From Yersinia intermedia (GTDB lineage: Bacteria; Pseudomonadota; Gammaproteobacteria; Enterobacterales; Enterobacteriaceae), in the NCBI RefSeq assembly GCF_900635455.1, contig NZ_LR134116.1:2170001-2234000 (forward strand): DNA of 64,000 bases, given 5' to 3'. Every line of letters starts with the position of its first letter. The stretch's first letter is position 1. The notes beneath the pieces were generated by a model. That model saw only the letters and a list, made by a program, of their open reading frames with translations. It had not been told where the DNA came from and searched no databases. The translations under genes were made by a program, and so were the position numbers. Positions 1 through 64,000 of the stretch are shown piece after piece.

Positions 1-70
1 TTAAGATAAAAATCACTTCACGCTCGGTGATGGTGACCTTTCTGATGATCTCTGAGATAAAAAAGACAGT

Positions 71-92
71 CTTAAGGTTTATTTAAGGTTAA
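71..92 (+). promoter_or_regulatory. Interleaved PmrA-type and PhoP-type boxes upstream of arnB
   Basis: Positions 71-87 read CTTAAG-N5-TTTAAG, an exact fit to the PmrA box YTTAAK-N5-YTTAAK. Positions 76-92 read GGTTTA-N5-GGTTAA, one base from the PhoP box KGTTTA-N5-KGTTTA. The two patterns share most of their bases and lie about 115-130 bp before the arnB start. Direct control of the arn operon by both regulators is established for Y. pestis. That this site binds both proteins is inferred from the pattern. Confidence 0.75.
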
Positions 93-204
93 TGGACTAA
101 AGTTGAGCTAGAAAACCATGCGTTTATCTGATTGACGTTTAGTTTTCGTTAACTTGCGTGGGCATATAGTTGCCGATAGCTCTAGTGTCCTAAGGGATTA
201 TTTA

Positions 205-1359
205 ATGCAGAATTTTTTACCTTTCTCACGCCCGTCGATTGGTACGGAAGAAATTAATTCGGTCGTAAATGTATTAGGTTCAGGTTGGATAACCACCGGA
301 CCGCAGAATCAGCAATTAGAGGCTAATTTTTGTGATGCGTTTGGTTGCAAACATGCCATTGCTGTCTGTTCGGCTACGGCGGGAATGCATATCACCTTGA
401 TGGCCTTGGGTATTGGCCCAGGGGATGAAGTTATCACCCCGTCCCAAACGTGGGTTTCTACTCTCAATATGATTGTGTTACTGGGCGCTGAGCCGGTAAT
501 GATTGATGTTGATCGCGACACTTTAATGGTAAATGCTGCGGATGTTGAAGCAGCTATCACCGCAAAAACCAAAGCCATTATCCCAGTACATTATGCAGGC
601 GCTCCCTGTGATCTTGATGCTTTGCGTTTAGTTGCTCAGCGTCGAGGTATCCCACTGATTGAAGATGCGGCCCACGCTGCGGGCACCCGCTATGGGAATC
701 AATGGGTCGGAGAGAAGGGCACAGCCATTTTTTCTTTCCATGCCATTAAAAACATGACTTGTGCTGAAGGCGGTTTAATTGCCACCGACGATGATGAGCT
801 AGCCGACAAAGTACGGCAACTTAAGTTTCATGGCTTGGGGGTGGATGCTTTTGATCGACAGCTACAAGGGCGCAGCCCACAGGCCGAAGTCATAGTGCCT
901 GGCTATAAATATAACTTATCTGATATTCACGCAGCGATTGCTGTAGTGCAACTCAAACGTTTACCTGAAATCAATGCTCGCCGCCAAGAATTAGTCACTC
1001 AATATTATAAGGCATTGAATGACTCGCCCTTGCAACCCCTTGCTGTTCCCGGCTACGCCCATCAGCACGCATGGCACCTGTTTATGGTGCGCGTTGATGA
1101 ACAGCGCTGTGGAATTAGTCGAGACTCTCTGATGGAGCGGTTGAAAGCGTTAGGTATTGGTACTGGCCTTCATTTTCGCGCAGCGCACACTCAAAAGTAT
1201 TATCGCGAGCGTTATCCGAACCTGAACTTACCCAATACCGAGTGGAATTCCGCCAGATTATGCACATTGCCCCTTTTCCCCGACATGCTGGACAGTGATG
1301 TTGAGCGGGTGGTTGATGCATTGGCAACTATTATAGGGCCGCACCGTGTTTCAAAATGA
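205..1359 (+). CDS. arnB: UDP-4-amino-4-deoxy-L-arabinose aminotransferase ArnB
   Basis: ArnB is a PLP enzyme of the DegT/DnrJ/EryC1 class. It transfers an amino group from glutamate to UDP-4-keto-arabinose in the cytoplasm, giving UDP-L-Ara4N for lipid A modification. The PLP lysine is Lys182, in the FHAIKN motif, and the family signatures GSGWITTGP and EDAAHAAGT are present. The ATG at 205 gives 384 residues, the family length, and has AAGGGA about 8 bp upstream. An in-frame TTG at 154 would add 17 residues that the family lacks, so it was not used. This is the first gene of the arn operon, and its end overlaps arnC by 14 bp. Confidence 0.97.
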
Positions 1360-2329
1360 AGAAATCAAAAAAGTATCAATAGTTATCCCTGTTTATAACG
1401 AGCAAGAGAGCTTGCCAGCATTAATAGAGAGGACATCGGCTGCCTGTAAGTTACTCACCCAAGCTTATGAAATTATTTTGGTTGATGATGGGAGCAGTGA
1501 TAGTTCTGCTGAAATGCTGACAGCAGCAGCGAACGAACCAGAAAGCTGCATAATCGCAGTTTTGCTGAATCGTAATTATGGTCAGCATTCTGCCATTATG
1601 GCTGGATTCAATCAGGCTAGCGGTGATTTGGTTATTACACTTGATGCTGATCTGCAAAACCCGCCAGAGGAAATTCCGCGGCTAGTTAGTGTGGCCGAAG
1701 AGGGTTACGACGTCGTCGGTACGGTGCGCGCTAACCGGCAGGATTCACTGTTTCGCAAAACAGCCTCCCGTTTAATTAATTTAATGATTCAGCGGGCTAC
1801 AGGAAAGTCGATGGGTGATTACGGCTGCATGTTGCGGGCTTATCGTCGCCATATCGTAGAGGCGATGTTACACTGTCACGAACGCAGTACATTTATCCCT
1901 ATCCTGGCAAATACCTTTGCTCGCCGTACCACTGAAATTACTGTGCACCACGCAGAGCGCGAGTTCGGTGACTCAAAATACAGTCTGATGAAACTCATCA
2001 ATCTAATGTATGACTTGATAACCTGTCTGACAACGACACCATTACGTCTGTTAAGCCTGGTGGGTAGTGTCATTGCGCTTTCTGGTTTTACTCTTGCAGT
2101 GCTGTTAGTCGTTTTACGCTTGGTATTTGGCCCAGAATGGGCTGGCGGCGGTGTCTTTACACTCTTTGCCGTGTTGTTCATGTTCATCGGAGCCCAATTC
2201 GTTGGTATGGGGCTACTTGGTGAATACATCGGTCGTATTTATAACGATGTGCGCGCGCGTCCACGTTATTTTATACAAAAAGTAGTCGGCGCAGAGCAGA
2301 CCGACAATAATCAGGAAGTAGAGAAATGA
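1346..2329 (+). CDS. arnC: Undecaprenyl-phosphate 4-deoxy-4-formamido-L-arabinose transferase ArnC
   Basis: ArnC moves formylated Ara4N from UDP to undecaprenyl phosphate at the inner face of the cytoplasmic membrane. The N-terminal GT-A (family 2) domain shows VDDGSSD near residue 47 and DADLQNPPE near residue 97. Two transmembrane segments follow at roughly 232-258 and 268-292, ending in the GEYIGRIY motif of dolichol-phosphate-mannose-synthase-like enzymes. The start is GTG at 1346, inside arnB. The nearby ATG at 1356 is out of frame, and the 327-residue length fits the Yersinia family. No strong ribosome-binding site is visible, so translation is probably coupled to arnB. Confidence 0.96.
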
Positions 2330-4329
2330 AAGCGATTGTATTTGCCTATCATGATATTGGCTGTGTAGGCCTAAAAGCATTAGTAGAAGCAGGTTACGAT
2401 ATTCAAGCGGTATTTACCCATACGGATGATCCGAATGAAAATCGCTTTTTCTCTTCAGTTGCGCGTGTTGCTGCTGATTTAGAACTCCCTGTATTTGCGC
2501 CAGATGATGTCAATCATCCGTTATGGATTGAGCGTATTAAGCTATTGCAACCTGATGTTATTTTCTCTTTCTATTATCGTAATATGCTGTGTGAGGAAAT
2601 TTTGTCATCAGCGCCGCAAGGAGGATTTAATTTACACGGGTCCTTGTTGCCTAAATACCGTGGCCGTGCCCCGATTAACTGGGCGCTGGTTAATGGGGAG
2701 ACCGAAACCGGTGTAACCCTGCACCAAATGGTAAAAAAAGCTGATGCGGGGCCAATTGTGGGCCAGCAGAAAGTTATTATCAGCGATGATGATACTGCAT
2801 TGACATTACATGCAAAAATGCGCGAAGCATCGCAAGAATTGCTGCGTGATATATTGCCTAAAATGAAGCGTTCTTCGCTGCATCCAACACCACAAAAAGA
2901 AGCTGATGCCAGCTATTTTGGTCGTCGGACTGCTGCGGATGGAGAGGTTAATTGGCACAAGTCAGCATCAGATATCAATAATTTGGTTCGCGCAGTGACT
3001 GAGCCATACCCTGGCGCATTCAGTTATCTTGGTCAGCGTAAACTTATCATCTGGCGTGCACGACCACTGACGGTAGCACATGGGAAGTTGCCTGGTACCG
3101 TACTCTCAATTTCACCTTTGGTTGTTGCTTGTGGTGAAGGTGCGCTGGAGATTGTTACTGGTCAGGGCGATGCTGGTTTGTATGTCCAGGGCAGTCGTTT
3201 AGCCCAAGAAATGGGTATTGTCACAGATGTGCGCTTAGCCAATAAGCCAAGTAAAGCTCTGAAAAGACGTACCCGTGTACTTATCCTTGGTGTAAACGGC
3301 TTCATTGGTAACCACTTAACTGAGCGTTTGTTGCGCGATAACCGTTACGAAGTATACGGTTTGGATATTGGTTCTGATGCTATTAGTCGTTTCTTGGATA
3401 ATCCTTTCTTCCATTTCGTGGAGGGGGATATCAGCATTCATTCCGAATGGATTGAATATCACATTAAAAAGTGTGATGTTATTCTGCCGTTGGTGGCTAT
3501 TGCGACGCCAATTGAATATACCCGTAATCCATTGCGTGTTTTCGAATTAGATTTTGAAGAAAATTTAAAAATTGTTCGCGATTGTGTTAAATACAATAAA
3601 CGCATTGTCTTCCCATCCACTTCTGAAGTTTATGGTATGTGTGATGACAAAGAGTTTAACGAAGATAGCTCTCGGTTGATTGTGGGGCCAATTAACAAAC
3701 AGCGCTGGATATATTCAGTATCCAAACAGTTATTGGATCGCGTTATCTGGGCTTATGGTGCCAAAGAGAACCTTAGATTCACACTGTTCCGTCCATTTAA
3801 CTGGATGGGGCCACGCCTGGATAACCTTGATGCTGCGCGTATTGGCAGTTCCCGCGCCATTACACAACTTATATTAAATCTGGTCGAAGGCTCTCCTATT
3901 CAACTGGTTGATGGTGGCGCGCAAAAACGCTGCTTTACTGATATTCATGATGGCATTGAAGCGCTATTTCGCATTATTGAGAACAATGATGGCTGCTGTG
4001 ATGGGCAGATAATTAATATTGGTAACCCGACCAATGAGGCAAGTATTCGTGAATTGGCAGAAATGCTACTGAGTAGTTTTGAAAAACATGAATTACGCAG
4101 TCACTTCCCTCCGTTTGCGGGCTTTAAAGATATTGAAAGCAGCGCATATTATGGCAAAGGCTATCAGGATGTTGAATATCGCACGCCAAGTATCACGAAT
4201 GCGCGCCGTATTTTACATTGGCAGCCAGAAATTGCCTTGCAGCAAACTGTCACCGAAACATTGGATTTCTTCCTTCGCGGTGCTGTAGTTGAACTGAGTG
4301 AAACCCCAAAGGATGAGCATCACCTATGA
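2326..4329 (+). CDS. arnA: Bifunctional UDP-glucuronate decarboxylase / UDP-Ara4N formyltransferase ArnA
   Basis: ArnA is a two-domain enzyme. Residues 1 to about 300 are a formyltransferase that formylates UDP-Ara4N from N10-formyl-tetrahydrofolate, with Asn102 and His104 visible in [12 protein letters not shown]. Residues from about 315 to 667 are a short-chain dehydrogenase that oxidatively decarboxylates UDP-glucuronate. This half has the NAD-binding GVNGFIGNH and catalytic Ser433-Glu434 in STSEVYG, at the same numbers as in E. coli ArnA. Full length is 667 residues. Its ATG overlaps the arnC stop as ATGA, indicating translational coupling. Confidence 0.98.
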
Positions 4330-5231
4330 AGCAAGTTGGACTAAGGATTGATGTGGATACCTACCGTGGAACAAAAGAAGGTGTGCCATCATTACTTGCT
4401 GTATTGGAAAAGTATGATATCAGTGCCAGCTTTTTCTTCAGTGTTGGTCCAGATAACATGGGGCGCCACTTGTGGCGCCTTTTCCGTCCCCGTTTCTTGT
4501 GGAAGATGCTGCGTTCAAATGCTGCGTCGCTTTATGGTTGGGATATTTTACTGGCAGGAACCGCCTGGCCGGGTAAAAAAATCGCTAAAGACCTTGGCTC
4601 ATTAATGAAAGCCACATTACAAGCAGAGCATGAGGTTGGTTTACATGCCTGGGATCATCAAGGCTGGCAAGCTAAAGTTGCATCCTGGTCAACGCAACAG
4701 CTAACTGAACAGGTACAATTGGGTGTGGATGCATTGCAGCACAGTATTGGGCAGCCAGTTACGTGTTCTGCGGCTGCTGGATGGCGTGCTGACTCTCGGG
4801 TATTAGCCATAAAGCAGCCGTTCTCTTTTCGTTATAACAGCGATTGTCGTGGTACTCATCCTTTCCGCCCTCTGTTGCCTGATGGCAACCTTGGCAGCGT
4901 ACAAATCCCAGTGACGTTGCCAACGTACGATGAAGTCGTCGGCAGTGAGGTTCGTGCCGAGGATTTTAATGATTTCATCATTGAAGCTATTTTGCGTGAT
5001 AGAGGTGTCTCGGTTTATACCATTCATGCTGAAGTGGAAGGGATGTCTCAGGCGGCGATGTTTGAGCAATTATTAGTCCAGGCGAAAAAACAAGGTATAC
5101 AGTTTTGCCCACTTCGAGAACTATTACCCGATGACTTGGATTCATTGCCAATAGGGACAGTCGAACGTACAACCTTTCCTGGCCGAGAGGGCTGGTTAGG
5201 GTGTCAGTCAGATATTAAGGATGTTGGATGA
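4326..5231 (+). CDS. arnD: 4-deoxy-4-formamido-L-arabinose-phosphoundecaprenol deformylase ArnD
   Basis: ArnD removes the formyl group from undecaprenyl-phosphate-linked Ara4N before the sugar is flipped across the inner membrane. It belongs to the NodB-type polysaccharide deacetylase family. The metal-site motif RIDVDTYRG is near residue 7 and a second conserved segment, [11 protein letters not shown], is near residue 104. The 301-residue length is close to the E. coli protein. The start overlaps the arnA stop as ATGA, and the end overlaps arnT in the same way, so all steps are translated from one message. Confidence 0.95.
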
Positions 5232-6892
5232 GATTATTAAAAGGTGGCGGAGCCGCCCTGCTGGCGCTGTTCTTTGCTCTTATTTATTTATTGCCAATCA
5301 ATAGCCGTTTACTGTGGCAGCCTGACGAAACGCGCTATGCCGAAATTAGCCGGGAAATGTTGCAACGTGGTGATTGGATAGTGCCGCATTTTCTGGGGAT
5401 TCGTTATTTCGAAAAACCTATCGCGGGTTATTGGTTTAATAATATTAGCCAGTGGATATTTGGTGACACTAATTTTGCCGTCCGATTTGGTTCCATTTTT
5501 AGTACCGCCCTGAGTGCAATATTAGTCTATTGGTTGGCGACTTTATTGTGGCGTAATCGCTCTACATCAGTATTGGCGACATTAATTTATCTCTCCATGT
5601 TGTTGGTATTTAGTATCGGCTCCTATGCGGTATTGGACCCGATGATTTCATTATGGCTGACCGCTTCAATGGTCTGTTTTTATCTCACATTACGAGCAGA
5701 AACCTCGACGCAGAAGGTTGGCGCTTACCTTTTGCTCGGCCTTGCCTGTGGCATGGGCTTTATGACCAAAGGTTTTCTCGCGTTGGCCGTGCCGGTTATT
5801 TCAGTATTGCCTATTGTCATACAGCAAAAGCGAATAAAAGATCTCATCATTTTTGGTCCGATCGCGGTATTGGGTGCGGTAATTTTGAGCTTGCCGTGGG
5901 CATTGGCAATTGCGCAACGTGAACCTGATTTCTGGCATTACTTCTTCTGGGTTGAACATATTCAGAGGTTCGCTGAAAAAGATGCTCAACATAAAGCGCC
6001 TATCTGGTATTACCTGCCTATTCTGTGCATTGGGGTATTGCCGTGGTTGGGGTTATTACCGGGTGCGGTACTTAAAGGATGGCGTGAACGGGTGGCAAAA
6101 CCTGAACTGTTTTTCTTGCTCAGTTGGGTCATCATGCCGTTGCTATTTTTCAGTGTAGCTAAAGGAAAACTCCCGACATATATCTTGCCATGTATGGCGC
6201 CATTATCTTTACTGATGGCTGCATACGCAACAGACTGTGCCAGTAACATGCGTATGCGCGTACTGAAGATAAATGGTGCGATAAATCTTATTTTCGGATT
6301 AGTTTGCGCGCTGGCGGTGCTGGTTATTGGTTTGGGGTTAGTGGGGCACATGGTTGCTTATGGGCCGCAAGAGCATCAGAAAGTTATACTGGCGATAGTC
6401 GCCTTTGTTGGCTGGGGGTTAGTCGGGTTTATAACCTTGTATAATAACGCTCGTTATTGGCGTTGGGCTGCTGCCTGCCCATTACTGTTGGTTTTGCTGG
6501 TGGGTTATCTGATTCCTCAGCAGGTTATTGACTCCAAACAACCGCAAAACTTTATCCAGAATAATTTTGATGCACTGAGCAGTAGCCGTTATGTACTTAC
6601 CGATAGCGTAGGTGTAGCGGCGGGGTTAGCGTGGCAACTGAAACGTAGCGATATACTCATGTTCAGCGAAAAGGGCGAGCTGTCTTATGGGCTGAACTAC
6701 GCTGACAGCAAAGATAAATACATTAGCGATAAAGATTTTAGTGAATGGTTGGCTCATGCAAGGCGGCAAGGTGATGTATCGTTAGTTGTACAATTATCTC
6801 GCGGTGAGGGCATCCCTACCCATTATCCGGTAGCCGACAAGGTTAATTTAATGAATCGTTTGGCACTTTTGTGGTACCAAAAGACACCATGA
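5228..6892 (+). CDS. arnT: Lipid A L-Ara4N transferase ArnT
   Basis: ArnT is the inner-membrane glycosyltransferase (PMT/GT83 family) that transfers L-Ara4N from undecaprenyl phosphate to lipid A phosphates on the periplasmic side. It produces resistance to polymyxin and cationic peptides. The N-terminal membrane segment is followed by the first periplasmic loop with [11 protein letters not shown], which carries the conserved acidic residues. About a dozen hydrophobic segments follow, then a soluble C-terminal region from about residue 440. Length is 554 residues, against about 550 in E. coli. The start overlaps arnD as ATGA. Confidence 0.96.
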
Positions 6893-7230
6893 CAAGTTAT
6901 CTGCTCTTGATAGTGGTTAGTTTATTGACCTGTGCGGGGCAATTGTGTCAGAAGCAAGCAGCGCAATGCTGGGATCGGCCAAGTGATAAACGGCTAGCCC
7001 CAACACTGCGTTGGCTTACCATTGCACTAATACTGCTTGGTTTAGGAATGTTATTCTGGCTGCGTTTATTGCAACATCTGCCTTTGAGTGTGGCTTATCC
7101 GCTATTAAGCTTTAATTTTGTGTTGGTGACCTTAGCCGCGCAGCTGTTTTATGGCGAGAAGACAACTTCTCGCCATTGGCTTGGCGTTGCCTCCATTATG
7201 TTTGGCATCCTTTTGATTAGTTGGTATTAA
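6889..7230 (+). CDS. arnE: Undecaprenyl-phosphate-Ara4N flippase subunit ArnE
   Basis: ArnE is a small four-helix membrane protein of the EamA/SMR type that pairs with ArnF to flip undecaprenyl-phosphate-Ara4N to the periplasmic face. The ATG at 6889 overlaps the arnT stop as ATGA and gives 113 residues, as expected for the family. The longer GTG-start reading from 6871 was rejected because it adds residues outside the family pattern. Conserved CGQLCQKQA is in helix 1, and [17 protein letters not shown] is in helix 3. Confidence 0.93.
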
Positions 7231-7616
7231 TGAAAGGTTATCTATGGGGAATAGGCAGTGTAATATTGGTGACCATTGCCCAATTAATGCTTAAATGGGG
7301 GATGATGCATACCCCATTAATATCACTGGCAGATATTAATGTTCAATTTTTAGCTCATCATTTAACACAGTTAATAGCGGTAACTTGCGGGTTAACCGGT
7401 TATGCCTTATCGATGTTGTGCTGGTTTTTTGCACTAAGGTATCTGCCACTCAGTCGGGCCTATCCATTACTTAGTCTGAGTTATGCGTTAGTCTATTTAG
7501 CCGCAGTATGGCTACCTGAGTTCAATGAGTCGGCGACATTACTGAAAACGTTAGGGGCAGGTTTCATTCTATTGGGGATATGGTTGATTCATACAAAACC
7601 AATAAAGAATGATTAA
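7230..7616 (+). CDS. arnF: Undecaprenyl-phosphate-Ara4N flippase subunit ArnF
   Basis: ArnF is the partner of ArnE and the last gene of the arn operon. Its ATG at 7230 shares a base with the arnE stop (TAATG) and gives 128 residues, the length of the Yersinia protein. Four hydrophobic helices are visible, with the paralogous signature [18 protein letters not shown] in helix 3. The C-terminal IKND tail is polar. Confidence 0.93.
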
Positions 7617-7690
7617 ATCTATTATCTCATTCATATAACTTGTTTTTTCCAAACTCGATAGCTAAATTAGCCATACTGGTGCCTATCTCT

Positions 7691-7734
7691 AGCCAGATGT
7701 AGCGCCGAATAGCTTGCTGTCTGGCGCATTGGCT
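7691..7734 (+). terminator. Two-part inverted repeat after arnF
   Basis: Nested arms AGCCA/TGGCT (7691-7695 and 7730-7734) and GCGCC/GGCGC (7702-7706 and 7723-7727) can fold into one stem 75 bp after the arnF stop. No clear T-run follows. It may end the arn transcript or stabilise its 3' end. Confidence 0.35.
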
Positions 7735-7759
7735 AAGCCTTACCTTTGGTGATATCTCG

Positions 7760-8224
7760 ATGCGGATGCGTTGCTGGATCTTTTTGATGAGTATGATTCT
7801 TGCTGGTTGTAGCAGCCATGCTCCAACACCAAGTGGTCACTTGTCTGATTCTATTGTGGTAGTTGCTAAACTGAATGAACAACTGCGTCAATGGGAAGGA
7901 ACGCCATATCGTAATGGTGGGCTGGATCAAAACGGCGTTGATTGCTCTGGGTTTGTTTACCGCACTTTCCGCGATCGTTTTGATATGCAATTACCCCGGA
8001 CGACTGTAGCGCAAACCACGCTAGGCACTAAAGTGGGTCGTGATGAGCTGATGCCTGGTGACTTGGTGTTCTTCAAAACCGGCAGTGGACAAAATGGATT
8101 GCATGTTGGTATTTACGATACGAATGATGAGTTTATTCATGCTTCAACGAGTAAAGGTGTGATCCGCTCATCGCTGGAGAATGTTTACTGGAAACGTGTT
8201 TACTGGCAAGCGCGCCGTATTTGA
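7760..8224 (+). CDS. nlpC: NlpC/P60 family lipoprotein NlpC
   Basis: This is a probable outer-membrane-anchored murein peptidase of the NlpC/P60 family. A short signal peptide ends in the lipobox LAGC, with lipidated Cys17. The catalytic triad candidates are Cys62 (VDCSGFV), His115 (LHVGIY) and His127. Its 154 residues match E. coli NlpC, which sits near btuD and ydiU in that genome. The second in-frame ATG at 7766 is an alternative start and would shorten the signal peptide by two residues. It stands alone between arn and lplA. Confidence 0.9.
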   Translation: MRMRCWIFLMSMILAGCSSHAPTPSGHLSDSIVVVAKLNEQLRQWEGTPYRNGGLDQNGVDCSGFVYRTFRDRFDMQLPRTTVAQTTLGTKVGRDELMPGDLVFFKTGSGQNGLHVGIYDTNDEFIHASTSKGVIRSSLENVYWKRVYWQARRI

Positions 8225-8335
8225 TGCTTTTTTGCTTGAATCCTTAGTTAATACAGAATGAATCCTCGAACCTAAAGATATCAGTGTGGGTTATGTTATC
8301 TTAATGGCTGCTTATTTTGGTTCGGAGCCGCGTTT

Positions 8336-9352
8336 ATGTCATCCCTTCGCTTACTCATTTCTGATTCTTATGATCCCTGGTTTAATCTGGCTGTAGAAGA
8401 GTGTATTTTCCGCCAAATGTCTCCAGATCAGCGAGTGCTCTTTTTGTGGCGGAATGCTGATACCGTGGTGATCGGGCGTGCTCAGAATCCATGGAAAGAG
8501 TGCAATACCCGTCGCATGGAGCAAGATGGTGTGAAGCTGGCTCGGCGCAGCAGTGGCGGTGGGGCGGTATTCCATGATTTGGGTAATACCTGTTTTACCT
8601 TTATGGCCGGCAAACCTGAATATGATAAAACAGTTTCCACTCAAATTATTCTTAATGCTTTGGCATCGCTTGGAATTCAGGCCACAGCTTCAGGTCGTAA
8701 TGATTTGGTGGTTAAGAACGGTGATGATGAGCGCAAAGTATCGGGATCGGCTTATAAAGAGACCAAAGATCGTGGTTTTCATCATGGCACATTGTTATTG
8801 AGTGCGGACCTGAGCCGTTTGGCCGATTACCTTAATCCTGATCCGAAAAAATTGCAGGCTAAAGGGATTACGTCAGTTCGTTCTCGCGTGACTAATCTGG
8901 TAGAGCTGTTACCAGGGATTGACCACCAGCAGATCTCTGTTGCCATTGAACAGGCTTTTTTCGATTATTACGATGAACAGGTATCAGCGGAAATAATATC
9001 CCCACAAGTATTGCCCAACCTACCGGGTTTTACTGAGCAATTTGCCAAACAGAGTAGCTGGGAATGGAATTTTGGTCAGGCACCTGCCTTTAGTCACTTA
9101 GTTGATACCCGCTTTGTTTGGGGCGGAATTGAACTACATTTCGATGTATTACAGGGTGCCATTGATCGTTGCCAAATTTTTACGGACAGTTTGAATCCTG
9201 CCCCGCTGGAGGCGTTGGCTGAGCGCCTACAAGGGGTGATGTATCGTCCTGATACTATTAATGCGGTTTGCCTGCGATTAAGCGATGATTTCCCTGAATC
9301 ATACGCCGAGTTGTTGCAAGTTCGTCATTGGCTGGCTGAGGTATTACGTTGA
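8336..9352 (+). CDS. lplA: Lipoate-protein ligase A
   Basis: LplA activates free lipoate with ATP and attaches it to lysines of E2 and H-protein subunits of 2-oxoacid dehydrogenases and the glycine cleavage system. The N-terminal catalytic domain shows the signature [12 protein letters not shown] and downstream NDLVV and KVSGSAYK, with the latter lysine expected to contact lipoyl-AMP. The C-terminal accessory domain begins near residue 250. Its 338 residues equal E. coli LplA. In E. coli the gene lies elsewhere; here its TGA overlaps the selO start as TGATG. Confidence 0.95.
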
Positions 9353-10863
9353 TGACATCCTTTAAGGGCATTGAGTCTGATAGCAGTTCCAAAGCAGAGA
9401 ACCCGTCTGAGTTTGAGGATGCTCCTCAATTTAATAATAGCTACGGGCAGCAACTCAGCGGTTTTTATACTTACTTGCAGCCAACACCGTTAAGGGGAGC
9501 ACACTTGCTGTACCATAGTGCCCCTTTGGCGCAGGAGCTTGGGCTGGATGAGAGTTGGTTTAGTCTGCCGAAAGCCGCCATATGGGCTGGAGAGGCTTTG
9601 TTATCAGGTATGGAACCGCTGGCACAAGTATATAGCGGTCACCAGTTTGGTGTATGGGCGGGGCAGCTTGGCGACGGTCGTGGCATTTTGCTGGGGGAAC
9701 AGCAGCTCAGTGATGGTCGCAGTATGGACTGGCATCTGAAAGGTGCAGGGTTAACACCTTATTCCCGCATGGGGGATGGGCGGGCAGTTTTGCGCTCAGT
9801 TGTCCGTGAGTTTTTAGCTTCCGAAGCATTGCATCATTTAGGAATACCTACCAGCCGCGCACTGACCATCGTTACCAGCGAACATCCAGTCTACCGTGAG
9901 CAAGCGGAGCGAGGCGCTATGCTATTGCGGGTGGCTGAAAGCCATGTTCGCTTCGGCCATTTTGAACACTTCTATTATCGTCAGCAGCCTGCACAGGTTA
10001 AACAGCTAGCGGACTATGTGATTGCCCGCCACTGGCCACAATGCGTCGGGCAAGCAGAATGCTACTTGTTGTGGTTTACTGATGTGGTAAAACGCACGGC
10101 GCGTTTAATCGCCCAGTGGCAAACAATCGGTTTTGCTCATGGTGTTATGAATACCGATAATATGTCGATTCTTGGTATTACTATGGACTATGGTCCATTT
10201 GGTTTTCTGGATGACTATGTTCCGGGATATATTTGCAATCATTCCGATCATCAAGGGCGCTATGCATTCGATAATCAACCAGCGGTCGCATTATGGAACC
10301 TGCATCGGCTAGGGCAGGCGCTGTCCGGCTTAATGTCGGTGGAACAGTTGCAGTTGGCACTGAGCGCTTACGAGCCAGAGTTAATGGCAGCTTACGGCCA
10401 ACAGATGCGCGCTAAATTAGGTTTCGTCGAAAGCAGCAGTCAAGATAACGAACTACTGACAGAATTATTGAGTTTGATGACCCAAGAGGGCCGAGACTAT
10501 ACCCGCACATTCCGTTTGTTGAGTCAGGTTGAAATGCATTCGGCACAATCGCCGCTACGTGATGATTTTATCGATAGAGCCGGTTTTGACAGTTGGTACA
10601 GTCGTTATCGTGCACGTTTGCAACAAGAACCGATTGACGATGCTCAGCGTCAGTATTTGATGAAAGCAGTGAACCCGAAATATATATTGCGTAACTATCT
10701 GGCACAGCAAGCGATCGACCACGCCGAAAAGGATGATATTCAGCCATTGCAGCGCCTGCATCAGGCATTGCAGCACCCTTTTGCCGAACAGCCTGAATTT
10801 GATGATTTAGCTAAGTTACCTCCAGATTGGGGGAAACATCTGGAGATATCTTGCTCCAGTTAG
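9352..10863 (+). CDS. selO: Protein adenylyltransferase SelO (YdiU)
   Basis: SelO is a pseudokinase-fold enzyme that transfers AMP from ATP to hydroxyl side chains of proteins. Motifs include [11 protein letters not shown] near residue 105, [22 protein letters not shown] near 130 and [11 protein letters not shown] near 280. The C-terminus is Cys-Ser-Ser, where animal SelO has selenocysteine-Ser-Ser, so this is the usual bacterial cysteine form. The ATG at 9352 overlaps the lplA stop; a TTG one codon earlier is also in frame. The 503 residues include an N-terminal extension of about 25 residues compared with E. coli. Confidence 0.94.
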
Positions 10864-10870
10864 TCACTAT

Positions 10871-10897
10871 CGATGGCAGGGATATTCCCTGCCATCG
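10871..10897 (+). terminator. 12-bp perfect hairpin between convergent selO and hmuT
   Basis: The sequence is a perfect 12-bp inverted repeat with a TAT loop (arms CGATGGCAGGGA / TCCCTGCCATCG), starting 8 bp after the selO stop. Only a short T-rich stretch follows on the plus strand. It lies between convergent genes and could act in both directions. Confidence 0.6.
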
Positions 10898-10948
10898 TAT
10901 TCCTCTGGGCACAAAGAGGGTTACAACCCGTGCAAAAACGCTTTCGTA

Positions 10949-11764
10949 TCAATCGGGTTGCGCCGCAGCACGCAATTGTTTCATTACCGCTGGCGTGTGA
11001 AGGCCGAAACTCAATAATGCTCTATCATCCAGTATTAACACCTGACGTTGCTGACCCGCTGGGGTAAGCGCAATTCCGGGAATGCGCCAGACGTTATCAA
11101 CCCCGCCCAGTGATATCACCCCATGAGTGGTCATAATCAGCAAATCTGGCGCACTGGCAATAATCCCCTCCTGTGACAGCGGGCGGTAGCCTGTAAACTC
11201 ATGTATCGCATTCTTAAGTCCAGTACGACGAAATAAGGTATCGGCAGGGGTGTGCGTACCGGCCGCCAGTGGCGGGATCCCAGCATGACTCATAATAAAT
11301 AAGACCTTGACCGGCAAAGGCGTAGACATGATCTCTGCCAGTTGTTGCTGATAATGCTGTATCAGTTGCTGGCCTTTTTGTGCTTGATTCAACGTGGCGG
11401 CAATCAGTTGTATTTTAGCGGGCACCCCTTCTGGCGTGGTATCCACTGGGATATAGACCACGTTGATTCCGCTTGCCTCAACTTGGCGCAGCGCGCTTGA
11501 AGCGGATGCGCGCGTGGTGCTTAACACCAGTGTCGGTTTTAAAGCGAGAATGCCTTCAGTATTGAGTTGCCGCATAAAACCCACATCCGGTAATTCTTTT
11601 AGCGCTTCAGGGCTAACACTGGCGCGATCTCTGGCAACAATATAGGCACCTACGCCTAATGCGTAGGTGATTTCAGAGACATCGTTACCGATAGTGATAA
11701 TCCGTTGACTCGCCTGACAGTTTACCGCGATAACGACAGTAAATATCAACAACCATTTATTCAT
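10949..11764 (-). CDS. hmuT: Heme ABC transporter substrate-binding protein, HmuT/HemT-like
   Basis: This is a 271-residue periplasmic binding protein with an N-terminal signal peptide ending near residue 18 (CQA). It has the two-lobed fold pattern of heme-binding ABC transporter proteins (VSEITYALG, PLSQEGIIASAPDLLIM). Compared with remembered Y. pestis HmuT, the second heme-ligand position His160 (IMSHAG) is kept. The first ligand Tyr of the GYMR motif is Phe63 here (GFMR), while the adjacent Arg65 remains. The gene overlaps hmuS by 8 bp. No hmuU permease or hmuV ATPase follows: the next gene is convergent selO. It may need a permease encoded elsewhere, or may bind a different ligand. Confidence 0.85.
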   Translation of the reverse strand: MNKWLLIFTVVIAVNCQASQRIITIGNDVSEITYALGVGAYIVARDRASVSPEALKELPDVGFMRQLNTEGILALKPTLVLSTTRASASSALRQVEASGINVVYIPVDTTPEGVPAKIQLIAATLNQAQKGQQLIQHYQQQLAEIMSTPLPVKVLFIMSHAGIPPLAAGTHTPADTLFRRTGLKNAIHEFTGYRPLSQEGIIASAPDLLIMTTHGVISLGGVDNVWRIPGIALTPAGQQRQVLILDDRALLSFGLHTPAVMKQLRAAAQPD

Positions 11765-12818
11765 GTGTTGACTCTATAACCGTTAATTCTGCGAGTTGTT
11801 CAATCCACTGACTTTGCTCGGATTGACCTTCATTGCGCTGACCAAACACTTGTAAGATATGCTTACCCTGGTTATCGAGGAGTTCCAGACTTGAGATATA
11901 ACCGTCCTTGGTGGGTTTGCGTGTTACCCAAATCTCTGCAATGGCATCTTTGTTTAAATACAGATTAAAGCGCTGATTAAGCACATTAATCGACAGTTGT
12001 TCGTCGGCATGTGTATTCCGTTCGACTATTAATTGTTCAATTACGCCGGTGAATATCTGTATACACCCACTGTTACCGACAAATAGCATTATCTCGTTCT
12101 GACGAGCTTGTGCCGCACGAAGTATTTGACTCAGTGACTGGTTATCAACCTGAAACGCCAAATCGTCGCCGACAGCACGGAAAGCCTGTTTACGGGTAAT
12201 TTTGTGGCGTTTCAATAGCATAAAGAATTGATGGATATCATTCATTTTGCGCCACTCAGCATCAATAAGGGCGTTATTGAGAGGTGCTGTACCGCTGAGT
12301 TCCTGATCCCTGGGGTGTAGGACCAGCGGAGTGTTATCCGTGGCACGATATTTAGTCACTAATGCTTGCCAGGCATTAAGATCTGTCTCACCGATGCAAT
12401 AGATTTGATGGATTGGATTACCCTGAAGATCAAAGCATTGAATACTATGTTGCTCACCTTGCGGTGTTGTCTCACACAGACTAAAAATGGCATCCCATTG
12501 GCGGAAAAACAGCCTTAAATCCAGGGCGCGTGGGTTAAGAATCAAGCCAAGGTGACCATGTAAACGCAAATTCTGATACTCACCGATTATCTCATGTCGC
12601 GCGCATTGATTGGCAGTGACCGACTTTGTTACCCCCACATGCGCTAATTCTGCCAACAATACGCTGGCACTGATATTTAAGCGTTCCATATCATGGCCGA
12701 CACGGGCATATGCCAACTCTGCTTCGCTGACATTCAGGCTTTCTGCTAAATCACAGGTGGGTAATTGAGGGTTGAGCTGCTTTGCGCTCAGGTAACGTTG
12801 ATACAGTGACATTTCCAT
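11757..12818 (-). CDS. hmuS: Cytoplasmic heme-handling protein, HmuS/HemS-like
   Basis: Proteins of the HemS/ChuS/HmuS family bind heme in the cytoplasm after import and act in heme delivery or degradation. The 353 residues form two repeated halves. The heme ligand His196 (in NDIHQFF) and Arg102 (in DLRLFF) fall at the same numbers as in Y. enterocolitica HemS, so the heme site looks intact. The sequence is clearly diverged from the HemS/HmuS copies remembered for the main Yersinia heme operon, so this is likely a paralogue. It overlaps hmuT and follows hmuR by 132 bp. Confidence 0.88.
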   Translation of the reverse strand: MEMSLYQRYLSAKQLNPQLPTCDLAESLNVSEAELAYARVGHDMERLNISASVLLAELAHVGVTKSVTANQCARHEIIGEYQNLRLHGHLGLILNPRALDLRLFFRQWDAIFSLCETTPQGEQHSIQCFDLQGNPIHQIYCIGETDLNAWQALVTKYRATDNTPLVLHPRDQELSGTAPLNNALIDAEWRKMNDIHQFFMLLKRHKITRKQAFRAVGDDLAFQVDNQSLSQILRAAQARQNEIMLFVGNSGCIQIFTGVIEQLIVERNTHADEQLSINVLNQRFNLYLNKDAIAEIWVTRKPTKDGYISSLELLDNQGKHILQVFGQRNEGQSEQSQWIEQLAELTVIESTHE

Positions 12819-12950
12819 TTATTCATTCCTTTAAGATAGTGCCGCAACCCGTGTTATCGGATACGGCAGGTGTCCTTGGAACCACTCAATATGGTTCGTT
12901 AAGTATGGTGGCTTTCCAGATCAGGCGCTATATACAGTTTGGGTGAAATA

Positions 12951-14981
12951 TCACCATTGATAGCTGATCAGTAATTTGGCATTACGTCCATCCTGTGGGA
13001 TTGCTTGTGGTGAGTAATGCACTTTATTGAATGCATTACCCAATACTGCGGTGGTGGTGATGCCATTCAAGGAGCCTTGCCCACGGTAGCTTAGGTAAAA
13101 GTCATGAACCGCATAGCCTGCTTGCGGCGCATAGGGGCGGCGTGACGATGTTTTGGCATCATTATTTTTCATAAATTTGGTGTTTTCAGCCATGGTTAAT
13201 ACCCAACCGGCGTTAAAACCGCTGCTCGCAATGGGGACATTAAGCCTGCTGGTGACGGTATCTGGATTGATACTGTTAATGAATTGGCGGGTGTCGAGAT
13301 TAATAGCACGGGTACGGTTATAGGCCAGCGTCCAGTCAAACCATTGATTTTGGTAGTCCAGCGCTGCATCCCACCCCCAGCTTTTACTGCGCGGGATATT
13401 GATGTAGCCGGAGTAATTCTTACCAAAAAATTCGGTGTGGACTTCACTGGTGATACGGTCTTTGGCATCAATACTGAAGTAGCTGGCTTTGAATTCAACC
13501 GAATCATCATTGGACAATAATTGATCAAATGTCAAACCAAAACCCGCTTCGCGAGTGACGTTACTTTCGGGTTTTAGATTTGGATTGGGTCTCCAGCGAT
13601 TGGCAAAAGGCCCCATAGAAAAATGGATTGAATCATTATAAAGCTCAGTCAGCGTTGGCGTACGGAACGCCTGACTGTAGGCACTAAACAACATCAGCCA
13701 ATCAGTGGGTTTGAGGGTAACGGCTCCTTGAGTTGACCAATTTTTAGCTTCCCTATCAGCAAAACCGTTGCGGCTGTTTTTATAACTGTCGAAGCGGCTG
13801 CCTACCAGTAAGGTAATGGGTAAATCACGCAGTGTAACTTCGTCTTGTAACCAACCGGAGGAGAATTTGATTTCAGCGGGGGGGAAACTACGAATAACAC
13901 CGCTCGGAACTTGCTCTTGATGATAGGTTTCGATGCCATAAGTGAATACATTTGCTGCGGGGCTGTGGGTAAATAGCATGCTGTTATTTTCCAGCTTTAA
14001 ACCTCGGGTGATCTGTTTTCGGCGGCCATAGCCCTCACGATTGACGTTATCACTAATACTGATTTCGGAATGATAGAGTCGGGTGGTGGCATCCAGCCAG
14101 TCAAGGTGTTGTGGTTGCAGGCGGTAGGTTAATTCAGCATCACGTTGAAGGGTGGAACGATTCATCATTGGATTTTTATTAAATCTTAAGTCAGGCGCAC
14201 TAAGATTAGCCATGCGCGGTTCTAGCGCTTGGTTATTGTAATAACGCAGGGCGGTGGTTAACGACTGGCTGCCAGAAAGAGCGGCGGTGCCTTTAAACAT
14301 CAGGCTGTTAATCGTTTCATCATTCGGCGCTTCATTACCGTTGCCGTGGTAAGTATTGCCGACCTTACGTTTGCTTAGCGCGATAATGCCGTCAAGATGC
14401 TCTGTGCGGCCAAAAACGGACATCCCGGAGCCGATACTATGATAACCCGTGGCCCCATAGCCGCTAACTCGGAAGCCAAGATTTTGGCCATCTGCCAGCA
14501 AGTCGGCCGCATCAACAGTTTGGTAAGCAATCACCCCGCCCATGGCGCCACTGCCAAACCTTGATGTTGATGGGCTACGAATGACGCTGATTTGCTTTAT
14601 CAGGGCCGGCTCAAGGAAGGTACCATTGATATTGGCACCATTAATGCCCTGACGAATACCATCGACCAGCACCATAACGCCATACTGATCATACCCCCTG
14701 AGATTTATATTTTGCCCGTTGGTGCGCCCAACACCGCCCACACTCACACCCGGTACGTTTTGCAGCATTTCTGCGGCGGTGGTGGCGGTTTGTTTTTGTG
14801 GCAATCTGGCATCAATGACGGTAACTGTGCCAGGGGTGCTAAAACTGTCCGTCACCGCTTGAGTTCCAGTAACCACCAGGGTGTGATTCTTACTCGTAGA
14901 TGCTGAGTGAGCTGTTGCCAGTGGGGATAGCGCTACGGTTATCGCCACACTGCATAAAGACAAACGAAAAAAACGAAGCAT
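12951..14981 (-). CDS. hmuR: TonB-dependent heme/hemoglobin-type receptor, HmuR/HemR-like
   Basis: This is a 676-residue outer-membrane receptor with a signal peptide (cleavage near residue 27), a plug domain at about 35-150 and a beta-barrel ending in the typical C-terminal aromatic residue (SYQW). FRTP (439-442) and NPNLKPES resemble the FRAP/NPNL motifs of heme receptors. His453 matches the barrel histidine of HmuR/ShuA. The plug histidine of the GHLN motif is replaced by Asn117 (GANIN). The ATG at 14981 is preferred because GGAGAG lies 6 bp upstream; a TTG at 14987 abuts it. The gene is downstream of hmuP and the Fur box. Confidence 0.9.
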   Translation of the reverse strand: MLRFFRLSLCSVAITVALSPLATAHSASTSKNHTLVVTGTQAVTDSFSTPGTVTVIDARLPQKQTATTAAEMLQNVPGVSVGGVGRTNGQNINLRGYDQYGVMVLVDGIRQGINGANINGTFLEPALIKQISVIRSPSTSRFGSGAMGGVIAYQTVDAADLLADGQNLGFRVSGYGATGYHSIGSGMSVFGRTEHLDGIIALSKRKVGNTYHGNGNEAPNDETINSLMFKGTAALSGSQSLTTALRYYNNQALEPRMANLSAPDLRFNKNPMMNRSTLQRDAELTYRLQPQHLDWLDATTRLYHSEISISDNVNREGYGRRKQITRGLKLENNSMLFTHSPAANVFTYGIETYHQEQVPSGVIRSFPPAEIKFSSGWLQDEVTLRDLPITLLVGSRFDSYKNSRNGFADREAKNWSTQGAVTLKPTDWLMLFSAYSQAFRTPTLTELYNDSIHFSMGPFANRWRPNPNLKPESNVTREAGFGLTFDQLLSNDDSVEFKASYFSIDAKDRITSEVHTEFFGKNYSGYINIPRSKSWGWDAALDYQNQWFDWTLAYNRTRAINLDTRQFINSINPDTVTSRLNVPIASSGFNAGWVLTMAENTKFMKNNDAKTSSRRPYAPQAGYAVHDFYLSYRGQGSLNGITTTAVLGNAFNKVHYSPQAIPQDGRNAKLLISYQW

Positions 14982-15097
14982 AAGCAACTCTCCATATGTT
15001 ATTAAACATAATCAATAAGTTGCTGGCTGCCTGAGTATTCAATATAAGGTGGCTGGCGTAGTGGAAATTCTTTCAAAATAGGCGCTAACGACCCAAA

Positions 15098-15286
15098 TCA
15101 CTTGGTCAGTATCAGTTTACCTGCTTTGGTTTGGCGCAAATAATAGAGCTGCCCTTGGTGATTGATCATCACTACATCATGTTGGCCAAGCAGTTGTCCG
15201 CTGTTGATACAGGATAATTGCAAAACAGCAGAGTTTTGCTCTGGTGCGCAGTTTACTGTTTGAATAGGATAGATGGCTTTGTGCAT
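15098..15286 (-). CDS. hmuP: Hemin uptake protein HmuP/HemP family
   Basis: This is a 62-residue protein of the HemP/HmuP family, found as the first gene of many heme-uptake operons and implicated in their expression. The family signature is the C-terminal stretch GQLYYLRQTKAGKLILTK. It lies upstream of hmuR and just downstream of a Fur box, consistent with an iron-repressed first gene. E. coli keeps only this gene, as ydiE, at the same position between aroH and ydiU. Confidence 0.88.
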   Translation of the reverse strand: MHKAIYPIQTVNCAPEQNSAVLQLSCINSGQLLGQHDVVMINHQGQLYYLRQTKAGKLILTK

Positions 15287-15317
15287 AAGAAGTGTTCTTT
15301 AGAGTACATATTTAAGT

Positions 15318-15336
15318 GATAATGATTATCATCTCC
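15318..15336 (-). promoter_or_regulatory. Fur box upstream of hmuP
   Basis: Read on the minus strand, this 19-mer matches 16 of 19 bases of the Fur consensus GATAATGATAATCATTATC. It lies 32 bp before the hmuP start, in an AT-rich promoter region. The rest of the 253-bp gap between hmuP and aroH shows no gene. Confidence 0.8.
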
Positions 15337-15484
15337 ATGGGTGAATGGTTTCAATAACAATCTCTATTACTTTTTATGTTAATTCCTTTATTTTGCTTAG
15401 TAATTAATATTTTGGATAGATAGTTTAGAATTGATTTGTAAAAAGGGGGCTTGAGCGGAATGAGGGGGCGTAGACCATTTAATC

Positions 15485-15531
15485 CAGTGATAGAACAGAC
15501 TCGCTATAGCGGTTAACCCATTCTATCACTG
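15485..15531 (-). terminator. 11-bp inverted repeat after aroH
   Basis: Perfect 11-bp arms (15485-15495 and 15521-15531; CAGTGATAGAA / TTCTATCACTG) flank a 25-base loop just downstream of the aroH stop. No strong T-run follows on the minus strand. It may be a weak terminator or a 3' stabilising hairpin. Confidence 0.4.
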
Positions 15532-15539
15532 TGTGTTAA

Positions 15540-16586
15540 TCAAAACCGACTACTGACCGCATCCGCCAGCAAGCTCAATAATTGCTCAGTATCCGCCCAG
15601 TTTAGGCACGGATCGGTGATGGACTGCCCGTAGGTCAAGGCTTGGCCTGCAACAATTTTCTGCGTGCCTTCAATCAGGAAGCTTTCAGCCATCACACCTA
15701 CAATCGCGGTAGATCCGGCACGAATTTGCTGCCCGATATCAGCGGCAACTTCCAATTGGCGGCGGTGCATTTTCTGACAATTACCATGGCTGAAATCAAC
15801 CACCAGATGTTCAGGTAAATCGAACTCACGCAGGCTGTCACAGGCAGCGGCAATATCTGATGCGCCATAATTAGGTTTTTTGCCTCCACGCATAATAATG
15901 TGCCCATGCGGGTTGCCACTGGTTTGGTAAATAGTCATCTGGCCGTTTTTATCTGGCGATAAAAACATATGACTGGCCTGTGCGGCACGGATAGCATCAA
16001 TTGCAATGCGGGTATTGCCGTCGGTGCCATTTTTGAAACCAACCGGGCAGGAGAGGGCCGATGCCATTTCTCGATGAATCTGGCTTTCCGTGGTACGTGC
16101 GCCAATAGCCCCCCAACTGATCAGATCAGCAATGTACTGGCCCGTCACCATATCAAGGAATTCGGTGGCAGTAGGTAGACCTAACTCATTAACTGCCAGT
16201 AACAGTTTGCGCGCCATCTCGATCCCAAGATTGACCTGACATGAGCCATCCAACGCAGGGTCAGAAATCAGCCCTTTCCAGCCCACTACGGTGCGCGGTT
16301 TCTCGAAATAGGTGCGCATGACAATTTCCAAACGATCCTGATAGCGCTCACGCAATACATTCAGCCGCGTGGCGTAGTCAATGGCGGCATCAAGATCGTG
16401 AATCGAGCAAGGGCCAACCACCACCAGCAGGCGTGAGTCTTCACCGGTGAGTATTTTTTCAATTCGCTTACGTGACGCTGTCACGTTATCTGCTATCCCC
16501 TCGGATATCGGCAACTTTTCCGCCAGTTGTTGTGGCGTGATTAAGCTATCGATGCGCGCGGTCCGCAGTTCATCTGTTTTATGCAT
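15540..16586 (-). CDS. aroH: 3-deoxy-7-phosphoheptulonate synthase AroH
   Basis: This enzyme condenses phosphoenolpyruvate with erythrose 4-phosphate, the first step of aromatic amino acid synthesis. It is a type I DAHP synthase with GPCSIHD near residue 58, FEKPRTVVGWKGLISDP near 94 and DFSHGNC near 266. The sequence follows the tryptophan-sensitive E. coli isozyme AroH closely (348 residues), and the neighbours ppsR, ppsA and hemP/ydiE agree with that. I did not see a convincing TrpR operator upstream. Confidence 0.93.
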   Translation of the reverse strand: MHKTDELRTARIDSLITPQQLAEKLPISEGIADNVTASRKRIEKILTGEDSRLLVVVGPCSIHDLDAAIDYATRLNVLRERYQDRLEIVMRTYFEKPRTVVGWKGLISDPALDGSCQVNLGIEMARKLLLAVNELGLPTATEFLDMVTGQYIADLISWGAIGARTTESQIHREMASALSCPVGFKNGTDGNTRIAIDAIRAAQASHMFLSPDKNGQMTIYQTSGNPHGHIIMRGGKKPNYGASDIAAACDSLREFDLPEHLVVDFSHGNCQKMHRRQLEVAADIGQQIRAGSTAIVGVMAESFLIEGTQKIVAGQALTYGQSITDPCLNWADTEQLLSLLADAVSSRF

Positions 16587-16742
16587 GGAAATTCTCTAAA
16601 TCTGTTCTTCTCTGCGGCAGGAATACCGGGAAGTGATGGCGATCACAATAAACCAAAACTAAATGAATTCAACCGCCATGGCCTTCATTCATACAATTTA
16701 TGATGAAATAAACTGTAAATAATATCCCAAGCAAATATTCCA

Positions 16743-17564
16743 TCAAAACATGCGGCGACTCATGCCTAAAATATCCAGGATTTTGGTGGAGATTTCCTCA
16801 ACGGAGTAGTTAGTGGAGTTCAGATAACGAATCTGATTTTTGCGGAATAATGCTTCCACTTCACCCACCTCCATTCGGCATTGGCGTAACGAGGCATAAC
16901 GGCTATTTTCACGCCGTTCTTCGCGGATTGCCGCCAGCCGCTCAGGGTTAATCGTCAAACCAAACAGCTTTTGCTGAAAAGGCTTCAGCGCGGCAGGAAG
17001 TTGCAAATTGTCCATATCATCGGCGATAAACGGGTAGTTTGCAGCACGAATACCAAACTGCATGGCTAAATAGAGGCTGGTTGGGGTTTTACCACAACGG
17101 GAAACCCCCAATAGAATCACCTGTGCTTGGTCCAGATTACGTAGCGAAATACCGTCATCATGGGCCAGGGCATAGTCGATAGCCGCGATTCGCGCATCGT
17201 ATTTACCCAAATTGCTGGCAGTGAGACCGTGAGTTCGGTTGAGCACCGGTTGGGGGTCGACCCCCAGTTCACTCTGTAGAGGGGCGACCAGTGCTTGCAC
17301 AATATCCTGACAAAATCCCTCGCTGTGCTGAATGAGTTCACGTACTTCGGCGCTGATTATTGAATAGAAAACCAGCGGTCTAACGCCAGTTTCTTGATAT
17401 ATCTGATTAATCTTCTGGCAAACCTCTTGCGCGCGCGCTGCACTTTCGACAAATGGCAACGTAAAGGTGGTGGCTTTAACTGGGAACTGTGACAGAACCG
17501 CATGACCGAGCACTTCTGCGGTGATGGCGGTACCATCCGAAATATAAAACACACTTCTTTCCAC
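16743..17564 (-). CDS. ppsR: PEP synthase regulatory protein PpsR (kinase/pyrophosphorylase)
   Basis: PpsR switches PEP synthase off by ADP-dependent phosphorylation of a threonine next to its catalytic histidine, and on by phosphate-dependent removal. The P-loop [11 protein letters not shown] lies near residue 153, and the C-terminal half ([17 protein letters not shown]) is highly conserved in the family. The start is GTG at 17564, giving 273 residues. It is divergently placed to its target ppsA, with a 281-bp shared upstream region. Confidence 0.95.
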
Positions 17565-17711
17565 GCTGACTCCTGAGTATTTTGCGGCCGGATTCGTTGT
17601 ACTGCTAAATAAGCGTCTTATGACAAGTTTAACGCAATCAGTGTGCCTGATTCGGCTTATCGGTAAAGCGTTTGCTGTCAGAATCGCCTGAAAATAACTT
17701 TTCTTGTTGGG

Positions 17712-17725
17712 TTGATCGATTCACC
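17712..17725 (-). promoter_or_regulatory. Cra (FruR) operator in the ppsR-ppsA intergenic region
   Basis: The minus strand reads GGTGAATCGATCAA, a full 14/14 match to the Cra consensus RSTGAAWCSNTHHW. It lies about 120 bp upstream of ppsA. Cra activates ppsA in E. coli, so the same gluconeogenic control is inferred here. Confidence 0.7.
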
Positions 17726-17845
17726 TGTCCATGGGCTATGGATCATTGTGCTAGTCTGAAATGGCTGATTCGTCAGCCGTACACGTCCATCTGTACCCTA
17801 ATGACCGTCCATAACTAATAGACAATGTAAAAAAGGATTGTTTCG

Positions 17846-20230
17846 ATGTCCAACAATGGCCTAAATCTGTGCAATGTGCTTTGGTACAACCAGCTTGGCA
17901 TGAATGATGTTGAGCGGGTTGGCGGCAAAAATGCCTCCCTGGGTGAAATGATAACTAACCTTTCAGATCTGGGTGTTTCGGTACCTAATGGTTTTGCTAC
18001 CACCGCTCAAGCATTTAACGAATTTCTGGAGCAAAGCGGTGTTAACCAACGCATTTATCAGTTGTTGGATCAGACCAACGTTGATGATATTGCGGCATTA
18101 GCCAAAGCGGGTGCGCAGATTCGTCAATGGGTGGTTGAGACGCCGTTCCATCCGGAGTTTGAACAGGCTATTCATGAAGCCTACGAACAATTAGCGGAAG
18201 GTGAGCCAGAGGCTTCTTTTGCCGTGCGTTCATCGGCCACCGCTGAAGATATGCCAGATGCCTCCTTTGCCGGTCAGCAGGAAACCTTCCTGAATGTGCA
18301 GGGGATTGATGCGGTGATGGTTGCCATCAAACATGTCTTTGCCTCACTGTTCAATGATCGCGCTATTTCCTATCGTGTACACCAGGGGTATGACCACCGT
18401 GGCGTGGCGCTGTCTGCCGGTGTACAACGGATGGTGCGTTCTGATCTCGCGTCTGCGGGCGTGATGTTTACCATTGATACCGAGTCAGGTTTCGATCAGG
18501 TGGTATTTATCACCGCAGCCTATGGTTTAGGAGAGATGGTGGTGCAAGGGGCGGTGAACCCGGATGAGTTTTATGTCCATAAACCAACATTGCGTAATGG
18601 CAAACCCGCGATTGTGCGCCGCACCATGGGGTCGAAGAAAATTCGCATGATCTATGCTGAAAGCCAGGAACATGGCAAACAGGTGCAGATTGAAGATGTG
18701 CCAGAAGAGCAACGCAATCGTTTCGCTCTTAGTGATGACGAAGTGCAAGCGCTGGCGCATCAGGCATTATCAATCGAAAAACATTATGGTCGCCCGATGG
18801 ACATTGAGTGGGCCAAAGATGGTCATACCGGTAAGCTGTTCATCGTGCAAGCTCGCCCGGAAACGGTGCGTTCCAATCAGCAAGTCATGGAACGTTATCT
18901 GCTCAATGCCCAAAGTGAGGTGTTGGTGGAGGGGCGCGCCATTGGTCATCGTATTGGTGCGGGGCCGGTTAAAGTCATTAATGATATTAGCGAGATGGAT
19001 CGCATTCAGGCGGGTGATGTACTGGTAACCGACATGACTGACCCTGATTGGGAACCGATCATGAAAAAAGCGTCGGCGATTGTGACTAACCGTGGCGGGC
19101 GCACCTGCCATGCGGCAATCATCGCTCGTGAGCTGGGGATCCCGGCAGTTGTGGGTTGCGGTAATGCCACTGATATTCTGAAAGAAGGGCAGAATGTAAC
19201 GGTCTCCTGCGCTGAAGGGGATACGGGCTATGTCTATCAAGAATTGCTCGATTTCTCAATTCAGAGTTCACAGGTTACTGAATTGCCAGATTTGCCGTTA
19301 AAAATAATGATGAATGTTGGCAATCCAGACCGAGCCTTCGATTTTGCTCGCTTACCGAATGAAGGCGTTGGCTTGGCGCGCTTGGAATTTATCATCAACC
19401 GCATGATTGGCGTGCATCCTAAAGCATTGCTGGAGTTCGATAGCCAGGAGCCGGCAATACAGGCGGAAATCAAAGCGCTGATGAAGGGTTATGACGATCC
19501 GGTTGAGTTTTACGTCGGCCGTTTGACCGAAGGGATTTCTACCTTAGGGGCGGCTTTCTGGCCAAAACGTGTGATTGTGCGTTTGTCTGATTTTAAATCC
19601 AACGAGTACGCTAATCTGGTTGGCGGAGAGGCTTATGAACCCCATGAAGAGAACCCGATGTTAGGCTTCCGTGGCGCGGGTCGTTATGTCGCAGACAGCT
19701 TCCGTGATTGTTTCGCACTGGAGTGTGAGGCGGTTAAGCGGGTGCGTAATGTGATGGGGCTGACTAACGTTGAGGTTATGGTGCCTTTCGTGCGCACGGT
19801 GGCTCAGGCAGAGGCGGTGGTGGCTGAACTGGCAAGGCAAGGGCTGAAACGCGGTGAGAATGGCCTGAAACTTATTATGATGTGCGAAATCCCCTCCAAT
19901 GCGTTGCTGGCGGATCAATTCCTTGAGCATTTTGATGGTTTCTCTATCGGTTCCAATGATATGACTCAGTTAACATTGGGGCTGGATCGCGACTCCGGTG
20001 TGGTTTCTGAACTGTTCGATGAGCGCAATGAAGCCGTTAAGGCGCTGCTATCGATGGCCATTACGGCCGCAAAACGCCAAGGCAAGTATGTGGGTATTTG
20101 TGGTCAGGGCCCGTCAGACCATGAGGATTTTGCATTATGGCTGATGGAGCAGGGGATCGACAGTTTGTCCCTTAACCCGGACACCGTGGTACAAACCTGG
20201 GTCAGTTTGGCGCAACATACCAAGCATTGA
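17846..20230 (+). CDS. ppsA: Phosphoenolpyruvate synthase
   Basis: PpsA converts pyruvate and ATP to PEP, AMP and phosphate, allowing growth on three-carbon substrates. The N-terminal nucleotide-binding domain shows [11 protein letters not shown] near residue 26 and [14 protein letters not shown] near 128. The phosphohistidine domain has [15 protein letters not shown], with the catalytic His and, two residues before it, the Thr targeted by PpsR. The C-terminal PEP-binding barrel ends with [11 protein letters not shown] and GICGQGPSD. Its 794 residues match the family, and AAAGGA precedes the ATG. Confidence 0.97.
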
Positions 20231-20267
20231 TCGGTATCGGGTTATACCGATAAAGGAACATTTAATT

Positions 20268-20295
20268 ATCCGCAGCGTAGGTTGCGGATTTTTTT
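20268..20295 (+). terminator. Rho-independent terminator of ppsA
   Basis: The 7-bp stem ATCCGCA/TGCGGAT is followed at once by a run of seven T, 38 bp after the ppsA stop. A smaller hairpin (TCGGTAT/ATACCGA) precedes it at 20231-20250. Confidence 0.85.
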
Positions 20296-20373
20296 GCAAT
20301 AATGAGTAAAAAAAAGCCCGTCTTAGATGACAGGCAAAGACTACACACAGCAATACGTATTTCGATTACAGAT

Positions 20374-20409
20374 ATTTAAATAACTCACTTGAAAATGAGT
20401 TATTTAAAT
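20374..20409. repeat. 14-bp perfect inverted repeat between ppsA and ydiK
   Basis: Arms at 20374-20387 and 20396-20409 are perfect complements, with an 8-base loop. The arms are AT-rich and no T-run follows on either strand. It lies in the 445-bp gap between convergent ppsA and ydiK, which also holds the ppsA terminator and a weak GGGGTT/AACCCC stem at 20639-20667 near the ydiK end. I see no gene in this gap. Confidence 0.6.
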
Positions 20410-20675
20410 GCCTTGGAGAAAGCACTTTCTAATAGATAATATTAAGTAAATTCCGTGGCTTAGTCATTAAGAATCCTCTGATTATAATAGATTAAATTAA
20501 TGATTTTATGGAATTGATTTCATTCTGTTATTAATAATCATTCTATTTAATAACTAATGAAATACAGGTTGAGAATAGAGATAGAGGAATTAAACAGGGT
20601 TGTTCTTTATTGTTAATAGCGAATATCGCTAAATAATAGGGGTTCGGCAGCATAACCACCAAACCCCATTCAGGC

Positions 20676-21779
20676 TTAAAGCTCTTCTAAATGTTTGGCA
20701 ACTTCTTGAATACTCTCTTCAGGTTCCGGTGCTTCGTTGACCCAAGCTGAGGTCAGACGATAGGAAATAGCTAACACCACCGGCCCAATAAACAAGCCAA
20801 TCATGCCGAATGACAACAAGCCACCAATCACCCCGGACAGGATGAGAATCATCGGCATATCAGCTTCCATTCGGATAAGGTAGGGGCGCAAAACGTTGTC
20901 CATGGTGCCAACGATACAGCTCCAAATTAGCAGTGCGGTGCCCCAGGTGGTATCCCCCGTCCAATACAACCAGATAATCGCCGGGACCAGTATCAACAGT
21001 GGCCCAAGCTGAGCTACGCAGCAGATAAACATTAAGACAGTAAACAGTGTGGCGTATTGAATGCCGGCAATCGCCAGACCAATACCCCCCAGCACGGCCT
21101 GTACCAGCGCGGTAACCACTACGCCTAACGCAACGGCACGGATAGCTTTAGCGGCCAGCACCACGACGCCATCGCCACGTTTGTCGGCAGCGCGCACCGC
21201 GAAATGGCGGATACCTAAGCCGACTTGCTCACCATGGAAATAGAGTAAAACACTGAATAGCACCATTAGCGCCAGATGAATCAAAAAGTAACCGACGTGG
21301 GCGGCTTGAGCTACCAGCCAGGTCGCCGCCGCACCAATGTAGGGTTGAACTTTGGCGATCATCGCATTGCCACCACCAGCAACCAAAGTATGCCAACTAC
21401 TGTAGAGTTTGTTCCCCACCATCGGAATCGATTGCAACCAGGTTACATCTGGCATGCGCAAATTAGACGGGCTGGATGCCCACTGGATAAGCGGGCCGCT
21501 GTTTTCCACTAAGCTGCTGACCAGCAATGCTATCGGAATGACAAACAGCAATATCAACAACAGAGTCATGACAATAACGGCCAGCCAGCGCTTACCCCAA
21601 AGGAGCTTTTGCAACCTAATCAGCAAGGGCCAGGTTGCAATAACGACCATGCCAGCCCAGGCAAAACCCATAATAAAAGGTTGTACCACCCAAAAACTGG
21701 CGATAATCATTATCATAATGAATATCACCCCAAACATCAGTTTAGGTAAATCGAAACGGCGCTGTTGTGGGTAATTCAT
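20676..21779 (-). CDS. ydiK: AI-2E family inner-membrane transporter-like protein YdiK
   Basis: YdiK is a polytopic inner-membrane protein of the AI-2E transporter/PerM family; its substrate is unknown. About eight hydrophobic helices are visible, with the family motifs ALVQAVLGGIGL and ILSGVIGGLLSFGMIGLFIGPVVLA near the C-terminus. The ATG at 21779 gives 367 residues, close to the 370 of E. coli. An upstream in-frame ATG at 21842 would add 21 polar residues with no counterpart, so the shorter form is preferred with some doubt. Confidence 0.87.
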   Translation of the reverse strand: MNYPQQRRFDLPKLMFGVIFIMIMIIASFWVVQPFIMGFAWAGMVVIATWPLLIRLQKLLWGKRWLAVIVMTLLLILLFVIPIALLVSSLVENSGPLIQWASSPSNLRMPDVTWLQSIPMVGNKLYSSWHTLVAGGGNAMIAKVQPYIGAAATWLVAQAAHVGYFLIHLALMVLFSVLLYFHGEQVGLGIRHFAVRAADKRGDGVVVLAAKAIRAVALGVVVTALVQAVLGGIGLAIAGIQYATLFTVLMFICCVAQLGPLLILVPAIIWLYWTGDTTWGTALLIWSCIVGTMDNVLRPYLIRMEADMPMILILSGVIGGLLSFGMIGLFIGPVVLAISYRLTSAWVNEAPEPEESIQEVAKHLEEL

Positions 21780-22195
21780 CAGTGGGTTCTCACATCGAAA
21801 GTCATGGCAAGGTGGCCATCGCACTGTTTTCTCGGCACTCATTAGCTTTCGGACTAATCAAGTATCTGTAGTAATCATGGTGTATTTCTTAATGTTTTAA
21901 CAGACAACACCGGATTTTACTGCTGTGATTTATTAAAAAAAAAGCATTAGCTTGGACACAATAAAACGCCAACTGCAACCAAAGCGCTGAAACAATGTTC
22001 TTTCGGGCTGATGCGGCTATTATTTGTACAATATATAATTTTGATACTTAATGATTTATTGCCGCATTTATCCTCGGCAGATACGCATCACTTTCTCATC
22101 ATTCTGAATTGGCATAAATTATTCGACAAAGGTGATTGCTAGCAGATAATCTCTTGGCGGAACCCCAAACATACCTATTAGATAGGGTCACACTA
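21780..22195. other. Divergent ydiK-ydiJ intergenic region
   Basis: This gap of about 415 bp between divergent ydiK and ydiJ must hold both promoters. It is AT-rich around 21900-22060. An in-frame TTG reading reaches back to 22136 but has no family support. I see no RNA gene or clear operator here. Confidence 0.5.
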
Positions 22196-25100
22196 ATGAT
22201 CCCACAGATTTCTCAGGCACCGGGTGTCATTCAGTTGGTGCTGGATTTTTTGGATGCTTTGAAGCAAAACGGATTCACCGGCGATACCGCCACTGGTTAT
22301 GCCGATCGCCTGACTATGGCGACGGACAACAGTATCTACCAACTGCTACCCGACGCCGTGGTTTTTCCGCGTTCGACTGCGGATGTTGCCTTGATTGGCC
22401 GTCTGGCTGGTCTGGAGAATTTTAACTCTCTGGTCTTTACGCCACGCGGCGGCGGAACCGGTACCAATGGTCAGGCTCTTAACAGCGGCATTGTGGTGGA
22501 TATGTCGCGCTACATGAACCGTATTTTGGAGATTAATCCCGAACAGGGTTGGGTGCGGGTTGAAGCGGGGGTCATTAAAGACCAACTCAACCAATATTTG
22601 CGGCCATTCGGCTACTTTTTTGCGCCAGAGTTATCGACCAGTAACCGCGCCACATTGGGTGGCATGATCAATACCGATGCCTCTGGGCAGGGGTCGCTAG
22701 TGTATGGCAAAACGTCCGACCATGTGTTGGGGTTACGTGCCATATTGCTGGACGGAACCCTGCTCGATACCCGCGCCATGCCGACGGCACTGGCGGAAAC
22801 GATTGCGCAGGAAGACTCTGTAACCGGCCGTATTTACCATACTGTGCTGCATCACTGCCGTGAACAGCGCGCGCTGATTGTGGAAAAATTCCCTAAGTTA
22901 AACCGTTTCCTTACGGGATATGACTTGCGCCATGTGTTTAGCGATGACCTGCAAACCTTTGACCTGACCCGAATTTTAACCGGTGCAGAGGGCACGTTGG
23001 CATTTATCACTGAAGCCACATTGGATATAACGCCGCTGCCTAAAGTTCGCCGTTTGGTGAATGTGAAGTATGACTCGTTTGACTCCGCCCTGCGTAATGC
23101 CCCGTTTATGGTGGAAGCCAAAGCGCTGTCAGTGGAAACCGTGGACTCCAAAGTTCTCAATTTGGCCAAAGAAGATATTGTCTGGCACTCGGTTAAAGAA
23201 CTGATTACTGATATCCCTGATAAAGAGATGTTGGGGTTGAATATCGTTGAGTTTGCCGGTGATGATAAGGCGTTGATCGATAGCCAAATGGAAGCACTTT
23301 GCCAGCGCTTGGATGACTTGATGTCTGCTCAGCAAGGCGGCGTTATTGGTTATCAGATTTGCAGTGAATTAGCTGGTATCGAGCGTATCTACGGTATGCG
23401 CAAAAAAGCGGTTGGTTTGTTAGGTAACAGTAAAGGCCAAGCTAAACCGATTCCATTTGCCGAAGATACCTGCGTGCCACCACAACATTTGGCTGATTAT
23501 ATTGTCGAGTTCCGCCAACTGCTTGATAGCCATAATCTGAGCTACGGCATGTTTGGTCATGTAGATGCCGGGGTATTACATGTGCGCCCGGCGCTGGATA
23601 TGTGCGATCCACAGCAAGAAATGCTGATGAAACAGATATCTGACCAAGTGGTGCAACTGACGGCGCGCTATGGCGGCTTGCTATGGGGCGAGCACGGTAA
23701 GGGCTTCCGGGCAGAATATAGCCCTGACTTCTTTGGTGAGGTGCTTTACCACGAGTTACGGCGCATTAAATCAGTTTTCGACCCGGATAATCGCTTAAAT
23801 CCGGGGAAAATATGCTCACCGTTGGGCAGTGATGCACCAATGATGAAAGTGGATACAGCCGATAAACGCGGCACCCTGGACCGGCGTATTCCGCTGGAGG
23901 TCAGAACGTCATTTCGTGGTGCGATGGAATGTAATGGTAATGGCTTGTGCTTTAACTTTGATGCACGTAGTCCTATGTGCCCATCAATGAAGATTACCGG
24001 TGATCGCATTCATTCACCCAAAGGTCGGGCAACGCTGGTACGCGAATGGTTACGGCTGTTATCCGAGCAAGGGGTTGACCCTGTTGCGTTGGAAAAAGGG
24101 CTGGCGACCAAGCGCCCCAGTCTGCGTGGCTTGATTGAGAAGACCCGTAATACCTGGGCTGCTCGCCAGGGGGATTACGATTTCTCACATGAAGTCAAAG
24201 AGGCGATGTCAGGTTGCCTGGCATGTAAAGCTTGCTCTACGCAATGCCCGATAAAAATTGATGTACCGGGCTTCCGTTCCCGCTTCCTTCAGTTGTATCA
24301 CACCCGTTATCATCGCCCACTGCGTGACTATGTGGTGGCTGGGGTAGAGAGTTATGCGCCGTTAATGGCTAAAACACCGAAAGTGTTTAACTTCTTCCTC
24401 AAACAGCCGTGGGTCAGGGAGCTAAGCCGGAAAAGTATTGGGATGGTGGATTTACCGATGCTTTCCAGCCCTACGTTGAAGCAGTCGTTATCGGGTCATT
24501 ATGCCAGCACGATGACCTTGGAACAGTTGGAGAAATTGCCTGAATCAGAACGCCGTCAACATGTGTTGATCGTACAGGATCCCTTTACCAGTTATTACGA
24601 TGCTCAGGTTGTGGCCGATTTTGTTCGCTTGGTCGAAAAACTGGGCTTCAATCCAGTGCTGTTGCCATTCTCACCTAATGGCAAGGCGCAACACATTAAA
24701 GGTTTCCTGCAACGTTTTGCTAAAACGGCGCGTAAGACGGCCGATTTTCTTAACCGTATTTCGTTGCTGGGGATGCCGATGGTTGGGGTTGATCCAGCAT
24801 TGGTGCTTTGCTATCGCGATGAATATAAAGAGATTCTTGGTGATGCTCGTGGTGATTTTACGGTGCAATTGGTGCACGAATGGCTACAGGTGGCACTGGC
24901 TGAACAGCCAGAGCAGCAGATGAGTGGCGAATCCTGGTATCTGTTTGGGCATTGTACCGAAACTACCGCGCTACCTGCCAGCAGCCAGCACTGGGCAGCG
25001 ATATTCTCCCGTTATGGCGCCAAACTGGAAAACGTCAGTGTCGGGTGTTGTGGCATGGCCGGGACTTATGGTCATGAAGCGAAGAACGTCGATAACTCGC

Positions 25101-25252
25101 TGGGTATCTATGCGTTATCCTGGCAGCAGGCGTTACAAAAGTTACCGAGTAAACGTTGTTTAGCCACAGGTTACTCTTGTCGTAGTCAGGTTAAGCGTAT
25201 TGAAGGCGGTGGACTGAGACATCCGTTACAAGCTTTGCTTGAGCTGGTTTAA
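22196..25252 (+). CDS. ydiJ: FAD-linked oxidase / D-2-hydroxyglutarate dehydrogenase-type protein YdiJ
   Basis: YdiJ is a large flavin and iron-sulfur oxidoreductase; the E. coli protein has been reported to oxidise D-2-hydroxyglutarate. The FAD_binding_4 domain (about 45-280) shows TPRGGGTGTNGQ, and an FAD-oxidase C-terminal domain follows to about 550. A ferredoxin-type segment has CLACKACSTQCPIK near 680. Cys-rich CCG-type motifs lie near the end (GHCTE, VGCCGMAGTYGHE). The ATG at 22196 gives 1018 residues, exactly the E. coli length. It precedes menI in the same direction by 119 bp. Confidence 0.93.
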   Translation: MIPQISQAPGVIQLVLDFLDALKQNGFTGDTATGYADRLTMATDNSIYQLLPDAVVFPRSTADVALIGRLAGLENFNSLVFTPRGGGTGTNGQALNSGIVVDMSRYMNRILEINPEQGWVRVEAGVIKDQLNQYLRPFGYFFAPELSTSNRATLGGMINTDASGQGSLVYGKTSDHVLGLRAILLDGTLLDTRAMPTALAETIAQEDSVTGRIYHTVLHHCREQRALIVEKFPKLNRFLTGYDLRHVFSDDLQTFDLTRILTGAEGTLAFITEATLDITPLPKVRRLVNVKYDSFDSALRNAPFMVEAKALSVETVDSKVLNLAKEDIVWHSVKELITDIPDKEMLGLNIVEFAGDDKALIDSQMEALCQRLDDLMSAQQGGVIGYQICSELAGIERIYGMRKKAVGLLGNSKGQAKPIPFAEDTCVPPQHLADYIVEFRQLLDSHNLSYGMFGHVDAGVLHVRPALDMCDPQQEMLMKQISDQVVQLTARYGGLLWGEHGKGFRAEYSPDFFGEVLYHELRRIKSVFDPDNRLNPGKICSPLGSDAPMMKVDTADKRGTLDRRIPLEVRTSFRGAMECNGNGLCFNFDARSPMCPSMKITGDRIHSPKGRATLVREWLRLLSEQGVDPVALEKGLATKRPSLRGLIEKTRNTWAARQGDYDFSHEVKEAMSGCLACKACSTQCPIKIDVPGFRSRFLQLYHTRYHRPLRDYVVAGVESYAPLMAKTPKVFNFFLKQPWVRELSRKSIGMVDLPMLSSPTLKQSLSGHYASTMTLEQLEKLPESERRQHVLIVQDPFTSYYDAQVVADFVRLVEKLGFNPVLLPFSPNGKAQHIKGFLQRFAKTARKTADFLNRISLLGMPMVGVDPALVLCYRDEYKEILGDARGDFTVQLVHEWLQVALAEQPEQQMSGESWYLFGHCTETTALPASSQHWAAIFSRYGAKLENVSVGCCGMAGTYGHEAKNVDNSLGIYALSWQQALQKLPSKRCLATGYSCRSQVKRIEGGGLRHPLQALLELV

Positions 25253-25371
25253 CCTGGCTGCCTAACTATGCTATTAACCTCATGCTACTTATAGCGGCCT
25301 AAAGCCCAAGGATGGGCCGAATAACCAGCGCCGCTAACACCGCTGTAATTTCAAGAACGGAAGGGAACAAG

Positions 25372-25788
25372 ATGCTTTGGAAACGTACCGCAACGCTGGA
25401 ACAGTTAAATCAGCAATGCCAAGACTGCATGGTCGGGCATTTGGGCATTGAGCTTACCCGGCTCTCGGATGATGAAATAGAAGCCACGATGCCGGTAGAC
25501 CATCGGACAACTCAACCTTTCGGTTTGCTTCATGGTGGGGCTTCTGTGGTGCTGGCGGAGTCGCTCGGTTCGATGGCTGGGTATCTGTGCACCACCGAAG
25601 GGCAACAGGTGGTAGGGTTGGAGGTCAATGCTAACCACCTGAAAGCTGTACGTTCCGGGAAAGTGCGGGGTTGCTGTCGGGCCATTCATATTGGCCGCAG
25701 CCATCAAGTTTGGCAGATTGAGATTTTTGATGAAGAAAATAATCTGTGTTGTACCTCACGTTTAACCGTCGCCGTATTGTCCCGATAA
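25372..25788 (+). CDS. menI: 1,4-dihydroxy-2-naphthoyl-CoA hydrolase MenI
   Basis: MenI is a hotdog-fold thioesterase that hydrolyses DHNA-CoA in menaquinone and phylloquinone-type synthesis. The family signature [17 protein letters not shown] carries the catalytic Glu at its end. The ATG at 25372 is preceded by GAAGGGAA and gives 138 residues, as in E. coli (136). An upstream in-frame start at 25312 was rejected. The gene lies between ydiJ and suf, as in E. coli. Confidence 0.92.
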
Positions 25789-25815
25789 CTCCCGCTAAAG
25801 ATTCGTGATTAGTCT

Positions 25816-25842
25816 ACTCAGGGTCATTTAATGATCCTGAGT
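25816..25842. repeat. 12-bp hairpin downstream of menI
   Basis: Arms of 12 bp with one G-T mismatch flank a TTA loop (ACTCAGGGTCAT / ATGATCCTGAGT), 28 bp after the menI stop. No T-run follows, so it is a doubtful terminator. The remaining part of the 528-bp menI-sufA gap holds the suf control region and no gene that I can support. Confidence 0.5.
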
Positions 25843-26196
25843 GGCTTCAATCGCTCACAGTGATCCCCCATCCCCTTTAGACTGTTTCATTTAGCCAATA
25901 AATGTGGCGAATCTCTATGATAGGTTTCCCCTGTGAGGGTTTTCAGCTAAAGTTAACAGAGAAATAGGTATTTTTTATGAATGTTTTAAATACTCAGAGA
26001 CTGACTGCGATTAGCCTCTGAGATAGCAAGGGATTCGAGCATCGTCGGGGAATTTATTCATTTATTTCATGGCGATAAAAGTGCACATTTTCCCTCAGAC
26101 CTCTTCAGGCCATCGCAGCATGCTTATTCGTTGCCGCCTCATTCGAGGTTCAAACGGCACTTTTCTTAATATCCCTGCAAAACAAACGGTTGAAGT

Positions 26197-26215
26197 GATA
26201 ATTATTATCACTACC
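26197..26215 (+). promoter_or_regulatory. Fur box in the sufA promoter
   Basis: This 19-mer matches 15 of 19 bases of the Fur consensus and lies about 100 bp before the sufA start. Repression of suf by Fur is established in E. coli. Sites for IscR, OxyR or IHF may also be present, but I could not place them with confidence. Confidence 0.7.
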
Positions 26216-26316
26216 ATTGTGAATAATCTGTGTTGGTTCTTCAATAATCAGCCAGCAAATTGTTAACCTGAAAACGATCAACCCAATGGGTGATTGCGAA
26301 ATAGAAGGTAGGGCAT

Positions 26317-26688
26317 ATGCAACAGGAATCAGTCGGGACATTTTCACTCGACGAGAATGTCTGGCAAGGCGTTACGATAACAGATAGCGCGGCCGCGCAA
26401 ATTACACGGCTCATGCAGCAAGATCCGCAAATTAAAGGGTTGCAGCTTGGGGTGAAACAATCCGGTTGTGCCGGGTTTGCTTATGTGATGGATATGGCTA
26501 AAGAGCCAGCCAGCGACGCTCTGGTTTTCGAACAAGGTAGTGCCAAACTCTACGTACCATTAAAAGCGATGCCGTTTATCGATGGCACCGAGGTGGATTA
26601 TGTCCGCGAAGGGCTAAACCAGATTTTTAAATTTAATAATCCTAAAGCTCAGCATTCCTGCGGGTGTGGCGAGAGTTTTGGCGTTTGA
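26317..26688 (+). CDS. sufA: Fe-S cluster carrier protein SufA
   Basis: SufA is an A-type carrier that receives iron-sulfur clusters from the SufBCD scaffold and passes them to target proteins. The three conserved cysteines are Cys51 (SGCAGF), Cys115 and Cys117 (CGCGESF). Length is 123 residues, with ATG at 26317 and GGTAGGG upstream. It is the first gene of sufABCDSE, used in enterobacteria under iron limitation and oxidative stress. Confidence 0.96.
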
Positions 26689-26702
26689 GCGATGTAAACG
26701 AA

Positions 26703-28229
26703 ATGACACGAAGCAATGTAGAGGTTCCAGATGATGTGCAAGCTTGGGTCAGTGAGAATCGTTACAAAGAGGGTTTTTTTACCCAGCTTGCGACTGATCA
26801 GTTAGCCAAAGGTCTCAACGAAGACGTCATTCGCGCTATTTCAGCGAAACGAAATGAACCTGAATGGATGCTGGAGTTTCGTCTTGGTGCTTATCGCAGT
26901 TGGCTCGAAATGGAAGAGCCACATTGGCTGAAAGCCAATTATAAAAGTCTGGATTATCAGGATTACAGTTATTACTCCGCGCCATCCTGTGGCAGTTGTG
27001 ACGACAGTTGTGATTCGCAACCAGGGGCAGTGCAGCAATCATCGGCAGACAGTGCAGCACCACGTGATTTGTCTGAACAGGCGATGAATGAGTACCTCAC
27101 CGCAGAGGTGGAGTCTGCGTTTGCCCAGCTAGGGGTTCCGGTGCGCGAGGGGGTTGAGGTAGCGGTAGACGCTATTTTCGACTCAGTTTCTGTTGCAACC
27201 ACCTACCGTGGGAAACTCGCCGAACAAGGGATTATTTTCTGCTCATTTAGCGAAGCTATTCAGGAATATCCAGATCTGGTACGGAAATATCTGGGATCGG
27301 TGGTGCCGGCTAAAGATAACTTTTTTGCCGCGCTAAATGCGGCAGTGGCTTCTGATGGCACTTTTGTTTATGTGCCTAAAGGCGTGCGCTGCCCGATGGA
27401 GTTATCTACTTACTTTCGGATTAATGCGGCTAAAACAGGGCAGTTTGAGCGCACTATCTTGATTGCTGACGAAGACAGCTATGTCAGTTATATCGAAGGG
27501 TGCTCAGCGCCAGTGCGAGACAGCTACCAGTTACACGCTGCGGTCGTTGAAGTCATTTTGCACAAAAATGCGGAAGTGAAATATTCAACGGTGCAGAACT
27601 GGTTTGCAGGTGCCGATAGCACCGGCGGGATCCTTAACTTTGTGACCAAACGTGCTTTGTGTGAAGGGGCGGGTTCAAAAATGTCGTGGACCCAATCTGA
27701 GACTGGCTCCGCCATTACCTGGAAATACCCGAGTGTGATTTTGCAGGGCGATAACTCAATCGGTGAGTTCTTTTCGGTGGCGCTAACCAACGGCCACCAG
27801 CAAGCCGATACCGGCACCAAGATGATTCATATTGGCAAAAATACCAAATCAACAATTATTGCCAAAGGGATCTCTGCCGGACACAGCCAGAACACCTACC
27901 GTGGTCTGGTGAAGATTCTGCCCGGTGCGGATAACGCGCGTAACTTCACGCAATGTGATTCGATGTTGATTGGGCCGGACTCCGGTGCGCATACCTTCCC
28001 GTATGTGGAGGTGCGCAATAACTCAGCCCAATTGGAACACGAAGCGACAACATCAAAAATTGGCGATGACCAACTGTTCTATTGCTTGCAGCGTGGCATC
28101 AGTGAAGACGATGCCATCTCAATGATTGTCAACGGATTCTGTAAAGATGTGTTCTCCGAGTTGCCACTGGAGTTTGCCGTCGAAGCACAAAAACTGTTGG
28201 CTATTAGCCTGGAACACAGTGTCGGTTAA
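26703..28229 (+). CDS. sufB: Fe-S cluster assembly scaffold SufB
   Basis: SufB forms the SufBC2D scaffold on which clusters are built from SufSE-derived sulfur. The core beta-helix and C-terminal motifs ([25 protein letters not shown]) are intact. The ATG at 26703, 14 bp after sufA, gives 508 residues. E. coli has 495: the extra residues fall in one place, after GAVQQ near residue 110, as a polar Ser/Ala/Glu-rich insert. An upstream in-frame start at 26664 inside sufA was rejected. Confidence 0.96.
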
Positions 28230-28286
28230 GTGTGAGTTGAAACACGCATTCGCAGAGTTTTGCGCTCTGGCGCACCAAGGAACCCT

Positions 28287-29033
28287 ATGTTAAGCATTAA
28301 GAATTTAAAAGTCAGTGTTGAAGGTAATGAGATCCTCAAAGGTTTGGATCTGGAGATCAAACCCGGTGAAGTACACGCCATTATGGGGCCAAACGGCTCA
28401 GGGAAAAGTACATTATCCGCGGCATTGGCAGGGCGTGAAGAGTATGAAGTGACTGAGGGCAGTGTGACCTTCAAGGGGAAAAACCTGCTGGCGTTAGACC
28501 CAGAAAATCGCGCGGGTGAAGGCATATTTTTGGCATTTCAGTACCCCGTGGAAATCCCCGGAGTCAGTAACCATTTCTTCTTGCAAACTGCGGTCAATGC
28601 GGTGCGTAAATATCGCCAGCAGGAGCCATTAGATCGTTTTGATTTTGCTGATTTTATTGAAGAAAAGATTGAGTTACTGAAAATGCCTGCTGACTTATTG
28701 ACCCGTTCGGTAAATGTGGGTTTTTCTGGCGGCGAAAAGAAACGTAACGATATTCTGCAAATGGCGGCACTGGAACCCTCTTTATGTATTCTGGATGAAA
28801 CTGACTCTGGGCTGGATATTGATGCGCTAAAAATTGTTGCTAACGGGGTTAACTCGCTGCGCAATGAAAACCGTGCATTCATTATTGTGACTCACTATCA
28901 GCGTATCCTTGATTATGTAAAACCCGACTTTGTGCATGTGCTGTATCAGGGGCGGATCATTAAGTCAGGTGATTTCACCTTGGTGAAACAGTTGGAGGAG
29001 CAAGGCTATGGCTGGCTTACCGACCAACAGTAA
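28287..29033 (+). CDS. sufC: Fe-S cluster assembly ATPase SufC
   Basis: SufC is the ABC-type ATPase of the SufBC2D scaffold. The Walker A motif is GPNGSGKST with Lys40, the ABC signature is FSGGEKKRN, and the Walker B region is LCILDETDSGLD. ATG at 28287, with AAGGA upstream, gives 248 residues, the E. coli length. The gene overlaps sufD by 26 bp. Confidence 0.97.
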   Translation: MLSIKNLKVSVEGNEILKGLDLEIKPGEVHAIMGPNGSGKSTLSAALAGREEYEVTEGSVTFKGKNLLALDPENRAGEGIFLAFQYPVEIPGVSNHFFLQTAVNAVRKYRQQEPLDRFDFADFIEEKIELLKMPADLLTRSVNVGFSGGEKKRNDILQMAALEPSLCILDETDSGLDIDALKIVANGVNSLRNENRAFIIVTHYQRILDYVKPDFVHVLYQGRIIKSGDFTLVKQLEEQGYGWLTDQQ

Positions 29034-30321
29034 AATGCTGGAACAGCAGCATCTGCAACAGAAACAACGTGCTGATGCTCTCAAGCACTTCGGTCAACTG
29101 TTTAATCTGCGCCAGAGTGGTCATTCAACACAGGCCAGTGCACACTGGCAACAGGTGTTGCAGTTGGGTTTCCCGAGCTTTAAACATGAAGACTGGAAAT
29201 ACACGCCGCTGGAGCGTTTGCTGGCCCATCGTTTCAGTTTCGCCAGCCCTGCGCAGGTAACGGCTAGCCAACGCGATGAACTGTCGTTGGTGCAAGATGC
29301 TCATCGTTTAGTTTTTATTGATGGCCGATATGCACCTGAACTCAGTGATATTGAGTGTGGCCCTTACCAACTGACCAATCTGAGTGGGAATACGCAGTTT
29401 CCTCCGGCGATCCAGTCTGAGGTGTTTTTGCATCTGACGGAAAGCCTGGCGCAGGAAAGTCTGCATATCCGATTGCCGGTGGGGAAACACAGTGAGAAGC
29501 CGCTTTATCTGCTGCATATCAGCTCAGGCAATGATTCTGACGTTGTGAATACCAGTCACTACCGCCACCATCTGGTGATTGAAGCTAATGCACAGGCTGA
29601 AGTGATCGAACATTTCGTCAGTCTGAATCAACAGCCTCACTTTACTGGCGCACGGCTCACCATTGCAGTAGGTGATAATGCTGAACTGCATCACTGTAAA
29701 CTGGCATTTGAAGCCCCTCAGAGCTACCACTTTGCCCACAATGACCTGCTGTTAAGCCGTGATTCGCGGGCGCGTAGTTATAGCTTCCTGCTGGGCGCGG
29801 GGCTGACTCGTCATAATACCAGCGCCCAATTGAATGGCGAAGGTGCTACGTTGTCCATTAACAGCTTGCTGTTACCGATAGGGCGCGAAATCTGTGACAC
29901 TCGCAGTTATCTGGAGCACAACAAAGGCTATTGCGAAAGCCGCCAGTTACATAAAACCATCGTGCGTGAGCGCGGCAAAGCTATCTTTAACGGCATGATT
30001 AAAGTGGCTAAACATGCGTTGAAAACTGACGGACAGATGACCAACAATAACTTGTTATTGAGTAAATTGGCGGAGGTTGATACCAAACCGCAGTTGGAAA
30101 TTTATGCCGATGATGTGAAGTGCAGCCATGGCGCGACGGTCGGTCGCATTGATGCGGAACAGCTTTTTTATCTGCAATCGCGCGGGATTAATCAGGCTGA
30201 TGCGCAACAGATGATTATTTTTGCCTTTGCTGCCGAATTAACTGAAGCCATTCACAGCGACGCCATTCGCAAAGTGGTGCTGGCGCGGATTGCTGAACGT
30301 TTGGCCGGAGAATCGCTATGA
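29008..30321 (+). CDS. sufD: Fe-S cluster assembly protein SufD
   Basis: SufD pairs with SufB in the scaffold and supports iron entry. It is a SufB paralogue with the shared C-terminal motifs [14 protein letters not shown] and [15 protein letters not shown]. The start, MAGLP, inside sufC is the same as in E. coli. The protein has 437 residues, slightly longer than E. coli (423), with the extra residues in the N-terminal helical part. Its end overlaps sufS as ATGA. Confidence 0.95.
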
Positions 30322-31538
30322 GTTTCCCTATCGAACAGGTTAGAGCTGACTTTCCATTGCTGAGCCGCCAGGTTAACGGCCAGCCGCTGGCCTATCTGGA
30401 CAGTGCCGCCAGCGCACAAAAGCCACAAGTGGTCATCGACAGGGAGCTTAATTTTTATCGTGAGGGTTATGCCGCAGTTCATCGTGGGATTCATACCCTA
30501 AGTAGCGAAGCGACCCAACAGATGGAGGCGGTGCGCAGTCAGGTTGCTGATTTTATCAATGCAGCTTCTGCCGAAGAGATTGTTTTCGTTAAAGGGACCA
30601 CCGAGGCCATCAATCTGGTGGCTAACAGTTATGGCCGTCATTTCCTGAGCGCCGGTGACAGCATCATCATCACCGAGATGGAGCATCACGCCAATATTGT
30701 GCCGTGGCAGATGTTAGCAACTGACTTGGGTGTTGAGATTCGTATCTGGCCGCTGACGGCAACAGGGGAGCTTGAGCTGGCCGCATTGGCGGGCTTGATT
30801 GATGACACCACCCGGTTGCTGGCGATTACTCAGGTTTCCAATGTCTTGGGGACCGTGAATCCCATACAGCAGATTGTTGCTCAGGCTAAAGCGGCTGGGT
30901 TGGTGGTGCTGGTGGATGGTGCGCAGGCTATCATGCATCAATCGATAGATGTGCAGGCATTGGATTGTGATTTTTATGCCTTCTCCGGCCATAAGCTTTA
31001 CGGGCCATCGGGCATTGGTATCTTATACGGCAAGAGTCAACTGTTGCAGCAAATGCCACCATGGGAAGGGGGCGGTTCGATGATCAAAACCGTGAGCCTA
31101 ACGCAAGGCACCACTTTTGCCGATGCGCCGTGGCGTTTCGAGGCCGGTTCGCCGAACACCGCAGGCATTATGGGGCTGGGTGCGGCAATCCATTATGTTA
31201 CTGATCTTGGGTTTGCGCAGATCCAGCACTATGAGCAGTCGCTGATGCAGTATGCCTTGGATCAACTGGGTCAGGTAAACAGCCTGACACTTTATGGCCC
31301 GCAAGCCCGTGCCGGGGTTATTGCGTTTAATTTAGGGGAGCACCACGCGTATGATGTTGGCAGTTTCCTCGATCAATACGGTATCGCTATTCGTACCGGC
31401 CATCACTGTGCTATGCCATTGATGTCGTTCTACCACGTTCCTAGTATGTGTCGTGCCTCATTGGCACTTTATAATACCCATGAGGAAGTAGATCGCTTGG
31501 TGGCAGGGCTACAGCGCATTGAAACATTACTGGGTTGA
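30318..31538 (+). CDS. sufS: Cysteine desulfurase SufS
   Basis: SufS is a group II PLP-dependent cysteine desulfurase that releases sulfur from cysteine and hands it to SufE as a persulfide. The PLP lysine is Lys226 (SGHKLYG) and the catalytic cysteine is Cys364 (GHHCAMP), both at E. coli numbering. Length is 406 residues. It overlaps sufD. Unlike E. coli, sufE does not follow closely: a 232-bp spacer with an ERIC-like repeat intervenes. Confidence 0.97.
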
Positions 31539-31557
31539 GTGTTATTAATAAGCGCTG

Positions 31558-31758
31558 TATCTAAAATTCAACGATTACCAATGTCATTGATGTTGCAGCA
31601 AGCGAATGACCAATCGGTCGGGATCGATTTGAACGGTATTTATGCTAGCCACAAGGTGAGCCTCAAAGGTGAGGCTCCTTAATCCCATGCGTAATCACGT
31701 GATTTTGCGGGTAGGTAGGCGCGGCTAACTGCCCACGACATCAAGTATAAAAGGTATC
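31558..31758 (-). repeat. Degenerate long-form ERIC element between sufS and sufE
   Basis: This 201-bp element reads as an ERIC on the minus-to-plus reversed sense. It shares GCAGCAAGCGAAT (31595-31607) with the complement of the long ERIC at 61529-61541. It has an internal GAGCCTC/GAGGCTC hairpin (31658-31677) like the insertion hairpin of that copy. It ends in GGGTAGGTAGGC... AAGTATAAAAGGTAT, resembling the usual ERIC end. Boundaries are approximate. The end abuts the sufE ribosome-binding site (AGGAAG). Confidence 0.7.
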
Positions 31759-31770
31759 AGGAAGCATGCT

Positions 31771-32193
31771 ATGGCTGGTTTGCCAGATAAAGAAAAATTG
31801 ATTCGTAACTTTTCCCGTTGTCTGAATTGGGAAGAAAAATATCTGTATGTGATCGAGTTAGGGGGGCAGCTAGCCCCACTGACAGAGCAACAACGCCAGC
31901 CGGAGAATCTGATTTCCGGTTGCCAAAGCCAGGTGTGGATTGCCATGACAGCCTCAGATGAGGGGCAAGTGGTTTTTGCTGGTGACAGTGATGCGGCTAT
32001 CGTTAAAGGTTTGGTCGCGGTGGTGTTTATCCTTTATCACGGTTTAGCTCCACAGCAGATCATTGAGTTGGATGTTCGGCCATTTTTTGCCGATTTAGCC
32101 CTCAGTCAGCACCTGACCCCTTCGCGTTCACAAGGTCTGGAAGCGATGATCCGCGCTATTCGTACTAAAGCGGCAACTTTAAAAAACGGTTAA
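31771..32193 (+). CDS. sufE: Sulfur acceptor protein SufE
   Basis: SufE takes persulfide sulfur from SufS, stimulates its turnover and delivers sulfur to SufB. The acceptor cysteine is Cys51 in ISGCQSQVW, at the E. coli position. Length is 140 residues. The ribosome-binding site AGGAAG lies right after the ERIC-like element. It may be read through from sufS or may have acquired its own signals. Confidence 0.95.
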
Positions 32194-32419
32194 CTCACGC
32201 CAACATTTTGTGCTTTATTCCTCAGAAGTTGACCATTTTTGAGTCATGGGTCACAGTCTTAAAATGGTGAAATTTCAGCAGGTTAAATCGGCTGCCATGC
32301 CGGATAAAGCATAATAAATTACTTTGTAACACCTTGATTTTTAGAGATATAAATTGCCTTTATAATAAGGGCTGTTACTATATGGTGGCCTTATAATTGG
32401 CTGCTAGAATTAACGTAGA

Positions 32420-32545
32420 TATACCCGTCATCTTTCAAACTGCTGGTGTGTTGGCTGCTCTCATTCCCCCGAATCACTTACTTGCGTAAGCTCGCGGGAT
32501 TCATTTGTTTGCCGCCTTCCTGCAACTTGGAATCTATTGGGTATA
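32420..32545. repeat. ERIC element upstream of ldtE
   Basis: This 126-bp element starts TATACCC and ends GGGTATA. Its inner parts match ERIC, including ATCACTTACTTGCGTAAGCTC in the centre and CTTGCCGCCTTCCTGCAACTTG near the right end. It ends 42 bp before the ldtE start, so it may lie in that gene's leader. The rest of the 394-bp sufE-ldtE gap shows no gene. Confidence 0.9.
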
Positions 32546-32587
32546 GCCGTGTAAACCGAATTTGAAGAAGTGATGTAGGAACTAAGC

Positions 32588-33655
32588 ATGAAACGTGCAT
32601 TAACCTTGATTGGTATGTTATTCGCAACTTGTATGGCGGGAAGTATTACCGCTGCCAATGCGACCGAGTATCCTCTACCGCCAGCCAATAGCCGTCTGAT
32701 TGGTGAAAATACTACCTATACCGTTCCAAATGATGGCCGTCCGCTTGAGGCTATTGCTGCTGATTATAAAATCGGCTTGCTGGGGATGCTTGAAGCCAAC
32801 CCAGGTGCTGACCCGTATCTGCCATTACCGGGTTCAGTGTTAACCATCCCAACCCAGATGCTGCTGCCTGATACCCCACGTGAAGGCATCGTCATCAACC
32901 TGGCTGAGCTGCGTCTTTATTACTACCCTAAAGGCCAGAGCAAAGTCATCGTGTATCCTATCGGTATCGGCCAGTTAGGGCGTAATACCCCTACTATGAC
33001 GACATCTGTTAGTCAGAAGATCCCGAATCCAACCTGGACACCGACTGCAAACATCCGCAAGCACTACCTGGCACAAGGCGTTACCTTGCCATCAGTCGTT
33101 CCAGCTGGGCCGGAAAACCCAATGGGCCTGTTTGCTATGCGCTTGTCAGCCGGTGGCGGTGAGTATTTGATCCACGGTACTAATGCCAACTTTGGTATCG
33201 GCATGCGTGTTAGCTCCGGGTGTATCCGTTTACGTCCTGATGATATCAAGGCACTGTTCAGCTCAGTACCTAAAGGTACTCGCGTACAGATAGTCAACGA
33301 ACCGGTTAAATATTCCGTAGAACCTGATGGTAAACGTTATGTTGAGGTTCATCAGCCGTTGTCCCGCGTGGACAGTGATGACCCGCAAACGATGCCAATT
33401 GCGATCAGCAGCGGCCTACAGAAATTTATGAGCGACAGCCAGACTGATGCACAAGTGGTCCAGGATGCGATTGTACGCCGCGCTGGCATGCCTGTCATCG
33501 TAACGGTAGGTGAGACAGCACCTGTGGAGGCTCCGGCCGCTGTAGCGCCTCAGGGCGAGCAACAGGCGCAACCACAGACTGAAGGGCAGCAACCGGCTAA
33601 CGAAGCCGCATCTAAGCTGGTTCAGCCAGGTCCGGTCTACTCTGCCGCTAATTAA
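32588..33655 (+). CDS. ldtE: L,D-transpeptidase LdtE (YnhG)
   Basis: This is a periplasmic L,D-transpeptidase; E. coli LdtE (YnhG) makes 3-3 cross-links in murein. A signal peptide ends near residue 26. A LysM-like region follows (about 43-92), then the YkuD domain with His196 (LIHGTN) and nucleophile Cys212 (SSGCIRL). A proline/glutamine-rich tail of about 45 residues closes the 355-residue protein. The neighbours sufE and lpp are as in E. coli. Confidence 0.93.
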   Translation: MKRALTLIGMLFATCMAGSITAANATEYPLPPANSRLIGENTTYTVPNDGRPLEAIAADYKIGLLGMLEANPGADPYLPLPGSVLTIPTQMLLPDTPREGIVINLAELRLYYYPKGQSKVIVYPIGIGQLGRNTPTMTTSVSQKIPNPTWTPTANIRKHYLAQGVTLPSVVPAGPENPMGLFAMRLSAGGGEYLIHGTNANFGIGMRVSSGCIRLRPDDIKALFSSVPKGTRVQIVNEPVKYSVEPDGKRYVEVHQPLSRVDSDDPQTMPIAISSGLQKFMSDSQTDAQVVQDAIVRRAGMPVIVTVGETAPVEAPAAVAPQGEQQAQPQTEGQQPANEAASKLVQPGPVYSAAN

Positions 33656-33796
33656 GTATTAGATACACCTTTGCCATGGCAATGTATCCGTCGTGGCAAA
33701 GCCTGTAGCCTCAACCGCAAGATGACAGAGTGAGTGAGTAGCAAAGGAAGGTAGCTATCAAGGAGGGTAACGTCAGGAATGCATTTTGGCGGGGTA

Positions 33797-33830
33797 AAAA
33801 AAATGGCGCACAATGTGCGCCATTTTTCAT
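33797..33830. terminator. Bidirectional terminator between ldtE and lpp
   Basis: A strong GC hairpin (ATGGCGCAC / GTGCGCCAT) is flanked by an A-run and a T-run, so it can serve both the plus-strand ldtE and the minus-strand lpp transcript. Confidence 0.9.
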
Positions 33831-33845
33831 TTTCAGGAAGTAATA

Positions 33846-34094
<249 letters not shown>

Positions 34095-34113
34095 CTAGAT
34101 TAAGTTAATCTCC

Positions 34114-34160
34114 ATGTAGCGTTACAAGTATTACACAAAGTTTTTTCGAAAGAGAATAAA
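34114..34160 (-). promoter_or_regulatory. lpp promoter
   Basis: On the minus strand, TAATACT (34134-34128) forms the -10 element, preceded by AAAAAACTTTGTG. The leader CGCTACATGGAGATTAAC follows. Both match the E. coli lpp promoter and leader as remembered. The rest of the 320-bp gap to pykF is AT-rich and also holds the pykF terminator. Confidence 0.75.
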
Positions 34161-34345
34161 TTTTTAGTGTTAGAGGGGTTTATTTTGATCGTTCGCTCAA
34201 AGAAGCACCTTGTTTTAAAAAAAAGTTAAAAAAACGAGGCAAAACAGCCGGATTCTATGGGATAAGTCCTATTTGAAAAAATGGCTTTAACGCCGTTGTG
34301 ATAAAGCAGATTTTTCAGAAAGATTATTTGGACGGTTTAAAAAAG

Positions 34346-34376
34346 AAAACGCCGCTATTGAAAGCGGCGTTTTTAA
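34346..34376 (-). terminator. Rho-independent terminator of pykF
   Basis: The stem ACGCCGCT / AGCGGCGT lies between an A-run and a T-run, 27 bp after the pykF stop. On the minus strand it is followed by TTTTCTTTTTT-like sequence. Confidence 0.85.
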
Positions 34377-34402
34377 TTATCATCCGAGAGGACGTGTTGG
34401 GG

Positions 34403-35827
34403 TTATAACACGTGTACCGAAGCAGTATTGGTGGTGCCACTTGCTACCAGAGCACCAGAAACCATAACTACAACTTCGCCTTTCAGTGCCAAGCCACTGG
34501 CCAGAGCGGCTTCTTTACCGATGCGGTAGAAATCATCAGTGGAAGCGATTTTATCAACCAGTTGAGTGACAACACCTTTGGTCAGGATTAATTGACGGGC
34601 GGTGGTTTCGTTGGTGGTCAATGCCAGAATGGTGGCAGTAGGGAAGTATTTACGCACTGATTTTGCTGATTTACCGCCGCCAGTGGCAACGATAATCAGT
34701 TTTGCTTCCAGTTTTTCTGCTGTTTCTACCGCGCCACGGCAAACGGCTTCGGTGATACGCATTTTACGATTATCATTCAGCGTATCAATGCGGCTAGGCA
34801 TAATGCGGTCTGTACGCTCACAGATGGTCGCCATGATGGTGACAGACTCTAATGGGTACTTACCCTTGGCGCTTTCACCAGACAGCATCACGGCGTCTGT
34901 ACCGTCCAGAATGGCGTTAGCAACGTCGCCAGCTTCTGCACGAGTAGGGCGTGGGTTTTTGATCATTGAATCGAGCATCTGCGTTGCAGTGATAACAACT
35001 TTGCGAGCGCGGTTACATTTCTCAATCATCATCTTCTGCGCGAAGATAACTTCTTCAACCGGGATCTCAACACCCAGGTCACCACGGGCAACCATGATAC
35101 CGTCGGAGGCTTCCAGGATTTCGTCGAAGTTATTCAGACCTTCCTGGTTTTCGATTTTAGAAATGATTTGGATATGTTCGCCACCGTGCGCTTTCAGGTG
35201 TTCGCGAATTTCCAGCACGTCTGAACGTTTACGGATAAAGGAGGCAGCAACGAAGTCCACGCCTTGCTCACAACCAAAGATCAGGTCAGCTTTATCTTTT
35301 TCAGCCAGTGCGGGTAACTGGATAGAAACGCCTGGCAGGTTAACGCCTTTGTTTTCACCCAAATCACCGTTGTTCAGCACTTTACAGACTACGGCGCTTT
35401 CAGTGACTTCAGTCACTTCCATACCGATCAGACCATCGTCAACCAGAACGGTGTTACCAATTTTCAGGTCAGCAGCGAAGCCTGGGTAAGTCACAGCAAC
35501 GATCTTGTCGTTACCGATAACACTTTGATCCGTGGTAAAGGTGAAAGTCTGACCAGCAACCAGGGCTGCATCTTTGCCGCCTTCCAGTTTCATGGTGCGG
35601 ATTTCTGGGCCTTTAGTGTCCAACAAGATGCCAGCCTTGTGGCCGGTTTTTGCCATTACAGCACGAATGTTCTTGATACGTTGACCATGTTCTACATAGT
35701 CGCCGTGAGAGAAGTTCAAACGCATAACGTTCATGCCGGCATCAAGCAGTTTTGTCAGCATTTCTTCAGATTCGGTTTTGGGACCGATAGTACAAACAAT
35801 TTTAGTCTTTTTGTCGTTCATGTTCAT
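34403..35827 (-). CDS. pykF: Pyruvate kinase I
   Basis: PykF transfers phosphate from PEP to ADP in the last step of glycolysis; the E. coli enzyme is activated by fructose 1,6-bisphosphate. Signatures include [12 protein letters not shown] at the start, the active-site segment [10 protein letters not shown], and the metal and K+ site motif [11 protein letters not shown]. The ORF is 474 residues against 470 in E. coli. The extra residues MNMND precede KKTKIV, and a second ATG at 35821 is a possible start. A Cra-like site lies upstream. Confidence 0.97.
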
Positions 35828-35914
35828 GAGGATTTTTCTACAAGTTGTGATGGATTAAAAACGAAAGTTCCGTTAATGAGATCAACGGAGTGGGATCTGA
35901 TTAGTGTCTGGTGT

Positions 35915-35928
35915 AGCGAAACGTTACA
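35915..35928 (+). promoter_or_regulatory. Candidate Cra (FruR) site upstream of pykF
   Basis: AGCGAAACGTTACA fits 13 of 14 positions of the Cra consensus, with C for the invariant T. It lies about 90 bp upstream of pykF. Cra represses pykF in E. coli. Confidence 0.5.
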
Positions 35929-35929
35929 A

Positions 35930-36390
35930 AGAAGCAAAACATTACTAAGGATAGATGACAGTTGCGGAAGTTGAGCGGAAAACTTTAGCACGAGGCTAAA
36001 CGCATGATCGGTATACGATGGCGTAAATGTGAGTTGTATTTTTTTAGCGTATCGGCAGATCAAGATGCTGAAACCATTCAACTGAAACGACGGTTCGTAT
36101 TATAAGCGGTAAGTAACGGGAAATGAAATAGAAAACAGAAACTCATTGCCGTTTTTTATAAAAAGGGGGAATTAGTCGCGCAAGTATTGCGAATATTTCT
36201 TAGTTTGTTGCGCAACTGGTGTGATTTTTAACATTTTTAGCCAATCCAGGGCTGATAAACAAGCAGAAGACATCGAAGGATTCGTTGAGCTCTATTGTAT
36301 TATTGGGGTCATCTCTTGCAGAGAATTAGCTGGAATAGGGGGGCGTAAACAAGTATTGGGAAGATTAAGAAAACACAGAGTGAAGCGGAG
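35930..36390. other. Non-coding stretch between pykF promoter and tRNA-Val genes
   Basis: This part of the 563-bp gap between pykF and the first tRNA gene holds no supported gene. It contains the distal pykF promoter region and, near 36240-36390, short open frames with no recognisable product. No tRNA terminator with a clear T-run was found. Confidence 0.5.
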
Positions 36391-36467
36391 TGGTGCGTTC
36401 TAATGGACTCGAACCATCGACCCCCACCATGTCAAGGTGGTGCTCTAACCAACTGAGCTAAGAACGC
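36391..36467 (-). tRNA. tRNA-Val(GAC), copy 1
   Basis: This is a 77-nt tRNA with encoded CCA. The anticodon loop is TTGACAT between CCACC and GGTGG, giving anticodon GAC (Val). The acceptor stem is GCGTTCT/AGAACGC, which differs from the other two copies, and the T-loop TTCGAGTC is intact. The acceptor variant resembles E. coli valW. Confidence 0.97.
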
Positions 36468-36496
36468 ATCTAAAGATGATAAATCTGTGACCAGAG

Positions 36497-36573
36497 TGGT
36501 GCGTCCGAATGGACTCGAACCATCGACCCCCACCATGTCAAGGTGGTGCTCTAACCAACTGAGCTACGGACGC
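36497..36573 (-). tRNA. tRNA-Val(GAC), copy 2
   Basis: This is a 77-nt tRNA with encoded CCA, anticodon GAC and acceptor stem GCGTCCG/CGGACGC, resembling E. coli valV. It is identical to copy 3. Confidence 0.97.
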
Positions 36574-36678
36574 ACATTACCCTACTTACTTGAAGTTACA
36601 GGACGACCGATTGCAACTCTTACTACTTTGGCTACTGAACTCACAACGTCTTTAACCACTACATCGGTGTAATAAATT

Positions 36679-36755
36679 TGGTGCGTCCGAATGGACTCGA
36701 ACCATCGACCCCCACCATGTCAAGGTGGTGCTCTAACCAACTGAGCTACGGACGC
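36679..36755 (-). tRNA. tRNA-Val(GAC), copy 3
   Basis: This is a 77-nt tRNA with encoded CCA and anticodon GAC, identical in sequence to copy 2. It is first in the transcription order. The 105-bp spacer to copy 2 is much longer than the 29-bp spacer between copies 2 and 1. Confidence 0.97.
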
Positions 36756-36775
36756 ATCTTTTTTATTACTCACCA

Positions 36776-36952
36776 TCAATGCTGACAGCGGGGACGAATA
36801 TTAACGAGCTGCCCGTCTGCTGGCAAGGAGAAAAACACAATATTCACCGCAAACTCACGTAATTGCTGCGCTTTTGCCCATTGCGCTGTTTTTTTCTCCA
36901 CCTTGGTGTTTTTACGCTGGCGTGACTTGCTAATATGATTTCTGCCGGTCAC
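36776..36952 (-). CDS. Possible small basic protein, 58 residues, unknown
   Basis: An open frame from GTG at 36952 to 36776 encodes a Lys/Arg-rich N-terminal half (SRQRKNTKVEKK) and a more hydrophobic C-terminal half. I do not recognise it. No good ribosome-binding site is visible, and the start lies within an inverted repeat (arms 36917-36926 and 36948-36957). It lies between mdtK and the tRNA genes, where E. coli has no known gene. It may be non-coding. Confidence 0.2.
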   Translation of the reverse strand: MTGRNHISKSRQRKNTKVEKKTAQWAKAQQLREFAVNIVFFSLPADGQLVNIRPRCQH

Positions 36953-36969
36953 GCCAGAGATTGCCAGTA

Positions 36970-38343
36970 CTAATGTGCGGCTTTGCCCAAGATAAATGTC
37001 GCAGGCTGTTTTTGTAACCAGCGGATGCGTAGCGCCATTAAAATCGCCGCAGAGGTTAAGCCAATAACGAACCCAATCCAGAACCCACTTGGCCCCATGG
37101 CGGGCACGATATAATCGGTTAGCCCCAGCAAGTAACCACTGGGTAGCCCCAGTATCCAATAGGCAGTAAAGGTAATAAAGAAGATCGAACGTGTATCTTT
37201 ATAACCCCGTAACACACCGCTACCGATTACTTGAATCGCATCAGAGAGCTGGTAAATAGCGGCCAGCAACATCAAGTGGGAGGCCATCATCACTACTGCC
37301 GGTGTTTTGTTGTACAGCAAAGCAATATGCTCGCGGAAAATAACGGTGAATACCGCAGTAACACAAGCCAGCATTAAACCCACGGCAATACTGGTATAGG
37401 CGGCGACCCTCGCTTGGTCAACCGAGCCTTGACCAAGACGGAAGCCAACACGAATGGTGGCCGCGACACTTAGCGACATAGGCAACATAAACATTAGTGA
37501 ACTAAAGTTGAGCGCAATTTGGTGCCCGGCTACAGCGACAATGCCCAAAGGGGAAACCAGTAAGGCGACAACCGCGAACAACGTTACTTCAAAAAACAGC
37601 GCCAAAGCGACTGGCAGACCAAGGCCACCCAGGCGTTTCATTACTTGCCAGTCTGGTGCAGCGAACCCTTTTTCCAGTTTGATATCCTGTTGTGAACGCG
37701 CACGCGTGACATACCAGCGCATCATCAGGAACATCACCCAATAGACCGTGCCTGTAGCCACCCCGCAACCTACGCCACCTAATGCCGGAGCACCGAATTT
37801 ACCGTAGATGAAAATATAGTTAACCGGAATATTAACGAGCAAACCAATAAAGCCGATAACCATCCCCGGTTTGGTTTTGGATAATCCCTCGCATTGATTA
37901 CGCAGTACCTGGAAGAACAGATAGCCCGGTGCACCCCACATAATGGCATGCAGGAAACCAACGGCTTTATCTGCTAGCACTGGGTCAATATTATGCATTT
38001 GCTTAATAACGTGGTCGCTATTATATAGAACAAACATAATTAGCAGGGAAACGCATAAAGCCAGCCAAAAACCTTGCCTGACTTGATGGGCAATCTGATT
38101 GCGCCGCCCGGAACCGTTGAGCTGTGCAACTGTTGGGGTAAGTGCCAACAACAAACCATGGCCAAATAAAATAGCCGGTAACCAGATAGACGTCCCCACC
38201 GCTACTGCGGCCATATCCGTTGCACTGACAGAACCCGCCATAATAGTGTCAACTACACCCATGGCAGTTTGAGACAATTGCGCGATGACGACGGGAATAG
38301 CGAGAGCCAATAAGCTACGCGCTTCGACGATGTACTTCTGCAC
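36970..38343 (-). CDS. mdtK: Multidrug efflux protein MdtK (NorM), MATE family
   Basis: MdtK is a cation-coupled MATE exporter of fluoroquinolones and other cationic compounds in the inner membrane. Twelve hydrophobic segments fit the family, with conserved [17 protein letters not shown] in helix 1 and [19 protein letters not shown] in the middle. Its 457 residues equal E. coli MdtK. The start is GTG at 38343 (MQKYI), with AAAGG about 7 bp upstream. An ERIC element begins 14 bp upstream of this codon. Confidence 0.95.
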
Positions 38344-38356
38344 GTATGCACCTTTC

Positions 38357-38483
38357 TCTACCCGTCGCCCTTCAATATACAGGGGTGTTGGCTGCCCTTG
38401 CTCACTCCCGTCACTTAGTTATCTAAGCTCCTGGAGGTTCACGCGGTTGCCGCCTAGCTGTATCTCGAAGTAACTTGGGTATA
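38357..38483. repeat. ERIC element directly upstream of mdtK
   Basis: This 127-bp element has end TCTACCC on the left and GGGTATA on the right. The centre CCGTCACTTAGTTATCTAAGCTCCTGG and GGTTGCCGCCTAGCTGTATCTCG match ERIC. It lies 14 bp from the mdtK GTG, so it is very likely in the mdtK leader. The rest of the 379-bp mdtK-ribE gap contains a TTTATCGC/GCGATAAA inverted repeat at 38511-38533. Confidence 0.92.
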
Positions 38484-38722
38484 ACCTAGTTATGATTTCA
38501 ATAACGACTGTTTATCGCGCAATGGGCGATAAATAAAATAGCGGAAAAACTATAAAGGATTGTACCTGCTCATCGCGCTTAAGCAATCTTTGTCGCTAAT
38601 TATCAGCTAAATACCGCTTATCTGTTTTTTTAGTCTAAGTGGTTTGGTTTTCCTTATCTTCTGAGGCAAAATCAAGGCAGAGAATCTTTCTTTTTATAGA
38701 TAACTGATAAGAGGCATGGCGT

Positions 38723-39376
38723 ATGTTTACCGGTATTGTTCAAGGCACCGCGCCGGTGGTTGCCATCGAGGAAAAATCAAATTTCCGTACACATGTAGTA
38801 GAAATGCCAACGGAGATGCTGCCTGAATTAGCCTTAGGTGCTTCTGTTGCTCACAATGGTTGCTGTCTGACAGTCACCGCCGTTGAGGGTAATCGGGTTA
38901 GCTTTGATCTAATGAAGGAAACACTGCGCATTACCAATTTGGGCGATATCAAGGTTGGTGATACCGTTAATTTGGAACGTGCGGCTAAATTCAGCGATGA
39001 AATTGGTGGGCATCTCATGTCTGGCCATATTATTTGTACTGCTGAAATTGTCAAAATATACACATCAGAAAATAATCGTCAGATCTGGTTTCGTATGCCC
39101 AGCTTTGATTTAATGAAATATGTATTACACAAAGGCTTTATTGGCATTGATGGTATCAGCCTAACCATTGGTGAGGTCGTCGGGAACCGTTTCTGTGTGC
39201 ATCTGATACCCGAAACACTGTCGCGTACCACATTAGGTAAAAAGCGTTTGGGGCATCGGGTAAATATCGAAATAGATCCACAAACTCAGGCGGTAGTGGA
39301 CACAGTCGAGCGGGTATTGGCGCAGCGGGAGATGGTACATGCTACGCCGGTAGTTGATAAGGTCACTCACGGATAA
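38723..39376 (+). CDS. ribE: Riboflavin synthase alpha subunit
   Basis: Riboflavin synthase dismutates two molecules of 6,7-dimethyl-8-ribityllumazine to riboflavin and a pyrimidine. The two tandem lumazine-binding halves are visible: MFTGIVQG at the N-terminus, GCCLTV with SFDLMKETL, then the second repeat from about residue 97 with GHLMSGHI and GISLTIG. Length is 217 residues (213 in E. coli, where the gene is also called ribC). It lies divergent to mdtK and convergent with cfa. Confidence 0.96.
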
Positions 39377-39407
39377 ACGTGGTCTTAACCGAGATAAAGT
39401 GATTAAG

Positions 39408-39450
39408 AATAGGACAGGGGAGTCAATATACCTGTCCTATTTTCACTTTT
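39408..39450. terminator. Bidirectional terminator between ribE and cfa
   Basis: An 11-bp stem AATAGGACAGG / CCTGTCCTATT with a T-rich tail on the plus strand and A/T-rich flank on the other lies between the convergent stops. It overlaps the cfa stop region. Confidence 0.8.
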
Positions 39451-40600
39451 AACGCGGTACGCGAATCCCACCATCCACTCCGTTCGGGCTGAATAACACT
39501 TGCCACAGTTGGATATCTCTGGCGCGGAATGCCCCCGCACAGGCATTGAGATAATAACTAAACATCCGCTCAAATCGTGACGAGTAATTCTCCGCCAGGC
39601 TTGGCCACGCGGCTTGAAAACGTTCATACCACGCCATCAGGGTGCGATCATAATCAGCGCCAAAATTATGCCAATCTTCCATGATAAAATAAGGCTCACT
39701 GGCGTTAGCAATATGTTTTACTGACGGCAGGCAGCCATTGGGGAAGATATATTTATTAATCCACGGATCAATACTCAGATCGGTACGATTAGCGCCGATG
39801 GTGTGCAGTAAGAACAGGCCATCTGGCTTCAAATTGCGGTTTACGACATCAAAATAGGTGTGATAGTTCTTTGGCCCGACATGCTCGAACATACCGACAG
39901 AAACAATCCGATCGAATTGTTCGTTCAGATCACGGTAGTCTTGCAACAAAATAGTGACGTCCAAACCTTCACCGCGTTTTTGTGCCAGTTTTTGTTGCTC
40001 AGCCGAAATGGTAACACCGGAAACGGCAACCCCGTAATGCCTGGCGGCATAAGCGGCGAGGCCCCCCCAACCACAACCGATGTCTAGTAACGTCATGCCC
40101 GGAGCCAATTGCAGCTTTTCGCAGATCATCCGCAGTTTATTTTCCTGCGCTTGCTCAAGGGTCGTGGCATCTTTCCAGTAAGCGCAAGAGTATTGCATAT
40201 TTGAATCAAGCATTAGGCTAAACAGATCATTACCCAAATCGTAATGTTCTTTACCGACAATCCAGGCTCTTTTCTTCGATTGCAAATTAATAATGCGCGC
40301 GGCAGCAATACGTAAAGTATCTTTGAAATGGTGTGGAAGTTGATGCTCCAGTCCAGCTCTGAGAACCCGTTGGAAAAAGATATCCAAGCGGTCACATTCC
40401 CACCAACCGTCCATGTAACTCTCACCTAATGCCAAAGATCCTTCTTGCAATACCCGCTTAAAAAAATCAGGGTTATTAACTCTAATGTCGAAAGGGCGAG
40501 GGCCATTAATTTCAATATCAGCCCGGTTCAGCATTTCTTGTATAATGCGAAACCACGGGGTTTCTTGAATACTCTGGTCTTCTATACAGGATGAACTCAT
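39449..40600 (-). CDS. cfa: Cyclopropane-fatty-acyl-phospholipid synthase
   Basis: Cfa methylenates cis double bonds of membrane phospholipid acyl chains using S-adenosylmethionine, mainly in stationary phase and acid. The N-terminal lipid-binding part is followed by the SAM-binding LLDIGCGWGGLAAYAA near residue 170. The active-site region EHVGPKNYHTYF follows, with YYLNACAGAFRARDIQLWQ near the C-terminus. Its 383 residues match E. coli (382). Confidence 0.96.
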   Translation of the reverse strand: MSSSCIEDQSIQETPWFRIIQEMLNRADIEINGPRPFDIRVNNPDFFKRVLQEGSLALGESYMDGWWECDRLDIFFQRVLRAGLEHQLPHHFKDTLRIAAARIINLQSKKRAWIVGKEHYDLGNDLFSLMLDSNMQYSCAYWKDATTLEQAQENKLRMICEKLQLAPGMTLLDIGCGWGGLAAYAARHYGVAVSGVTISAEQQKLAQKRGEGLDVTILLQDYRDLNEQFDRIVSVGMFEHVGPKNYHTYFDVVNRNLKPDGLFLLHTIGANRTDLSIDPWINKYIFPNGCLPSVKHIANASEPYFIMEDWHNFGADYDRTLMAWYERFQAAWPSLAENYSSRFERMFSYYLNACAGAFRARDIQLWQVLFSPNGVDGGIRVPR

Positions 40601-40929
40601 AGCTTCTCCATCACTTTCTTCTGACTTATGACCCGCGATACATGCAGATTCATACCAATAAGGTTGTCGTGACCTTGGTGTCTAATATCCGTAACGGACA
40701 GAGGAAGATTAAGAAGAAACCCTAATAAAAATTGGTTTAGGGCAACTCATCCTTAAGAGTAAATGTGACGCAATCCACGCGCCCAGAAGGTACTTAAGTT
40801 AATGCTTTTTTTTAATGGTATTGTATCTGGTTAAATCGAGTATAGGCTTGCCGGGGCGCTTTCTCAATAATAAATCGTCCCCGGCTCGCGTGTTCCTTAG
40901 TGACTATTTCCATTGGGAATTAATTCACT

Positions 40930-41070
40930 TCACCTATGGCGCTACCGCTGTGTTAGCGGCGCTTGTTATTCGGCTCATCCTTGGGCCTCGCCTCGTTGAG
41001 GCCGCCACAAGCCGCCTTCAAATCGGTTTGCGACCGGTTTATCGCCCGAATTACTTACTTATCTAAGCAC
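40930..41070 (+). repeat. Truncated long-form ERIC between cfa and punC
   Basis: The segment resembles the left half of the long ERIC at 61386, including GGGCCTCGCCTCGTTGAGGCC and CCCGAATTACTTACTTATCTAAGC, then stops at the ERIC centre next to the punC stop. The right half is missing. Boundaries are approximate. The rest of the 471-bp cfa-punC gap holds a GC-rich inverted repeat (40850-40885, GCCGGGGCG / CGTCCCCGGC) and no gene. Confidence 0.65.
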
Positions 41071-41071
41071 A

Positions 41072-42313
41072 TCACGTCTCATCCGCTTGCGGCTTTGCTG
41101 TAATGCCGATGACTTTGGTTACCGGATTAGTATGATTTTTTTCTTTTCGCAATGCGTAGCAATGAATGCCATAACCTAAAAATGCCAGAACCACTGTTGA
41201 TAGCATCACGGTCACTGTTGCCAGCAATGGCTGGCTGATATAGGCCGAGACCACCATACTGGCAACAAAACACAACCCAAGCTGAAGGGTATTTTGCAGC
41301 GCGGCTGCTTTACCTGTGTTCGCTGGAAAGGGCATTAATGCATTCGCTACGATAATAGGGTAGCAGGCACCATTAACCAGCGCCATTATGCAGAATGGAA
41401 TAAGTAAGGTCAGTAGGGTCGGCGTGGTTAACGTTGCTATCAGATAAAGTGCAATCATGCTGACCGCATAGCCTGCCAACAGCCACGGCAGCAAGGTGTT
41501 GCCCTTGATCCGGGCAAGAGCACTGCGGCAACCAAACCCGCCTAACAGGAAGGCCAGGGTCTGGGGGACATAACTTAATCCGATGACATTCGGGCTATAA
41601 CCCATATCACCGAGAATAAAAGGTGAACCGGTTAACCAGGCAAAGAAACCGGCACTACAGGCAGCAAACATCATCACGTTGCCACTGAATGTTGCCGACT
41701 TAAGCAACTGCCAGAAACTGATTTTGGTGCTAATTCGTGTCGCATTATCCTGAGCAGTTTTTTTGCGTTCGCTCAATCGTGCCGTCGGGATCAGCAGCAG
41801 CAGTGTAACGGCCAGTAATACGACAAAAATTGCACGCCAACTGAAGTGGTTTAATAACCAGGCTCCCAGCAGCGGGGCTAATGCAGGAGAGAGCGCCACT
41901 AACGGCATAATGGTAGCGAACACCCGATTGGCCTTGCCGTCGCGATACCGATCTACCACTAACGCCTGCCAACTCACGGCAGCAGAACACACCCCCACTG
42001 CCTGAATGAAGCGCAGGATGAGTAATTGTGTCGCATTTTCAACCCACAAAACCCCCAGACAGCCGAGGGCAAATAATCCCAAACCAGCTAGCAGAACCGG
42101 TTTGCGGCCTAACTTATCCGATACAGGTCCCCAGATAAGCTGAGCGATTGCGAACCCCGCGAGGAAGATACTTAAACTGGCGCTGATAGCGCCGGCAGAT
42201 GCTTGTAGCTCTTGTTGCATTGCGCCAAAAGCGGGCAGATACATGTCGGTGGCCAGATAACCCAACATACTCAGACCGGCCAGATAGAACATAAAACCAG
42301 ACGACGTTTTCAT
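41072..42313 (-). CDS. punC: MFS transporter, Bcr/CflA type (PunC/YdhC)
   Basis: This is a 12-helix major facilitator of the drug:H+ antiporter DHA1 group. E. coli YdhC was renamed PunC for a role in purine nucleoside uptake. Signatures are [20 protein letters not shown] between helices 2 and 3, and [20 protein letters not shown] after helix 4. Length is 413 residues. It is divergent from the LysR gene punR, its likely activator. ERIC-derived sequences lie on both sides. Confidence 0.9.
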
Positions 42314-42327
42314 TCTTTATTTCTCTT

Positions 42328-42372
42328 TATATCCTTCGTCCTTGGAACCGCAGAGGTGCTAGTTGCCGCGCC
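42328..42372 (+). repeat. ERIC left-end fragment upstream of punC
   Basis: TATATCCTTCGTCCTTGG and ACCGCAGAGGTGCTAGTTGCC match the left end of ERIC in the same orientation as the fragment at 40930. It begins 15 bp upstream of the punC start, within the punC leader. Confidence 0.6.
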
Positions 42373-42537
42373 AATGACGTTGGCTAAATTATAATTTTTG
42401 CAGGCAAAACTTCTGTTACTGAAAATTAATTGCGGTGGGCATTCTATCGATGAGAAATTCGGTTGTGAAACGCTAATATTTGCGCCATGCTGTTAAAAAT
42501 TTTGATAGCAAATTTGTGATGGAAAAGGTGAAAAACA

Positions 42538-43488
42538 ATGTGGTCTGAATATTCACTGGATGTGGTGGACGCAGTAGCCCGTACCGGGAGTTTCAGTGCT
42601 GCTGCGCAAGAATTGCACCGCGTGCCGTCTGCGATTAGTTACACGGTGCGTCAGTTGGAAGAGTGGCTGGCCGTCCCGCTGTTTGAACGGCGTCATCGCG
42701 ATGTGGAATTAACCGAAGCGGGTGTGGTTTTTATTAAAGATGCTCGCGATGTTATCAAAAAAATGAATAACACACGCCGCCAATGCCAACAAGTGGCGAA
42801 TGGTTGGCGTGGGCAGTTAAATATAGTGATAGATAAAATTGTTAAGCCACAGCGTAGTCGCCGCTTAGTGTTGGATTTTTATCGACATTTTCCTGATATT
42901 GAGCTGCGGGTACGCTATGAAGTCTTCAACGGTGTGTGGGATGCGCTGGTGGAGGGGCAGGCGGAAATGGCCATAGGTGCTACCCGCGCGATCCCCGTCG
43001 GTGGGCGATTTGTTTTTCGCGATATGGGTTTTTTAAGTTGGCATTGTGTGGTGAGCATCGATCACCCTTTAGCCCGGTTAACTGGGCCACTTAGTGATAA
43101 TCAGTTACGGCCTTATCCCTCACTCTGTCTGGAGGATACCGCCCGCAACCTACCTAAGCGTGACACCTGGACTTTAGCTAACCAGCAGCGATTGGTGGCT
43201 CCAGACTGGGCAACGGGAATCGACTGCCTGTGTGCGGGGTTATGCATTGGAATGGTACCAGCGCACATGGTGTCGCCGTTGATTGAACAAGGGAAGTTAG
43301 CGGCATTGACGTTGGTAGAACCGCTGCCCGATAGCCCATGTTGTTTGGCGTGGCAGCAGAACAACCACTCGCCCGCATTGGCCTGGCTACTCGAGTATTT
43401 GGGTGACAGTGTCACGCTGAATGCTGAGTGGCTGAAAGATGACGGTGAATTATCATTCAATGAGCAAGAGGTGATTGCGCGAACTTAG
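42538..43488 (+). CDS. punR: LysR-type transcriptional regulator PunR (YdhB)
   Basis: This is a 316-residue LysR-family regulator. The winged-helix domain (about 1-62) has VARTGSFSAAAQELHRVPSAISYTVRQLE, and the effector-binding domain starts near residue 90. E. coli YdhB (PunR) activates the adjacent divergent transporter gene punC, and the same layout is kept here. The shared 224-bp region should hold its operator, but no clear T-N11-A palindrome was assigned. Confidence 0.9.
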   Translation: MWSEYSLDVVDAVARTGSFSAAAQELHRVPSAISYTVRQLEEWLAVPLFERRHRDVELTEAGVVFIKDARDVIKKMNNTRRQCQQVANGWRGQLNIVIDKIVKPQRSRRLVLDFYRHFPDIELRVRYEVFNGVWDALVEGQAEMAIGATRAIPVGGRFVFRDMGFLSWHCVVSIDHPLARLTGPLSDNQLRPYPSLCLEDTARNLPKRDTWTLANQQRLVAPDWATGIDCLCAGLCIGMVPAHMVSPLIEQGKLAALTLVEPLPDSPCCLAWQQNNHSPALAWLLEYLGDSVTLNAEWLKDDGELSFNEQEVIART

Positions 43489-43490
43489 CA

Positions 43491-43513
43491 CCGGTAGCGT
43501 TGCATGCTACCGG
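43491..43513. terminator. Hairpin between convergent punR and purR
   Basis: A 7-bp stem CCGGTAG/CTACCGG with a 9-base loop lies immediately after the punR stop. A T-run is not evident on either strand, so terminator function is uncertain. Confidence 0.5.
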
Positions 43514-43523
43514 CGAAAGAGCA

Positions 43524-44549
43524 TTAACGGCGGTAGTCGCGGAACGGGCCATCGGCAACGGAGCGGCGCTCAACCAGTTTAGGATGTACCTCAATGGTCT
43601 GCGGATCTTCACGTTTGCTGACAATACGATCAAGTAACATGGCAAAGGCGGTTTCACCCAAACGCTCTTTTGGCTGGTGAATCGTGGTCAGTGCTGGCGA
43701 GAAATAGCGAGCATTACGCACATTATCATAGCCGATCACCGAAATATCTTGTGGTACCCGTAGGCCCAACTCATCAGCAGCACATATTGCACCCATGGCC
43801 ATAATATCGCCGCCACAGAATACCGCTGTTGGGCGATGCTTTTGTGTCAGAATTTGATGCATTGCTTTATACCCGGATTCAGGCTCGAAATCCCCTTGCA
43901 CCACCCATTCATCACGCAGTGTGATATTGGCCTCTTCCAACGCTTTCAGGAAGCCCTGATGGCGACCACCACCGGTATTACGGGCTAACTGACCAGGGAT
44001 AGCACCAATGTCACGGTGACCGCGCTCAATCAGGTAACGGCCCGCTAAATAGCCACCTTCAAAGGCGTTATCAATAATAGAGTCAGTAAAATCGCCACGA
44101 GCCGTACCCCAATCCATAACGACCATTGGGATATTACGATAATCCTCTAACATCCCTAGCAGTTGTTCAGGATATTCTGAACACATCACCAGCAGCCCAT
44201 CGACACGTTTTTGCGCCAACATCGCCAGATAGGCTTTTTGTTTGTCCAGATTATTATGAGAATTACATAAAATCAGGGTGTAACCCTTGCTGTAACAACT
44301 GTTTTCGACGGCTTCAATCACTTCAGCAAAATAAGGTGCTTCACTGGATGTTGCCAGCAAACCAATTGATTTGGTGTGATTGACTTTCAAACTGCGAGCC
44401 ACAGCGCTGGGCGAATAATGCAGTTCTTTAATGGCAGCCCACACGGCAGCCTTCGTGTTTTCGGCGACGAAACGAGTTTTGTTGATAACGTGCGAAACGG
44501 TGGTGGTGGACACACCCGCGTGTTTGGCCACATCTTTAATCGTTGCCAT
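43524..44549 (-). CDS. purR: Purine repressor PurR
   Basis: PurR is a LacI-family repressor of purine synthesis genes that binds DNA with hypoxanthine or guanine. The helix-turn-helix and hinge segment ([19 protein letters not shown], then the hinge near ALAR-like SAVARSL) begins at residue 2. Its 341 residues equal E. coli PurR. It is convergent with punR and lies upstream of ynhF and sodB in the usual order. Confidence 0.96.
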
Positions 44550-44596
44550 AAAAAGAATGACTCCTAAGCTTACCGGTTACAGTAGGGTAAGTATTA

Positions 44597-44612
44597 TGTT
44601 AATCGTTTGCCT
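44597..44612 (-). promoter_or_regulatory. Weak PurR-box-like sequence upstream of purR
   Basis: On the minus strand this 16-mer has the half-site GGCAAACG and matches about 10 of 16 positions of the PurR operator. It lies 48 bp before purR, which is autoregulated in E. coli. The rest of the 334-bp gap shows no further gene. Confidence 0.35.
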
Positions 44613-44883
44613 GCAATACTCGAAAACCACTCAGACACAAACACGATATTAGGCTGGGAAGTTGAATCAGCGGGTTGTCTGAAAGTATTTATTGGACGTT
44701 ATTAGTCGGTATGCAGTTATGAACTGCGAATTTTGTCTGATCTGGAGGAAAAGTGAAAGGGGTAATCAAAGTTATAAAGTGCGTAATGAGCACAAGATTT
44801 TTTTTCTGAACTGTGGGAAAATAATTTAACACACTAACTATGTGCCTTTATCTTACTACAAACTAACCGGCTAAGGAGTTTTT

Positions 44884-44973
44884 ATGGATACCAATCTGAA
44901 AATGTCGCTGATTACGACTGTTGGTGCGCTGGCGATGATTATTGTCTTTAGCTTCGTGGCAGTAATGAATTAA
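44884..44973 (+). CDS. ynhF: Small inner-membrane protein YnhF-like
   Basis: A 29-residue hydrophobic peptide with a single membrane segment starts at ATG 44884, behind a good AAGGAG site. Length, position between purR and sodB, and the pattern M-x-T-x-L-K-x-S-L-x-T-T match the E. coli YnhF small protein. Its role is unknown. A GC-rich terminator follows at 45005. Confidence 0.85.
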   Translation: MDTNLKMSLITTVGALAMIIVFSFVAVMN

Positions 44974-45004
44974 TTGAGCCGCTTGCCGGTGTGAAGTGAT
45001 AAGT

Positions 45005-45030
45005 AGGGCGGGTAAACCCGCCCTTAATTA
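45005..45030 (+). terminator. Rho-independent terminator after ynhF
   Basis: The stem AGGGCGG/CCGCCCT, with a GTAAAC loop, is followed by TTAATTATTGTT. It lies between ynhF and convergent sodB. Confidence 0.8.
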
Positions 45031-45066
45031 TTGTTACGAGTAATGCGCCGGTCTGTTGTCGCCGTA

Positions 45067-45645
45067 TCAGGCTAAATTTTTCTCAACGAAAGACCAGTTA
45101 ACCAGTGCCCAGAAGTTCTCCAGGTATTTTGGTCGCGCATTGCGGTAATCAATGTAGTAAGCATGTTCCCACACATCGACAGTTAACACCGGTTTATCAG
45201 TGGTGGTCAGTGGTGTTGCTGCATTAGATGTACTGACAATCGCCAGCGTGCCATCTGCTTTTTTAACCAGCCAGGTCCAGCCAGCGCCAAAGTTTTTTAC
45301 TGCCGCATCAGTAAACTGTGCTTTAAATTCAGCAAAAGAACCAAATGACTGATTAATAGCATCGGCAACCTTACCCGTAGGTTCGCCACCACCATTAGGT
45401 GACAGGCAATGCCAGTAGAAGGTGTGGTTCCAGACTTGGGCCGCATTGTTAAATACCCCACCATTAGAGGTTTTTACAATCTCTTCCAACGTCTTACCCG
45501 CAAACTCCGTGCCTTTAATCAGATTATTGAGGTTAACCACATAGGTGTTGTGATGCTTACCGTAATGGTATTCCAGTGTTTCAGCTGAAATGTGGGGTTC
45601 TAGCGCATTTTGCGCATAAGGTAATGCCGGTAATTCAAAAGACAT
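45067..45645 (-). CDS. sodB: Iron superoxide dismutase
   Basis: SodB dismutates superoxide in the cytoplasm. The iron ligands are visible in [11 protein letters not shown] (His27 region), NHTFYWHCL (His74 region) and [13 protein letters not shown] (Asp and His near 157-161). FGAGWTWLV is typical of the Fe form. The ATG at 45645 gives 192 residues and has GGAGAG upstream; a longer reading from 45687 was rejected. Confidence 0.97.
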
Positions 45646-45910
45646 AGCTCTCTCCTTTCGGGGTTGCTCAGGGTGTTTGCTCCTCAAATCACATCAATTG
45701 CCGTTGGCAGCTATGTGGCGAAGAGCGGTTAAAGCTTAATTGTTGTATTTTTGTTGTGGGTATTAATCTTAACAACTTTCATCAGGAATGACAGAGATAA
45801 CCTCACTGTTTGATGAGCGATAGCGTGAAAGTCATACAACGGGTTTAACACGTGAAGGGGCTTATTGTGCTATAGGCACCCGGTGGTGCTACCGGGCGCA
45901 AACTGAAGTC

Positions 45911-46789
45911 TTAGCGGATGGTTTTTGGTGTGACCACGCGGCGTGCGCCAACGTAATGATCTTGCCAATAGTCATTGTCCAGCATGCTGATACGAATTTC
46001 TTCGCCGGTACGCGGGGACTGAATAAACTTGCCATTACCCAAATAGACGCCCACATGATCGGCGACACCACGGTTAGCAATATTGAAGAATACTAAATCA
46101 CCGCTTTCCAACTCAGCACGTTTTACGGGGGCGGCGTCACGCAGGTGATACATCTCGTTAGCCGTGCGTGGCATCTTTATTCTGATCACGTCTTTATAGG
46201 CGTAATAGATAAGCCCGCTGCAATCAAAACCGGTATTAGGAGAGGTGCCACCCCAGCGATAAGGTTTACCAACTTGTTTCATTAGTTTGCTCATCGCGGT
46301 CTGCTTGGCATGTTGATAGCGTTTTTTATGTGCCGGACTGAGCTTAATTTTACTATTAGCGACTAATTCGCTAGCGGCTTTGCCTTGGGTTTTATTTCTG
46401 TGCCGGCCGTAAGCGACTTTTTCTGTTTTTTTAACTGTGGTCACTTTTTTATTGGCTGCGGTTTTAATATTGGTTTTTTTTGTCGTGGTTTTACTGACTT
46501 CTTGTGCTTTTTTCTTCATCGTTTTAGTGGCGTTGGCAGCAATTTTCTTTTTATCGTTGCTGGCCGCTGTTTTAGCCGTTGTCACTTTGCCCGAGGTGGT
46601 TTTAGTGTTGGCGACTTTTACTTTTTTGCTGCTTTTATCGGCTTTACGCTTTTTACGATCATCCGGGCTGGCCTGGCTGACCTGTCCTTTCTTCTGCTCA
46701 GCCGAGACGTGAGCCTGCGGTGACGCATGCGCCAAATTTAAAAATAGCTGGGTAAACAGCAGCACAAACAGCGTAAATATTAAACGCAT
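45911..46789 (-). CDS. mepH: Murein DD-endopeptidase MepH (YdhO), NlpC/P60 family
   Basis: MepH cleaves D-Ala-meso-DAP cross-links to allow murein expansion. A signal peptide ends near residue 22. A very Lys/Thr/Ala-rich, low-complexity linker spans about 30-125. The NlpC/P60 domain follows at about 165-285, with catalytic Cys in TGFDCSGLIYYAY and His in DHVGVYLG. Its 292 residues exceed E. coli MepH (271), mainly through the linker. The start is ATG at 46789. Confidence 0.92.
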   Translation of the reverse strand: MRLIFTLFVLLFTQLFLNLAHASPQAHVSAEQKKGQVSQASPDDRKKRKADKSSKKVKVANTKTTSGKVTTAKTAASNDKKKIAANATKTMKKKAQEVSKTTTKKTNIKTAANKKVTTVKKTEKVAYGRHRNKTQGKAASELVANSKIKLSPAHKKRYQHAKQTAMSKLMKQVGKPYRWGGTSPNTGFDCSGLIYYAYKDVIRIKMPRTANEMYHLRDAAPVKRAELESGDLVFFNIANRGVADHVGVYLGNGKFIQSPRTGEEIRISMLDNDYWQDHYVGARRVVTPKTIR

Positions 46790-46971
46790 AATAACGCTAC
46801 CAACCTTGCCCTAAGATGAATATGAAGAGTCACAGTATTGCCGAAACTCACGATATAAAAAAGCGCAGAGCGACATGATTTTAATCGATATTGTGAGAAA
46901 ACATTAATGAATGAGTAATTGCCGTTTTTTCACACGTCTAATGGCCTTAAATCAACCATACGTCAACGAGT

Positions 46972-47055
46972 TATGTCCTTCGTACTTGAATTTGCTGGGG
47001 GCGTTACTCTCACTCCCTGCGCAGATTAGCATAAATACGAGCCAAATCGGGTATC
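46972..47055 (+). repeat. Internally deleted ERIC between mepH and grxD
   Basis: The left part (TATGTCCTTCGTACTTGAA, GGGGGCGTTACTCTCACTCCCTG) matches an ERIC left end, and the last 20 bp (ACGAGCCAAATCGGGTATC) resemble an ERIC right end. The central part is missing. Nothing else gene-like is seen in the 579-bp gap between divergent mepH and grxD, which must hold both promoters. Confidence 0.55.
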
Positions 47056-47368
47056 TACTGATGTGCCATTCACATGTAACTGACTTGCCATGCTAATTAC
47101 TGTAGTCATAACAGCAAGTATTCTTAAGAGCCCCATAAAGAAGATAATAGTGAATTAGTGGGATCAAAAATGTTATTCTAAATGCATATATTTGTAGCTG
47201 ACAATATAACCATTCGGCCATAGAGTAAAGCCCCTGCAAAAGATGGCGTTTTATTCCAGTAGTGACAGTCGCTACAATAGGCCGGATGTAATAATTAAAT
47301 TGAGCAATAAGGGCCTATTCCAGTAGGCGTAATTGTTGTAGCCACTATAGGGCTTGAGGAAGCAAGAA

Positions 47369-47719
47369 ATGACGACGATTGATAAAATTCAGCGCCAGAT
47401 AGCAGAAAACCCAATCCTGCTTTATATGAAGGGTTCACCTAAGCTGCCAAACTGCGGTTTCTCCGCTCAGGCTGTGCAGGCGCTGTCTGCCTGTGGTGAA
47501 CGCTTTGCTTATGTTGATATCCTGCAAAACCCGGATATCCGTGCGGAACTGCCAAAATATGCTAACTGGCCAACCTTCCCACAACTGTGGGTTGATGGTG
47601 AACTGGTAGGCGGTTGTGACATTCTGATGGAAATGTACCAGCGTGGCGAACTACAGCAGTTATTGAAAGAGACCGCTGACAAATACCGTTCATCAGAAGA
47701 AAAACCTGCCGCAGAATAG
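47369..47719 (+). CDS. grxD: Monothiol glutaredoxin GrxD
   Basis: GrxD (Grx4) is a CGFS-type monothiol glutaredoxin that binds a [2Fe-2S] cluster with glutathione and takes part in Fe-S trafficking with BolA. The motif KLPNCGFS has the active Cys at residue 29; WPTFPQLWVDGELVGGCDI is the glutathione-binding part. The ATG at 47369 gives 116 residues (115 in E. coli). The earlier in-frame start at 47354 was rejected. Confidence 0.96.
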   Translation: MTTIDKIQRQIAENPILLYMKGSPKLPNCGFSAQAVQALSACGERFAYVDILQNPDIRAELPKYANWPTFPQLWVDGELVGGCDILMEMYQRGELQQLLKETADKYRSSEEKPAAE

Positions 47720-47746
47720 GGCATGGATGTTTTCAGTGAAAAATAA

Positions 47747-47773
47747 AAAGGTGGCCTTTGGGCCACCTTTTTT
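47747..47773. terminator. Bidirectional terminator between grxD and rnt
   Basis: The stem AAAGGTGGCC / GGCCACCTTT is followed by a T-run on both strands. It can end grxD (plus) and rnt (minus) transcripts. Confidence 0.9.
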
Positions 47774-47829
47774 GAAAGTAAAATTGTCGCCTTTTATCTC
47801 ATGAACAATCTTAGCTCATGAACACTGCG

Positions 47830-48477
47830 CTATTCGGATTCCCCAGCCGGTATCGGCCAGCCACCCAGTTTCTTCCAGCGATTAACCAGTTCACAGAATA
47901 ATTTTGCCGTTTGCATGGTGTCATACAATGCGGAATGCGCCTGGCTGCTATCAAACGGAATACCTGCCGTCAGACAGGCTTTTGCCAGAACGGTTTGCCC
48001 CAACACCAACCCACTGAGCGCCGCAGTATCAAAGGTCGCAAAGGGGTGGAACGGGTTACGCTTCAAACTGGCGCGTTCAGCCGCAGCCATCACGAAGCTG
48101 TGATCAAAGTTGGCGTTGTGTGCCACGATGATGGCCCGGTTACAGCCTTGATCTTTTAGCCCTTTACGTACGGCTTTAAAAATGGCGTGTAAAGCATCAT
48201 GCTCACTCACTGCACCACGCAAAGGGTTGGTTGGGTCAATGCCATTAAATGCCAGTGCTTCTGGTTGCAGATTGGCGCCTTCAAACGGCTCTACATGGAA
48301 ATGCAGCGTTTCATCCGGCAGTAACCAACCATCCTTGTTCATCTGCAAGGTTACCGCAGCAATTTCTAATAATGCATCAGTTTGCGCATTAAAACCGGCG
48401 GTTTCCACATCAATTACAACGGGGTAATACCCACGAAAACGGCCACTTAGGGCGTTAAGGTCACTTTTATCTACCAT
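47830..48477 (-). CDS. rnt: Ribonuclease T
   Basis: RNase T is a DnaQ-fold 3'-5' exonuclease that trims tRNA and other stable RNA 3' ends. The exonuclease motifs are [10 protein letters not shown] (Exo I), [10 protein letters not shown] (Exo II) and [11 protein letters not shown] (Exo III). The ATG at 48477 gives 215 residues, the E. coli length; an upstream in-frame ATG at 48510 would add 11 residues. In E. coli, lhr lies next to rnt; here grxD follows directly. Confidence 0.94.
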
Positions 48478-48554
48478 CAGTTTCTTATCTTCATCGAATT
48501 CAGCGCGCATTATGTCAAATTTTAGCGCGGGATGCAGGGGGGATATCGCGATGA

Positions 48555-48578
48555 GAAAAAAGGCACCTTAGGTGCCTT
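48555..48578 (-). terminator. Rho-independent terminator of gloA
   Basis: The stem AAGGCACC/GGTGCCTT, followed on the minus strand by six T, lies just after the gloA stop. Confidence 0.85.
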
Positions 48579-48586
48579 GATGCTAA

Positions 48587-48997
48587 TCAGTTGCCAAGGC
48601 CGTGTCCGGCGCTCTTATTCTCGATTAACTCGATTTTATAGCCGTCGGGATCTTCGACAAAAGCAATAATGGTATTACCGCCTTTTACCGGGCCAGCTTC
48701 ACGGGTGACATTACCACCCGCCTGACGAATTTGGTCGCAGGTAGCGGCGACATCATCCACGCCGAGCGCCAGATGACCAAATGCAGTCCCCATATCGTAA
48801 CTATTTACATCCCAGTTATAGGTCAGCTCAATCACTGAACCTTCACTTTCATCGCTATAACCGACAAAAGCCAGCGAGTATTTATACTCCGTATTTTCGC
48901 TGGTACGCAGTAAACGCATCCCTAATACCTTAGTGTAAAAATCGATAGAACGTTGCAGGTCACCAACGCGGATCATGGTATGGAGTAAGCGTTTCAT
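48587..48997 (-). CDS. gloA: Lactoylglutathione lyase (glyoxalase I)
   Basis: GloA isomerises the hemithioacetal of methylglyoxal and glutathione to S-lactoylglutathione. It is a small VOC-fold, metal-dependent enzyme. The metal-ligand positions are visible in [26 protein letters not shown] and KIELIENK. Length is 136 residues (135 in E. coli). It is followed by its own terminator and rnt. Confidence 0.96.
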
Positions 48998-49229
48998 AAT
49001 ACCTCTTTGTAATCAACAGTTTAAAGTTTTAAAATCATTATAAATCAAAACTGATTCATAATCATATAGTAATATCATCCTGCTCACTACCTTCACTCTT
49101 CTGATATTTGGCTATGATGTGAAGATCTATTTAGTGCATTCTCCCGTTAGCACTCTTGTGGACAATCATCCGTACCGGATACGATTGCGCCGTTTTCTCG
49201 CGTTATCCCACGTGCAGCCAAAAAACAAA

Positions 49230-49262
49230 ACAGCCAGTCAGAGTGTTAATCTAACTGGCTGT
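49230..49262 (-). terminator. Rho-independent terminator of nemA
   Basis: The 9-bp stem ACAGCCAGT/ACTGGCTGT lies 28 bp after the nemA stop. On the minus strand it is followed by TTTTGTTTTTT. Confidence 0.85.
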
Positions 49263-49289
49263 TATTTAATGATTTAATTTACGGACAAA

Positions 49290-50387
49290 TTACAGGGTAG
49301 GGTAGTCGGTATAACCCTTCGCACCACCGCCATAGAAAGTATCGCCATCTGGCTCATTCAACGGTGCCTGTTGTTGCAGGCGGGCCACCAGGTCTGGGTT
49401 AGAAATATAGCTACGGCCAAAGGCAACTGCATCGATAAATCCTTTTTCTATCAAGTCTTCTGCTTTTTCAGCGGTGTATGCACCAGCACCCACAATAACG
49501 CCTTGGAAGCGAGCGCGGACGGCATCACGGAATGCGTCAGAATAAGGTTTACCGCCGGCCCAGTCTGGCTCAGAGATGTGCAGATAAGCAATATGACGTT
49601 TGTTTAGCTCGTCAATTAGATACAGCGCCGCCTCTTCCTGATCTTCACCATTATCCAAGCCATTGAATGGCCCCAATGGTGAGATACGGATACCAATATG
49701 TTCAGCGCCCCATTCGGCTACCGTGGCATCAACCACTTCCAGCGTTAGACGGGTACGGTTTTCAATGCTGCCACCGTATTGGTCGGTACGTTGGTTGGAT
49801 GCCGGAGACATAAATTGATGCAACAGGTAGCCGTGGGCTGCATGCAGTTCAATATAGTCAAAGCCAGCCTCGCGAGCATTAGCCGTTGCCTGGCGGAAAT
49901 CATTAATGATGCCAGGGATCTCTTCTGTTTCTAGCGCGCGCGGGGTGGAGCAGGGAACGCGGACCCAGGCTCCTGTTTCATCGCGTACCGTGGTGCGGGT
50001 ATCTGCGGCAATGGCCGAAGGTGCCACAGGGGCTTGCTGGCCCGGTTGTAACGTGTTGTGTGAGATACGGCCAACATGCCATAACTGCACGGCAATATGT
50101 CCACCTTCGTCATGCACCGCCTGCGTGATTTTTTTCCATGCGTTTAACTGTTCCTGAGTGTGTAACCCTGGTGCACCCGCATAGCCTTTCGCCTGGAAAG
50201 AAATCTGGGTGGCTTCGGTAACAATCAAACCCGCGCTGGCCCGTTGACGATAATATTCAGCCATCAGAGGGGTTGGTATATCACCCGGTTCAATGCTGCG
50301 CAAGCGAGTCAACGGAGCCATAAATACACGGTTCGGCAAAGTGAGCGCGCCAACTTTCAAAGGGGAGAACAGTTTAGCAGTCTTCAT
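49290..50387 (-). CDS. nemA: N-ethylmaleimide reductase NemA (old yellow enzyme)
   Basis: NemA is an FMN- and NADPH-dependent ene-reductase acting on electrophilic alkenes, nitro compounds and quinones. Signatures include [17 protein letters not shown] near residue 24, [11 protein letters not shown], the FMN/active-site segment [13 protein letters not shown], and [12 protein letters not shown]. The ATG at 50387 gives 365 residues, as in E. coli; an upstream in-frame start at 50441 was rejected. It follows nemR in the same direction by 83 bp, suggesting a nemRA operon. Confidence 0.95.
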
Positions 50388-50470
50388 GGTGCATCCTATA
50401 TTAATAGACCAGTCGACTAGCGGCTGGGTAAATTCTGACAAACGAAAGTGTTAGATTCAGAATCATTGGA

Positions 50471-51073
50471 TTATTGGGCTGGTTGTAGAATCAGTTCGAT
50501 ACTTTCTAGCGCACAGGTCAGCGGAGCAACCGATCGTTTCACCTTCGCCCGCAGTGAAGCACCGAGCCACAAGGCATACAGTGTTTCAGCCGTTGCCGCC
50601 GGTGAGAGCGTAATGCGCAGTGAGCCTTCGGCAATACCGGCTTCAATGGCATCTTGCAAACGACCAATCACACGGGCTGTGCCAATATCCAACGCATGTC
50701 GCATGGGTTCGGATAAGTCACTTACCTCTGCTGAGAGTTTAACCGCCAGACAAGCATTGTGGCATTCACTGCCACAATAGTTAGCAATAGCTTGAGCAAA
50801 ATAGTGCAGCAGATGATGGCGCATATCACCTTGCGAATGGGTTAGCAGGCTTTCCATTTCAGCGTCGTAACTATCAAAGTAACGCTGTAGCATCGCCTCA
50901 CCAAAAACTTCCTTCGAACGGAAATAGTGATAAAACGAACCTTTAGGTATGCCCGCCGTGGTCAGTAACAGGCTGAGACCCATACCATTAAAGCCAAGAC
51001 GCAGGCTAAGGTTCTCACCGGTTGCTAACAGATGTTCACGAGTGTCTATGTGCGCGTGCTGTATTTTGTTCAT
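50471..51073 (-). CDS. nemR: TetR-type repressor NemR
   Basis: NemR represses nemA and gloA in E. coli and is inactivated by electrophiles and bleach through cysteine and lysine modification. The TetR helix-turn-helix is at about 30-55 (LLTTAGIPKGSFYHYFRSKE). Conserved cysteines appear in YCGSECHNACLAVKL near residue 105. Length is 200 residues. A NemR-type palindrome lies just upstream. Confidence 0.93.
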   Translation of the reverse strand: MNKIQHAHIDTREHLLATGENLSLRLGFNGMGLSLLLTTAGIPKGSFYHYFRSKEVFGEAMLQRYFDSYDAEMESLLTHSQGDMRHHLLHYFAQAIANYCGSECHNACLAVKLSAEVSDLSEPMRHALDIGTARVIGRLQDAIEAGIAEGSLRITLSPAATAETLYALWLGASLRAKVKRSVAPLTCALESIELILQPAQ

Positions 51074-51087
51074 GTCGAAGAGCGTAA

Positions 51088-51103
51088 TAGACCAATCGGT
51101 CTA
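51088..51103 (-). promoter_or_regulatory. NemR operator
   Basis: TAGACC-N4-GGTCTA is a perfect match to the known NemR box and sits 15 bp before the nemR start. A degenerate TAGACC half-site also occurs at 50405, between nemR and nemA. Confidence 0.85.
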
Positions 51104-51110
51104 GGTCAAG

Positions 51111-51145
51111 AAAAAAATGCCAGCGGAGGGGATCGCTGGCATCAA
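51111..51145 (-). terminator. Rho-independent terminator of eptA
   Basis: The 9-bp stem ATGCCAGCG/CGCTGGCAT is followed on the minus strand by seven T. It lies 24 bp after the eptA stop and just before the nemR promoter. Confidence 0.88.
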
Positions 51146-51168
51146 GGTCACTTTCAGGTATCAACTCT

Positions 51169-52830
51169 TTACGGACTTTTTTGACTGATTCTTTCGCCCT
51201 GGTTTCGGCATTTCTGTAGTAAATCTAGCGCTGACTGATATTCAGTGGTTTGAACATTCATCATGCCTAATAAGGTATGGAAAAGATTATCTTGCGATAT
51301 TTCATCATGTTGTGCACTGGCAGATAAACACTGACGGTCAATGCTAAAGCTTTTTGTATATTCAGGAGATAACCACATTAAGAATGGTATATGTGTCTGC
51401 TGGCTGGGGGCGAACATATAAGGGGTACCATGCAAATACATACCATTTTCGCCTAATGACTCACCGTGGTCAGAGAGATAGACCAGCGCGGTGTTAAAGT
51501 TATTACTGTGTTGTTGCAACAACTTAATGGTGTTATCCAGCATCGCATCGGTATAAAGAATAGAGTTATCGTAGGTATTGACCAATTCCTGCGGGCTGCA
51601 ATCCTGAATTTGGTTGCTATTACAGGTAGGAGAAAATTTACGTATCTCTGGCGTTGAACGGCGATAATAAGCCGGTCCGTGACTGCCCATTTGGTGTAAG
51701 ACGATAACGCCGTTACCTTGTAGCCCATTGATATAATTATCTAACTTATACAGTAATGCGTTATCTAAGCAGACCCCGTTCTCACAATCAGTGGTGAGTT
51801 GCAGTTGGGTAACATCCTGATGTGGAATACGATCGCAGGCACCTTTACAACCACCATCATTTTCGCGCCATAAAACATTCAAACCCGCATGGGCAAGAAT
51901 ATCCATTAAGCCCTCTTGGTGGCTGGCAAGGGTAGCATCATAATTTTCGCGTGCCATATTCGAAAACATACATGGCACTGAAACCGCAGTTTCAGTTCCG
52001 CAAGATGATGCTTTACTGAAATAGGTAACATCTTGTTTTTTCAGGCGCGGATTGGTTTCTCGCCCATAGCCACCCAAAGAGAAATTTTCTGCGCGGGCGG
52101 TTTCACCTACCACCAAAATGACCAGCGTTTTCTTTGGTTGTCCGCTAATTAATGGGCCTTTATGGGCATCTTCACCAAGGGTGACCAGTGGCATATTACT
52201 GGTAAAATATTTGTGTTTGGCGAATTGAAAACTGCCACTGACAAAGTTTGATGGGGTTAACATTTTAACGATACTTTTGTTATTCCGAATCAACGATGCG
52301 TAATCTTTATAAAATAGTGTGGCGACCAACAGAATAACAACGGCAGATACCAAAATATTTGCTGCACGTAGCCCCAACATATACCACCATGGGCGGGTGA
52401 CCCGAATACGGACAAAGCAGACCACAATGGCAGGAATGATACCCGCTACCAGCAGCCAAAGCGCCATACGGGGAGTAAAGAGAGCGGTGGCCTCCTGCGA
52501 GTTGGTTTCAAAGGCATTTTGCATCATGTTGGCGTCAATGACGGCACCATAACTGAACATAAAATAGTTTGCTGCTGCGCTGCCCAATAGAAAGAAAATA
52601 ATGATGGGCTTATGCAGTAAAGGCACTGCTAACAGACTAAATATGATGTTCAGTGCACAGAAGATCACCACCGGAATTGTTGCGGCGAAGAGATAGCTGT
52701 CACTGCTGTCAAAATGGATCAGCGACCAGGCTTTTGCAATAAATAATGCGTTATGTGCCAAGGTGAAAAAGAGTGCGCTGGCCAGAATAAAGCTCAGTCC
52801 GTTACACTGTAACTTATGTCGAACATTCAT
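51169..52830 (-). CDS. eptA: Lipid A phosphoethanolamine transferase EptA-like
   Basis: EptA (PmrC) transfers phosphoethanolamine to lipid A phosphates on the periplasmic face of the inner membrane, giving polymyxin resistance. Five N-terminal transmembrane segments (about 14-35, 46-70, 76-95, 122-142, 158-175) precede an alkaline-phosphatase-fold domain. That domain has Glu243 (VVGETARAENF) and catalytic Thr279 (SSCGTETAVSVPC), and its metal site includes LSDHGESLGENG. Its 553 residues fit the family. In E. coli the gene is elsewhere; here it lies between nemR and ydhL, and a PmrA-like box precedes it. Confidence 0.92.
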   Translation of the reverse strand: MNVRHKLQCNGLSFILASALFFTLAHNALFIAKAWSLIHFDSSDSYLFAATIPVVIFCALNIIFSLLAVPLLHKPIIIFFLLGSAAANYFMFSYGAVIDANMMQNAFETNSQEATALFTPRMALWLLVAGIIPAIVVCFVRIRVTRPWWYMLGLRAANILVSAVVILLVATLFYKDYASLIRNNKSIVKMLTPSNFVSGSFQFAKHKYFTSNMPLVTLGEDAHKGPLISGQPKKTLVILVVGETARAENFSLGGYGRETNPRLKKQDVTYFSKASSCGTETAVSVPCMFSNMARENYDATLASHQEGLMDILAHAGLNVLWRENDGGCKGACDRIPHQDVTQLQLTTDCENGVCLDNALLYKLDNYINGLQGNGVIVLHQMGSHGPAYYRRSTPEIRKFSPTCNSNQIQDCSPQELVNTYDNSILYTDAMLDNTIKLLQQHSNNFNTALVYLSDHGESLGENGMYLHGTPYMFAPSQQTHIPFLMWLSPEYTKSFSIDRQCLSASAQHDEISQDNLFHTLLGMMNVQTTEYQSALDLLQKCRNQGERISQKSP

Positions 52831-52883
52831 TGTGAAAATGGAATCCTACGGTTCACTAATTACCTGAATGGTATCGAATGAAA

Positions 52884-52900
52884 CTTAAGATAACCTTAGC
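52884..52900 (-). promoter_or_regulatory. PmrA-box-like sequence upstream of eptA
   Basis: CTTAAG-N5-CTTAGC: one perfect half-site and a second with 4 of 6 matches at the correct spacing. It lies 54 bp upstream of the eptA start, matching the class of site seen before arnB. PmrA control of eptA is established in E. coli and Salmonella. Confidence 0.5.
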
Positions 52901-53012
52901 CGTTAATGGCCGCGGCCAGCGTTGACGGAGGATTTTTACAACAGTAAACAAATTGAGCTTGCCAGCCGTGGTGAAGCAGTCTTCAATTAAAGTATCAGCC
53001 GCAGGAGGCACA

Positions 53013-53252
53013 GTGTCTCAGCAACTTGAGTTTTTCGACATTCCTAGCCCGTGCCGTGGTATCTGCCAAACAGATGACCGTGGCTTTTGTCGTGGCTGCC
53101 TGCGTAGCAGGGATGAGCGCTTTAATTGGATGAAAATGAGTGATCCGCAAAAACGGGATGTACTGCGTTTATGTCGCCAACGGCTACTGCGTTTGCAGCG
53201 TGGCAATAAACAACCGGATGAGCCATTACCGGAACAACCATCCTTGTTCTAA
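53013..53252 (+). CDS. ydhL: DUF1289 family protein YdhL
   Basis: This is a small cysteine-rich protein of the DUF1289 family, with SPCRGICQTDDRGFCRGCLRS carrying four conserved cysteines, possibly a metal site. Function is unknown. The start is GTG at 53013, with a strong AGGAGG 6 bp upstream, giving 79 residues as in E. coli. A longer reading from 52953 lacks such a site. Confidence 0.9.
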   Translation: MSQQLEFFDIPSPCRGICQTDDRGFCRGCLRSRDERFNWMKMSDPQKRDVLRLCRQRLLRLQRGNKQPDEPLPEQPSLF

Positions 53253-53401
53253 TTCACCGCAACCTTGTCTCAAACTTTGACATTTCTGGCTATTTTAGCG
53301 CTAAGCCCCCGTTTGGCCTTTAATTGATGGTTCAGGGAGGATTTAACCTTGCCGTCGGTTGTGTATGCTTATAGGCAGATAAACAGATGAGGTAGCTAAT
53401 A

Positions 53402-54298
53402 ATGGATACACGTAGCCAACTGGCTCCGCTTGGACCTGAATTTTCACGTATGATTTGCGGTTATTGGCGGCTGATGGAATGGGGCATGTCGCCTGAACAA
53501 TTGTTGGTCTTTATCGAACAGCATATTGAATTGGGTATTACCACGGCAGATCATGCTGACATTTATGGCGGTTATCAGTGTGAACAGGCGTTCGGGCAAG
53601 CATTGCGCCTTAAACCGTCCTTGCGTGACCAACTGGAGTTGGTGAGCAAATGTGGTATTGCCACCACGGCTAAACCAGAACATGCGTTGGGGCACTACAT
53701 CACCGATAGTTCACATATCATTACCAGTGCTGAGCAATCATTGGCCCATTTGCATACTGACTATCTTGATTTGTTGCTGATTCACCGCCCAGATCCGTTG
53801 ATGGATGCCGATGAGGTGGCAGAAGCCTTCACTCAACTGCACCAAAGTGGCAAAGTAAAATACTTCGGTGTTTCAAACTTTACCTCCGCGCAATTCAGTT
53901 TACTTCAATCGCGTCTGCCGTTCTCGCTGGTCACGAATCAGGTAGAAATTTCGCCGCTGCACCAGCCAGCTATTGTTGATGGTACGCTCGATGCCTGCCA
54001 AAAACTGCGCATCAAACCTATGGCGTGGTCTTGTCTTGGGGGCGGTAGGTTGTTCAGTGATCCAGAGTTCCAGGTGTTACGTGATGAGTTGCAGGCGGTA
54101 GCCGATGAAATGGGTGCTGCAAGCATTGAACAAGTGGTTTATGCCTGGGTTCTACGTTTGCCGTCGGCACCGTTACCGATTATTGGTTCTGGCAAGATAG
54201 AACGGGTTAAAACCGCATGGGCATCGCTCTCCTTAACGATGACACGCCAGCAGTGGTTCCGCATTCGCCGTGCCGCATTGGGGTACGACGTGCCTTAA
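53402..54298 (+). CDS. ydhF: Aldo/keto reductase family oxidoreductase YdhF
   Basis: This is a 298-residue aldo/keto reductase with a TIM-barrel pattern: ADIYGGYQCEQAFGQAL carries the catalytic Tyr, ELVSKCG the Lys, and LIHRPDP the His. The C-terminal NADPH-binding part has PLPIIGSGKIERV. The physiological substrate is unknown. Its length equals E. coli YdhF. In E. coli sodC lies between ydhK and ydhF, but it is absent here. Confidence 0.92.
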   Translation: MDTRSQLAPLGPEFSRMICGYWRLMEWGMSPEQLLVFIEQHIELGITTADHADIYGGYQCEQAFGQALRLKPSLRDQLELVSKCGIATTAKPEHALGHYITDSSHIITSAEQSLAHLHTDYLDLLLIHRPDPLMDADEVAEAFTQLHQSGKVKYFGVSNFTSAQFSLLQSRLPFSLVTNQVEISPLHQPAIVDGTLDACQKLRIKPMAWSCLGGGRLFSDPEFQVLRDELQAVADEMGAASIEQVVYAWVLRLPSAPLPIIGSGKIERVKTAWASLSLTMTRQQWFRIRRAALGYDVP

Positions 54299-54308
54299 GC
54301 CTTATCTT

Positions 54309-54345
54309 TGCGCCAGCAAAGCTCAGGCTGGCGCAGTTTTGTTTT
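54309..54345 (+). terminator. ydhF terminator overlapping the ydhK 3' end
   Basis: The 8-bp stem TGCGCCAG/CTGGCGCA is followed by TTTTGTTTT on the plus strand. Its right arm and T-run fall inside the last codons of the convergent gene ydhK (stop at 54323-54325). Confidence 0.8.
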
Positions 54346-56347
54346 CCTCGGCAGGTGGTGCCAATTGCAGTTGTGTCAGTGAGCAATATAATCGCCAAAT
54401 CAGCCCTGCCAGTTCCCGCCCAGAAGCATCGGGGTATTGAGCCAAAATCGCACTCATCCGCTGTAACTCCTGTAACGTCGCGAGCAACGATTGGGGTTGC
54501 ACACCTTTTTCGGTCATACACCCCTTCAGGCAGTGAATACAAACATCTCGCACCGCTGATAATGGCGCAGAGGTGGTTTGCCAATCACGTAATTGCCAGA
54601 CCACGTGGCTGCAATTGAGCAATACCATCCCCCAACGCAGCAGCCACAGGCGAGCAGCTTGATCTTTACTGAGATTGAGTTGGCTAACGCGATGGTAAAT
54701 CAGTGATTCAAATTGATTCTGACTTTGCTGCGGATGGCTACTGATTTGGTCAATAAAATCACGCCGTAGCATCCGAATGATACGTCGACTTTTGCGTTTG
54801 TCAGAACTGGGGCGCAATAGCTGAAACGCAACACCTGCTAACATTACACCGACTAATTTACCAATATTGTCATTAAGGAACTCTTGATAATCATAGCTTG
54901 GCGGGTTGGTCACACTCAGGAAAGAACCCATAAATACAATTAATTGGCCCCACAATGAAGCATAAGTTGGATGCTGTAGCTTCATCATTTGCATGGTGAG
55001 TAAAATGGGGAAGAGCAGCACCGCAAACTGCCAGAAATCATCAATTTGCACCATCACGCCAAATTTAAGAATAAAGCAGCCGATAGAAAGCAAAACAATG
55101 GCTTTCATTAGTGTAGCAATGCTGTCTGTTGGTGATGGAGTTGCGGAGTAAAGCACGCAACTCACTGCCGCCAATGCCAGAGCAGCACTGCCAGAACTCC
55201 ACTGCGTATTTATCCAAAATGCGCAGCCGATAACAATACACACGAAGGTGCGCAGCCCGTTATAAGCCGCCTCATAGCTATCGGTATGGCGAGCCAGTGC
55301 GGTTACCGACGGTGGTGGCTGGAGGCCGGTGGTGGGTTCTTTATCTAACTGAGCCAGCCAGCGATTGACTTGCAAATATAACCAACAAAAATGCTGTAAT
55401 CGTAACCAAAAGGCACGGTGCCGATAGTCAAATTCATCGTGTGGGGCGATTTGTTGCAGTATTTTGGCTAACTGATATTTATCGCAATCGGGCTGCTGTA
55501 GTGCCTGGAGCAACTGTGATAGTACCGGCATCAGATTTTCTGGCGGAGTTGGCCAGTTAACTAACATGCGCCGTAGGCTGGTAATCACGCTGGTTATACG
55601 CAATTGACGATGCAAAATAAAATTCAATACATTATTTTGTCGCCGCAAACGATAATGGCTCCAAAACGCTTGGATCCGCAATAAATTCATGGTCAGAATC
55701 TGGCCAATCAATCCTTCATGTGATGCGCGCAGTTGTGGGTTATGATCGGTTTGCCACAATAACTCGGCATGTTCCAGTAAGCGGGACTGCATGCGGCGCA
55801 GTGAGGTCAGTAGCGCTTCGCCGTCGGACGTGCTCGGCAGCAGCATCATCATCAGGCCACCACACAAAATCCCCGTAATCACTTCACAGACTCGCGCCTG
55901 TGCAATATCAAAAATCTGTTGTGTGCCCGCGGTGTTGACTGTCGAAAAGGCAATAATAGCAGTGGTATAACCGGCTAACGCAAATGCATAAGAAACATTG
56001 TTTTGATAGTGGTTGGAGACAAAAGTACACCAACCAATCCAAGCGGCGATTACCAAGGTAAACAGCCAGGGGTCATTCAGGCAATGGCCAGCAATTATCA
56101 CTGATGCCGCCGCCCCCAGTAAGCTACCGATGATCCGGCCAATACTCTTGCTGATGACACCGCCGACGGTGGGGAAACTCACCACCGCTGCGGAGGTCAT
56201 CGCCCAGTACGGCTCATCTAAATTCAACGCAAAGGCAATCCACAGGGATAAGCACATTGCCAGTGAGTTACGCAACGCATAGCGCCACTGACCGGCATTA
56301 GCTTTACCCCACGGGGTTTGTTGCCACAAGGGAAAGGAGATGCGCAT
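54323..56347 (-). CDS. ydhK: FUSC-family inner-membrane efflux protein YdhK
   Basis: YdhK is a 674-residue protein of the fusaric-acid-resistance (FUSC/AaeB) family. Two blocks of about five to six membrane helices (near 25-165 and 365-510) each precede a cytoplasmic region. It probably acts with the membrane-fusion protein YdhJ and the small membrane protein YdhI, as AaeB does with AaeA and AaeX. Substrates are unknown. Its ATG lies 3 bp after the ydhJ stop. Confidence 0.92.
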
Positions 56348-56350
56348 TAC

Positions 56351-57208
56351 TTAGTCAACCAGTGAAATCGTACAGGTAGTGCCCGCAATAAGCGTGACAT
56401 CCGCCGGGACATCTAACAGTTTGATTCTCACCGGCACCCGTTGTGCCAGCCGTACCCAAGGAACATTAGGTTTTACATCCACCAATAAGTCGGTGCTGCT
56501 ATCAACGCTTTGATCATAAATAGCGCGACCAATACTCTCTACCACACCGCGTAAAGGAATGTTGCCATTGTACAAGACGATTTTGGCTTCATTACCTTCT
56601 CTAATATGTTTCAGCTTGGTTTCTTCGAAATAACCCATTACATAGAATGAATGGGTATCTATTAGCGCGACTAATGGAATGCCCGCGGTTGCATAGTTGC
56701 CCACCCGTGTTTGTAAGTTGGTTATATAGCCATTAGTAGGGGCATAAATACGGGTCTTACTGAGGTTCCATTTTGCTTGCTCGACATTCACCAGCGCTCC
56801 CTGATAGGCCGCTTTCATGCTATCTGCAGTTAAGTTAGCAATGTCGAGATCTTCACCAGAAATAATATTTTTGGGTAAATTACGGCGGCGTTCTGCTTCA
56901 TGATTCGCTTTGGCCAAATCAGCCTGTGCCTTGACCAAAGCGGCTTGGGCGTTATCCAATGCCAGTTGATAGGGCTGTGGGTCAATCACAAATAATAAGT
57001 TACCCGAGCTTACCAACTGGTTATCATGAACTACTATTTGAACCAGTCGGCCCGACACTTCTGGGGTAATGCTGACCAATTCAGCCCGAACTTTACCATC
57101 GCGGGTCCAGGGTGATTGCATGTAATAGTTCCACATCCACCACCCAGCACAAAGTGCGAGAGCGAATATAATGACAGAGGAGAAATATTTAAGAGACTGA
57201 TGATTCAT
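56351..57208 (-). CDS. ydhJ: HlyD-family membrane fusion protein YdhJ
   Basis: YdhJ is a periplasmic adaptor of an efflux system. A single N-terminal transmembrane segment (about 10-28) is followed by the barrel-sandwich halves (RLVQIVVHDNQLVSSGNLLF and NGYITNLQTRVGNYATAG). Between them is a helical hairpin rich in Ala, Gln and Lys at about 80-145. Length is 285 residues. It lies between ydhI and ydhK in a compact three-gene cassette. Confidence 0.92.
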   Translation of the reverse strand: MNHQSLKYFSSVIIFALALCAGWWMWNYYMQSPWTRDGKVRAELVSITPEVSGRLVQIVVHDNQLVSSGNLLFVIDPQPYQLALDNAQAALVKAQADLAKANHEAERRRNLPKNIISGEDLDIANLTADSMKAAYQGALVNVEQAKWNLSKTRIYAPTNGYITNLQTRVGNYATAGIPLVALIDTHSFYVMGYFEETKLKHIREGNEAKIVLYNGNIPLRGVVESIGRAIYDQSVDSSTDLLVDVKPNVPWVRLAQRVPVRIKLLDVPADVTLIAGTTCTISLVD

Positions 57209-57214
57209 ATCAAT

Positions 57215-57451
57215 TTACCAACTGGCTAATATCCATAAAGAAACGCTGACCGCAATGACAAAAATTGATAGATCCATTAATATTGGATGCCAGATGTCAC
57301 CAGAGTAGATCCAATTCCGTAGGACATGATGGATCAATAGCCAAAACACCAAACCTAGCATAACGGCCTTAAACAGCGGTGGAAAATAGATTGAGGCACC
57401 TAAAACCAAGTCTGTAAGCGGTGTATTTACGGGTAACACTGATACATACAT
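57215..57451 (-). CDS. ydhI: DUF1656 small inner-membrane protein YdhI
   Basis: This is a 78-residue membrane protein with two hydrophobic segments, related to AaeX, and first gene of ydh[29 protein letters not shown] is typical of the family. It is divergent from rovA, so the two share a 180-bp promoter region. Confidence 0.9.
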
Positions 57452-57619
57452 AAGGTTAATCCTTTATAGGTATTTTTAGCAAAAACATCATTTTTGCTAA
57501 ACTATTCGCCGTATTTATTGCTATTACCCTAGCATCGACGGTATATATACATTTGTGTTTTTAATGTTAATTACCCAAAATAGACGGGACTCTGGGAGTT
57601 ATGCTAGCACGCTAATTAA

Positions 57620-58063
<444 letters not shown>

Positions 58064-58112
58064 TAATAAAGATTTACGACTCTATTCACAGCAGAAAGAC
58101 ATTTGTAGTAAT

Positions 58113-58147
58113 AAAAAGCCAGAGTTCATCACGAACTCTGGCTTTTA
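58113..58147. terminator. Bidirectional terminator between rovA and slyB
   Basis: A long stem AAAAGCCAGAGTTC / GAACTCTGGCTTTT with a short ATCAC loop lies between the convergent stops and has T-runs on both strands. Confidence 0.92.
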
Positions 58148-58172
58148 CATAAAAACAATAAGTGCAGCGTTA

Positions 58173-58640
58173 TTAACGTGGGCTAACAGTCACTGTGCTG
58201 CCGTTGCTGGCTAGCATTACACGCTGGCCGACGCTAAAGCGGGTTGGGCCTTGTTTTTGCACCACCAAGATGGTTGTACCGTCATCTTTACGGACTTCAA
58301 GTTGTACGCCGTCGGTACGGTTCATTGCGCCCTGAACACCTTGCCCCGCCATACCACCAGCAACCGCACCTGCGGCTGTCGCCAGACTACGACCGGTACC
58401 ACCGCCAACAGTATTCCCAAGGAAACCACCCAAGACAGCCCCGCCAATGGCACCCATAACATTGTTCTCATCGCCACCCTGAATAGTTACTGGGCGTACT
58501 GACAGTAAGGTACCGTAAGTCACGGTTTGCACTTGTCGGGCTTCAGATGCGCTGAATACATCACCAGACAGGGTGCTATTATTGGCACAACCTGTCAGAG
58601 TAACCGCAGCAATAGCAACGGCGATTAGTGGCTTGATCAT
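58173..58640 (-). CDS. slyB: Outer membrane lipoprotein SlyB
   Basis: SlyB is a 155-residue outer-membrane lipoprotein, induced by PhoP in E. coli and Salmonella. The lipobox LTGC (Cys18) is followed by a glycine-zipper segment (GGAVLGGFLGNTVGGG) and a C-terminal beta-rich domain (VRKDDGTTILVVQK). No PhoP box was found in its upstream region. Confidence 0.95.
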   Translation of the reverse strand: MIKPLIAVAIAAVTLTGCANNSTLSGDVFSASEARQVQTVTYGTLLSVRPVTIQGGDENNVMGAIGGAVLGGFLGNTVGGGTGRSLATAAGAVAGGMAGQGVQGAMNRTDGVQLEVRKDDGTTILVVQKQGPTRFSVGQRVMLASNGSTVTVSPR

Positions 58641-59100
58641 AAAAACTCCTATTAAAGATGCACAACCGCATTACGGTTCAGTATGCCAGGGATATCCCAA
58701 TCCAGTCCATTGATGGCCCGTATTTGCTCCGGGCCGGTATTTGTACAAAGTATGGCTTACCCAAATGTTTATTTCACTACTTACTTATTTTTAACTATCT
58801 GCTTAATTTTTCGACCGTCATCAATGGGTACGAAGCTTAGCGTTTTATACTTCAACCAATATTAAACGGCAGTTTAATTTTCTTAAAGTAAGAATTATCG
58901 TTGCGATAAATTAAAATGTAAGTAGTAGCGACTTTTATGTGACCTTTCCTACAAATAAAAAACCGAGTTTAGGACAGGCTCCTATAGCGGTATACACTTA
59001 AAAAAGTATATCTTTTCAGGGTGTTAATTTTTTATTCTGACTTGGCTCGCGGAAAGTCTTATTGCTATGTTGTCCTTTAATGGGGAATAAGGTCATTGCT
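58641..59100. other. Divergent slyB-anmK intergenic region
   Basis: The 460-bp gap holds the promoters of slyB and anmK. It contains short inverted repeats at 58715-58735 (GGCCCG/CGGGCC) and around 58975-58985 (TAGGA/TCCTA). Open frames here have no recognisable product, and I could not support a gene or RNA. Confidence 0.45.
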
Positions 59101-60213
59101 ATGAAATCAGGCCGTTTTATTGGAGTGATGTCAGGAACCAGCCTGGATGGGGTTGATGTCGTATTAGCTGCCATTGATGAGCGCATGGTGGCCCAGCAGG
59201 CCAGCTATAGTCACCCAATGCCGTTACAGTTGAAAAAAGATATCCTCGGCATGTGTCAGGGCCAGACTACGACCTTGTCCGCAGTGGGTAAGCTTGATGC
59301 CCAATTGGGTATCTTGTTTGCACAAGCGGTGCAGGGGTTACTGGCGAAAGAAGGCCTTAGCGCACAGGACATTACTGCCATCGGTTGCCACGGGCAGACT
59401 GTGTGGCATGAACCGCTCGGTGAACCGGCGTTTACAATGCAATTAGGTGATAACAACCGCATTGCTGCACTGACAAAAATTGCTACTGTTGGGGATTTCC
59501 GCCGCCGTGATATGGCTTATGGCGGGCAAGGTGCGCCTTTGGTACCTGCGTTCCATCATGCATTGTTAGCCCATGCTACAGAACGGCGCATGATTCTTAA
59601 CATTGGTGGCATTGCTAATTTATCTATGCTGTTACCCGATTTGCCGGTGCGGGGGTTTGATACCGGGCCGGGGAATATGTTGATGGATGCCTGGATCTGG
59701 CGTAACCGTGCCTTACCTTATGATAAAGATGCGTGCTGGGCATTGTCGGGGCAGGTTAATCAGCCGCTACTTGAGCTGATGTTCAGTGATCCCTATTTCG
59801 CCAAGCCAGCGCCGAAAAGTACCGGGCGCGAATATTTCAATGCCGGGTGGTTGGATAAACAACTGGCTAAAGTGCCGGGGCTGAAAGCGGAAGATATTCA
59901 GGCAACGTTGGCTGAGTTAACCGCGGTATCAATCGCTGAGCAGGTTCAGTTAGCGGGGGGCTGTGAGCGGCTGCTGGTGTGTGGCGGCGGGGCGCGTAAC
60001 CCTTTGGTGATGTCACGGATGTCAACCTTGCTACCGGGGACGGAGGTGTGTGTGACTGATGATTTTGGCGTGAGTGGCGATGATATGGAAGCACTGGCGT
60101 TTGCCTGGCTGGCATTTCGGACGTTGTCAGGTAAACCGGGTAATTTGCCATCAGTGACCGGAGCCAGTTGCGAAACCATTTTAGGAGCAGTCTATCCTGT
60201 ATCGTCACGCTGA
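59101..60213 (+). CDS. anmK: Anhydro-N-acetylmuramic acid kinase
   Basis: AnmK phosphorylates and hydrates 1,6-anhydro-MurNAc to MurNAc 6-phosphate in cell-wall recycling. Motifs are [13 protein letters not shown] near residue 6, [12 protein letters not shown] near 93 and NIGGIANLS near 168. GFDTGPGN and VCGGGARNP follow. The ATG at 59101 gives 370 residues (369 in E. coli); an upstream in-frame ATG at 59062 was rejected. mliC and pdxH follow in the same direction. Confidence 0.95.
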
Positions 60214-60268
60214 GGGTGTTAAGCTGCCATAGGGTACGGTGCCTTATTCCATCAACGAGGACGACACA

Positions 60269-60586
60269 ATGAAACATTTATTTGTTGCAACTTCAGTATT
60301 TGGCGTAACAGCAGTATTGATGTTGGCAGGATGCAGTCTGGTTCAGCCCAAAAGTGAAACGCTGCATTATCAGTGTGGTACCACCCGTCTGACGGTTATG
60401 CAGGACAACCGACAAGATAAAGTCAATTTGGTGTTAGATGGCAAACAGTTGACCTTACCTCAGGTGCGTGCGGCTTCCGGTACTAAATATAGCGACGGCC
60501 ATTATAGCTTCTGGTCGAAAGGAAATAGTGCTTTTGTTGAGCGTGATGAAAAAGTCATTATCAATGACTGTGTTTTGATCAAGTAA
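60269..60586 (+). CDS. mliC: Membrane-bound C-type lysozyme inhibitor lipoprotein MliC
   Basis: MliC inhibits host C-type lysozyme at the envelope. The lipobox LAGC (Cys20) ends the signal peptide. The mature domain has the MliC pattern, with LHYQCGTTRLTV and SDGHYSFWSKGNSAFV, and a cysteine pair for one disulfide. ATG at 60269 gives 105 residues. It stands between anmK and pdxH, as in E. coli (ydhA). Confidence 0.92.
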   Translation: MKHLFVATSVFGVTAVLMLAGCSLVQPKSETLHYQCGTTRLTVMQDNRQDKVNLVLDGKQLTLPQVRAASGTKYSDGHYSFWSKGNSAFVERDEKVIINDCVLIK

Positions 60587-60676
60587 TCAGGCTGTTGTCC
60601 GCTCTGAGTGATTGTGATTCTTGCGCTGCGAGGGCAGAATAATGATCACTGCTTTCCTGCGCGTTACAGAGCTTAT

Positions 60677-61330
60677 ATGACTGACAAAAATGAATTTGAT
60701 GTTGCAGATTTGCGTCGCGAATATATTCGCGGCGGTTTGCGTCGCAGTGATTTAACCGAGAACCCGCTGGATTTATTTGAGCGTTGGTTAAAACAAGCCT
60801 GTGAGGCTCGGTTGCCTGACCCGACGGCAATGTGTGTGGCAACGGTGGATGCCAGCGGTCAACCTTATCAGCGCATTGTGCTACTGAAGCATTATGATGA
60901 TCAGGGCATGGTGTTCTATACCAATTTAGGTAGCCGAAAAGCGCAGCAACTGGCGGAAAATCCACATATCAGCCTGTTATTTCCCTGGCATATGTTAGAC
61001 CGGCAAGTCATCTTCCTCGGTACCGCAGAGCGGCTTTCAACCCTTGAAGTGCTGAAGTATTTCAGTTCCCGCCCGAAAGATAGCCAGATTGGTGCCTGGG
61101 TCTCCCAGCAATCATCGCGTATTTCTGCCCGTGGTGTGTTAGAAAGTAAATTCCTCGAGTTAAAGCAAAAGTTCCAGCATGGTGACGTGCCATTGCCCAG
61201 TTTCTGGGGGGGATTCCGCGTTAAATTTGATTCTGTTGAGTTCTGGCAGGGCGGAGAGCATCGCTTGCATGACCGTTTTATTTATCAACGGCAAGCAGAT
61301 GCATGGAAAATTGACCGTTTAGCCCCTTGA
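60677..61330 (+). CDS. pdxH: Pyridoxine/pyridoxamine 5'-phosphate oxidase
   Basis: PdxH is an FMN oxidase forming pyridoxal 5'-phosphate. The signature [12 protein letters not shown] is at the start, [19 protein letters not shown] is the FMN-binding part and [11 protein letters not shown] lies near the C-terminus. The ATG at 60677 gives 217 residues (218 in E. coli); earlier in-frame starts lack support. The vitamin B6 gene pdxY lies nearby after tyrS. Confidence 0.96.
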
Positions 61331-61385
61331 GAACGATGAAATAATTGTGGTTAAGCCTAGCGCTCGTGTGACGGGCGCTTTATTC

Positions 61386-61571
61386 TATACCCTTCGTACT
61401 TGAAGCCGCAGGGGTGTTTGCTATTTTCGCTACTCAGCCCACCCCTGAGCCTCGCATCTGCGAGGCCACTGCAAGCAGATTTTTCACCCGAATCGCTTAT
61501 TTCTTATTTGATAAGCTCATCGGGATTTATTCGCTTGCTGCCTGGCTGAAACGCCATGTTCTTTGGGTATA
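61386..61571. repeat. Long-form ERIC element upstream of tyrS
   Basis: This 186-bp element has TATACCC at the left end and GGGTATA at the right end, and ERIC-like arms. An inserted segment carries a GCCTCGCATCTGCGAGGC hairpin, about 60 bp more than the 127-bp standard form. It fills most of the pdxH-tyrS gap and ends 70 bp before tyrS. Confidence 0.85.
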
Positions 61572-61641
61572 AATCCTCTTTTCCTCGTAAAAGATAATTT
61601 TTTGTAAAAGACAATTTTTGTGAAAAACAATGGAGTCGTTG

Positions 61642-62916
61642 ATGACCAGCAGCAACCTGATTAAACAATTGCAAGAGCGGGGCCTCGTTGCCCAGGTTAC
61701 GGATGAAGACGCGTTAGCAGAGAGACTGGCGCAAGGGCCAATTTCACTGTATTGCGGTTTCGATCCTACCGCAGACAGCTTGCATTTGGGTCATCTGGTT
61801 CCGTTGTTATGCCTGAAGCGTTTCCAACTGGCAGGGCATCGCCCCGTGGCGCTGGTCGGTGGCGCTACCGGTATGATTGGTGATCCAAGTTTCAAAGCCA
61901 GCGAACGCAAGCTGAATACTGAAGATACGGTGAACGAATGGGTTGAGAAAATCCGCCGGCAGGTTTCGCCATTCCTTGATTTTGATTGTGGTGAAAACAG
62001 TGCTATTGCGGCCAACAACTACGATTGGTTTGGTGGTATGAATGTGCTGACCTTCCTGCGGGATATTGGCAAGCACTTCTCTGTTAATCAGATGATCAAT
62101 AAAGAAGCCGTTAAACAGCGCCTCAATCGCGATGACAGCGGTATTTCGTTTACTGAGTTTTCATATAACCTGCTACAGGCTTATGACTTCGCTTGCCTGA
62201 ATAAAGCTCACGGTGTGGCTCTGCAAATCGGCGGCTCTGATCAATGGGGTAATATTACCTCGGGTATTGATTTAACACGCCGCCTCCATCAGCAGCAAGT
62301 TTATGGCCTGACCGTGCCATTAATTACCAAAGCCGACGGTACTAAATTTGGTAAAACCGAAGGTGGCGCGGTATGGCTGGATCCGAAGAAAACCAGCCCT
62401 TATAAATTCTACCAGTTCTGGATTAATACCGCAGATGCCGATGTTTATCGCTTCCTGAAATTCTTTACTTTCATGAGCATGGAAGAGATTAACGCGCTGG
62501 AAGACGAAGATAAAAATAGTGGTAAAGCGCCACGGGCGCAATACGTTCTGGCCGAAAATGTCACTGGGATGGTACATGGTGCAGAAGGCCTTGCTGCTGC
62601 AAAACGTATTACTGCCAGCTTATTCTCCGGTGATCTAAATGAGATGACCGAAGCTGACTTTGCCCAGTTGGCACAAGATGGCATGCCAACAATTGAACTG
62701 AGTCGCGATGCTGATTTACAACAGGCATTGGTTAATGCTGAGCTGGTTCCTTCTCGTGGGCAGGCGCGTACTATGATTGGTTCTAATGCTGTCGCCATTA
62801 ATGGTGAAAAGCAAGCAGACCCAGAATACACCTTTACCGATGCTGATCGTCTGTTTGGGCGCTATACCTTATTGCGTCGTGGCAAAAAACATTATTGCCT
62901 GATTAGCTGGTTGTAA
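61642..62916 (+). CDS. tyrS: Tyrosyl-tRNA synthetase
   Basis: TyrS charges tRNA-Tyr. The class I HIGH-type motif HLGHLVPL is near residue 45, the GSDQWGNI motif near 196, and the KMSKS-type loop is KFGKTEGG near 230. An S4-like RNA-binding domain occupies the last 80 residues ([18 protein letters not shown]). The ATG at 61642 is preferred, with GGAG 6 bp upstream, giving 424 residues as in E. coli. Confidence 0.97.
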
Positions 62917-62927
62917 GAATGAAATAA

Positions 62928-62957
62928 AATAAGGGGCAGAAATGTCCCTTATTTTTT
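62928..62957 (+). terminator. Rho-independent terminator of tyrS
   Basis: The stem AATAAGGG/CCCTTATT is followed by a T-run, 12 bp after the tyrS stop. Confidence 0.85.
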
Positions 62958-63044
62958 GGCTAATGTTTTGTTAGCTGATGCTTTATTCCGGTCAGCACTG
63001 TATTACAAAGTGGGCATGGGTGCCCTTAACTTTAGGCCGTTCCA

Positions 63045-63905
63045 ATGAAAAATATACTTTCGATTCAGTCTCACGTTGTTTTTGGCCATGCGGGTAATAG
63101 TGCTGCTGAATTTCCTATGCGCCGAATGGGGGTCAATGTTTGGCCATTGAATACTGTCCAGTTTTCGAACCATACGCAATACGGTCACTGGACCGGTTGT
63201 GTGATGCCTGCCAACCATTTGACTGAGATTGTACAAGGCATTGCCGATATCGATCGGTTGAAAGATTGTGATGCGGTATTAAGCGGTTATATTGGTTCAC
63301 CTGAGCAAGGTAGCCATATTCTGGCGGCGGTTGCGCGCGTAAAACAAGCTAACCCTAATGCCTGGTATTTTTGTGATCCCGTCATGGGGCATCCAGAGAA
63401 AGGTTGTATCGTCGCTCCTGGGGTCGCTGAGTTCTTTTGTAAAGAAGCCTTACCTGCCAGCGATATCATTGCGCCGAACCTGCTTGAACTGGAGCAGCTT
63501 AGTGGTGTGCGGGTTGAAAATGTCGAACAGGCCGTTAAGGTTGCTCGTGAGCTTTGTGCGCAAGGGCCAAAAGTTGTGTTAGTGAAGCACCTAAGCCGCG
63601 CCGGGTATCATGCTGACTGCTTTGAAATGTTATTAGTTACGGCGGATGAAGCATGGCATATCAGCCGCCCGCTGGTGGACTTTGGTACCCGCCAACCGGT
63701 TGGTGTCGGTGATTTAACCAGTGGTTTATTGCTGGTAAACCTGCTGAAAGGTGAAGTACTGGATAAGGCATTGGAACATGTTACTGCCGCAGTCTATGAA
63801 GTGATGCTGAAAACGCAGGCGATGGGTGAGTATGAACTTCAGGTTGTGGCCGCTCAGGATGGAATTGTTAACCCTGTCAGTAAATTCTCTGCCATCAAGT
63901 TATAA
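63045..63905 (+). CDS. pdxY: Pyridoxal kinase PdxY
   Basis: PdxY phosphorylates pyridoxal in the B6 salvage pathway and belongs to the ribokinase-like family. [19 protein letters not shown] is at the N-terminus, [14 protein letters not shown] is central, and the anion-hole region [13 protein letters not shown] lies near residue 225. Its 286 residues match the family (287 in E. coli). Confidence 0.95.
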
Positions 63906-63918
63906 CCCCTGCTATACA

Positions 63919-63940
63919 GTGCCCCTTAATGCAGGGGCAC
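63919..63940. terminator. Hairpin between convergent pdxY and gstA
   Basis: The 7-bp stem GTGCCCC/GGGGCAC, with an 8-base loop, is followed by TCTAATTAATC. It lies 13 bp after the pdxY stop. Confidence 0.65.
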
Positions 63941-63958
63941 TCTAATTAATCAACTAGC

Positions 63959-64000
63959 TTATTTCTTAACGTCTTCTGCTGCTAACGCGGCTTTAACGGC
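63959..64000 (-). CDS. gstA: Glutathione S-transferase GstA, 3' end only
   Basis: The last 13 codons and the stop of a minus-strand gene run off the window edge, ending VKAALAAEDVKK. Position after pdxY and the ending fit E. coli gstA, which ends in a similar helix. The call rests mainly on gene order. Confidence 0.6.
   Translation of the reverse strand, partial: AVKAALAAEDVKK

What the first reader, a model, noticed from the sequence alone, without database searches (positions are those of the whole stretch)
10949..15286. Heme-uptake-like cluster without permease and ATPase genes
hmuP, hmuR, hmuS and hmuT are present in the order of Yersinia hem/hmu operons, behind a good Fur box. hmuT is followed directly by convergent selO, with no hmuU or hmuV. 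The proteins are clearly diverged from the remembered main HmuRST/HemRST set, so this looks like a second system. It may borrow the permease of another locus or do something other than import.
Basis: partly seen in the sequence, partly recalled or inferred. Interest (0 to 1): 0.7.

Follow-up and report, generated by a model that had tools for sequence, protein, structure and literature searches.

The report
Native Yersinia heme locus without permease
This Yersinia genome keeps an old, shortened heme-uptake gene cluster at the site where relatives carry the complete version, while a complete second copy elsewhere probably supplies the missing membrane pump.

Summary
In detail: intact hmuP, R, S and T behind a Fur-like box, 85 bp from convergent selO, without hmuUV. 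A complete hmuPRSTUV lies elsewhere in the genome (50-56% identity). The locus class is published: hemPRST-2 of Y. enterocolitica (PMC6158557), whose authors already suggested that HemR2 may use the other operon's transporter.

New here: the aroH-selO slot is the ancestral hmu site. Three deep-branching Yersinia genomes, and 11 of 20 loci from other genera, have hmu genes with UV there. Across 25 Yersinia genomes the slot holds PRSTUV in 3, PRST in 16, PR in 2, nothing in 3; one lacks selO. Trees join the window copy with the deep-branching slot copies (94/94) and reject it as sister of the complete operon (AU p 0.0005). So the 'second' system is the native one and the complete operon probably came later. 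Slot genes evolve faster but under purifying selection. Two heme-ligand positions are lost only in the slot lineage (HmuT Tyr70 in 2 of 16, HmuR plug His in 5 of 18; both in the window). The S-T block is a recombinant mosaic.

Best reading: a displaced native locus kept as an accessory set feeding the HmuUV of the complete operon.

The parts
15318..15336 (-). Fur-box-like site upstream of hmuP2
   Evidence: 16/19 to a recalled consensus; 3 positions this good in 64 kb on both strands; 14-17/19 starting 46-56 bp before hmuP in 17 of 17 other slot loci with hmuP
15098..15286 (-). hmuP2 (hemP), 62 aa
   Evidence: Pfam hemP 58.1 bits; NCBIfam NF007559 below its cut-off
12951..14987 (-). hmuR2, TonB-dependent heme/hemoglobin receptor, 678 aa; plug heme-ligand position (His128 of HemR) is Asn, codon at 14631-14633
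   Evidence: NCBIfam TonB-hemin over cut-off; solved relatives 9dir and ShuA 3fhh; column check
11757..12818 (-). hmuS2, HemS-type cytosolic heme protein, 353 aa; the His that I recall as the heme ligand of HemS is kept
   Evidence: HemS domains; HemS 2j0r/2j0p match; column check
10949..11764 (-). hmuT2, periplasmic heme-binding protein, 271 aa; Tyr70 position is Phe (codon 11576-11578), His167 position kept
   Evidence: Peripla_BP_2; aligned to solved HmuT 3md9/3nu1; column check
10864..10948 (.). hmuT2-selO junction, 85 bp, the place where hmuUV stand in deep-branching relatives
   Evidence: hmuUV in the slot of L070-L072
9349..10863 (+). selO (name recalled), conserved neighbour of the slot
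15540..16586 (-). DAHP-synthase-like gene called aroH here (name recalled), neighbour of the slot on the other side
10864..13000 (.). hmuS2-hmuT2 block: 62-74% DNA identity per 250-bp bin to the nearest species (35% in the bin with the R-S gap) against 84-95% outside, one outside bin at 77%: recombinant segment
   Evidence: conflicting R and S+T trees

Best explanation
The window holds the native hmu (heme uptake) locus of the genus. A complete hmuPRSTUV operon once stood in this aroH-selO slot, as it still does in deep-branching Yersinia. In the ancestor of the other species a second complete operon became established elsewhere. The slot then lost hmuU and hmuV. Its receptor (HmuR2), periplasmic binding protein (HmuT2) and cytosolic heme protein (HmuS2) stayed as an accessory set behind a Fur box. 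Shown: gene content, slot homology, graded gene loss between species, tree placement, faster but purifying evolution, substitution of two heme-ligand positions. Inferred: the order of events; that HmuR2 brings heme into the periplasm; that HmuT2 and/or the HmuT of the complete operon pass it to the HmuUV of that operon; and that HmuS2 handles it in the cytosol. The receptor is probably the part that matters most, because the two genomes with the shortest remnant keep hmuP-hmuR only.
For: Slot states in 25 Yersinia genomes: PRSTUV and no other hmuT match 3, PRST 16, PR 2, empty 3, no selO 1. All 22 genomes without UV in the slot (G002 included) have a complete hmuPRSTUV elsewhere. 11 of 20 loci fetched from 20 other genera have hmuT, U and V between aroH and selO; 6 of these 11 also show hmuR there. 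R+S+T tree: slot copies with deep-branching slot copies 94/94; slot + complete operon rejected p 0.0005; deep-branching + complete operon p 0.0003; all three as one clade p 0.013. U+V tree: deep-branching + complete operon p 0.014. selO+aroH control keeps the 24 Yersinia rows together, 100. dN/dS in ten chosen species pairs is higher in the slot copy in 29 of 29 computable gene-pair values (30 tried): 0.07-0.21 against 0.01-0.10. Both positions that I match to the permease-docking Glu pair of BhuT (E94/E231; PMC5136619 passages) are kept in 16 of 16 HmuT2. Published: HemR2 of Y. enterocolitica lets an E. coli hemA mutant use hemin and hemoglobin, less well than HemR1 and as single colonies only (PMC6158557 section 23).
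Against: No experiment tests HmuT2 with HmuUV. The window's HmuT2 has Phe for the ligand Tyr70 and its HmuR2 lacks the plug His, so neither need bind heme as the classical proteins do. By plain identity the deep-branching slot copies are closer to the complete operon (R 66-70%, T 69%) than to the window (R 56-57%, T 58-60%); the tree reads this as fast evolution of the slot copy. The long stem of the slot clade (0.56-0.66) invites tree error. In the wider tree two outgroup loci outside the slot (L156, L160) fall between the slot copies and the deep-branching Yersinia copies, and I dropped them with L164 for the tests, which were run after that tree was seen. The slot + deep-branching node is 94/94, below the tool's star. 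The test against one Yersinia clade (p 0.013) is modest. The donor of the complete operon was not found: best outside identity for its HmuT is 70-71% in 392 genomes of the family.
Confidence: 0.68

Rival explanations
1. Changed role: the slot receptor and its partners now serve a different ligand or step (another tetrapyrrole, another hemoprotein, heme buffering or sensing) and do not just add heme to HmuUV.
For: Tyr70 position lost in 2 of 16 HmuT2 and plug His lost in 5 of 18 slot HmuR, against 0 of 45 and 0 of 38 rows outside the slot lineage. 23 receptor columns identical in at least 37 of 38 reference rows are switched in all 18 slot receptors, 12 of them at residue 158 or before (one in the signal peptide), some next to the ligand loop. 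Long stem branch, then purifying selection. Exchange of the S-T block.
Against: HemS His kept 16/16, His167 position of HmuT kept 16/16, barrel His kept 18/18. HemR2 of Y. enterocolitica still delivers heme. 13 of 18 slot receptors keep the plug His and 14 of 16 HmuT2 keep Tyr. The plug enrichment is weak and post hoc (Fisher p 0.016).
Confidence: 0.17
2. Slow decay: a redundant relic being lost gene by gene without a role that selection sees now.
For: Graded states PRSTUV, PRST, PR, empty; an in-frame stop in the slot hmuR of one draft genome (G017); relaxed constraint and lost ligand residues.
Against: dN/dS far below 1 in every computable gene and pair, 0.07-0.21 (several dS values above 1 are rough); open frames for P, R, S and T in 15 of 16 genomes; conserved Fur box; retention of PRST in 16 of 25 species.
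Confidence: 0.1
3. One reading: a separately acquired second heme system placed beside selO.
For: 50-56% identity to the complete operon (local values) looks like a separate system.
Against: The same slot holds the only and complete hmu operon in deep-branching Yersinia and hmu genes with UV in other genera; trees.
Confidence: 0.05

Closest known systems
hemPRST-2 (hem-2 locus) of Yersinia enterocolitica Ye9 and 8081 (PMC6158557; abstract, passages, sections 21 and 23, section 28 part 1 of 2 read)
   Same: Same four genes in the same order, no UV, Fur-box promoter, a complete hemPRSTUV-1 elsewhere, similar P/S/T identities between the two loci (52/53/60% there, 49/52/57% here)
   Different: The paper reports conserved histidines in HemR2, but the window HmuR2 lacks the plug His and its HmuT2 lacks Tyr70. 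HemR1-HemR2 identity is 62% there, 50-53% here. Chromosomal position and history were not discussed in the parts I read
hmuRSTUV/hemPRSTUV of Yersinia pestis and Y. enterocolitica
   Same: Homologous P, R, S, T; HmuT structures 3md9/3nu1 and HemS 2j0r/2j0p match
   Different: No permease and no ATPase gene in the window cluster; diverged, faster-evolving proteins
chu/shu heme systems (ShuA 3fhh, solved outer-membrane receptor 9dir, heme/hemoglobin transport protein 4cdp/1u9t)
   Same: Same receptor and cytosolic protein families by sequence
   Different: The plug ligand His is replaced in the window receptor

Membership tests
hmu/hem heme-uptake operon (PRSTUV) | TonB-dependent heme receptor gene | tested here: met
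   TonB-hemin over its cut-off
hmu/hem heme-uptake operon (PRSTUV) | Periplasmic heme-binding protein with ligand Tyr (Tyr70) | tested here: not met
   Family met, but the Tyr70 position is Phe in the window; His167 position kept
hmu/hem heme-uptake operon (PRSTUV) | HemS-type heme protein with ligand His (residue recalled) | tested here: met
hmu/hem heme-uptake operon (PRSTUV) | Permease (U) and ATPase (V) genes in the operon | tested here: not met
   85 bp junction to selO; no FecCD hit within the cluster
hemPRST-2 locus class | Genes P-R-S-T in this order, no UV, with a complete operon elsewhere in the genome | tested here: met
hemPRST-2 locus class | Orthology to the Y. enterocolitica locus at the same chromosomal place | tested here: inconclusive
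   16 of 25 Yersinia genomes share the slot and the class. Loci of six named species (Y. aldovae, Y. thracica, Y. vastinensis, Y. frederiksenii, Y. proxima, Y. artesiana) encode the receptor. Ye9 itself was not compared letter by letter
hemPRST-2 locus class | Fur control | tested here: inconclusive
   Site present and conserved; expression not testable here
Heme import through HmuUV of the complete operon | HmuT2 docks on HmuUV | not testable with these tools
   Only the presumed docking Glu positions were checked, kept 16/16

The most novel reading that the evidence does not exclude
After a complete operon took over heme import, the native locus was freed of its permease and its receptor and binding protein were retuned, by loss of axial heme ligands and by exchange of the S-T block between species, to capture something other than ordinary heme, such as another metal or metal-free tetrapyrrole, or to act as a heme buffer or sensor. 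The pair of ligand losses in the window would be the first visible sign.
Probability: 0.15. Interest if true: 0.65.

Novelty: new member of a known kind. Interest (0 to 1): 0.42.

Why it matters
It turns round the usual naming. The well-studied Yersinia hmu operon appears to be the newcomer, and the little-studied hem-2 cluster appears to be the ancestral locus, reduced to different degrees in different species. That gives a natural series (PRSTUV, PRST, PR, empty) in which one can ask which parts of a heme importer stay useful once a permease is available from elsewhere. It also gives a case where heme-ligand residues drift in a retained uptake protein.

Tried and rejected
Rejected: an acquired second system (slot synteny and trees); hmuUV debris in the junction (no room). 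Orphan hmuUV in the genome: of the 11 FecCD hits, one is hmuU of the complete operon; one I read as btuC from its neighbours; four lie in two permease pairs with their own binding-protein and ATPase genes; two lie in one 667-aa ORF and three are weak, and these five hits (four places) I fetched or listed but did not annotate. Names btuC, selO, aroH, lplA, nlpC, suf and MocR are recalled.

Considered: that loss of Tyr70 and the plug His marks the whole slot class. Not so: 14 of 16 and 13 of 18 keep them. That G002, G005 or G015 is Y. pestis: their HmuT sequences are close to but not identical with the solved Y. pestis HmuT, so this stays open.

Tried for the origin of the complete operon: no genome outside Yersinia closer than 70-71% for its HmuT in 392 of the family. 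A receptor match to HmuR2 at E 1e-230 or better occurs in Yersinia only (6 of 392 genomes). The gene to the right of the complete operon is present without hmu beside it in 2 of 3 deep-branching genomes (G009, G016); in G021 only distant paralogues matched. The ABC gene to its left was found in 2 of 5 genomes sought, and the left flank differs among the three genomes looked at, so it marks no insertion site.

Dropped rows: L157 (fused R/S) from the R+S+T trees; L156, L160 and L164 (long or outside the slot), and 13 of 22 complete-operon rows, from the AU-tested tree; L156 and L164 from the U+V tree, where L160 lacks a V match. The wider tree that keeps L156, L160 and L164 is. The 20 other-genus loci were picked by hand from the best HmuT hits (69 of 149 genomes matched, 2 of them Yersinia), so they are not a random draw. 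The ten species pairs for dN/dS were chosen by hand. No structure was predicted.

Full report
OBSERVATION. The window lies at 2,170,001-2,234,000 of a single 4.76-Mb contig. The genus is Yersinia: the six loci are all from named Yersinia species, and the lengths of their six contigs recur among the same-genus genomes fetched. Four ORFs in the order hmuP-hmuR-hmuS-hmuT stand on the - strand at the stated coordinates, and selO converges from the other side 85 bp after hmuT. Families are as named. By sequence the nearest solved proteins are HmuT 3md9/3nu1, HemS 2j0r/2j0p, a heme/hemoglobin receptor 9dir and ShuA 3fhh. There is no hmuU or hmuV in the cluster.

THE OTHER COPY. A complete hmuPRSTUV operon lies at about 4.284-4.290 Mb. 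It is the only other hemS locus of the genome, and its hmuU is the best of the 11 FecCD hits. Identity between the copies is 50% (P), 53% (R), 53% (S) and 56% (T) over the aligned columns (local BLAST values 49/50/52/57).

THE SLOT. In 25 genomes of the genus, the window's included, I read the interval between the aroH-like gene and selO. State 1, complete hmuPRSTUV and no other hmuT match at E 1e-20: 3 of 25 (G009, G016, G021). State 2, hmuPRST: 16 of 25, window included. State 3, hmuPR only: 2 of 25 (G005, G015). State 4, empty, with 121-167 bp between the neighbours: 3 of 25 (G013, G014, G022). One genome (G002, 94% complete) has no selO match, and its two aroH-like hits are too distant to mark the slot. 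The 21 genomes of states 2-4 and G002, 22 in all, carry a complete operon elsewhere. Outside the genus, of 20 loci from 20 genera picked from the best HmuT hits, 11 have both neighbours around hmuT, U and V (6 of them with hmuR, 5 without an hmuR match in between), 5 show one of the two flanks and 4 show neither. hmuU is present in 20 and hmuV in 19. So the slot is the old hmu site and the window's cluster is its remnant.

TREES. On R+S+T, with 37 rows, the 16 slot copies join the 3 deep-branching slot copies (94/94). Holding slot and complete-operon copies together is rejected (p 0.0005), as is deep-branching + complete operon (p 0.0003). One clade of all three, a duplication inside Yersinia, is rejected less strongly (p 0.013). 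U+V gives p 0.014 for deep-branching + complete operon. selO+aroH, the control, keeps the 24 Yersinia rows apart from the 10 outgroup rows. Against this: with 53 rows two non-slot outgroup loci fall between the slot copies and the deep-branching Yersinia copies; the slot stem is long; by plain identity the deep-branching copies are nearer to the complete operon than to the window copy; and the tests were run after a first tree had been seen. I therefore treat the native reading as well supported by position and reasonably supported by trees. The source of the complete operon was not found. The gene on its right exists without hmu beside it in 2 of 3 deep-branching genomes.

SELECTION AND RESIDUES. 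In all 120 pairs of the 16 species the slot copies of R, S and T are more diverged than the complete-operon copies. dN/dS in ten chosen pairs is 0.07-0.21 in the slot and 0.01-0.10 in the complete operon; 29 of 30 gene-pair values are computable and all 29 are higher in the slot, though several dS values above 1 are rough. Aligned with the solved HmuT, the Tyr70 position is Phe in the window and in G017 (2 of 16) and Tyr in 45 of 45 others. The His167 position is kept in 16 of 16, and in 44 of 45 others. The plug His (His128 of HemR) is Asn in 4 of 16 PRST slots and 1 of 2 PR slots, the window among them, and His in 38 of 38 other receptors. The barrel His (His461) is kept in 18 of 18. The HemS His that I recall as its heme ligand is kept in 16 of 16. 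Y70, His128 and His461 are named in PMC6449446 (passages), which prints position 167 as R167 and mentions a histidine in the pocket. That position 167 is His I take from the solved chain and from recall. The docking Glu pair described for BhuT (PMC5136619 passages) is conserved at the positions that I take as equivalent, 16 of 16. 23 receptor columns identical in at least 37 of 38 reference rows are switched in all 18 slot receptors, with weak enrichment in the first 158 residues (Fisher p 0.016, post hoc).

MOSAIC. Against the nearest species by selO (G008), DNA identity in 250-bp bins is 84-95% outside (one bin 77%) and 62-74% inside 10,751-12,750, with 35% in the bin that spans the R-S gap. 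HmuR2 is 90% identical, HmuS2 67% and HmuT2 65%. The R tree joins window and G008 (100) and rejects G008 + G001 (p 0.002). The S+T tree joins G008 with G001 (100) and rejects window + G008 (p 4e-24) (quick trees). So the S-T block was replaced by recombination in one of the two lineages; G008 taking a G001-like block is the simplest reading, not shown.

REGULATION. A Fur-box-like site stands 32-50 bp before hmuP2 and is kept in 17 of 17 other slot loci with hmuP at 14-17 of 19 matches; the 22 complete operons have 14-16 of 19.

KNOWN WORK. PMC6158557 (abstract, passages, sections 21 and 23, section 28 part 1 of 2) describes hemPRST-2 in Y. enterocolitica. It reports an operon with a weak promoter, repression by iron and Fur (iron repression of the hem-2 promoter seen only at 26 C), OmpR repression, and HemR2 that supports hemin and hemoglobin use in an E. 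coli hemA mutant, less efficiently than HemR1. It also notes that hemUV2 is absent and does not exclude that HemR2 uses the ABC transporter of hem-1. The cluster and the borrowing idea are therefore in print. My searches listed no paper that I recognised as treating its ancestry, slot or ligand loss. They cover the open-licence library only; apart from the four papers named here I saw listings.

CONCLUSION. The locus is real and belongs to a published class. The evidence recasts it as the native, reduced hmu locus, kept as an accessory set that most likely works through the HmuUV of the complete operon. The double loss of heme-ligand positions in the window species leaves room for a changed ligand or role.

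Noticed in passing
window 10864-13000: The hmuS2-hmuT2 block is a recombinant segment relative to the nearest species, with both ends near gene borders.
   Followed up: yes
L118 (G015) and L119 (G005), slot: Two Yersinia genomes keep only hmuP-hmuR of the slot beside a complete operon elsewhere.
   Followed up: partly
L055 (G017), slot hmuR: An in-frame stop interrupts the slot receptor gene in this draft genome; described only.
   Followed up: no
G016:C1:361363-362784: The regulator gene that flanks the complete hmu operon in other species has an in-frame TAA in this deep-branching genome.
   Followed up: no
L157 (G040): In one genome outside the genus a truncated hmuR match runs straight into a partial hmuS match, with T, U and V matches behind.
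   Followed up: no
window 45616-45734, 20306-20409, 44625-44976: Rfam matches over the gathering score: SodB 5' UTR thermometer, RprA sRNA, STnc550 sRNA.
   Followed up: no
window 21696-21726 and 26191-26215: Two other Fur-box-like clusters, one at the start of a permease-like ORF (20676-21842), one ahead of genes I read as suf (names recalled).
   Followed up: no
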